Below, piece by piece: positions 1 to 32,001 of a stretch of DNA of 32,001 bases. Source of the stretch: a virus; IMG/VR virus record IMGVR_UViG_3300023106_000153, positions 1 through 32,001 of that record; one strand, 5' to 3'. The position numbers and the translations under genes were made by a program. The notes under the pieces were generated by a model. It did no database searches and was not told where the DNA came from. It saw only the letters and a list, made by a program, of their open reading frames with translations. Each line of letters starts with the position of its first letter. Position 1 is the first letter of the stretch.

Positions 1-816
1 TCAGCCGAGGGTTTTCGCGTGGTCTGGTACGTAGCGGAAGAGCTTGCGCGACGGGCGGTCGTAGTCGTCCGCGACCGGTCGGTCGGGGATCGTGACCGGC
101 TCCGGGTCGGACGACTCGTACGGGATCTGCGACAGCAGATGGCTGATGGTGTTGAGGCGCGACGCCCGCTTGTCGTCGCTCTCGATGGTCCACCAGGGGG
201 CCTCGTCGGTGTCGGTGTGGGTGAACATGTCGTCTTTCGCACGGGAGTAGTCCTCCCACTTGGTGATCGACAGCACGTCGACGTCGGAGAGCTTCCAGCG
301 CCGCACGGGGTCGTTGAGACGCTTGTGGAAGCGCGCCTCCTGCTCGGTGTCGGAGACCGAGAACCAGTACTTCACGAGGATGATGCCGTCGTCGATCAGC
401 ATCCGCTCGAACACGGGCGCCTGCTTGAGGAACAGCTCGTACTTGTCGGTCGAGCTGTAGCCCATCACGTGCTCGACGCCGGCCCGGTTGTACCAAGAGC
501 GGTCCATGAGCACCATCTCGCCCGCCGTCGGCAGCCGCTCGATGTAGCGCTGGAAGTACCACTGCCCCTGCTCGCGCTCGCTCGGCTTCGGCAGCGCCAC
601 GACTCGCGCCGTGCGCGGGTTGAGGTACTGCATGATGCGCTTGATCGCGCCGCCCTTGCCCGCCGCGTCGCGGCCCTCGAAGACCACGACGACGCGCGCG
701 CCGGTCTTCGAGATCCACTGCTGCATACTGACCAGCTCGATCTGCAGCCGCTTGAGCTCGGCCTCGTAGAGCGCGCGGTCGACGCGCTTGTGTTTCTTCT
801 TGTGCGGCTTCGACAC
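1..816 (-). CDS. ppk2: Polyphosphate kinase 2 (PPK2 family)
   Basis: This 271-residue protein is a complete PPK2 of usual length. PPK2 enzymes transfer phosphate between polyphosphate and nucleotides in the cytoplasm. The P-loop GRDAAGKGG is at about residues 48-56, and the Walker B/lid segment MDRSWYNRAGVE starts at about residue 104. A later KYWFSVSD segment is also typical. The N terminus is Lys-rich. The start codon is GTG (814-816), with no strong ribosome site. It begins 7 bases after the stop of the small gene at 824-934, so translational coupling is likely. This is host chromosomal DNA. Whether the enzyme prefers nucleoside mono- or diphosphates cannot be told from the sequence alone. 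Confidence 0.95.
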   Translation of the reverse strand: MSKPHKKKHKRVDRALYEAELKRLQIELVSMQQWISKTGARVVVVFEGRDAAGKGGAIKRIMQYLNPRTARVVALPKPSEREQGQWYFQRYIERLPTAGEMVLMDRSWYNRAGVEHVMGYSSTDKYELFLKQAPVFERMLIDDGIILVKYWFSVSDTEQEARFHKRLNDPVRRWKLSDVDVLSITKWEDYSRAKDDMFTHTDTDEAPWWTIESDDKRASRLNTISHLLSQIPYESSDPEPVTIPDRPVADDYDRPSRKLFRYVPDHAKTLG

Positions 817-823
817 CGGTCGC

Positions 824-934
824 TCAGCCGGAGGGGTTCTCGACGGGCGTTCCCTTTTCGTCGGTGCCGTCCGTGGGGTCGACCTCCTCGGGGTCGGTGA
901 CGTTCGTGTCGGGGGTGTCTTTCGGGTCGCTCAT
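824..934 (-). CDS. Small acidic protein upstream of ppk2
   Basis: A 36-residue ORF begins MSDPKDTPDTNVTDPEEVDP and is very rich in Asp, Glu, Pro and Thr, with no hydrophobic core. It is probably disordered. A strong ribosome site, AAGGAG, lies 6 bases before its ATG (932-934), which is the main reason to believe it is translated. It ends 7 bases before the GTG of the polyphosphate kinase gene on the same strand, so it may be the first gene of a two-gene operon or a leader peptide that couples translation. No function is recognised. Confidence 0.6.
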   Translation of the reverse strand: MSDPKDTPDTNVTDPEEVDPTDGTDEKGTPVENPSG

Positions 935-1029
935 CGTCGTCTCCTTCTGCGGCGGCCGGTGCCACCTCGGGGCAACGCTAAACGCATCGCGCCGGGATCG
1001 ATATGGCGAGCGGGAATCGGCGCGAGGTG

Positions 1030-3072
1030 CTACGGCCGGGCCAGCGCGCGTTCGAGGTCGGCGACGAGGTAGGGACGCAGGCTCATCAGCCAGGTTCCCG
1101 ACATGTGCGCCCCGGTGTCGCGGAACACCTGCACCCCTCCGATCACCGACGGGCAGAACCCCGCCGCGCAGTAGAAGTCTGAGAGGTCGACGAGGTGCAC
1201 GCGGTCGGCGTCGCTCTGCTTCACGGCCTTGAGCAGCGGATCGGTTGCGCTCAGCGCCTCCTTCTGCGGAGTGCCGCACGCGTTGTCCCGCGGGTCGAAA
1301 TCGAGGCGGGAGATGCACGCCAGCGCCTCCGCCGAGGGCTGCGGCACATCGGCGATGACCACGACGCGTGCGCCGTCGTCGGCTGCCTTCTTCCAGGCTC
1401 GGGCGTAGGCGTCGGAATAGTCGCCGCTGTCCCCTCCGACCCAGCGCGCGCCGGAGGTGACGACGACGTCGTACTTGCCAGCATCGAGCGCGGCCGAGAT
1501 GTCGGTCATGACGTCGCAGTCGGGCGAGGGCGGCGACTGCCACTGGCAACCGTAACCGAGGTAGGTATCGAGCGACCAGCCCAGCTCGTCGAGCGATGCA
1601 CGGATCGGTGTGAGCAGTTGCGCCGCGTGGCTGTCGCCCACGAGGGCGACCTTCATCGGAGCCGAGTCGTCTCCGTAGTGGCACGTCTTCATCGGCTTGT
1701 CGCGCTCGCGGAAGCACAGGAACGTGTCGCCGGAGTCGTTGAACAGGTCGCCGACCGACGGCACGACTGCAGCGGGGAGGTCGGACGGGTCGCATGCCCC
1801 GCTGTTGGCGACGTACGCGGCGCCCAGGCAGGAGACGGATGTCGCGGGCGCCTGTGGCGGCGTCGCCCGGGCTTCCACGGCCGGAGGGCCGGCGAGGGCG
1901 AGCGCTACACAGGCGACGAGCCCGGCCGCCGTCACGGTGGCGAGTACGGCCGGCCAGGTCGTGCGCGCACGGTCGGCGCCGGCGGGCTTGTGCCTGTACG
2001 CACTCTCGACGAACCGGTACGACAGCGCGGCGAGCACGAACATCGCGACGACGGCGGTGAGCAGATAGAGCGGCGACGTGGCAGGCATGACTGCGAGCAG
2101 CAGGCTGAGCACCGGGAAATGCCAGAGGTACAACGAGTACGAGATGTCGCCGATGTACGTGCTCACCCTGTTCGTGAGCGGTGCGATGGCGTAGGACTCG
2201 CCGGTGCCTGCGGCAATCACCAGCACCGTCGCCGCGACCGGGGCCAACGCCCACGGCCCGGGGAACGGGAGGTCGGGCGAGATGAACGCGGCGCTGGCGG
2301 CGATTCCGGCGAGTCCCGTCCACCCCATGATCGGGCGGATCCGCCGCGGCAGCCGGGAGACGAGTGGCATCATCAGCGCGAGCAACGCACCCGCCCCGAG
2401 TTCCCACGCGCGCGTGAAGGTCGAGAAGTAGGCGACCGTGGGGTCGGCCGCCGTCTGCACGACCGACCACGCGAACGAGACCACGATGATCACCGCCATT
2501 GCGACCTCGAGCGCGACGTGCCCCGAGCCACGGCGCAGCCGGCCGAAGGCGAACAGGAGGCCCAGCATGAGCCACGGCCAGACGAAGTAGAACTGCTCTT
2601 CGACCGACAGCGACCAGTAGTGCTGCAACGGCGACGGCGGTTGCCCGAGCTGGAAGTAGTCGACGCCGACGGCGGCCATGTGCCAGTTCCCGACGAAGAG
2701 ACTCGACCACAGACCGTCGAACGCGACTCCCTCGAAGCGGGTGAACGGGAACAAGAAGTACGCGCCGATCACGGTGGCCACGACGACGACTGTCGCGGCC
2801 GGCACGATCCGGCGCAGGCGGCGGGCGTAGAACCCACGGAACGATATGCGCCCCGTGCGGGAGTGTTCGCGCAGGAGGATACCGGTGATCAGGAAGCCGC
2901 TGATGACGAAGAAGACATCCACCCCGACGAAACCGCCGACCGGGAAGTGGAAGAGGTGGTCGGCGACGACGAGCAGCACCGCGACGGCGCGCAGGCCTTG
3001 GATGTCGAGTCGTTTTGCCCCGGCGGCGAGCGCGGTGGAGCGACGCGCGCGAGGGAGGAGTGCGACGGTCAC
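1030..3072 (-). CDS. Membrane acyltransferase 3 with C-terminal SGNH domain
   Basis: This 680-residue protein has the OafA/OafB-like layout. Residues 20-395 hold about ten hydrophobic segments of the acyltransferase-3 domain, with the D38-H39 pair and GVDVFFVISGFLI at about 50-62. After a linker (about 400-470) comes an SGNH hydrolase-like domain with VALVGDSHAAQLL (GDSH at 479-482) and a late DTGAHMS that probably supplies the Asp/His part. The family O-acylates cell-envelope glycans or other surface molecules. The acceptor is unknown here. The start is GTG at 3070-3072. The gene is host DNA between the tRNA fragment and ppk2. Confidence 0.93.
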   Translation of the reverse strand: MTVALLPRARRSTALAAGAKRLDIQGLRAVAVLLVVADHLFHFPVGGFVGVDVFFVISGFLITGILLREHSRTGRISFRGFYARRLRRIVPAATVVVVATVIGAYFLFPFTRFEGVAFDGLWSSLFVGNWHMAAVGVDYFQLGQPPSPLQHYWSLSVEEQFYFVWPWLMLGLLFAFGRLRRGSGHVALEVAMAVIIVVSFAWSVVQTAADPTVAYFSTFTRAWELGAGALLALMMPLVSRLPRRIRPIMGWTGLAGIAASAAFISPDLPFPGPWALAPVAATVLVIAAGTGESYAIAPLTNRVSTYIGDISYSLYLWHFPVLSLLLAVMPATSPLYLLTAVVAMFVLAALSYRFVESAYRHKPAGADRARTTWPAVLATVTAAGLVACVALALAGPPAVEARATPPQAPATSVSCLGAAYVANSGACDPSDLPAAVVPSVGDLFNDSGDTFLCFRERDKPMKTCHYGDDSAPMKVALVGDSHAAQLLTPIRASLDELGWSLDTYLGYGCQWQSPPSPDCDVMTDISAALDAGKYDVVVTSGARWVGGDSGDYSDAYARAWKKAADDGARVVVIADVPQPSAEALACISRLDFDPRDNACGTPQKEALSATDPLLKAVKQSDADRVHLVDLSDFYCAAGFCPSVIGGVQVFRDTGAHMSGTWLMSLRPYLVADLERALARP

Positions 3073-3123
3073 CGTGCGATTCTACGGTGCGCCCGATGGG
3101 AGCCGCTTCGGCGGAATGCTGTG

Positions 3124-3160
3124 TGCCCCTGGCAGGAATCGAACCTGCGACCAAAAGATT
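3124..3160 (-). other. attL-type junction: 3' part of a tRNA gene (probably tRNA-Lys, CTT)
   Basis: On the minus strand the bases read AATCTTTTGGTC, then the T arm GCAGG-TTCGATT-CCTGC, then the acceptor 3' strand CAGGGGC and discriminator A. A 5' acceptor strand GCCCCTG is not found at the right distance upstream, so only the 3' part is present. Bases 39-43 (TCTTT) preceded by AA would fit an anticodon arm AAAGA-CTCTTAA-TCTTT, hence the tRNA-Lys(CTT) suggestion. The match to a tRNA is lost exactly in the anticodon loop. CCA is not encoded. The intact tRNA should be restored at the right prophage end. Confidence 0.75.
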
Positions 3161-3299
3161 CTGGGCTGTTCACCCCGGTTGTTCCGAGGTGGTTCGAGTC
3201 CCCTTTTCCTAGCTGGCGGGGCTGCCATTCTCAGGTCGGGTTGGCCGAGGTCAATCGTGGTCGTTCTGAGTTGTTTCCGCGGAGTAAACGGGGGCTGGC

Positions 3300-4418
3300 T
3301 CAGCTCGCCTCGCCGATCGCTTGTAGCTGCGCGCGCAGGTCTGGCGCCTTGTGGGTCCGCATCCGGTAGTGGGCTTCGGTGACTGCCCGGCCCGAGTGGC
3401 CGAGCTGCGCGCTGGCGTCGTCGACGTTCTCCAGCAATGAGCCGACCGACTTGCGGAACGTGTGGGGCGTGACCCAGGTGTACGGCGTTCCTTCGAGCGC
3501 GCTCCTCCACTGCTTGCGGAAATTGTTCGGGTCGCGGACCGTGCCCCGCAGCGAGGGGAACAGCAGCTCGCCGTCGAGCTCGCGCGCAGCCAGGATGTCG
3601 ACGACGAACGGCGGCAAGATCAGCTCGCGGCGCGACGTCGAACTCTTCGGGTGCGTCTGGATGCTCATCCCCTCGCCCTTCTTCCACAGCGTGGTCCCGG
3701 CGACGGTGACCGTGGGCGGGTTCGCCTCGAGGTCGAGGTCGACCCGGCGGAACGCGAAGACCTCGCCGATCCGGGCGCCCGTGCCCATCATCATGTTCAT
3801 GGGGTCCCAGAGGTCGCCGTGTGTTCGTTGCTCGACGGCTGCGATGATGCCCCGCATCTCGCGCAGTTGCTCGAGCGTGAGCGCGCGCACTTCCTTCTTC
3901 GCCTTCTGGATGCGGCCGACGTCGCGGATGGGGTTCGACTGGAGAGCATCGAGCCTGGCCGCCATGCCGAGGATGCCGCTGAGCACGGTCTTCGTCACCT
4001 TGGCGGTGGCGTTCCCGCGCGTCTTCGCGATCGTGCGCAGGTAGCTGTCGAGGCGCGCTGTCGTGACCTCGCGCAGCCGGATCCCGCCCATGCCCTTGTT
4101 GATGATGTCGAGCACTTCGCTGTATCGCCGCTCGGTGTTGAACGCCTTCTGCCCTTCGATCTCGTCGGCCCACCACTTCGCGCCCGCGACGAGGACCGTG
4201 GACTCCGCGGTGAGGTCGTCTCCCCCGGTGCGCGTTCGGTCGACGAGAGCCTCGCGGAGGATGTTCTCGGCGTTGCCCTTGCTCTTGTAGCTGGTGCGTT
4301 CGATCTCGCGGGTCACTCCGTCGAAGTCGCGCACGCGAGCGGAGGCGACGTGGACGCCGTTCTTGGTGACGGTCGAGATGCGGCCCCACGTGCCGATCGG
4401 GAGCGGTGGTCGGGGCAT
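3300..4418 (-). CDS. int: Tyrosine-type phage integrase
   Basis: The 372-residue protein has an N-terminal AP2-like arm-binding part (about 10-65), a SAM-like core-binding domain (about 75-165) and a C-terminal catalytic domain. The expected catalytic residues are visible: R216 in TGARIGE, a Lys near 258, H319 and R322 in TPHTFRKS, H341 in LGHSG, and the nucleophile Y351 in HYRMR. It catalyses integration and, with an excisionase, excision at the tRNA attachment site 140 bases beyond its 3' end. The start chosen (ATG 4416-4418) overlaps the stop of the upstream peptidase gene as ATGA and has GAGGAG before it. A longer open frame upstream exists but overlaps that gene fully. Confidence 0.95.
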   Translation of the reverse strand: MPRPPLPIGTWGRISTVTKNGVHVASARVRDFDGVTREIERTSYKSKGNAENILREALVDRTRTGGDDLTAESTVLVAGAKWWADEIEGQKAFNTERRYSEVLDIINKGMGGIRLREVTTARLDSYLRTIAKTRGNATAKVTKTVLSGILGMAARLDALQSNPIRDVGRIQKAKKEVRALTLEQLREMRGIIAAVEQRTHGDLWDPMNMMMGTGARIGEVFAFRRVDLDLEANPPTVTVAGTTLWKKGEGMSIQTHPKSSTSRRELILPPFVVDILAARELDGELLFPSLRGTVRDPNNFRKQWRSALEGTPYTWVTPHTFRKSVGSLLENVDDASAQLGHSGRAVTEAHYRMRTHKAPDLRAQLQAIGEAS

Positions 4419-4789
4419 CAGGCGCTCCTCATCGTCAGGTAGGTCTCGAGTACGTGCGGTGTGATCTGGAGCTCGACGGCCCACTGTGCGGGGTCGGGCG
4501 TGAAGCGGGATACGCGCTCGAGGTGGTCGGGGTCGACCAGGTGCTTTGCTGCGAACCGGTCGGCCATGCGTTCGTTGCGTGGTGTGCTCTCGATGTGGCC
4601 GAGGCAGACGTGGCCGATCTCGTGCGCGAGGGTCGTCCGTTCGAGCATGACGCGCATCTTCGTGTTGAGGATGATGGTTCGCTGCTCGGGAAGCCAGAGG
4701 CCGTTGGCGGTTCGAAGACGCCCGTAGACGACGTTGACTCCGAGACGGTCGGCGTGCTCGTAGGGGTCGTACGCCGGGTCCGTCGTCAT
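4418..4789 (-). CDS. ImmA/IrrE-type metallopeptidase
   Basis: The 123-residue protein carries the zinc-peptidase motif HEIGH at 56-60, followed by NERMADRFAA (about 72-81), where an acidic residue would complete the metal site. Relatives such as ImmA of ICEBs1 cleave a phage or ICE repressor and so induce the element. It starts at ATG 4787-4789, overlapping the repressor stop as ATGA, and ends overlapping the integrase start. This places it between the repressor it may cleave and the integrase. Cleavage of the repressor is inferred from family and position only. Confidence 0.9.
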   Translation of the reverse strand: MTTDPAYDPYEHADRLGVNVVYGRLRTANGLWLPEQRTIILNTKMRVMLERTTLAHEIGHVCLGHIESTPRNERMADRFAAKHLVDPDHLERVSRFTPDPAQWAVELQITPHVLETYLTMRSA

Positions 4790-5169
4790 GGGGCTTCTGG
4801 CTCGCTCTCTCCCGCGCTGTCGTCGCGGTTAGCCGCGTGCGGAAGTGCGAGTGCCTCATCTTCGGATAGCCCACCGACATCCGTCGAGCGGATGGCGGTC
4901 ACGTTGCCCGGCCGGTAGTTGCTCATGTCGCTCTCGACCTGCGCGACGAATTCTTCCGGGGCCATGCCGATGAAGGTGCAGAAGGCGTCGATGTCGTTGA
5001 GGCTGAATTCGTAGGTGCCGTTGACCCTCTCACGCACGTACTTCTCTGACTTCTCGATCGCGCGGGCGAGCGCGCGCCCGGACATCCGCCTGTCTCCCAT
5101 CTCCCGTCGGATAGCTGACGCGACGAGTTGAGCGAAGGCGCCGGGGGCGTCTAGGGGAAGTCTGGCCAT
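4786..5169 (-). CDS. Phage repressor, HTH (CI-like)
   Basis: The 127-residue protein has a helix-turn-helix region at about residues 28-55 (SGRALARAIEKSEKYVRERV), a short helical segment to about 85, and an acidic, probably disordered C-terminal tail of about 45 residues. It lacks a LexA-like autoproteolytic domain, which suits induction by the separate ImmA-like protease encoded next. It is the first gene of the repressor-peptidase-integrase operon and is divergent from the Cro-like gene. Before its ATG there is no ribosome site, only a -10-like TAAGAT six bases upstream, so the mRNA is probably leaderless. The prediction as lysogeny repressor is strong by position. Confidence 0.85.
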   Translation of the reverse strand: MARLPLDAPGAFAQLVASAIRREMGDRRMSGRALARAIEKSEKYVRERVNGTYEFSLNDIDAFCTFIGMAPEEFVAQVESDMSNYRPGNVTAIRSTDVGGLSEDEALALPHAANRDDSAGESEPEAP

Positions 5170-5175
5170 GACGCG

Positions 5176-5205
5176 ATCTTAACTAAAGCTGACGCAAAGT
5201 TGCAA
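5176..5205 (-). promoter_or_regulatory. Candidate leftward (repressor) promoter, leaderless
   Basis: On the minus strand TTGCAA (5205-5200) is followed by an 18-base spacer and TAAGAT (5181-5176), which fits TANNNT. Only six bases separate the -10 from the repressor ATG, so transcription should begin at or next to the A of the start codon. A GACGC/GCGTC half-site lies in the spacer (5191-5195), so the promoter may be autoregulated. No start-site data are available. Confidence 0.55.
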
Positions 5206-5210
5206 CACGA

Positions 5211-5224
5211 GACGCAGGTGCGTC
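5211..5224. promoter_or_regulatory. Candidate operator, inverted GACGCA/TGCGTC
   Basis: GACGCA and TGCGTC face each other across two bases. The same half-site GACGC recurs at 5170-5174, 5191-5195 and 5274-5278, and its complement at 5263-5267. The leftmost three same-direction copies start 21 and 20 bases apart, close to two DNA turns. The site lies just upstream of the -35 of the leftward promoter. It is probably bound by the repressor or the Cro-like protein. Confidence 0.5.
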
Positions 5225-5253
5225 CACAAAGGTTACGGATCGTCTTAACGAGG

Positions 5254-5283
5254 TTGACTTAAGCGTCTCTAGAGACGCATACT
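5254..5283 (+). promoter_or_regulatory. Candidate rightward early promoter, leaderless
   Basis: TTGACT (5254-5259) is followed by an 18-base spacer and CATACT (5278-5283). The ATG of the Cro-like gene is at 5291, only seven bases after the -10, and there is no purine-rich ribosome site between them. This would start the long early operon with a leaderless message. The perfect palindrome 5263-5278 fills the spacer, so a bound repressor would block polymerase. Confidence 0.6.
5263..5278. promoter_or_regulatory. Perfect 16-base operator palindrome GCGTCTCTAGAGACGC
   Basis: The two 8-base arms are exact complements with no spacer. The palindrome lies between the -35 and -10 of the rightward promoter and touches the -10. 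Its outer half-sites (GCGTC, GACGC) recur through the switch region. It is the strongest candidate for the main repressor operator. Confidence 0.65.
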
Positions 5284-5290
5284 CATCACC

Positions 5291-5548
5291 ATGAGCCAGA
5301 TCACGACACTGAACAGCAAGAAGGCGACGCTAAATGACCGCGTCGCAGCGAACCTTCGCGCCGAGATGGCAGCGCAGCGCAAGTCGGTCACCGACCTCTC
5401 CGAGGCGCTCCGCGTGGGACATCGAGCAGCTACCCGCCGTTGGAGCGGCGAGCAGGACATCGGACTGAACGAGCTCGAGCTGCTCTCGAAGTGGCTCGAC
5501 GTGCCCCTGTCCGCGTTCATGGTCTCGCGTGAGCGGCAGGTGGCGTGA
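5291..5548 (+). CDS. Cro-like HTH (XRE-type) regulator
   Basis: This 85-residue protein is mostly one helix-turn-helix domain (about residues 18-78; QRKSVTDLSEALRVGHRAA is the likely HTH). It is first in the rightward operon and divergent from the repressor, the classical position of Cro. Its ATG has no ribosome site and sits seven bases after a -10-like sequence. It overlaps the next gene by one base (TGATG). Its size and position suggest that it represses the leftward promoter during lytic growth; this is an inference. Confidence 0.75.
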   Translation: MSQITTLNSKKATLNDRVAANLRAEMAAQRKSVTDLSEALRVGHRAATRRWSGEQDIGLNELELLSKWLDVPLSAFMVSRERQVA

Positions 5549-5757
5549 TGGCTCAGCTCCTCACGATCGAGCAGGTCGCCGATCAGCTGCAGGTGCCCGT
5601 CGACACCCTCTACTACTGGCGGTCGAAGAAACAGGGGCCGCCGGCGCTGAAGGTCGGGAAGCACCTGCGCTGGCAGCAGGCCGACGTCGACGCCTGGCTC
5701 GCCTCGCTCGCGCCGCGGTCGAACGTTACCCCCATCGGTTCGCGGGTGGCGTCGTGA
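5548..5757 (+). CDS. Excisionase-like / MerR-type HTH DNA-binding protein
   Basis: The 69-residue protein reads MAQLLTIEQVADQLQVPVDTLYYWR and then KVGKHLRWQQADVDAWL, the standard helix_turn_helix_17 (winged MerR-like) pattern. Such proteins serve as phage excisionases or small regulators. The in-frame GTG at 5545 is also possible as a start but would overlap the upstream stop more. Being near the integrase in an element that must excise makes an Xis role plausible but unproven. Confidence 0.8.
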   Translation: MAQLLTIEQVADQLQVPVDTLYYWRSKKQGPPALKVGKHLRWQQADVDAWLASLAPRSNVTPIGSRVAS

Positions 5758-5891
5758 AGCGTGTAACGCGCTGGACGCGCGTGCGCAACGCGGCCCGCAA
5801 CCAGCTTCACGTCTGGTGGCCCGCCCTGCTCGCGGTGGCCGTGTGCACGGCCGGCGTCGTCGTCTTCTGGGACTCCCCACTCCCCTACTGA
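5754..5891 (+). CDS. Small single-pass membrane protein
   Basis: The 45-residue ORF starts with GTG (5754-5756), overlapping the previous stop as GTGA. It has a basic N-terminal part (KRVTRWTRVRNAARN) followed by one hydrophobic segment (about 21-40), giving an expected N-in topology. It keeps the coupled spacing of the operon, which supports translation. The function is unknown; small phage membrane proteins at this place are sometimes superinfection or host-takeover factors. Confidence 0.6.
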   Translation: MKRVTRWTRVRNAARNQLHVWWPALLAVAVCTAGVVVFWDSPLPY

Positions 5892-5917
5892 TCCGCCCCT
5901 TCTCCCCGCACCACCGT

Positions 5918-5942
5918 CCGGACTTCACCCGAAGCTGTCCGG
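5918..5942 (+). other. Hairpin between early genes
   Basis: CCGGAC-TTC is complementary to GAA plus GTCCGG, with loop ACCC and a three-base bulge (GCT). It lies in the only sizeable gap (5892-5967) near the start of the early operon. No T-run follows, so it may be an attenuator, processing site or RNA-stabilising stem rather than a terminator. Confidence 0.3.
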
Positions 5943-5967
5943 CCGGTTTCAACGAAAAGAGCCCATC

Positions 5968-6243
5968 TTGCCTACCTTCTCTGCGCCCGAAAACGTCTCT
6001 CTCGACGTCGCCCAGCACGTGCTCTGGCACTTCGGCGACTACGGCCTCGGCCTCGAGCCCGGCAACTTCACCGGTCTCCTGCTCCGCGCGATCGCCGCCG
6101 CCGACGCCGTCAACCGCGAGCGTCTGCGAGAGGTCTTCCCCGAGCACGTGCGCCTCGTCGCGCTCGTCGCCGGGGAGCACGCGGGCCTCGAATGGCTCCG
6201 CGAAATCGTGCGTGCTCGTGCCACTACCGAGGTGTCCAAGTGA
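5968..6243 (+). CDS. Hypothetical early phage protein, 91 aa
   Basis: The protein begins MPTFSAPENVSLDVAQHVLWHFGDYG and is predicted to be largely helical and acidic, with no transmembrane segment. The start is TTG (5968-5970), with AAAAGAG upstream; no ATG or GTG fits better. The end overlaps the next GTG start. I do not recognise the family. Its GC-rich third positions fit coding use. Confidence 0.7.
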   Translation: MPTFSAPENVSLDVAQHVLWHFGDYGLGLEPGNFTGLLLRAIAAADAVNRERLREVFPEHVRLVALVAGEHAGLEWLREIVRARATTEVSK

Positions 6244-6380
6244 GCGGCGTGATCGTCGCCCGCCGCGGTGAGCGCATCGTGCTCGCCGAGTACCCGAAGG
6301 GGTTCGTCGAGCGGGTGAACGCCCGCCTGGATCGCATCGCTGAAGAAGGCGACGCCGAGACCGCGGAGGCGTGCTCGTGA
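6240..6380 (+). CDS. Hypothetical small protein, 46 aa
   Basis: It starts with GTG at 6240 (GTGA overlap with the upstream stop) and ends in the start of the next gene. It reads MSGVIVARRGERIVLAEYPK at the N terminus and has an acidic C-terminal half. Only operon spacing and codon use support it. No function is recognised. Confidence 0.55.
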   Translation: MSGVIVARRGERIVLAEYPKGFVERVNARLDRIAEEGDAETAEACS

Positions 6381-6499
6381 TCGTCGCACTCGCGCCTGTG
6401 CAGGACGGGATGCCGCTGTGGCTGGGGCTGCCCCTCGCCGCGGCCGGGTTCATCGCGTGGGGAATCATCGTGCTCGTCGAGTCGGTGAAGAAGCCGTGA
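6377..6499 (+). CDS. Small single-pass membrane protein, 40 aa
   Basis: The ORF starts with GTG (GTGA overlap) and ends TGATG into the resolvase gene. One hydrophobic stretch, LWLGLPLAAAGFIAWGIIVL, spans about residues 14-33 and is followed by a short VESVKKP tail. It is the second tiny membrane protein of this operon. The function is unknown. Confidence 0.6.
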   Translation: MIVALAPVQDGMPLWLGLPLAAAGFIAWGIIVLVESVKKP

Positions 6500-7047
6500 T
6501 GCACGTGCTCGGGGTCGACCAGTCCCTCACCATGACCGGGATAGCGAAGATCAGCGCCCACGGCAGCGTCGCGGTGTCTCGCATCGCCTCGGCAGCCACC
6601 GACCCGGGCGATCTGCGGGCGACCCGTGACCGGATCCGGATGATCGTCGGCAGCGTGCTTGTGTTCGCGCCGGCCGCGTGCTTGTCGGTCATCGAGGCGC
6701 CGATCGTGATGCGGAACGGGCAGGGCGGGGCGCAGCTCGAGCGGGCATGGCTGTTCGGCCTGCTCGTCGACCAGCTGCTCCTCCGCGGTCCAGTGGTGCA
6801 GGTGCGCACGACGACGCGCGCCATGTACGCGACCGACAACGGTGCCGCGAAGAAGCCCGAGGTGCTCGCCGCGATGCGGTCGAAGTTCCCCGACCTGGTG
6901 ATCCGCGACGACAACGAAGCGGATGCCCTCGCCCTCGCCTGTATGGGCGCCACCTACCTCGGGTCGCCGATCGACGGCCCGACCAGCAAGAAGCAGCAGC
7001 AGGCCATGACCAGCACGGTCTGGCCCCCGATGAAAGAGAGCAACTGA
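6499..7047 (+). CDS. RuvC-like Holliday junction resolvase
   Basis: The 182-residue protein has the RNase H-like fold pattern of RuvC: GVDQSLTMTG with D7, VIEAP with E66, and DDNEADALALA with acidic residues at 140 and 142. RuvC cuts four-way DNA junctions, and phage versions clear branched replication or recombination intermediates before packaging. It is encoded just upstream of the exonuclease and annealing protein, which supports a recombination role. The C-terminal Gln/Lys-rich tail (about 160-182) looks flexible. Confidence 0.85.
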   Translation: MHVLGVDQSLTMTGIAKISAHGSVAVSRIASAATDPGDLRATRDRIRMIVGSVLVFAPAACLSVIEAPIVMRNGQGGAQLERAWLFGLLVDQLLLRGPVVQVRTTTRAMYATDNGAAKKPEVLAAMRSKFPDLVIRDDNEADALALACMGATYLGSPIDGPTSKKQQQAMTSTVWPPMKESN

Positions 7048-7379
7048 TGACGATCGAGATCAAGCCCACGACGTTCGCCCGCGGCGTCCCGAAGGAGCAG
7101 AACAACGGCTTCTACGGGGTGGAGGAGGAGCTGCTGGCGCTCCCCATCGGGACGCAGGTCACGGCGGTGGTGACGTTCCGCCTCGAGGACGACGTGACGA
7201 AGAAGGGTCACGGGGTCCGCTACCCGGTGATGGCGATGGATCACATCGAGCCGCTGTGGGACGACGAGCTCGTGGCCGCGGCGAAGACCTCGCAGGAGGA
7301 GGCGTACAAGTCGAGAACGGGTGCGAACGTGCTCGACTTCTCGGGCATCGGCGCGGCATCCGAAGAGGCCGGCGAATGA
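7047..7379 (+). CDS. Hypothetical protein in recombination cluster, 110 aa
   Basis: It overlaps the resolvase gene by one base (TGATG). The sequence includes GFYGVEEELLALPIGTQVTA and a beta-rich middle (TAVVTFRLEDDVTKKGHGVRYPVM), then an acidic helical C terminus. It has no transmembrane part or clear catalytic motif. I do not recognise the family. Position between the resolvase and the exonuclease suggests a nucleic-acid-related accessory role, but this is only context. Confidence 0.75.
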   Translation: MTIEIKPTTFARGVPKEQNNGFYGVEEELLALPIGTQVTAVVTFRLEDDVTKKGHGVRYPVMAMDHIEPLWDDELVAAAKTSQEEAYKSRTGANVLDFSGIGAASEEAGE

Positions 7380-7621
7380 GCGCGGGCAAGCGGACCCTGC
7401 AGCCTTCGGCGCGCGAGCTGTTCCCTGTCCTGCGTGAGCGCTTGCTGGCCTCGCGGCCCGTGGTCGGGTTCCGGTACCGGATCTTCCCGGGCGGCCCGTG
7501 GAGGACGGTGCCGCTGCATGAGAAGGGCATCACGAGCGTGCAGCGCAAGGGTGCGACGGAGTTGGTCTATGGGCCGCCGACGTTCCAGAACACCTTCGAC
7601 GAGAAGGGGCAGCTCGTATGA
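7376..7621 (+). CDS. Hypothetical protein, 81 aa
   Basis: ATGA overlaps join it to both neighbours. The protein is basic (MSAGKRTLQPSARELFPVLR) with aromatic and beta-prone stretches (FRYRIFPGGPWRTVPL). It may bind nucleic acid. No family is recognised. Its translation is well supported by the tight overlaps. Confidence 0.7.
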   Translation: MSAGKRTLQPSARELFPVLRERLLASRPVVGFRYRIFPGGPWRTVPLHEKGITSVQRKGATELVYGPPTFQNTFDEKGQLV

Positions 7622-8667
7622 CCGCCACGACCATGCACCCCGCCCTCGCCGAGCTGATGGCCCGCGCGGGTGCCCCCGACACCGACCGCGTGCAGTGGCT
7701 CATCGAGCGCGGCGCCGGCATCACCGCGACGCAGGTGCGCGAGCTCTACCAGGGCGGCGCCGGATACCGTGCGCGTCTGCTCAACGAGAAGGCGAAGCAG
7801 ATCCTCGAGCCTTTCCTGTCGAACCAGTACATCGACTGGGGAAACAAGCGGGAGCCGATCATCGCGAAGTGGGCGACCCGGTTCGGCATCGAGCCGGAGT
7901 CGCGCGTCTTCCGGGCGGCCGATAACCCTCGGTTCCTCGCGTCGCCTGACGGTGTCGGTGTGGGGTTCGGTGGCGAGTTGTTCATCGACGAGATCAAGAC
8001 GGGCAAGGACGACATCGCGCCCGGCACGGAGGCCTACGACCGCAAGGGCTACTACCTGCAGATGCAGTGGGGCATGCGCGTTACGGGTGCCCGCCGCTGC
8101 CTCTACATCTGGGAGCAGCACGACTCCGACTGGCAGGACCGCGGCGCAACTCACCTCGAACCGGCACCGATGCACGCTGAACCTCTGACGGCGTGGATCG
8201 AATACGACGAGCAGATCGTGGGGGCTCTCGTGGCGATCGCCGAGGACTTCCTCGCCGACCTCGACGCCCTCGTGCGCGACCTGGCGGACGGCGTCGAAGC
8301 ACAGATCGACGACGTGCTCGACACGCACGCCGTCAACTACCTGCGCTTCATCGGCCTTGAGAAGGAGGCGACGACGGCGAAGAAGACCGAGTGGGCGGCG
8401 ATGCTCGCGCGCCTCGAGGGGTGTGACGCGCTGTCGCAGGAGGGGCCGATCGCCCGGGTGACGTACAACCCGGGCGAGGAGAAGGAGTCGGAGACGGCCG
8501 ATGTCGAGGCGGCGAAGGCCGCGGACCCGGAGCTGTTCGCGGAGGTGCAGGCGTTGTCGAAGCGCTGGAACGAGCACCAGAAGAAGTACCAGAAGTCGGT
8601 CGTTACGCCGGCGAAGCCGAGCCTCACCGTGACCGCGGTGAAGGCCACGAAGGAGAAGAAGGCATGA
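7618..8667 (+). CDS. YqaJ-type viral recombinase (alkaline exonuclease)
   Basis: The 349-residue protein shows the lambda-exonuclease/YqaJ nuclease pattern: YIDWGNKREP with E79, LASPDG with D111, IDEIKTG with E125 and K127, and YYLQMQWGM with Q148 and Q150. Such enzymes degrade one strand of double-stranded ends to give single strands for the annealing protein. It sits directly before the Bet/RecT gene (ATGA overlap), the usual two-component recombination pair. The C-terminal about 60 residues are charged and Lys-rich and may contact DNA or the partner. Confidence 0.9.
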   Translation: MTATTMHPALAELMARAGAPDTDRVQWLIERGAGITATQVRELYQGGAGYRARLLNEKAKQILEPFLSNQYIDWGNKREPIIAKWATRFGIEPESRVFRAADNPRFLASPDGVGVGFGGELFIDEIKTGKDDIAPGTEAYDRKGYYLQMQWGMRVTGARRCLYIWEQHDSDWQDRGATHLEPAPMHAEPLTAWIEYDEQIVGALVAIAEDFLADLDALVRDLADGVEAQIDDVLDTHAVNYLRFIGLEKEATTAKKTEWAAMLARLEGCDALSQEGPIARVTYNPGEEKESETADVEAAKAADPELFAEVQALSKRWNEHQKKYQKSVVTPAKPSLTVTAVKATKEKKA

Positions 8668-9872
8668 CCGCAACAGGAGTGGTAGCGCTGCCCACAAGCA
8701 GCAACCCGGGCGACTGGTCCGACGAGGACAAGGCGCTCGTCGAGGCCGCCGGTCTCGTGCACGTTGACCGTGACGGCACGAAGACGGCCGCGCCCCGACC
8801 GGTGGTGGCTGCGTTCCTGCAGCACTGCCAGAGAACGAAGCTGGATCCGTTCGCCCGGCAGATTTACTCGATCGCGCGCAAGTCGAAGGGCGAGCTGAAG
8901 TGGCAGATTCAGGTGTCGATCGACGGTGCCCGTCTGGTCGCTGAGCGCTCGGGCCAGTACGAGGGGCAGACGACGCCGGAGTTCACGGCTGACGGCGTCA
9001 CATGGACGCAGGTCTGGCTCGGCAACGAGCAGCCGAAGGCGGCCCGGGTGGGCGTGTTCCGCCGCGGCTTCCGCGAGCCGCTCTATGCGGTGGCGCTGTG
9101 GGACGCATACGCGGTGCTGGACTACAACGGCAACGTCTCGGCGATGTGGGCGAAGATGGGCCCGCTGATGCTGGCGAAGTGCGCCGAGATGCTCGCGCTG
9201 CGCAAGGCGTTCCCGCAGGATCTGTCGGGTCTGTACTCGTCGGAGGAGATGGCGCAAGCAGGCGGCACCGCTTCACCGAACGCGTCGGCAGTTACGAAGG
9301 GCGAGTACCGGGTCGATCTGCCCGGCGAGGACAAGTACGGGCCATCGAGCTTCCCCGAGGTCTCGGTGCAGCAGGACATCCCCGAACCGGCGGTGTCGCG
9401 TGACTGGACGGCCCTCGCGGCGGCATTGAAGGACGTCGACGCGCTGACGAAGCTGTACCAGCTCGCGCAGCAGGAGGGCGAGGTCGGCCTGATCCTCCCG
9501 GATGGTCGGACGGTCGATGCGGCTCTTCGCGCTCGGAAGGTGGAGCTGGAGCAGGTGCCGCTCGTCGAGGGGAAGATCGCGGACCCGCCGAAGCGGGCGT
9601 GGCTGCGTGAGGCGCGGCTGCTGACCTCGCGGGAGGACGTGCGCGCCCTGTACATGGAGGCGGCCGCGGGTGGCGCGTTGCCGCAGGTGCTGGAGGAGAT
9701 CCAGTCGATCGAGCGGACGTTGCCGGATCCGGATGCGGATGCGCCTTCGGAGAGTGCGGGGTGGGCGACGCCTGGTGATGCGTCGTCGGAGTGGGCGGCG
9801 TCGCCGGCGGATGAGTCGTCGGAGACGGTCGCGGGTGTGCTGGATGACTCGATCGGTGGTGGGGAGCGATGA
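8664..9872 (+). CDS. bet: Bet/RecT-family single-strand annealing protein
   Basis: The 402-residue protein has the Bet core at about 50-200: FLQHCQRTKLDPFARQIYSI, then a RKSKGELKWQIQVSIDGARL segment, and MLAKCAEMLALRKAFPQDLSGLYSSEEM near 190. The family anneals complementary single strands, as lambda Red beta does. A long C-terminal part (about 210-402) is acidic and low in complexity towards the end, as in many actinophage versions. It is coupled to the exonuclease upstream and the HTH gene downstream by ATGA overlaps. Confidence 0.92.
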   Translation: MTATGVVALPTSSNPGDWSDEDKALVEAAGLVHVDRDGTKTAAPRPVVAAFLQHCQRTKLDPFARQIYSIARKSKGELKWQIQVSIDGARLVAERSGQYEGQTTPEFTADGVTWTQVWLGNEQPKAARVGVFRRGFREPLYAVALWDAYAVLDYNGNVSAMWAKMGPLMLAKCAEMLALRKAFPQDLSGLYSSEEMAQAGGTASPNASAVTKGEYRVDLPGEDKYGPSSFPEVSVQQDIPEPAVSRDWTALAAALKDVDALTKLYQLAQQEGEVGLILPDGRTVDAALRARKVELEQVPLVEGKIADPPKRAWLREARLLTSREDVRALYMEAAAGGALPQVLEEIQSIERTLPDPDADAPSESAGWATPGDASSEWAASPADESSETVAGVLDDSIGGGER

Positions 9873-10252
9873 CCGCGGTCGACCTGTCCCCCGCCGAGCT
9901 GGCGACGGTGCAGCGCTTCGGCCTGCACCGCGAGGTGTCGTTGCGCAACAAGCCCGTGCAGAAGCGGTCGCAGGAGCGGCTGGAGCAGTTGCTCGAAGCT
10001 GCACGTCTGGCGTACGCCGAGCATGGCCGCGATCGCTTCACGACGCAGCAGGTCGCGGAGAAGGCGGGCGCGTCCATCGGGACGGTGTACCGCTACTTCC
10101 CCGACCGGGTGCTGCTGATGGACGCGATCGCTCCCGACCGTGACCGTCAGGCCCATCTCGTGCTCGAGCGTGTGCGTGAGGCGCTGACGGCCAAGGCTCT
10201 CGGGCCAGCGACCCTCGACGCGATCGCTGCGGATCTGGGGGTGACGCCGTGA
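9869..10252 (+). CDS. Stand-alone TetR-type HTH protein
   Basis: Residues about 28-75 are a TetR N-terminal DNA-binding domain: RSQERLEQLLEAARLAYAEH, then FTTQQVAEKAGASIGTVYRYF, then PDRVLLMDAI. The whole protein is only 127 residues, while TetR regulators are usually about 190-220, so the ligand-binding and dimer domain is mostly absent. A short helical remainder (about 85-127) follows. It lies within the recombination operon with ATGA and GTGA overlaps, so this is its natural length and not a late frameshift. It may be a phage regulator or an interference protein. Confidence 0.8.
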   Translation: MTAVDLSPAELATVQRFGLHREVSLRNKPVQKRSQERLEQLLEAARLAYAEHGRDRFTTQQVAEKAGASIGTVYRYFPDRVLLMDAIAPDRDRQAHLVLERVREALTAKALGPATLDAIAADLGVTP

Positions 10253-10509
10253 GCACCGTCGACCACCGCGCGCAGATGCTCGACGCGCTCGACGTCGCGG
10301 CCAACTGCGACCGCGAGCTGATGGCGACACGCTATCTCGCACTCGCTCAGGTGCACGCCACGGCGCTCCTCGCCGAGCAGCAGAGGCTGGCCAGCCTCGT
10401 AGCGGTCTGGACCTCCAACGAGGAGGACGCAGCGGCAATGGTGCGTTCGGGCGGGTTCAACTTCGCGAAGATCCTCGACGAGATCCGAGAGCTGGTGAGG
10501 CGGGCATGA
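10249..10509 (+). CDS. Hypothetical helical protein, 86 aa
   Basis: It starts with GTG (GTGA overlap) and is almost entirely alpha-helical by composition (MSTVDHRAQMLDALDVAANC; long Ala/Leu/Glu stretches). No transmembrane segment or known motif is visible. It ends overlapping the next ATG. I do not recognise a family. Confidence 0.7.
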   Translation: MSTVDHRAQMLDALDVAANCDRELMATRYLALAQVHATALLAEQQRLASLVAVWTSNEEDAAAMVRSGGFNFAKILDEIRELVRRA

Positions 10510-10991
10510 GGATCCCCGGTGTCGAGCACGAGGTCGTCGACTCCGAAGGCCGCGCAGTCCGCGACCCGAAGGAGATCGAGGCAGACGCAGAGTACGCCCG
10601 CATCCGCCTGGCGCCGATGCCGACGCCGGGGCAGATCAAGACCCCTGACGACGTGATCGAAGACCTCGAGGTTGCGAAGCATCTCGCGGCGAAGAGCGCG
10701 CTGATCATCAAGGAAGCGGACAAGACGAAGCGGGCGGTCGCACGGTTGCATGCGATCGCCCATGGGAAGGCGCTGCGCACGTCGACGGCGAAGAGTGCGG
10801 AGCTTCGGGAGGCGGATGCCTTCGAGGCGGCGCTGGAGCTCCGCACGGCGCTGGATGCGGCAGAGGTCGCATTCGACTTCGCCAAGTCCGTCGCGCGCTC
10901 GGTGGAGTCGTCGACTTCGGCACTTCAGACGCAATCGAAGATGGTCGCCATCACGTATGGGCTGGCTGGATCAGGAAGAGGTAACGGCTGA
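10506..10991 (+). CDS. Hypothetical helical protein, 161 aa
   Basis: After an N-terminal part (MRIPGVEHEVVDSEGRAVRD) the sequence from about residue 45 to 145 is rich in Ala, Lys, Glu and Leu in a pattern fitting two long amphipathic or coiled-coil helices. There is no catalytic motif. It overlaps both neighbours by one or four bases. The function is unknown; a structural or scaffolding role in early replication is possible but unsupported. Confidence 0.7.
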   Translation: MRIPGVEHEVVDSEGRAVRDPKEIEADAEYARIRLAPMPTPGQIKTPDDVIEDLEVAKHLAAKSALIIKEADKTKRAVARLHAIAHGKALRTSTAKSAELREADAFEAALELRTALDAAEVAFDFAKSVARSVESSTSALQTQSKMVAITYGLAGSGRGNG

Positions 10992-11449
10992 TGTCTACGT
11001 ACGCAGCTAAGACCGAAGTGAGCTCGCAGAAATCTCGGATGGAGATCGAGCACACCCTCGAGCGTTACGGGGCGACGAGATTCGCCTACGCAGCGCAGGG
11101 CGACAAGGCGATGATCGGTTTCGAGAAAGGCGGCCGCACGGTCCGCTTCATCATCCCGCTGCCGGATCGGCAATCGCGGGCGTTTACGCACCACGAGCGC
11201 GGCGTGCGCAGCGAGACCGCGGCCGCCGCGCTCTACGAGCAGGCGGTGAAGCAGAAGTGGCGCGCCATGGCCCTAATGGTGAAGGCGAAGCTCGAGGGCG
11301 TCGAGTCGGGGATCGTCACGTTCGAGCAGGAGTTCCTCGCTCACACGGTGCTTCCGAACGGCAAGACCGTGTTCGAGGAGACGAACGCGGGCGTCGAGCG
11401 CGCGTACGTCGAGGGTCACGTGCGGCCGCTGCTGGAGCTGGATTCGTGA
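10991..11449 (+). CDS. Hypothetical phage protein, 152 aa
   Basis: It reads MSTYAAKTEVSSQKSRMEIE and then a mixed alpha/beta domain with TLERYGATRFAYAAQGDKAM and VRFIIPLPDRQ, followed by EQAVKQKWRAMALMVKAKLE. Proteins with this general layout are common in actinophage early regions, but I cannot name a function. There are no transmembrane segments or cysteines. It overlaps the next gene as GTGA. Confidence 0.75.
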   Translation: MSTYAAKTEVSSQKSRMEIEHTLERYGATRFAYAAQGDKAMIGFEKGGRTVRFIIPLPDRQSRAFTHHERGVRSETAAAALYEQAVKQKWRAMALMVKAKLEGVESGIVTFEQEFLAHTVLPNGKTVFEETNAGVERAYVEGHVRPLLELDS

Positions 11450-11640
11450 GCGCGTTCGGGTTGGGCGACGAGGTCGTCGTCGGGAAGAGCAAGACGAAGC
11501 AGACGGTCGCTGGTATCGCGACCGAGAAGGACGCCGCAGGTAACTCCTACCTGATGGTGACGATCGAGAACCGCAGCGGCAAGCAGTCGCGGGTTGAGGG
11601 TTCACGGCTGAGTGTCGTGAAGAGAGCAGGTGTGCGGTGA
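11446..11640 (+). CDS. Hypothetical small beta-rich protein, 64 aa
   Basis: The GTG start (11446) overlaps the upstream stop. The sequence (FGLGDEVVVGKSKTKQTVAG then YLMVTIENRSGKQSRVEGSR) alternates short beta strands and basic turns, as in SH3/KOW-like small barrels that bind nucleic acid or protein. That fold is a guess. It ends overlapping the next GTG. Confidence 0.6.
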   Translation: MSAFGLGDEVVVGKSKTKQTVAGIATEKDAAGNSYLMVTIENRSGKQSRVEGSRLSVVKRAGVR

Positions 11641-12755
11641 AGGCGTCAGAGATCATGCACGATAAGAACTTCCCCCACGGGACGTTTCAGGGTCGTCAGA
11701 TGGGCTGCAAGGGCTCGCACTGCCCCGGCAAGGAGTCGGTGGGGATCACGTGCGAGGCGCTCGCGATCCGGTACGCCGGCGATCTGACCTTCCGTCGCCG
11801 CATCGACGCCGGGGCTACCGTCGCCGAGCTGCTCGCGGAGGAGACGTCGGCGGACGAGGTGAAGCCGGAGATGATCGTCGACGGCGCCGGGAACGCGTGG
11901 AGCCACCCGTCGTTGACGGTGGCCGACAGCGAGTCGCCGGTCGATGAGCCGGAGGATGCCGAGCTGAAGGATCTGCTCGAGCAGGTCGACGAGCGGCCGA
12001 GGCGCGGCCGCCAGCCGGGGCCGATCAAGCACGGCACCCGGTACGGCTACGACCGTCGTGGATGCAAGTCCGACGCCGGGTGCCCGGGTGACCCTGTGAC
12101 GGGCCTCACGTGCCGTCAGGCGGCTCGTGGGATGACGGTGCCCCCGGCGGTCGAGGAGGTCGCGCAGGCGGCTGAGGAGCCGACGAAGGTGCGGGCGCTG
12201 GCCGATCAGGTGCACGAGGTCGTCGCGGAGATCGACGAGACGGTCGCGGCATCCGTCGAGACGATGAGCTATGACGAGGCGGCCGTCGAGCTGTCCGGCG
12301 AGATCGCGGCCGACGTGGCCCCACAGGTGCTCGCCGCCGAGCTGGGTCGCGCGTTGACCGGCGAACCTACCGGCGTGCGTACCGAGGGGCTGCTGTCGGA
12401 TCTCGCGGACGCGAAGGCTGAGGTCGAGGATCTGCGCGAGAGGCTCGCGGACGCCAATGCGAAGGCGAAGCACCACGAGCGGGAAGCGGTCAGCTACTTC
12501 GCGGCGAACGAGAAGCTGGTCGGCGAGCTGCGCCAGGTGCAGGCGGACGCGGCGGCTCTCGGCGAGCAGCTGCTCCAGTCGGGTCTCTCGCTCGACGTCG
12601 CGCTCACGCAGCGACCGCGGACGGTGTCGTGCTCGGTGACGATCACGCCGCTCGCCGGCGGCGGTGTCCGGGTGACGTCGCAAGGGATGGATGCGGAGAC
12701 GGCTGCGGATCTCGCGAGCCGGATCTTCACGAGCACCGCGGGGGTGGCAGCATGA
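11637..12755 (+). CDS. Protein with duplicated HGT-Cys-CPG-TC module and coiled coil
   Basis: The 372-residue protein starts with GTG. A motif appears twice: HGT(14-16)...GCK(23-25)...CPG(29-31)...TC(38-39), and again HGT(132-134)...GCK(142-144)...CPG(149-151)...TC(158-159). One His and three Cys per copy with nearly equal spacing suggest a small metal-binding unit. The stretch between copies is acidic. Residues about 180-330 are Ala/Glu-rich and helical, with a likely coiled coil near 250-320. The last 40 residues look beta-rich. It precedes the methyltransferase (ATGA). Similar HGT...GC modules occur singly in small actinobacterial proteins; the role is unknown. Confidence 0.8.
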   Translation: MKASEIMHDKNFPHGTFQGRQMGCKGSHCPGKESVGITCEALAIRYAGDLTFRRRIDAGATVAELLAEETSADEVKPEMIVDGAGNAWSHPSLTVADSESPVDEPEDAELKDLLEQVDERPRRGRQPGPIKHGTRYGYDRRGCKSDAGCPGDPVTGLTCRQAARGMTVPPAVEEVAQAAEEPTKVRALADQVHEVVAEIDETVAASVETMSYDEAAVELSGEIAADVAPQVLAAELGRALTGEPTGVRTEGLLSDLADAKAEVEDLRERLADANAKAKHHEREAVSYFAANEKLVGELRQVQADAAALGEQLLQSGLSLDVALTQRPRTVSCSVTITPLAGGGVRVTSQGMDAETAADLASRIFTSTAGVAA

Positions 12756-14572
12756 CCGCCGTCGTGGGCTACAAGCAGCCCGACGTCGCGTGGAACGGCC
12801 TCACGGTGACGGACCTGTTCTGCGGCGCCGGCGGTTCCTCCTCCGGGCTCGTGGCGGCCGGGTACCGAGTCGTCATTGCGGCGAACCACTGGGCGCAGGC
12901 GATCGCTTCGCACCAGATCAACCATCCCGAGACGGATCACGACTCGGCTGACCTGTCGCAGGTGGAGCCGTCGCGGTTCCCGACGACGGACCTTCTGTGG
13001 GCGTCGCCGGAGTGCACAAATCACTCGGTAGCGAAGGGCATCAAGCGGCAGCGCGCCGTCAACGAGGCGCTGTTCGAGCTCGAGGGCGCGCGGCCGCTCG
13101 CCGACGACGCGGCAATCCGCTCGCGGGCGACGATGTGGGATGTGCCCCGGTTCGCGGAGTACCACGCCTACAAGGCGATCATCATCGAGAACGTCGTCGA
13201 CGCCTACCGCTGGGTGCAGTTCCCCGCGTGGCTGCTCGCGATGGAGCTTCTCGGCTACGAGCACGAGATCGCCTGGGTGAACTCGATGCACGCGCAGGCG
13301 CTCGGCGACCCGGCGCCGCAGTCCCGCGACCGCATGTACATCGTCTTCTGGAAGAAGAACAAGGCGTCGAAGCGTCGCCCCGATCTGAAGCGGTGGACGA
13401 GCCCGAAGGCGCTCTGCCCGGTGCACGGGATCGTGTCGGCGGTGCAGACGTTCAAGAAGGCGGAGGCGTGGGGCCGCTACCGCGCGCAGTACGTGTTCCG
13501 CTGCGGCCAGTGCGCGACCATCGTCGAGCCGGGATGGATGGCGGCCGCGTTGGTCATCGACTGGTCGCTGAAGGGAACCCGGATCGGCGATCGCGAAAAA
13601 GAGCTGTCGCCTAAGACGATGGCCCGCATCGAGAAGGGCATCGAGAAGTATTGGCGGCCGACGATCGTCGAAGCCGCTGGCAACACGTACGACTCGACCG
13701 ACCCGAAGCACCGCAACTACGGCGACCCCGAGGGCTACATCCGTGCCTGGCCGGCCGAGGAGGCGCTGCGGACCCTGCACACGACGATGAGCAAGGGCAT
13801 CGCGTTCCCGCCGCTCATCACGGACGGGATCCGCGGCGAGGGCACGGTGCAGTCGGGCATGAATCCGATGCTGACGCAGACGACGGCGCAGACGAAGGGT
13901 CTGCTGATCCCGGTGGAGGGCCGAGAGGGAAAGGTCGCGGCCGACGTCGCCGAGGCGCTGCGCACGCAGTCGACCCGCAACGAGACGGGCATCGTCGTGC
14001 CGTTGCGGAATCACGGTGTCGCGAAGGGTGCGAGCCAGCCGATCGACACGGTGTCGGCGAACGGCAACCACCACGGCCTCATCGTCCGTGGCGAGGGCAA
14101 CGAGACGCCCAGCCGACCGACTACCGAGCCGATCGGAGCCATCACGGCGGCCGGCAGCCAGTTCCTCGCCACGCACCCAGCGCTGATCATGCGGAACAAC
14201 ACGGGCGGCGCCGAGATGTCGACGCCGGCGAGCGAGGCGTTGCGCACGATCACCACAGCGGGTCACCAGTCGCTGCTTGTGCCCTACTACGGCAACGGGA
14301 TGCCCTCGCCTGTCGACGAGCCGCACCGGACGCTGACGACCACAGACCGCTATTCCCTCGTCACGGGCCCGGTCGACATCAACGATTGCGAGTTCCGGAT
14401 GCTGACCCCCGACGAGATCAAGCGCGGGATGGGCTTCGCGGCCGACTACGCGCTGCTGGGAACTAAGCGCGAGCAGGTAAAGCAATCGGGCAACGCGGTC
14501 ACTCCCCCGAACGCACGCGACCTAGGCGCGTGCGTCGCGGAGTACCTGACCGGCGAGCTGGTGGCAGCGTGA
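12752..14572 (+). CDS. Cytosine-C5 DNA methyltransferase
   Basis: The 606-residue enzyme has motif I DLFCGAGGSSSG (21-32), a motif IV variant WASPECTNHS with likely catalytic C88, motif VI ENV (146-148), motif VIII QSRDR (190-194), LTPDEIKRGMGF (551-562) and motif X GNAVTPP (580-586). A zinc-ribbon-like pair, CPVH (222-225) and CGQC (251-254), is inserted. Between about 337 and 540 there are about seven imperfect repeats of the type EALRT-TT-GLLVP, probably forming the target-recognition region. It methylates cytosine in DNA, most likely to protect phage DNA from host restriction. No cognate restriction enzyme is adjacent. Start at ATG 12752 fits the ATGA overlap; a longer open frame upstream lies in the previous gene. 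Confidence 0.92.
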   Translation: MTAVVGYKQPDVAWNGLTVTDLFCGAGGSSSGLVAAGYRVVIAANHWAQAIASHQINHPETDHDSADLSQVEPSRFPTTDLLWASPECTNHSVAKGIKRQRAVNEALFELEGARPLADDAAIRSRATMWDVPRFAEYHAYKAIIIENVVDAYRWVQFPAWLLAMELLGYEHEIAWVNSMHAQALGDPAPQSRDRMYIVFWKKNKASKRRPDLKRWTSPKALCPVHGIVSAVQTFKKAEAWGRYRAQYVFRCGQCATIVEPGWMAAALVIDWSLKGTRIGDREKELSPKTMARIEKGIEKYWRPTIVEAAGNTYDSTDPKHRNYGDPEGYIRAWPAEEALRTLHTTMSKGIAFPPLITDGIRGEGTVQSGMNPMLTQTTAQTKGLLIPVEGREGKVAADVAEALRTQSTRNETGIVVPLRNHGVAKGASQPIDTVSANGNHHGLIVRGEGNETPSRPTTEPIGAITAAGSQFLATHPALIMRNNTGGAEMSTPASEALRTITTAGHQSLLVPYYGNGMPSPVDEPHRTLTTTDRYSLVTGPVDINDCEFRMLTPDEIKRGMGFAADYALLGTKREQVKQSGNAVTPPNARDLGACVAEYLTGELVAA

Positions 14573-14594
14573 GGGCAGGCTGGTTGAGGTGTGC

Positions 14595-15188
14595 TTACCC
14601 GCCGTGCGCATTCGACCAATCGGCAAAAGCGACTTCCCATTCCCTCGAGAACACTGGAAGCTTCAGAGTCTGCGTCTTGGTCTTTCCGAGGATATTGTCA
14701 TACGTCACGACGAGTGTTCGCCGATCCTCTCGCTCGATGATCTCTCGCTTGAAGTTCGACACGCGTTCGAGCTCTCTGAGCGGATTCGACGCCCCTGCCG
14801 CCTGCCGCCACTCGGCATCGATGATCAACTCTTCGCCTGCTGCGACCAGGATCCAAGCAATCTCTGCTCTGCCGCGGCCTTTGAAGATCAGTTCCGTTGG
14901 ATCAGCGATGAAGTCGATCCTCACGTTCTCGGCGCGATCGGTGCCGACATTCTGCAAGGCAAAGGCGATGTTGATGCGATCCGGTTGGTCGGTCGCTTCG
15001 GGCAACAGCGCTCTGATGGACCAGAACGCGTCCTTGTACTTGCCGACGTCCGTTCGGGCCTTTGCAGCAACCCACAACGATCCGCCAGCTATCACGGCAG
15101 CCAGAAGCGCGGCTCCAATCGCGATCCAATCCCCGCTTGACAGGAGCGGCTCAACTAGAGCGGCTGATGGGGTCGGCGTCGGAGTCAT
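14595..15188 (-). CDS. Reverse-strand membrane-anchored protein (probable moron)
   Basis: The 197-residue protein starts MTPTPTPSAALVEPLLSSGD, has one membrane segment (about 21-43, IAIGAALLAAVIAGGSLWVAA), and then a mostly beta domain of about 140 residues, presumably outside or at the membrane. No family is recognised. It is antisense to the whole early operon, and its DNA is clearly poorer in GC (about 50-55% at 14641-14760 against about 72% at 14401-14460), which suggests separate acquisition. A -10-like TAGAGT lies seven bases before its ATG, again without a ribosome site. Expression from the prophage, for example for superinfection exclusion, is a reasonable inference only. Confidence 0.8.
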   Translation of the reverse strand: MTPTPTPSAALVEPLLSSGDWIAIGAALLAAVIAGGSLWVAAKARTDVGKYKDAFWSIRALLPEATDQPDRINIAFALQNVGTDRAENVRIDFIADPTELIFKGRGRAEIAWILVAAGEELIIDAEWRQAAGASNPLRELERVSNFKREIIEREDRRTLVVTYDNILGKTKTQTLKLPVFSREWEVAFADWSNAHGG

Positions 15189-15202
15189 GCTCGGCACTCT
15201 AT

Positions 15203-15221
15203 CGCTCTCGCGAACAGAGCG
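15203..15221. promoter_or_regulatory. Inverted repeat upstream of the reverse-strand gene
   Basis: CGCTCT and AGAGCG are exact complements separated by seven bases. They lie 15 to 33 bases upstream of the ATG of the 14595-15188 gene, in its expected promoter region. It could be an operator or part of a small hairpin; chance is not excluded. Confidence 0.35.
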
Positions 15222-15239
15222 CTCCGACCAGGTGCAGCC

Positions 15240-15652
15240 GTGAGCGACCCGACACCCGCCACCCGCGCCGTGACGTACGAGCGCGACGGGCACCGTTGTG
15301 TCTCCTGCGGCGCGTGGGTGCAGCTGCAGTACCAACATCGCGCCGCGGTCGGCATGGGCGGCAGCAAGATCCGGCCACTGTTCGTGGACGGGCTGACGTC
15401 GTGCGCGATCTGCAACCCGGCGTACGAGCACGAGCTGCAGGCTCAGGCGCTGCGGTTCGGCTGGAAGGTGCCCTCGTGGGTGCGGGACCGCGATCGGATG
15501 GCGGACGTGCCCGTGTACTACCTGCTCGAGCGCACTTGGTGCCGACTTCGGCTCGATGGGGGCCGCGTCCGCATTTCGCAGCGAGGGCGATGCAGCTCAT
15601 GCACGAGGTCTATGGCGAGAGCTATGACGAAGAGAAGGGACTGGTGGCGTGA
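15240..15652 (+). pseudogene. HNH endonuclease-like gene with apparent frameshift near its 3' end
   Basis: The frame from GTG 15240 encodes VTYERDGHRCVSCGAWVQLQ, YQHRAAVGMGGSK and TSCAICNPAYEHELQAQALR, an HNH-type nuclease with two Cys pairs. After about 15577 this frame turns Arg-rich and would run to 15827 through the next gene. The -1 frame instead gives ARAMQLMHEVYGESYDEEKG and stops at 15652, overlapping the next ATG by one base like most genes here. A lost base near 15577-15579 (or a sequencing error) best explains this. The core nuclease is upstream of the break, so activity may persist with an altered tail. Confidence 0.65.
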
Positions 15653-16101
15653 TGGTGCTCCACATCGTTCCGGTGTCGTTCCAGACGGCGCGCGCATTCG
15701 TCGCGGCCCACCACCGCCACCACGCTCCGCCGACCGGGCACAAGTTCTCGATCGGCGTTGCGCAGGACGAGGTGCTCGTCGGTGTGGCTGTGGTCGGCCG
15801 TCCGATCTCTCGAGTGATCGCCGCTGACGGCGTGACGCTCGAGGTGCTCAGGACGGCGACCGATGGCACTCGCAACGCCAACTCGATGCTGTACGGCGCC
15901 GCTTGGCGCGCAGCTCGAGCGATGGGCTACGAGCGCCTCATCACATACACGCAGGAAGGCGAGTCCGGGGAATCACTCCGGGCAGCAGGATTCCGCGTGC
16001 TGGCTCACCGGCCGGCGCGCGGCGGATGGAACATGCCCGCGCGACCGCGCGAGAGCAAAGGCACCGAAGGGGTGCCGCGAACATTGTGGGAGGTGGCCTG
16101 A
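15652..16101 (+). CDS. XF1762-family protein
   Basis: The 149-residue protein matches the XF1762-like phage and plasmid family: HIVPVSFQTARAFVAAHHRH, HHAPPTGHKFSIGV, then VVGRPISRVI and EVLRTATDGTRNANSMLYGA. The family looks like an acetyltransferase (GNAT-like) fold with a conserved His-rich start, but its substrate is not known. The ATG at 15652 follows the stop of the HNH gene with one base overlap. An alternative GTG lies directly before it. Confidence 0.8.
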   Translation: MVLHIVPVSFQTARAFVAAHHRHHAPPTGHKFSIGVAQDEVLVGVAVVGRPISRVIAADGVTLEVLRTATDGTRNANSMLYGAAWRAARAMGYERLITYTQEGESGESLRAAGFRVLAHRPARGGWNMPARPRESKGTEGVPRTLWEVA

Positions 16102-16622
16102 TGGCCCCGGAGAAGATGACCGAGCGATTCATGCTCGACGCCCTGAAGAGGCGCTACACGGCGAACGGCGGGAACGGCGATCGCTGGATTCGAGCCGAGC
16201 ACGTGCGCAACGGGACGGGATTCTATGGCTACGACCGCGAGTCGGGCCGCTGCACGAGCTGGCTGCGCACGGCCGACTTCATCGCCCTCGATGGGTGGGA
16301 GTCGAAGAGCCACGTGGTGCACGGGCACGAAGTGAAGATCTCGCGCTCCGACTGGCTGACCGAGTTGAAGGATCCGGAGAAGGCCGAGGCGTTCCGCCCG
16401 TACTGCGACTACTGGTGGCTGGTGGTGTCCGATGTGAAGATCGTGCGCCTGGACGAGCTGCCTGCGGGCTGGGGGCTGATGGCTCGCGTCGGTGAAGGCG
16501 ATCAGCTGCGGGTCGTCAGACAGGCGAAGAAGATTGATCGGGAGCCGTTGCCATGGCCGATGGTGGTCGGGCTTACCCGTGCGGTGCAGAAGACCGCGCT
16601 GCGTGCTGGGGCGGTGGCCTGA
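16101..16622 (+). CDS. MmcB-like / PD-(D/E)XK nuclease-fold protein
   Basis: The 173-residue protein has DFIALDGWESKSHVVHGHEV followed by KISRSDWLTELKDPEKAEAF, the D...ExK core of MmcB-like DNA-repair proteins, then YCDYWWLVVSD. Such proteins have a restriction-endonuclease-like fold and are linked to DNA repair or processing. It lies between the XF1762 protein and the replication initiator with TGATG overlaps on both sides, so a role in phage DNA metabolism is likely. No partner recombinase is adjacent. Confidence 0.7.
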   Translation: MAPEKMTERFMLDALKRRYTANGGNGDRWIRAEHVRNGTGFYGYDRESGRCTSWLRTADFIALDGWESKSHVVHGHEVKISRSDWLTELKDPEKAEAFRPYCDYWWLVVSDVKIVRLDELPAGWGLMARVGEGDQLRVVRQAKKIDREPLPWPMVVGLTRAVQKTALRAGAVA

Positions 16623-17395
16623 TGGCCTATCAAGCAACGCACTGGGCGTGGGAGCTGGATCTGCCGATGACGCAGAAGTTCGTGCTCATCGCGCTCGCAG
16701 ACATGGCCGACGAGCAGCTGTCCTGCTACCCGGGCCAGAAGCGCATCGCGCGGATGGTCGGCAGCTCCGATCGCACGGTCCGCCGCGCGCTTACCGAGCT
16801 GGAGGAGCTGGGGCTGGTGGAGCGTGAAGAGAGACGCGCGAACGACGGCTATCGGACCTCCGACCGGTACATCCTGAAGACGAAAAAAGGGCTCACCGGA
16901 CAAAATGGCCGCAAGTCCAACCGGACAAATAGTCCCCGGACAATGGCGACACTCTCACCGGACATCCACGACAGTCTCACCGGTCACAGTGACCGGGCAA
17001 TAGAACAACCAGAGAATCACCAGAGAACCACCAGTAGTAAGAGCGTCGACCTGTTCGAGCTCGCGGATCCGAACGAGGGCGACCTGTTCGAGGCCTTCTG
17101 GTCGGTGTGGCCGAGGAAGGACGGCAAGAAGGCTGCGGTCGCTGCGTGGGCGAAGGCTCTGCCGAAGATGAACCAGCACGCGATCTTCGCGGCGGCGACT
17201 GCTTACGCGTCGTCGCCGTACCGGCCGGAGCGGAAGTTCGTGCCGTTCGCGTCGACGTGGTTGAACCAGGAGCGGTGGGCGGACGGGCCTATCCCGGCTC
17301 CGGAGCGTCGTGGGTCGTCGACGGTGGCTCATGGCCGGTCGGTGGATGGTCTTCTGGCTGCTCGCGAGGCTCAGGCTTTGGCGGTGTCGTCGTGA
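16622..17395 (+). CDS. Replication initiator, HTH domain protein (lambda O/DnaD type)
   Basis: The 257-residue protein has an N-terminal winged HTH (about 15-75; KRIARMVGSSDRTVRRALTE, LEELGLVEREERRANDGYRT), a polar linker (about 85-145), and a C-terminal domain starting LFEAFWSVWPRKDGKKAA, typical of phage replisome organisers that recruit a helicase loader. The linker DNA contains the iteron-like repeats at 16894-16996. The next genes are a helicase-loader-like protein and DnaB. This matches lambda, where the origin lies inside gene O. The start is ATG 16622. Confidence 0.85.
   Translation: MAYQATHWAWELDLPMTQKFVLIALADMADEQLSCYPGQKRIARMVGSSDRTVRRALTELEELGLVEREERRANDGYRTSDRYILKTKKGLTGQNGRKSNRTNSPRTMATLSPDIHDSLTGHSDRAIEQPENHQRTTSSKSVDLFELADPNEGDLFEAFWSVWPRKDGKKAAVAAWAKALPKMNQHAIFAAATAYASSPYRPERKFVPFASTWLNQERWADGPIPAPERRGSSTVAHGRSVDGLLAAREAQALAVSS
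16894..17045 (+). repeat. Iteron-like array, candidate phage replication origin
   Basis: The core CCGGACA occurs at 16896, 16921, 16936 and 16958. Related cores, CCGGTCA and CCGGGCA, begin at 16980 and 16993. The last two form a perfect palindrome, CCGGTCAC-A-GTGACCGG (16980-16996). Downstream is a locally AT-richer stretch with repeated CACCAGAGAA-like units (about 17005-17045), as expected for an unwinding element. All of this is inside the low-constraint linker of the initiator gene. Confidence 0.65.
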
Positions 17396-17805
17396 CCCCG
17401 CGCGAGGCGAACGTGTTCCTGACGAAGGCGGCCCTGCTCGACCCGCGCATGAAGCGCTTGGACGAGGAGGAGCAGGCCGACATGGCGACGATGTGGGCGG
17501 AGACGCTCGCCGATGTCGAGCTGGAAGCCGCGCTGGAGGCGATGCGGGCGCACTACCGCGCCGCGACGGTCCCGGTCATGCCCGCGCACGTGCTCGAGCG
17601 GCTCGGCGTCGTGGAGGTGGCGTCGTCGCCGTACCGCGACATCACCGCGGAGGTCGTGGCGGCGTCTCGTGCCCGCGAGTTGTTGGCGGCCGGCGTGACG
17701 GAGGCGGAGTACCAGGCGCACGCGACCGACCGCGAGTGGCTGCTGGAGAAGTTCGGGCAGAGGGACGCGATCGAGGTCGCCGACGAGAACGGGGAGCCGG
17801 AGTGA
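17392..17805 (+). CDS. Probable helicase loader (G39P-like)
   Basis: The 137-residue protein starts with GTG (GTGA overlap). MTPREANVFLTKAALLDPRM, then TMWAETLADVELEAALEAMR and VPVMPAHVLERL, resemble the all-helical loader fold of SPP1 G39P and related proteins that bring DnaB to the origin. The C-terminal half is charged and helical. Placement between initiator and DnaB strongly supports this. No ATPase motif is present, so it is not a DnaC-type AAA loader. Confidence 0.65.
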   Translation: MTPREANVFLTKAALLDPRMKRLDEEEQADMATMWAETLADVELEAALEAMRAHYRAATVPVMPAHVLERLGVVEVASSPYRDITAEVVAASRARELLAAGVTEAEYQAHATDREWLLEKFGQRDAIEVADENGEPE

Positions 17806-19157
17806 ACGACACGACGTACACGGACGCCGATGCGCCCGTCGACGAGGCTGCGGCCGCGGCGGACGCGGATGCGAAGTACGACCGCATCGCCGAGCAGTCG
17901 GTCCTCGGGTCGATGATGCTTTCGCCCGAGCAGGTCGACGAGGTGATGACGGTGGTGCTGCCCGGCGACTTCTGGGAACCAAAGCACGAGATCATCGCCC
18001 GAGCGATCGGCAGCCTCGTGGCGAAGAACGAACCCACAGACGCGATCGCGGTCGTCGAGGAGCTGCGGCGCACCGGGAAGCTGCGGCAGGCCGGCGGCGC
18101 CGCGTACGTGCACGAGCTGACCGGCATCCCGACGTCGACGAAGAACGCGGGCTACTACGCGTCGACGATGAAGGACGACGCGGTGAAGCGCCGCCTGGTC
18201 GCGGCGGGGATCCGGATTCAGGCCATGGGCAACTCCGGCGAGGGGGTCGCGGCCGAGCTCGTGAACCTCGCGCGCACGGAGGTCGAGTCGGTGGCGGTCG
18301 GGAAGGCCGGCGGGCTGAAGCCGATCGGGGACACGTTCGACCTGCTTATCGAGTCGCTGGCGACGGAGCCGACGTACATCCCGACGCCGTGGGAGTCGCT
18401 CGACAAGCTCATCGGCGGCTTCAGCGCGGGCGCGCTGACGGTGGTCGCGGCCCGGCCCGGGTCGGGCAAGACGATCGCGTGCCTGCAGATCGCGGCGAAG
18501 CTGGCCCATGCGGGGATGGTGGCGTTCTCGTCGCTCGAGATGACCGAGGGCGAGCTGCAGAAGCGGCTGCTGGCCCAGTTCGGGCCGGTGTCGATGACGT
18601 CGCTGCGGACGCACCAGATCCTGAAGCACGAGTGGGAGAAGATCGCGGAGGCCCGCTCGCGGGTGCAGGGAGCGCCGATCTTCATCGACGAATCCGCGGG
18701 TGTCACGTTGGCGCAGATCCGGTCGCACGCGCGCTCTGTGGCCCGCAGGGGCAAGCTGACCGGCATCGTCGTCGACTACCTGCAGCTGGTTGAGGGCGAG
18801 GGGCAGTCGCGGCAGGAGGTCGTGGGCGCGGTGGCGCGCGGCCTGAAGCAGCTCGCGAAGGATCTGGACGTGCCGGTGATCGCCGCGGCGCAGCTGAAGC
18901 GCGCGCAGAACCAACGCGGCCGCCAACTGCCGACCCTCGACGACCTGCGCGAGTCGGGTGACATCGAGGCGGCCGCCGACGTGGTGCTGCTGCTCGACCG
19001 CGACCGGGAGAAGCACCCGAACGACCTGACCGTGGTGGTGGCGAAGAACCGCTCCGGCGAGCAGGGGAAATTCACCCTCAACTGGGAGGCGCACTATGCG
19101 CGCCTCAGAGACAAGACGTGGTCGCCGACCGCGTTGATCGATGAATCGGAGATGTAG
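17802..19157 (+). CDS. dnaB: Replicative DNA helicase (DnaB family)
   Basis: The 451-residue protein has an N-terminal DnaB domain (about 26-125; EQSVLGSMMLSPEQVDEVM), a linker and a RecA-like motor domain. Walker A is ARPGSGKT (217-224), followed by SSLEM and the Walker B stretch GIVVDYLQLV, then RESGDIEAAADVVLLLDRD. It unwinds phage DNA at the fork as a hexamer. The start is GTG 17802, overlapping the loader gene (GTGA). About 25 Ala/Asp-rich residues precede the domain. Confidence 0.95.
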   Translation: MNDTTYTDADAPVDEAAAAADADAKYDRIAEQSVLGSMMLSPEQVDEVMTVVLPGDFWEPKHEIIARAIGSLVAKNEPTDAIAVVEELRRTGKLRQAGGAAYVHELTGIPTSTKNAGYYASTMKDDAVKRRLVAAGIRIQAMGNSGEGVAAELVNLARTEVESVAVGKAGGLKPIGDTFDLLIESLATEPTYIPTPWESLDKLIGGFSAGALTVVAARPGSGKTIACLQIAAKLAHAGMVAFSSLEMTEGELQKRLLAQFGPVSMTSLRTHQILKHEWEKIAEARSRVQGAPIFIDESAGVTLAQIRSHARSVARRGKLTGIVVDYLQLVEGEGQSRQEVVGAVARGLKQLAKDLDVPVIAAAQLKRAQNQRGRQLPTLDDLRESGDIEAAADVVLLLDRDREKHPNDLTVVVAKNRSGEQGKFTLNWEAHYARLRDKTWSPTALIDESEM

Positions 19158-19159
19158 AG

Positions 19160-19525
19160 ATGGCACTTACGAGAGAGACCGAGATCGCTCGGGCGGACAT
19201 GAACGACGAGTTCGGCGTGACGCTGTTCCAGGCGAAGAAGACGGCGGACTACACGATCGCGGAGGCGCGCACGCTGGCGGCCGAGATCATCCGGGCGGCG
19301 AACGAGGCCGAGCGGGTGGCGCGGGACGACGCATGGGAGAGCGAGGGAGCTGCGCCTCTCGGCTTCGACATGGCCGCGCAAGCCACTGCCCCGAGCATGC
19401 CGTTCAGACGCTGCCCCACCTGCCGTCACGCCGATCACACCGGCTCGCCGTGTCTCAACATGGCGTCCGACAACGAATGCACGTGCACCCACCCCACCAC
19501 CTCGACCGAGGGAGCAACACCATGA
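19160..19525 (+). CDS. Hypothetical protein with C-terminal Cys-rich motif, 121 aa
   Basis: The N-terminal 65 residues are helical and charged. The C-terminal part has RRCPTCRHADHTGSPCLN and then ECTCTHP, five Cys and several His that could bind zinc. ATG 19160 is two bases after the helicase stop, with GGAG upstream. The end overlaps the next ATG. No family is recognised; a DNA- or RNA-binding accessory to replication is possible. Confidence 0.7.
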   Translation: MALTRETEIARADMNDEFGVTLFQAKKTADYTIAEARTLAAEIIRAANEAERVARDDAWESEGAAPLGFDMAAQATAPSMPFRRCPTCRHADHTGSPCLNMASDNECTCTHPTTSTEGATP

Positions 19526-20394
19526 CCGACATCCAAGAACTCACCCCCGAGCAGCTCGCCGAGCAGGCAGCGGCCCTCGCGAAGATCCTCGGCGTCCGTG
19601 CACGCCGTGCGCTCCTCGACGCACCCGAGATCGCCATGCACGTGCGCAGCATCGCCACGAACGGCAAGGTCGAACGCGGCGAGACGCTACCCGAGTGGTC
19701 GGCGCCGATGCGCATCACCGCGACCGACGACCTCGACGAGATGTACGCCCAGCTCGTCAACTGGGTCATCTACTGGGCCGAGACGCTCGAGGTGCAGCTG
19801 CCGGCGTCGACGGTGGTCGCCTGGTCGAACGCGAAGGAGGTGCAGGGCTTCCGCGCCGGGACCACACCGGATGGCGCCGCGATGCTGGTGCGCCTGCAGA
19901 CGATGTGGCTGCTCGGCAAGCACGAGCAGATCGCGGTATCCGACGCCGGCCCCGACTACCTGCTCGACGTCTCCCGGTTCGTGTTCGCCATCAACGCCAA
20001 GTACCCGTCGAAGCAGCCGCGCCCGAAGCAGGTGAGCCCGCGCCCGTGTCCGGTCTGCTCGGAGCCCACGGTGGGCGCCGAGTGGGCGTCGGAGGACGTG
20101 CTGGATGTCCGCATCGTCTGCGACCATTGCGGGCACGAGATCGTCGCGAAGCCGTCGAACATCCTGAAGTGGCTCGACGTCGACGAACCCACCGAGGCGA
20201 TCACCACGGCGTGCGCTGAGGGACGTCACGACGAGTGCCTGTCGCTCGCGTGCACCGACGCCTGCCACGAGCACGCCTTTGTCGCCCCGACGATCCCTGA
20301 GGGGCTGTGCGGCATGAACGGGTGCACGTTCAAGGCCGGGCACGACAAGCCGGGCAGCGCCCACCGTGCGCACTCGTGGAAGGCCAGCGAATGA
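19522..20394 (+). CDS. Hypothetical protein with zinc ribbon, 290 aa
   Basis: Residues about 1-165 are helical (MTDIQELTPEQLAEQAAALA; NWVIYWAETLEVQLPASTVV). A zinc-ribbon pair, CPVC and CDHC, lies at about 175-210, followed by a further Cys/His-rich tail (CAEGRHDEC, CTDACHEHAF, CGMNGCTFKAGH). It starts at ATG 19522 (ATGA overlap). Several metal sites and its place after DnaB suggest nucleic-acid binding, but no specific function is recognised. Confidence 0.8.
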   Translation: MTDIQELTPEQLAEQAAALAKILGVRARRALLDAPEIAMHVRSIATNGKVERGETLPEWSAPMRITATDDLDEMYAQLVNWVIYWAETLEVQLPASTVVAWSNAKEVQGFRAGTTPDGAAMLVRLQTMWLLGKHEQIAVSDAGPDYLLDVSRFVFAINAKYPSKQPRPKQVSPRPCPVCSEPTVGAEWASEDVLDVRIVCDHCGHEIVAKPSNILKWLDVDEPTEAITTACAEGRHDECLSLACTDACHEHAFVAPTIPEGLCGMNGCTFKAGHDKPGSAHRAHSWKASE

Positions 20395-20732
20395 TCAGCG
20401 AGGAGGAGGTCTTCCGCGGCGTCGACCGCGACTACGAACTAGCCCGTGCACGGCTGCGCTTCGACCCGGCCTTCCGCGCACTGGAAGAGCGGGCCGAAGC
20501 GGAAGCCCGCGATACGCCGCACATCTGGTTCGCTCGCAACACGGTGGCGCTGAAGGTGGAGTCGGAGATCCCATGGCCCGTTCGACAGGATCGGTTCGTA
20601 TCCATCGAGCAGCGGGCCGCAGATTGGACCCTGAACCCGATGGCTGTAGCTCAGGCTCGTCTGGTCGCAGTGGTACTGAAGGAGACGGGCATCGCACGGT
20701 TCGTGCGCTGGCTCGCGCGGGTGTTGCCATGA
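20391..20732 (+). CDS. Hypothetical protein, 113 aa
   Basis: The sequence starts MISEEEVFRGVDRDYELARA and is helical and charged, ending with ARFVRWLARVLP. No transmembrane segment, cysteine cluster or known motif is visible. It is coupled by ATGA to both neighbours. Function unknown. Confidence 0.7.
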   Translation: MISEEEVFRGVDRDYELARARLRFDPAFRALEERAEAEARDTPHIWFARNTVALKVESEIPWPVRQDRFVSIEQRAADWTLNPMAVAQARLVAVVLKETGIARFVRWLARVLP

Positions 20733-20956
20733 CCCACCTGTCGGTGAAGGCGGCGGCGAAGCGGGTGAAGCGCAGCGTGCGCACCATCGAGCGGTGGATA
20801 GCCGACGAAGACCTCGAGGTGACCGTGATCAGGGCGAGGAACGGCACGGTCATCCGCCGGTTCGTGATGCTCGACCACCTGCTCGCCGTCTACCGGGAGA
20901 AGCTTGTCACCAATCCGACACGCAAGCGGGTGCCCAACGATGACACACCCCCGTGA
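20729..20956 (+). CDS. Small HTH protein at the end of the early operon
   Basis: The 75-residue protein begins MTHLSVKAAAKRVKRSVRTI and continues ERWIADEDLEVTVIRARNGT, a helix-turn-helix of the excisionase/MerR or Trp-repressor-like type followed by a short wing. Its basic C terminus could contact DNA. It is the last gene before a strong terminator, a usual place for a late-gene regulator, but that role is only suggested by position. Confidence 0.7.
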   Translation: MTHLSVKAAAKRVKRSVRTIERWIADEDLEVTVIRARNGTVIRRFVMLDHLLAVYREKLVTNPTRKRVPNDDTPP

Positions 20957-20972
20957 TAGCATCTTGCTACGC

Positions 20973-21007
20973 AAGCGCCGACCCCAAACGGGGATCCGGC
21001 GCTTTTT
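20973..21007 (+). terminator. Strong intrinsic terminator of the early operon
   Basis: AAGCGCCG pairs with CGGCGCTT, with an inner CCCC/GGGG stem and loop AAAC, followed by a T-run (21003-21007). Bases outside (CTACGC before, GCGTAG after) are also complementary, so a longer imperfect hairpin forms from about 20967 to 21013. It lies 17 bases after the stop of the last early gene. Confidence 0.9.
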
Positions 21008-21090
21008 GCGTAGCCGGGGGCTTTGGCCTTTCACCCCGGCGACAGGCATTGATCTCCCTGGCGTGCGGGCGCACAACCCAGATCATCGAG

Positions 21091-21118
21091 GCGGGCACCG
21101 AGTAGACGCGGTGCCCGC
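21091..21118. other. Perfect 10-bp stem hairpin in the early/late gap
   Basis: GCGGGCACCG (21091-21100) and CGGTGCCCGC (21109-21118) pair exactly around an 8-base loop. No T-run follows on either strand. It may be a second terminator, an RNA processing or stability element, or a structured regulator for the late genes. The region 20957-21204 otherwise shows no coding gene. Confidence 0.5.
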
Positions 21119-21130
21119 CTTCCACATTCT

Positions 21131-21184
21131 TGCCAGCCTCCCGGTCACACACCCTCCTTCGCTTGGGCCGTGAGCAGGCTGGCA
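21131..21184. repeat. Inverted repeat TGCCAGCCT / AGGCTGGCA
   Basis: Exact 9-base arms at 21131-21139 and 21176-21184 enclose 36 bases. The right arm ends 20 bases before the ATG of the first late gene. It could be a large stem-loop in the leader RNA or a pair of protein-binding sites. A late promoter with clear -35 and -10 boxes was not found here. Confidence 0.4.
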
Positions 21185-21204
21185 TCCTCTCGACAGGGGC
21201 GACC

Positions 21205-21381
21205 ATGGACGACCACACACCGATCGGGTACGACGGCTTCACCGCCCCGGTCTACCCGTACCAGGTGGCCGACCCCGAGGCGTATCTTCGCGGCGAGCCG
21301 ATCATCAATGCCCGCGACTGCGAGCTCGCAGGGTTCGACCTCGCGGATGTCCTCGAAGCAGCGAAGGCGGCACGACCATGA
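21205..21381 (+). CDS. Hypothetical small acidic protein, 58 aa
   Basis: It begins MDDHTPIGYDGFTAPVYPYQ and is acidic with a helical C terminus. The ATG (21205) follows a purine-rich ACAGGGGCG. It is first in the late-side operon and overlaps the next gene as ATGA. A longer in-frame start at 21130 would span the inverted repeat and is less likely. Function unknown. Confidence 0.6.
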   Translation: MDDHTPIGYDGFTAPVYPYQVADPEAYLRGEPIINARDCELAGFDLADVLEAAKAARP

Positions 21382-21524
21382 TCGACATCAAAGACAGCAC
21401 CGCGCCCGGGCAGGTCAAGGTCATCGACGGGCGTGCGTTCAAGATCATCGAGCGCACCTTCGACAGCAGCAGCCGCGAGGTCACTGTGACGCTGGCACAC
21501 ACGCTCGACCCCCACGCGGACTGA
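21378..21524 (+). CDS. Hypothetical small protein, 48 aa
   Basis: It reads MIDIKDSTAPGQVKVIDGRA and then FKIIERTFDSSSREVTVTLA, a small beta-rich unit. It is coupled by ATGA to the previous gene and TGATG to the HNH gene. The tight packing is the main support. Function unknown. Confidence 0.6.
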   Translation: MIDIKDSTAPGQVKVIDGRAFKIIERTFDSSSREVTVTLAHTLDPHAD

Positions 21525-21811
21525 TGGCGGGCGGCCGCGGCCACAAGCACCGCGAACTCCGGGCGGCACTGAAGCCCGACTGGCAGGCACGCAACGCACC
21601 GTGCGGCATCTGCGGTCAGGCCACCATCGACTGGGACGGCGAGAAGAACGAACCCGACTCCTTCGAGATGGACCATATCAAGGCGAAGAAGACGCACCCG
21701 CACCTCGAGTTCGAACCCACCAACCAGCAGCCCAGCCACCACCACTGCAACCGTTCGAAGAACGCCAGCATGCAACTCGCCGGCATCGGCGTCACCTCCG
21801 AGGAGTGGTGA
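21524..21811 (+). CDS. HNH endonuclease near terminase
   Basis: The 95-residue protein has CGICG, FEMDHIKAKKTHPHL, NQQPSHHHCNRSKN, giving the HNH core (D-H, N, H) with zinc-binding Cys. Many HK97-type phages encode such an HNH protein beside the terminase, where it assists DNA cleavage at packaging. It starts at ATG 21524. It ends one base from the convergent minus-strand ORF. Confidence 0.88.
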   Translation: MAGGRGHKHRELRAALKPDWQARNAPCGICGQATIDWDGEKNEPDSFEMDHIKAKKTHPHLEFEPTNQQPSHHHCNRSKNASMQLAGIGVTSEEW

Positions 21812-21812
21812 G

Positions 21813-22049
21813 CTACCGCTTCCCGAGACCCGGCAGTCCGCCACCGACAGCGCGGATGCTGCCCTTCGCCTTCCGGTTGGCCTTCTGCGCCGCAGTAGGG
21901 GGCACGCCACCCGGGCACCAGCGCCGCTCGGCGTAGTCGAAGTGCGCGACCACGGGCCGGGCAACCGCTGGCTTCCAACGAGTGCGGCACACATGACACT
22001 CACGCTTGCCATCGGCACCCACAGGGCGGGCAGGCACAGGGTCAACCAT
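21813..22049 (-). CDS. Reverse-strand small Cys-containing protein, 78 aa
   Basis: The ORF reads MVDPVPARPVGADGKRECHV, with CxxC (18-21), a His (about 36) and another Cys (about 45), so a small zinc knuckle is possible; the C terminus is basic. It is convergent with the HNH gene, one base apart. A -10-like TACTGT lies six bases before the ATG with no ribosome site, the same arrangement as the repressor gene. Without it, 21812-22278 would be a large empty gap for this compact genome. Evidence is still indirect. Confidence 0.5.
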   Translation of the reverse strand: MVDPVPARPVGADGKRECHVCRTRWKPAVARPVVAHFDYAERRWCPGGVPPTAAQKANRKAKGSIRAVGGGLPGLGKR

Positions 22050-22080
22050 GAGCCGACAGTACAGCAGTCGACTCGCCGAC

Positions 22081-22101
22081 CACAGGTGCCAGGCACCTGT
22101 G
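22081..22101. promoter_or_regulatory. Perfect 21-base palindrome upstream of terminase
   Basis: CACAGGTGCC and GGCACCTGTG are exact complements around a single A. It lies 32 to 52 bases upstream of the reverse-strand ORF start and about 180 bases before the small terminase gene. It may be an operator for the divergent genes or a site used in packaging. The rest of 22050-22278 holds a CCCC-AA-GGGG element (22147-22156) and two GTCCGCG copies (22233, 22249) but no convincing gene. Confidence 0.55.
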
Positions 22102-22278
22102 CCCGCACACACGCCCACAACGCCGGAAAACATCGATCCTCAACCACCCCAAGGGGTAGGGGGGTCGCCATCCCTACGGCTGCACGCCCACCGTCACTTC
22201 GCCGGTAGTGATCTCCCCCATCGGTGAGTGAAGTCCGCGGACGTCCCTGTCCGCGTCCGCAATGCGAAGGTTCCCACC

Positions 22279-22731
22279 ATGGCTATGACGACTGAGGAGC
22301 GGAAGGCTCGTGACGCTGAACGCAAGCGGCTGAGCAGGGCTGCGGCTCGTGCGGCTGCTGCGCCGACGAAGCCGAAGACGGCGGACGGTGCGGACGCGCC
22401 TGCGTCCACCGTGATGCATGACGCGGTGGAGACGGCGCTGTCGGCGATGAGGTGGCTCGTCGACTCCGATGCGGCTGCGAAGGCGCAGGCGCGGATGCTC
22501 GCCAACACCGTCGACCGGCTGCAGTCGGCCGGCGAGGAGACGAAGGCGCTCTCTGCGCACCGCGCGCTCACGAAGGTGCTCAATGACCTGGGCGGCACCC
22601 CGACTGTGCGGCTGCAGCGGGAGGTCCGTTCGCTGAAGCTGAAGACCGAGGTTCCCGATGGCGGCAGCGACTCGCCCGCGCAAGGCAACGTCTCGAAGTT
22701 CGAGCGCCCCCCGAAGCGGAAAAAAGCGTAA
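22279..22731 (+). CDS. terS: Terminase small subunit
   Basis: The 150-residue protein begins MAMTTEERKARDAERKRLSR, a basic DNA-binding-like helix, then an Ala/Pro linker, then a helical core (about 50-120) and a basic tail. This is the usual size and position for the small terminase that recognises the packaging site. ATG 22279 has GAAGG upstream; a GTG at 22228 would add 17 residues and is possible. It overlaps the large subunit by 74 bases. Confidence 0.8.
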   Translation: MAMTTEERKARDAERKRLSRAAARAAAAPTKPKTADGADAPASTVMHDAVETALSAMRWLVDSDAAAKAQARMLANTVDRLQSAGEETKALSAHRALTKVLNDLGGTPTVRLQREVRSLKLKTEVPDGGSDSPAQGNVSKFERPPKRKKA

Positions 22732-24352
22732 GACCCGCTACGGCCGGCAGACGCCGCGGATCTTCACCCCGCCGCTGCGCCCGCTGACCGCGGAGACGTC
22801 GCTGGGGTTCGAGGTCGTCGAGTTCTGGGACTGGATGCGCGACCGGCTCGAGGAGCTGGACGCGAGCCGCGCGCCCGACGACGACACGGACTATCTCGGG
22901 CTGATCCCTCGCGCGCTGGAGTGGCAGCGGTGGCTGCTCGTCCACGCGCTCGAGCTGCTCGCGGGCAGCAACGCGTTCCGGTTCCGCACGGTGCTGCTGC
23001 TCGTGGCTCGCCAGAACGGCAAGAGCGTCCTGTTGACGGTGCTGATCCTGTGGCGCCTGTTCCAAGACGGCGCGCAGATGGTCATGGAGACGCACGCGTC
23101 GCTCGACCACGCGAAGCAGGCGTGGCTCGAAGCCGTCGCAGTCGCCGAGGCCATCCCCGAGTTGGCGAACGAGATCGCGAAGACCAACGAGGGCAAGGGC
23201 TCGGAGCTGCTGCTGCTCGACGGTGGCGAGAAGTTCAAGATCGCGTCCGCCAACCGGCGCGGCGGCCGCGGGTTCCGCGGCGACCTCGTGATCTTCGACG
23301 AGCTGCGCGAGCACCAGGACTGGAAAGCGTGGTCGGCGACCTCGAAGACGACGATGGCCCGGCGCCGCGCGCAGGTCTGGGGCGTCTCGAACGCCGGCGA
23401 CTCGACATCCGTCGTTCTCCGGCATCTGCGTACGGTCGCGCTCGCGGCCATCATGGGCACTCCGCCCGCCGGCGTCCCCGAGGATCTGCTCGAAGACCTC
23501 GACCTCGGCTCGATCGGGCTGTTCGAGTGGTCGTCGGGAACGCTGGACGGTTCGATCGACGGCACACCGCGTGGCATCTGGGACCGCGAGGGTTGGGCTG
23601 AGGCGAACCCGTCGATGGGTTACAGCGAGCTCGACGAGCGTGCGATCGCCGCGGCCGCCCTGTCGGACCCCGAGTGGGAGTTCCGCACCGAGGTGCTGTG
23701 CCAGTTCGTCAACACGGCCGGCGCGGGCCCGTTCCCGAACGGCTCGTGGGATCGCACGAAGATCGCCACGGTGACCCGCGACACAACCCGCCCGGCCGCG
23801 TACGGCATCGATATGTCGTACGACCGCACGTGGGTGCACATCGCGATCGCCTTCTGGGACACGGAGGGCCGTAAGCGAGTCGAGATCGCGGCCAGCAGGC
23901 CGGGCACCGACTGGGTTATCCCGTGGCTGCAGTCGCCGCTGCGGAAGGTGAAGCCGGAGAACATCGCGCTGCAGGCCCGCGGCGCGACCATTACGTCGAT
24001 GATCACCGACTTCGAGCAGGCGGGCATCCCGCTGGTGGAGTGGGGCGGGTCGGATCTGGCCGGCTGGACGGGCGTCTTCTACGACGGCATCCGTCGAGCG
24101 GTCGCCGACGATGACGCTGACGGCGAGGCCGTGATCACGCTCACCCATGGCGAGCAGCCGAAGCTCGACGTCGCCGCCAATTCAGCAGCGATCAAGCCGC
24201 TGAACGACGGCGGGTGGGTGATCGACCGGCGCAACTCTCCGTTGGACGCCGCCCCGCTGGTCGCCGCGATCGCCGCGGTCGGCCTCCTCAACACGAACCC
24301 GGTTCCCGCTGGGCCATCCGTTTACGAAGAACGTGGGCTGCTCACGTTCTAG
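22658..24352 (+). CDS. terL: Terminase large subunit
   Basis: The 564-residue ATPase/nuclease has Walker A ARQNGKS (117-123), Walker B VIFDE (211-215), and a C-terminal RNase H-like nuclease with YGIDMSYDRT. It powers DNA packaging through the portal and cuts the DNA. The start at 22658 is forced: no other ATG, GTG or TTG occurs in frame before the conserved RYGRQTPRIFTPPLRPLT segment. GAGG precedes it. The 74-base overlap with the small subunit is longer than other overlaps here. Confidence 0.95.
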   Translation: MAAATRPRKATSRSSSAPRSGKKRKTRYGRQTPRIFTPPLRPLTAETSLGFEVVEFWDWMRDRLEELDASRAPDDDTDYLGLIPRALEWQRWLLVHALELLAGSNAFRFRTVLLLVARQNGKSVLLTVLILWRLFQDGAQMVMETHASLDHAKQAWLEAVAVAEAIPELANEIAKTNEGKGSELLLLDGGEKFKIASANRRGGRGFRGDLVIFDELREHQDWKAWSATSKTTMARRRAQVWGVSNAGDSTSVVLRHLRTVALAAIMGTPPAGVPEDLLEDLDLGSIGLFEWSSGTLDGSIDGTPRGIWDREGWAEANPSMGYSELDERAIAAAALSDPEWEFRTEVLCQFVNTAGAGPFPNGSWDRTKIATVTRDTTRPAAYGIDMSYDRTWVHIAIAFWDTEGRKRVEIAASRPGTDWVIPWLQSPLRKVKPENIALQARGATITSMITDFEQAGIPLVEWGGSDLAGWTGVFYDGIRRAVADDDADGEAVITLTHGEQPKLDVAANSAAIKPLNDGGWVIDRRNSPLDAAPLVAAIAAVGLLNTNPVPAGPSVYEERGLLTF

Positions 24353-24365
24353 GCAGGAGCCACCT

Positions 24366-24590
24366 GTGGCACGCACCGACCGACTCATCCGATCCCAGAT
24401 CCGAACGCGCTACATCGTCACCCTCGACAACCAAGAGACCTTCGAGGGCGTCTTGTTCGACGCCGACGACAAGCACCTGGTGCTCGCCGACGCGACGTCG
24501 CTCGCCGCGAACGGAGACCGCGTGGCGGTCGACGGGCACCTCTGGCTCCCCCGCCCCATCGTCAAGTACATGCAGACACTGACCCTTTAG
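24366..24590 (+). CDS. Small LSm/SH3-like protein between terminase and portal
   Basis: The 74-residue protein (GTG start, AGGAG upstream) contains IRTRYIVTLDNQETFEGVLF and DADDKHLVLADATSLAANGD, the strand pattern of a small LSm-type barrel. Such small proteins are commonly found at this place in actinophage genomes, with unknown role. The stop precedes the AGGAGG of the portal gene directly. Confidence 0.7.
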   Translation: MARTDRLIRSQIRTRYIVTLDNQETFEGVLFDADDKHLVLADATSLAANGDRVAVDGHLWLPRPIVKYMQTLTL

Positions 24591-24598
24591 GAGGGGCG

Positions 24599-26581
24599 TT
24601 GATCCTCTCAAACGGCACGATCGCATCTACCGGCATCAGCGGTCTGGGCGATCAGACAGCGGCCTACTCGTCGACGTCATTCCACGGCGTCGGCAGCATG
24701 CCCCTTGGCGGAATGTGGGCGGCTTACGGCGAGATCTACCGGGCGCAGTTGTGGGTCGGCGTGGTCGTGCGCAAGCTGGCGATGGCCACAGCGCGGAACC
24801 CCTTCGATCTGAAGCGGCAGCTGGGCGGGAACGACCAGGAGCCCGAGGTCGGGGCGCTCGCCGAGCTGATGAAGAAGCCCAATGAACGGCTGTCGGGGTT
24901 CGAGCTGTGGCTGTGGACGTCGTCGACTTACGACATCTACGGCGAGGCGTTCTGGCTGAAGCTGCGGGACCGCACCGACACCGTGCGCGAGCTGCACCCG
25001 ATCCACCCGACGAACCTCGTCACGCACCGCAACGAAGCCGGCGACATCGAGTACCTGTACGGTCCCAACCGGCTCCCCATCCCCGAGCGCGACGTCGTCG
25101 TCTTCAAGAACTACAACCCGGAGAACACGCGCCGCGGCCTCTCGAACCTCGAAGGCCTGCGGATGACGCTGCTCAACGAGGACGCATCCCGCCGCGCGAC
25201 GGCATCGTGGTGGCAGAAGGGCGCCCGGCCCTCGGTCATCCTTCGGCACCCGAAGAACCTCTCCGATCCGGCGATCGAGCGGCTGAAGTCGCAGATGGAC
25301 TCCAACCACTCGGGCGCCGACAACATGGGCCGCACGCTCGTGCTCGAGGAGGCGATGGAAGCGACCGTCGTGCAGCTCTCCGCCGAGGAGATGCAGTACA
25401 TCGAGTCGAGGAAGCTGAACCGCGAGGAGGTGTGCGCCGCGTACGACGTGCCCCCGCCCGCCGTACACATTCTCGACAAGGCGACGTTCTCGAACATCAC
25501 CGAGCAGTTGCGGTCGATGTACCGCGACACCATGGCGCCGCGGTTCGAGCTGTTCGAGTCTGTCGTCGATCACCAGCTGGTCCCCGAGTTCCACCCCGAG
25601 GGCGACGTCTTCTCGAAGTTCAACATGGACGAAGTTCTCCGGGGCGACTTCGAGACCCGCGCCGAGGCCGTGAACAAGCTGATCACTGGCGGCGTGATGA
25701 AGCCGTCCGAGGCGCGGCCGATGTTCAACCTCACCGTGGCCGGGCCCGAGGCGGACCAGCTCTACGGCAACGCTGCGCTGGTCCCGCTCGGCAGCACCGC
25801 GGCCGCACCGCAGCAGATCGACACGAACGGCATGGTCATGCCGCGCGCGCTCGGGGCGCTGAAGTCGACGCCGGCGTTGACGGTCAGGTCGGTGATGGGG
25901 CGGCTCGCCCAGGTGAAGGCCGACAAGCCGGCGACCCGGGCGAAGCTGGTCGAGGAGCACACGAAGGAGATCCGCGCGTTCTTCACCGAGCAGCGCGACT
26001 CCGTCGTTGCAGCCGCGAGCAGCAAGGCGGCCGCGCTGTTCGACGCGGCTGCATGGGACGAGCCGCTCGCCGACCTGCTCACGACACTCGGCGCCGCGAC
26101 ATCTCAGGCGACGGGGAGCGCGGTCGCCGCCGAACTCGGAGGCAAGTACGACGCCGCACCGGCGACTGAGTGGGTCACGGCGAGCGCGACCGAGTCGGCG
26201 AAGAACATCAACCGCGCCACGGCCGATGCGATTAACGACGCGGTGGCCGCCGCCGAGGACGAAGACGCGGACTTGGCGAGCTGGCTGGGCGAGACGTTCG
26301 ACGGTCCAATCGCGGCCCGCGCGGATTCGGTGGCCCTCTCGCGCGTCGCCGTCGTTGCCGGTTTCGCGACGCTCCTCGCGGGCAAGCAGTCCGGAGGCGT
26401 GTCGAAGACGTGGGGGGTCAACTCGCGCAACCCGAGGTCGGCGCACGCGGCGATGGCGGGCGAGACGGTCGGCATCGACGAAACGTTCTCGAACGGAATG
26501 AACGCGCCTGGTGACCCTGCCGGCGGCGCGGACGAAGTCGCGGGGTGCACCTGCGATCTGACTATCAACCTGGAGGGCTGA
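24599..26581 (+). CDS. Portal protein fused to MuF-like domain
   Basis: The 660-residue protein has an HK97-type portal part (about 30-400; ELWLWTSSTYDIYGEAFWLK, PHDRNV-like DVVVFKNYNPENTRRGLSNL, CAAYDVPPPAVHI, FSNITEQLRSMYRDTM). The C-terminal part ends KTWGVNSRNPRSAHAAMAGE, DETFSNGMNAPGDPAGGADE and GCTCDL, the MuF signature (head morphogenesis). Portal forms the dodecameric vertex; MuF-like domains are minor capsid or capsid-maturation parts. Start is TTG 24599, four bases after AGGAGG (24589-24594). Fusions of this kind are known in actinophages. Confidence 0.92.
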   Translation: MILSNGTIASTGISGLGDQTAAYSSTSFHGVGSMPLGGMWAAYGEIYRAQLWVGVVVRKLAMATARNPFDLKRQLGGNDQEPEVGALAELMKKPNERLSGFELWLWTSSTYDIYGEAFWLKLRDRTDTVRELHPIHPTNLVTHRNEAGDIEYLYGPNRLPIPERDVVVFKNYNPENTRRGLSNLEGLRMTLLNEDASRRATASWWQKGARPSVILRHPKNLSDPAIERLKSQMDSNHSGADNMGRTLVLEEAMEATVVQLSAEEMQYIESRKLNREEVCAAYDVPPPAVHILDKATFSNITEQLRSMYRDTMAPRFELFESVVDHQLVPEFHPEGDVFSKFNMDEVLRGDFETRAEAVNKLITGGVMKPSEARPMFNLTVAGPEADQLYGNAALVPLGSTAAAPQQIDTNGMVMPRALGALKSTPALTVRSVMGRLAQVKADKPATRAKLVEEHTKEIRAFFTEQRDSVVAAASSKAAALFDAAAWDEPLADLLTTLGAATSQATGSAVAAELGGKYDAAPATEWVTASATESAKNINRATADAINDAVAAAEDEDADLASWLGETFDGPIAARADSVALSRVAVVAGFATLLAGKQSGGVSKTWGVNSRNPRSAHAAMAGETVGIDETFSNGMNAPGDPAGGADEVAGCTCDLTINLEG

Positions 26582-27606
26582 TGAACATCATCCGGAAGGA
26601 CGCGACGATCACCAACACGGGCGCCGGGGACGACTTCCCCGGCGCCTTCGAGGTGATCCTGTCCGCGCCCACGAAGGACCGCGACGGCGACACGCTGCTC
26701 GCGGACGAGTGGAAGCAGCCGCTTCCCGAGCACATCACGTTCGACTCCGACCACGGCATGAGCGTCGCGACCACGGTCGGCTCTGGCGTGCCCGAGCTCA
26801 ACGACGCGGGGCAGCTCATCGTGAAGGGCACCTACTCGTCACTTCCGCGCGCGCAGGAGGTGCGCACCCTCGTCAACGAGGGGCACATCCGGACGACATC
26901 GGTCGCCTTCATGACCGAGCAGACGGGGAAGGGCGCTGGTCGCAAGGCGGTGCGTGAGCTCCTGAACGGCGCGTTCGTCGCGGTCCCGTCCAACCGAGAG
27001 GCGCTCGTGCTCTCGTCGAAGGGGCTCGATTCGAAGGCCGGCGCGCGCAACAGCAAAGCCGATACCGCGCTGATCCAGACGATCGTGCAGGCCGCGCTCG
27101 CGCTGGGCGTCGACGTGCCCGAGGAGAAGCACGCGGCGACCGAGACGATGAAGAGCATCGTCGGCAGCGTCGAGGCGCTACGCGACCGCGTGCAGGCTGC
27201 GCTCCGCGAGGCGAACGACGGCGCGTGGGTCTGGATCCGCGGAACGATCCCGGGCGCCGATGGTGCCGGCGTCGTCGTCTTCGAGGTTGAGGACCGCGAG
27301 ACATACGAATCGGCTCTGCTGCGGCAGAGCTACACAGACAACGGCACCACGGCCACCCTCACGGGCGCCGCGGCCGCCGTGGGCGTGATGGAAGTCCTCA
27401 CGCCCGACCCTGATGAGGAATCAGAGGCCAGCGACTCAACTGCTGGTGCGCAGGACGCCCCCGCTGCCGGTGAGAAATCACCCGCCGCCGGAGCCGACAC
27501 CGCACCCGTGATCGACGAAGCTGCCGCGATCCAGATGCAGGCAGCCAAGATGCGGCACCGAGCCGCCATCAACGTCAACGCAGTACCGAGCACAGAGAAG
27601 GATTGA
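26581..27606 (+). CDS. Prohead protease
   Basis: The 341-residue protein has an HK97 prohead-protease-type domain: FEVILSAPTKDRDGD, then SDHG with H58, and GHIRTTSVAFM with S107 as likely catalytic residues, and NGAFVAVPSNREAL. The family cleaves scaffold domains of the capsid protein during maturation. The extra C-terminal half (about 170-341) is acidic and may act as a scaffold. ATG 26581 overlaps the portal stop by one base. Confidence 0.9.
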   Translation: MNIIRKDATITNTGAGDDFPGAFEVILSAPTKDRDGDTLLADEWKQPLPEHITFDSDHGMSVATTVGSGVPELNDAGQLIVKGTYSSLPRAQEVRTLVNEGHIRTTSVAFMTEQTGKGAGRKAVRELLNGAFVAVPSNREALVLSSKGLDSKAGARNSKADTALIQTIVQAALALGVDVPEEKHAATETMKSIVGSVEALRDRVQAALREANDGAWVWIRGTIPGADGAGVVVFEVEDRETYESALLRQSYTDNGTTATLTGAAAAVGVMEVLTPDPDEESEASDSTAGAQDAPAAGEKSPAAGADTAPVIDEAAAIQMQAAKMRHRAAINVNAVPSTEKD

Positions 27607-27607
27607 C

Positions 27608-28843
27608 ATGCCCACGATCAAGGAAGCAAAGGCGAAAGTCGTCGACCTTTCGACGAAGGCGCTCGCCATCGCCGAGAGCACCACGATGAGCTTCGCGGAG
27701 CAGAAGGCCGCTCTCGACCCCCTCGAGACGGACATCAAGAAGTGGACCGAGGAGGTCACAAACCTCGAGTCCCTCGAAGAGAAGCGCAAAGCGTTCGCGG
27801 CCAGCGCCGGCGGATCGCTCGACGACGCATCGGCGGAGGAGCGCGGCGCTGCCGTGGCGAAGTCGATCGGCCAGCAGTTCGTCGAGTCGGCGGGCTACAA
27901 GGGTCTGATCGACAGCGGCCTGAAGGGGAACTGGTCCTCGGGCGACGTCGAGGTGAAGGCCACGCTGCTCGAGGGCACGGCGGGCGCTCCCGGAGGCGGC
28001 TACGCGCTGAACCAGCCGGTCGTGCTCCCCGCTCTCGTAGAGCAGCAGTTCCGTGCCCTGACGATCGCGGACCTGTTCCCCGCGGGCACCACGACCTCGC
28101 CGCTCATCCGGTACCTGGTCGAGTCCGCGGTGACCAACGGTGCGGCCGCGGTGGCCGAGGGTGGTCTGAAGCCCGAGTCGGCGCTCGCGTTCACGAAGGT
28201 GGACGAGGTGCTGCACAAGCTGGCCACGTTCCTGCCGATCTCGGACGAGATGCTGGAGGACTGGGCTCAGGCTCGCTCCTACATTGACGCTCGTCTCGTG
28301 CTGTTCGTGAAGCTCGCTGAGGAAGCTCAGCTGCTGAACGGCGACGGCACCGGCGCGAACCTCGTCGGCATCCTGAACCGCCCGGGCCTCGCGACCCCCG
28401 TGGTCCGCGGCGCCGGCGTCTCGGCGGCCGACGACAACGCGATGGACGCGATCTACCGCCAGATCACGCAGATCCGCATCACGCAGTTCCTCGAGCCCGA
28501 CGCGGTCGTCATCGACCCGCTCGGCTGGGAGGGCATCACCCTCTCGAAGAACCTGCAGGGTGCGTACTACGCGCAGGGCCCGTTCGTCACGCAGGCGACG
28601 CCGTCGCTGTGGGGCAAGAAGGTCGTGTCGACTCCCGCGCTCGCGGCGAACACCGCGCTGGTCGGAGCGTTCGCCCAGGGCGGCCAGATCTTCCGTAAGG
28701 GAGGCATCACCGTCGAGGCATCCAACTCGCACGCTGACTACTTCCAGCGGAACCTCACGGCCCTGCGTGCCGAAGAGCGCCTCGCGCTCGCTCTCTACCG
28801 CCCGGGTGCGTTCGGTCGGGTCACCGGACTCGACGGGGTCTAA
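27608..28843 (+). CDS. Major capsid protein (HK97 fold)
   Basis: The 411-residue protein has an N-terminal helical delta-domain (about 1-95; rich in Lys, Glu, Leu) that the protease would remove, then the HK97-type core with GGGYALNQPVVLPALVEQQF, FLPISDEMLEDW, GTGANLVGILNRPG and QATPSLWGKKVVSTPALAAN. The C-terminal FQRNLTALRAEERLALALYR is typical. It forms the icosahedral head. ATG 27608 has AAGGA upstream. Confidence 0.95.
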   Translation: MPTIKEAKAKVVDLSTKALAIAESTTMSFAEQKAALDPLETDIKKWTEEVTNLESLEEKRKAFAASAGGSLDDASAEERGAAVAKSIGQQFVESAGYKGLIDSGLKGNWSSGDVEVKATLLEGTAGAPGGGYALNQPVVLPALVEQQFRALTIADLFPAGTTTSPLIRYLVESAVTNGAAAVAEGGLKPESALAFTKVDEVLHKLATFLPISDEMLEDWAQARSYIDARLVLFVKLAEEAQLLNGDGTGANLVGILNRPGLATPVVRGAGVSAADDNAMDAIYRQITQIRITQFLEPDAVVIDPLGWEGITLSKNLQGAYYAQGPFVTQATPSLWGKKVVSTPALAANTALVGAFAQGGQIFRKGGITVEASNSHADYFQRNLTALRAEERLALALYRPGAFGRVTGLDGV

Positions 28844-28849
28844 CCACCT

Positions 28850-28881
28850 GAGGGGCGTCGGGAGCAATCTCGGCGCCCCTC
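28850..28881. other. Hairpin after the capsid gene
   Basis: GAGGGGCG (28850-28857) is complementary to CGCCCCTC (28874-28881) with a 16-base loop. No T-run follows. It is likely an RNA-stability or partial terminator element that adjusts expression after the abundant capsid gene. Confidence 0.5.
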
Positions 28882-28903
28882 GCTTACGAAAGTGAGGGAC
28901 AGC

Positions 28904-29314
28904 ATGACCTCTGAATCTGAGGACGCAACACCCGAGGCGGCAGCCGCGGCGATTGTCGCCGTCGACTCTGCCGAGACCCCGGCCGCCACCGAGGTCGTCG
29001 CCGAGTCGGTCGAGATCGAAGGCGAGCCCACCGTCGAAGCAAATCACGAGGACGGGCTGACGGTCGAGCAGGAAGCGATCGTCGTCGAGAGCACGGGAGC
29101 CGTCGAGTTCGACGGGAGCCCGGTCACCACCGAGGTCGTCGTCGACAACACGAGCACGGGGGCCGTCGAGCTCGCCGGGCCCGTCACTCTGACGGTTGGC
29201 TGGCTCGCGGAGGCGCAGACGAAGCCCGTCGTTGCCCCTGAGAAGGCGACGCCCACGAAGCGCCCTAAGCAGGCACAGACCAAGGCCACGCCGGCCGAGG
29301 TCGCAACGAAGTAA
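28904..29314 (+). CDS. Acidic Ala/Val/Glu-rich protein after capsid, 136 aa
   Basis: The N-terminal about 90 residues are acidic and rich in Ala, Val, Thr and Glu with repeated STGAVEF/STGAVEL units (about 65-70 and 87-92), followed by a Lys/Pro/Ala-rich tail. GAGGGA precedes ATG 28904; a GTG at 28892 is also possible. Its place between capsid and connector suits a head accessory or decoration protein, but the family is not recognised. Confidence 0.6.
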   Translation: MTSESEDATPEAAAAAIVAVDSAETPAATEVVAESVEIEGEPTVEANHEDGLTVEQEAIVVESTGAVEFDGSPVTTEVVVDNTSTGAVELAGPVTLTVGWLAEAQTKPVVAPEKATPTKRPKQAQTKATPAEVATK

Positions 29315-29326
29315 CCGGAGGCAGGG

Positions 29327-29893
29327 ATGGCACTCGAACCGTTCGCGACACCGCAGCAGATGGCTGCACGCTCGCAGGGTGCCATCCCTGCCGACGACCC
29401 GTACGTGGTGGAGGCGATCAACGCGGCCTCGCGCCTCATCCGCAACTACTGCCGGTGGCACGTCGCCCCGGTGATTCAGGAGACGATCAAGGTTGCCGTT
29501 CGCCCGCGGAGCCCGCTCTACTTGCCGACACTCCACATGGTCGACCTTCTCGCGCTGACGGCTTCTGGCGTCGCGGCCGACGTCGCTCGCGTCGAGTGGG
29601 ACGAGGCAGGCATCATCGAATACTCCCGTTCGGCGTTCGGCACGTACGCCCTTCGGCGCGCTGTGGAGGTCACCTTCACGCACGGCTACGAAGACGTGCC
29701 AGAGGACATCGTCGACCTGACGCTGATGATCGCATCGCGCGCGCTCGGCTCACCTCTCGGAGTTGTGCGCGAGTCGACGATGTCGTCGTCCGTCACCTAC
29801 TCGCAGGCTGGGTTCAATGTCGCCGGCGGCTCGGCGCTCCTCGAGCACGAGAAGGAATCGCTGGAAATCTACAGAAGGCCGGCGAACGCATGA
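29327..29893 (+). CDS. Head-to-tail adaptor (HK97 gp6-like)
   Basis: The 188-residue protein has EPFATPQQMAARSQGAIPAD, INAASRLIRNYCRWHVAPV and VEVTFTHGYEDVPEDIVDLT, the helical pattern of the phage connector protein that docks under the portal. GGAGG upstream and ATG 29327. Overlaps the stopper gene as ATGA. Confidence 0.85.
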   Translation: MALEPFATPQQMAARSQGAIPADDPYVVEAINAASRLIRNYCRWHVAPVIQETIKVAVRPRSPLYLPTLHMVDLLALTASGVAADVARVEWDEAGIIEYSRSAFGTYALRRAVEVTFTHGYEDVPEDIVDLTLMIASRALGSPLGVVRESTMSSSVTYSQAGFNVAGGSALLEHEKESLEIYRRPANA

Positions 29894-30234
29894 GGCCGTC
29901 CTTCGCGAAGATGACGATCGAGCGCCTCCGGTTTCCGACGATCGACGACCAGGGCACGATGGTGCCCGACCTCGACGAGCCGCCCGTCGTCGTGCAGATC
30001 CAGCGCTGCTGGCTCGAGCCGCTGCAGTCGCAGGAGGCGGAAGCCGGCGGCACGGCATCCTTCACCGGCTTCAGAGGTACGGCCCCGTGGGGCGCTGATC
30101 TGCTGTCGTCCGACCACGTGCGCTACCTCGGTATCGAGTACGAGGTCGACGGCGAGGTGATGCCGGTGCAGTCGCCGACCGGCGCGCTGAACGAGCTCAT
30201 CTTCACGCTGAAGAGGTGGAAGCATGCTGAGTAA
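29890..30234 (+). CDS. Head-to-tail stopper-like protein
   Basis: The 114-residue protein is beta-rich (ERLRFPTIDDQGTMVPDLDE; PVVVQIQRCWLEPLQSQEAE; VRYLGIEYEVDGEV) and sits directly after the adaptor, the usual stopper position. The stopper closes the portal channel until tail docking. The assignment relies on order and size; it could be another connector component. Confidence 0.7.
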   Translation: MRPSFAKMTIERLRFPTIDDQGTMVPDLDEPPVVVQIQRCWLEPLQSQEAEAGGTASFTGFRGTAPWGADLLSSDHVRYLGIEYEVDGEVMPVQSPTGALNELIFTLKRWKHAE

Positions 30235-30478
30235 CGCACGCATCACGGTGGACCCGAAGGCGGTCGGCCGCCTGCTGAGGTCCGACGAGGTCCGTGCCGA
30301 GCTACTCACGCGCGGTCTGGATGCTGCGGCGGCCGCGGGTCCTGGGTTCGAGGCGAAGGCGTTCTACGGTTTCGACCGTGTCTCGGTCATCGTGGCGCCT
30401 ACGACGGATGACGCAATCCGCGCGGTCCGTCAGGACTCGACGATCCTCACGAGCGCGCTGGACGCGGCTCGTGGCTGA
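30224..30478 (+). CDS. HK97 gp10-like/tail completion protein, 84 aa
   Basis: It overlaps the stopper gene by 11 bases. It starts MLSNARITVDPKAVGRLLRS and includes AAAAAGPGFEAKAFYGFDRV and SVIVAPTTDDAIRAVRQD, the shortened HK97-gp10-like pattern seen between stopper and tail terminator genes. It is expected to help join head and tail. Confidence 0.7.
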   Translation: MLSNARITVDPKAVGRLLRSDEVRAELLTRGLDAAAAAGPGFEAKAFYGFDRVSVIVAPTTDDAIRAVRQDSTILTSALDAARG

Positions 30479-30872
30479 GGCGCTCATAGAGCCGCCTGTC
30501 GCGGCGGCCCTGATCAACTTCACCCGGGCGGAGTTCGCAGTCCGGCAGATCGGCACACAGAGCGTCTCCGGCCGTGTCGAGGACGGCAAGCACCTGCGCA
30601 TTGCGGAGTCCGGCGGCGCGGGCGATCGCGCGCTCGTGCTGTTCACGCAGCAGCTCACGCTGGAGGCGTTCGGCAGCACCCTCGATGGGTCGTCGCTGCT
30701 GATGCGTGAGGCGGCCGCGGTGCTGCGCACGGTGCAGCACACGACGTTCGAGGGCGTGCAGTTCTACGAGCTGCGCAACATGGGCGCCGGCGCGAACTCC
30801 CTCGACCCTGTGACGAAGCGGGCCCGGTATTCGCGGACGTTCTCGATCGACGTGCGCCTCCTCGCGCTCTAG
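30471..30872 (+). CDS. Tail terminator protein
   Basis: The 133-residue protein starts at GTG 30471, overlapping the previous gene by eight bases. It has an N-terminal helix, then beta segments with HLRIAESGGAGDRALVLFTQ and a C-terminal RYSRTFSIDVRLLAL, in line with the gpU/tail-terminator fold that caps the tail tube. It directly precedes the major tail protein, the usual order. Confidence 0.75.
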   Translation: MAEALIEPPVAAALINFTRAEFAVRQIGTQSVSGRVEDGKHLRIAESGGAGDRALVLFTQQLTLEAFGSTLDGSSLLMREAAAVLRTVQHTTFEGVQFYELRNMGAGANSLDPVTKRARYSRTFSIDVRLLAL

Positions 30873-30891
30873 CGGTTCCCTCCCTCAACTC

Positions 30892-30914
30892 CCGCCATCA
30901 GGCGGGTTCTTTCG
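30892..30914 (+). terminator. Terminator-like hairpin before the major tail gene
   Basis: CCCGCC-ATCA-GGCGGG is followed by TTCTTTC, a short stem with a weak T-run. It lies 20 bases after the tail-terminator stop. Probably partial termination or 3'-end protection. Confidence 0.65.
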
Positions 30915-30956
30915 CGTGTCTGCGCGCAAGTTCATCCATGCCTGAAAGGGGCAACA

Positions 30957-31550
30957 ATGGCTGGTCCACTCAGCAAAGATGTATTCGTCGGTGCGCCCGA
31001 TCAGGCGGTGACGGGAGCGATCCTGTCCGGCCCGGTCGGCACGCCGCTTCCTGCCGGAGCGACGGCGACGTCGGCGACGCTGAACGTCGCGCTGGTCGCG
31101 TCCGGGTATGTCGGCGAGGCCGGGGTGCGGATCACGCCGTCCCGGTCGACGACCGCGATCCGCGACTGGTCGCGCAAGGCGATCCGCACGCTGCTCGAGT
31201 CCTTCGACGGCACGCTCGCGTGGGAGCACCTCGCGCTCGACGTGCAGTCGGTGAAGAACTACTTCGGCGACGAGAACGTCGAGGTCTTCCCGGCGACGTC
31301 GACGCTGGGCACGCGCATGGCGCTGAAGCTCCGCGGCGACGCGCTCACCGAGAAGGCGTGGGTCTTCCGGATGAAGGACGGTCTCCGCAAGGTGGTCATC
31401 GTCGTGCCGAACGGGACGATCACCGAGCAGGGCGAGATCCCGTTCGTCGCGAACGACGCCATCCGTCTCCCCGTCGTCCTCACCACGGCCCCGGATTCCG
31501 CGGGCAACTCCCTCTACATCTACACGGACGACGGGGTCGTCGCGGCGTAG
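30957..31550 (+). CDS. Major tail (tube) protein
   Basis: The 197-residue protein starts MAGPLSKDVFVGAPDQAVTG and has a beta-rich tube-protein layout with LESFDGTLAWEHLALDVQSV and a closing PFVANDAIRLPVVLTTAPDS. It polymerises to form the tail tube. GAAAGGGG precedes the ATG. The gene stands alone between two hairpins, as expected for a product needed in many copies. Confidence 0.85.
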   Translation: MAGPLSKDVFVGAPDQAVTGAILSGPVGTPLPAGATATSATLNVALVASGYVGEAGVRITPSRSTTAIRDWSRKAIRTLLESFDGTLAWEHLALDVQSVKNYFGDENVEVFPATSTLGTRMALKLRGDALTEKAWVFRMKDGLRKVVIVVPNGTITEQGEIPFVANDAIRLPVVLTTAPDSAGNSLYIYTDDGVVAA

Positions 31551-31558
31551 AGCTCGAT

Positions 31559-31604
31559 CAGCAGGCAGGTCCGCCGGGAGCCCGGGCCTGCCTGCTGTCT
31601 TTTC
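31559..31604 (+). terminator. Strong terminator-like hairpin after the major tail gene
   Basis: CAGCAGGCAGG (31559-31569) pairs exactly with CCTGCCTGCTG (31587-31597), with further pairing inside, then TCTTTT. It lies nine bases after the stop of the tail gene. Downstream tail genes then need read-through or another promoter. Confidence 0.8.
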
Positions 31605-31641
31605 CGTTTCGGCTCCCATCCCAATTCCGGAGGTTCCCCCT

Positions 31642-32001
31642 ATGTCCCCGTTCGCCGTTCCCGAAGCGAAGCCCGTCGAGCCGTTCACATTCACGCTGCC
31701 CTTCACGGCACCGTGGTGGGCTCCGTGGCGGAAGCCGCCCGTTCAGTCGATCCCGCTCGTGCAGAACCTCTCGCCGGAGCTCATCACGGGTCTCGGTGCG
31801 ACGGTCGCCGGCATCAACCAGTCGAACCTCACCGAGGAGGCGGCGAAGCGGATCTGGGACTTCCAAGTCGCCGTGTTCGAGAACTACGCCCCGGGCACCC
31901 GGGCCGCGCTGTCCGACGACCAGCTCGTGCAGCTCGTCGGCGCCTGGTACCGGGAGTCGAACCTGTCCTTGGGGGAATCCTCGGCCTCGCCGACATCCTG
32001 A
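31642..32001 (+). CDS. Tail assembly chaperone (frame-0 product)
   Basis: The 119-residue protein is mostly helical after a Pro/Trp-rich start and ends RESNLSLGESSASPTS, the ending typical of the short form of actinophage tail assembly chaperones. Its stop codon is exactly at the window edge. The chaperone helps the tape measure to be coated with tail tube subunits. GGAGG lies upstream of ATG 31642. A longer fusion form by -1 frameshift is likely. Confidence 0.75.
   Translation: MSPFAVPEAKPVEPFTFTLPFTAPWWAPWRKPPVQSIPLVQNLSPELITGLGATVAGINQSNLTEEAAKRIWDFQVAVFENYAPGTRAALSDDQLVQLVGAWYRESNLSLGESSASPTS
31971..31977 (+). promoter_or_regulatory. Candidate -1 frameshift slippery sequence GGGGGAA
   Basis: In frame the codons are TTG GGG GAA. 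Slipping back one base gives TTG GGG GGA and continues GILGLADIL, with no stop up to the window end. The frame-0 product ends 24 bases later. Position at the end of the short chaperone frame matches the lambda G/GT system. The rest of the second frame lies outside the window. Confidence 0.55.

Follow-up and report, generated by a model that had tools for sequence, protein, structure and literature searches.

A probable replication origin within the linker-coding part of the initiator gene of an apparent actinobacterial provirus

The DNA analysed here, a window of 32,001 nucleotides from a virus record, appears to be a provirus of an actinobacterium. We put at about 85% the probability that it carries an origin of replication inside its initiator gene, bound by the winged helix of the protein which that gene encodes and working like oriL in gene 38 of SPP1, ori in gene O of lambda and the rep gene of plasmid pSK41. 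The segment 16894-17047, within the linker-coding part of the gene, would be this origin (Table 1) and, because its workings would be nearest to those of SPP1, lambda and pSK41 Rep, it is most likely a further case of an in-gene origin type that is already known. Copies of the initiator would bind the CCGGACA/CCGGTCA iterons via the winged helix, and since the last three plus-strand sites lie 22 bp apart, i.e. about two helical turns, the proteins on them would share one face of the DNA. The bound complex may then destabilise the neighbouring AT-rich 11-bp repeats, where the phage DnaB would be loaded by the C-terminal domain, probably acting together with the product of the small gene that follows. 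The initial annotation had proposed an origin in the initiator gene, a reading for which the PHROG match, the gene order, the constraint on the DNA and the recurrence in relatives all argue.

Table 1. Positions of the features discussed, numbered from the first letter of the window.
Feature	Position	Strand	Basis
Initiator gene, 257 aa: winged helix, disordered linker, helical C-terminal domain	16622..17395	+	PHROG_270, HTH_36, AlphaFold2
DNA-binding winged-helix domain, aa 1-88	16622..16885	+	HTH_36, AlphaFold2, fold matches
Linker-coding segment with the proposed origin, aa 89-149	16886..17068	+	pLDDT <50 for most of aa 93-143
Iteron 1, CCGGACA	16896..16902	+	Word search, codon-phase mapping
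Iteron 2, CCGGACA	16921..16927	+	Word search, codon-phase mapping
Iteron 3, CCGGACA	16936..16942	+	Word search, codon-phase mapping
Iteron 4, CCGGACA	16958..16964	+	Word search, codon-phase mapping
Iteron 5, CCGGTCA, left half of the palindrome	16980..16986	+	Word search, codon-phase mapping
Iteron 6, CCGGTCA, right half of the palindrome CCGGTCACAGTGACCGG	16990..16996	-	Sequence, word search
Proposed DNA unwinding element, 42% GC over 45 bp from 16998	16998..17047		Stability, GC profile
Three tandem 11-bp units, AGAACAACCAG / AGAATCACCAG / AGAACCACCAG	17002..17034	+	Sequence; resemble the element of relatives
Helical C-terminal domain, aa 150-222, presumed to recruit the replisome	17069..17287	+	Conservation, structure models
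Small gene, possible helicase loader	17392..17805	+	Position, overlap, weak Inhibitor_G39P match
DnaB-family replicative helicase	17802..19157	+	PF03796 (E 1e-70), PF00772 (E 8e-24), phrog_19

The product of the initiator gene matched the replication initiation proteins of PHROG_270 (E 3e-42), and its residues 13-66 matched HTH_36 (PF13730; E 2e-12). AlphaFold2 modelled aa 1-88 and aa 150-222 with confidence and gave pLDDT values below 50 to residues 93-98, 100-128 and 130-143 between them, so that the repeats do lie in linker-coding DNA, as had been claimed. The recognition helix runs from aa 50 to aa 62, R51 being among its first residues, and the fold matches of the winged helix comprised many solved winged helices, including the initiator/Rep entries 4pql, 4pt7 and 5kbj. 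The C-terminal domain carries a motif common to many phage initiators (FxxFWxxYPRKxGK...TWLNxxRW); it had no Pfam match, and Foldseek returned no PDB match for it, which does not in itself show the fold to be new. The small gene overlaps the initiator gene by GTGA and is overlapped in the same way by the DnaB gene; its match to Inhibitor_G39P (E 0.088, 13.8 bits) fell under the cut-off of 22. It occupies the same place in several relatives, and initiator, small gene and DnaB gene are all present in L002, L003, L087, L088 and L220. Close upstream of the initiator gene lies a gene for a Mom-like DNA modification protein (15649-16101; PHROG_1384, E 9e-40; PF25680), and a C-5 cytosine methyltransferase is suggested at 12761-14572 by a match to TIGR00675 (E 8e-22) that is under the family cut-off.

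Four CCGGACA cores and two variants had been described in the linker-coding DNA, and the word search returned exact matches at all six positions. The five sites on the plus strand follow one another at intervals of 25, 15, 22 and 22 bp, and the two CCGGTCA sites together build a perfect 17-bp palindrome at 16980-16996, CCGGTCAC-A-GTGACCGG, which reads in the sequence as previously noted. Over the whole window CCGGACA was found 10 times versus 7 expected, i.e. it is clustered without window-wide enrichment, and no other cluster of it was found in the window, which is only a 32-kb fragment. The window had no Rfam matches.

Iterons 1 to 6 fall in codon phases 1, 2, 2, 0, 1 and 2, where they are read within the tripeptides TGQ, NRT, PRT, PDI, TGH and SDR, respectively. 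Given that all three phases are used, the repetition belongs to the DNA and not to the protein. When this peptide was recoded with randomly chosen synonymous codons, four CCGGACA copies arose in 1 of 100,000 sequences and all six sites in 3 of 100,000. As CCGGACA was picked after the data had been seen, fairer figures come from a null that is free of the word and counts any 7-mer repeated four times; such a 7-mer arose in 18 of 20,000 synonymous recodings and in 69 of 50,000 shuffles of codon order, and some 7-mer was present four times in 77 of the ~3,190 stretches of 150 bp in this GC-rich window. In view of the word-free nulls and of these 77 stretches, the evidence for repeats from this single sequence is good, not overwhelming, and only moderately significant; we take the comparison with relatives to be what is decisive.

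An AT-richer stretch with repeats of its own had also been claimed, and this too was borne out. The 50 bp at 16998-17047 are the least stable of the provirus part (5200-32001) by nearest-neighbour energies, and downstream of the palindrome three 11-bp units of the form AGAAYMACCAG follow one another at 17002-17012, 17013-17023 and 17024-17034. No DnaA box near consensus was found in 16500-17600, and the GC skew showed no clear inflection at 17 kb.

Comparison with 93 non-redundant relatives, each subjected to a codon-shuffle test at p<=0.01, revealed significant repeats in the linker-coding DNA of 69, versus 4 of 93 in the segment coding for the winged helix and 2 of 88 in that coding for the C-terminal domain. 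Many of the 24 relatives that missed the threshold have short linkers. The repeats recur at an interval of 22 bp in 47 relatives (2.4 expected) and of 23 bp in 43 (3.2 expected), neither interval being divisible by 3, with an echo at 44-46 bp; intervals of 11-13 bp, among them those of the melting repeats, are also raised. The iteron cores themselves vary even among close relatives: ACCGCTCA in L002, CACCGGAAG in L003, ACACCGCA in L082, ACCGGTCA in L083 and L086, ACCGATCAATCTG in L095 and AGGTGCA in L088. AGAACCA, in turn, was present in the linkers of 31 records versus 3.5 expected, and AGAACCAY in 30 records and in all three codon phases. The family pattern is one of variable iterons and a recurring downstream element of AGAACCAY type, which is the less expected part of the finding. 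If the pattern holds, one gene would suffice to locate the origin in many actinobacterial and environmental phages where it is unmapped, mini-replicons and vectors could be built for poorly tractable hosts, and the diverged winged helices with their own targets would offer a natural series for the study of how DNA recognition evolves. Two candidate generalisations were rejected. The AACCAYCAG pair is not a specific tag for origins: only 14 of the 80 viral loci that have it are recognised initiators, 66 have no recognised initiator around, and the seven of these 66 with repeats upstream proved to be coding sequence of a simple repetitive kind. Nor was a terminal palindrome supported as a family rule, an inverted half following the last iteron in 8 of 54 relatives versus 25 of 155 for other iterons.

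These results bear on three other explanations of the repeats. If the linker peptide were merely repetitive, or had drifted into low complexity, the DNA would have no function of its own; disordered linkers tolerate repeats, and in a window as GC-rich as this it is not unusual for a 7-mer to be present four times within 150 bp. Yet the copies occupy all three phases, synonymous recoding almost never recreates them, and the linker repeats of the 69 relatives keep the spacing while their cores differ. Chance or repetition at the protein level was rejected on the codon phases, the synonymous recodings and the codon shuffles, and we regard drift as hardly credible. An operator, at which the winged-helix protein would bind inside the gene that encodes it, blocking transcription or regulating its own amount, while the origin lies elsewhere, would suit the similarity of HTH_36 to the winged helices of transcription factors and the position of the sites within the gene of their presumed binder. 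However, ~270 bp separate the start codon from the sites, which border the least stable DNA in the provirus part. The neighbouring genes are replication genes, and an operator needs neither the 22-bp phasing nor an adjacent melting element, both of which recur in relatives. We consider this reading unlikely as a substitute for an origin, although an operator role is compatible with origin function.

The sites could also serve partition or incompatibility, as a parS-like or copy-number control site of an extrachromosomal prophage. Plasmid iterons take part both in replication and in partition or copy-number control. Moreover, extrachromosomal prophages are known in actinobacteria (PMC7157519). 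Against this stands what is seen near the left end of the window, where a minus-strand ORF, 3300-4880, resembles a tyrosine integrase gene and adjoins a stretch of that strand, 3129-3165, that looks like a tRNA 3' end. An integrase-like ORF in this position makes the provirus look integrative, and we hold a partition site to be very improbable. Since ARAGORN found no whole tRNA at 3129-3165, the apparent tRNA 3' end beside the integrase-like ORF is probably the attachment site. Genes of host type, one for polyphosphate kinase 2 and an ORF reading like a membrane acyltransferase, occupy 1-3072.

An in-gene origin, the reading that we prefer, has well-studied counterparts. In SPP1, oriL in gene 38 consists of direct repeats and an AT-rich unwinding element, and initiator, loader and a phage helicase of the DnaB family (gp38-gp39-gp40), encoded in a row, act together (PMC6316719). 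The provirus likewise has repeats and an AT-rich element within the initiator gene, after which come a small gene and a DnaB gene; the small gene, as a possible counterpart of gp39, reaches the gp39 family only under the cut-off, and the second origin of SPP1, oriR, which has similar repeats, has no equivalent found in this 32-kb window, which is a fragment. In pSK41 the rep gene has four boxes at its centre, to which the N-terminal domain of Rep binds; the linker that the ori codes for is dispensable, and the C-terminal domain is required for replication (PMC5703833). Boxes central in the initiator gene are likewise found here, and the fold matches include 4pql, 4pt7 and 5kbj, although many unrelated winged helices score as high as 4pql and 4pt7 do (Z 8.5-8.6); the RepA_N domain was absent from the Pfam matches of the initiator up to E 1 and, unlike pSK41, the module is that of a phage with its own helicase. 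The initial annotation had likened the layout to that of lambda, where ori lies within gene O and has four iterons, versus six in Stx phages (PMC7466680), and for the layout, in which iterons and an AT-rich tract lie midway through the initiator gene, the likeness is right. Kinship with lambda O is weak and at the level of families, seen in matches to PHROG 'O-like' families and, in BFVD, to Min27 protein O, and the lambda O family (Phage_rep_O) was absent from the initiator's Pfam matches up to E 1. Unlike lambda, whose P-type loader recruits the host DnaB, the provirus encodes its own DnaB, and Pfam gives the gene between initiator and DnaB no recognised loader match. By analogy of function, SPP1 and the RepA_N plasmid pSK41 would be the closer match. 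ORF20 of Staphylococcus phage 80alpha is a G38P-like initiator thought to hold the origin in its gene (PMC5499656), although 80alpha, unlike the provirus, relies on the helicase of its host and on a DnaC-like loader.

The variable iterons raise the question of what the winged helix recognises. Among 22 relatives, iteron base 6 was A or C in 5 of the 6 with R51 and T in all 16 with another residue (Fisher 2e-4), a figure to be read in the light that residue 51 was chosen after seeing the data and that, in a poorly resolved tree, independent pairs are too few. Sites are mixed in L099, and L392, a later relative with R51, mixes T and C. Family-wide, the partial Mantel correlation for the recognition helix was 0.145 (p 0.012), but aa 25-35 of the same domain score alike (0.143), so that the helix does not stand out in this test. 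A code of one residue is a possible lead, suggestive only, in which R51 would pair with ACCGG(A/C) and other residues with ACCGNT. More tentatively, a large phage group may share a two-part origin module in which a recurring melting element of AGAACCAY type accompanies freely varying iterons that track residues of the recognition helix; were this doubtful proposal true, the initiator gene would by itself reveal where an unstudied phage has its origin and, in part, what its specificity is.

Among isolated phages, Galaxy and Andrew of Arthrobacter and JBD68 of Pseudomonas have an initiator-like gene with repeats in the linker DNA, of GGGGTGAAC type in Galaxy and Andrew and ACGGGGTGCAA in JBD68, followed by repeats of AGAACCGTCC or AGAACCACCAA type; their iteron core differs from CCGGACA, and their p values are optimistic because the best of several segments was taken. 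No mapped origin for these three was found in the literature searched; that of Galaxy is predicted to lie in its gene 42. In L003 (4001-4519) the initiator frame stops at residue 171, just past its own repeats, and the match to the C-terminal domain resumes in another frame. In Microbacterium phage ValentiniPuff (L218, 4264-4420) the initiator-like protein is a winged helix alone, of 87 aa, and iteron-like CCTACCGGC sites and TGTGGAAA repeats lie just outside the gene.
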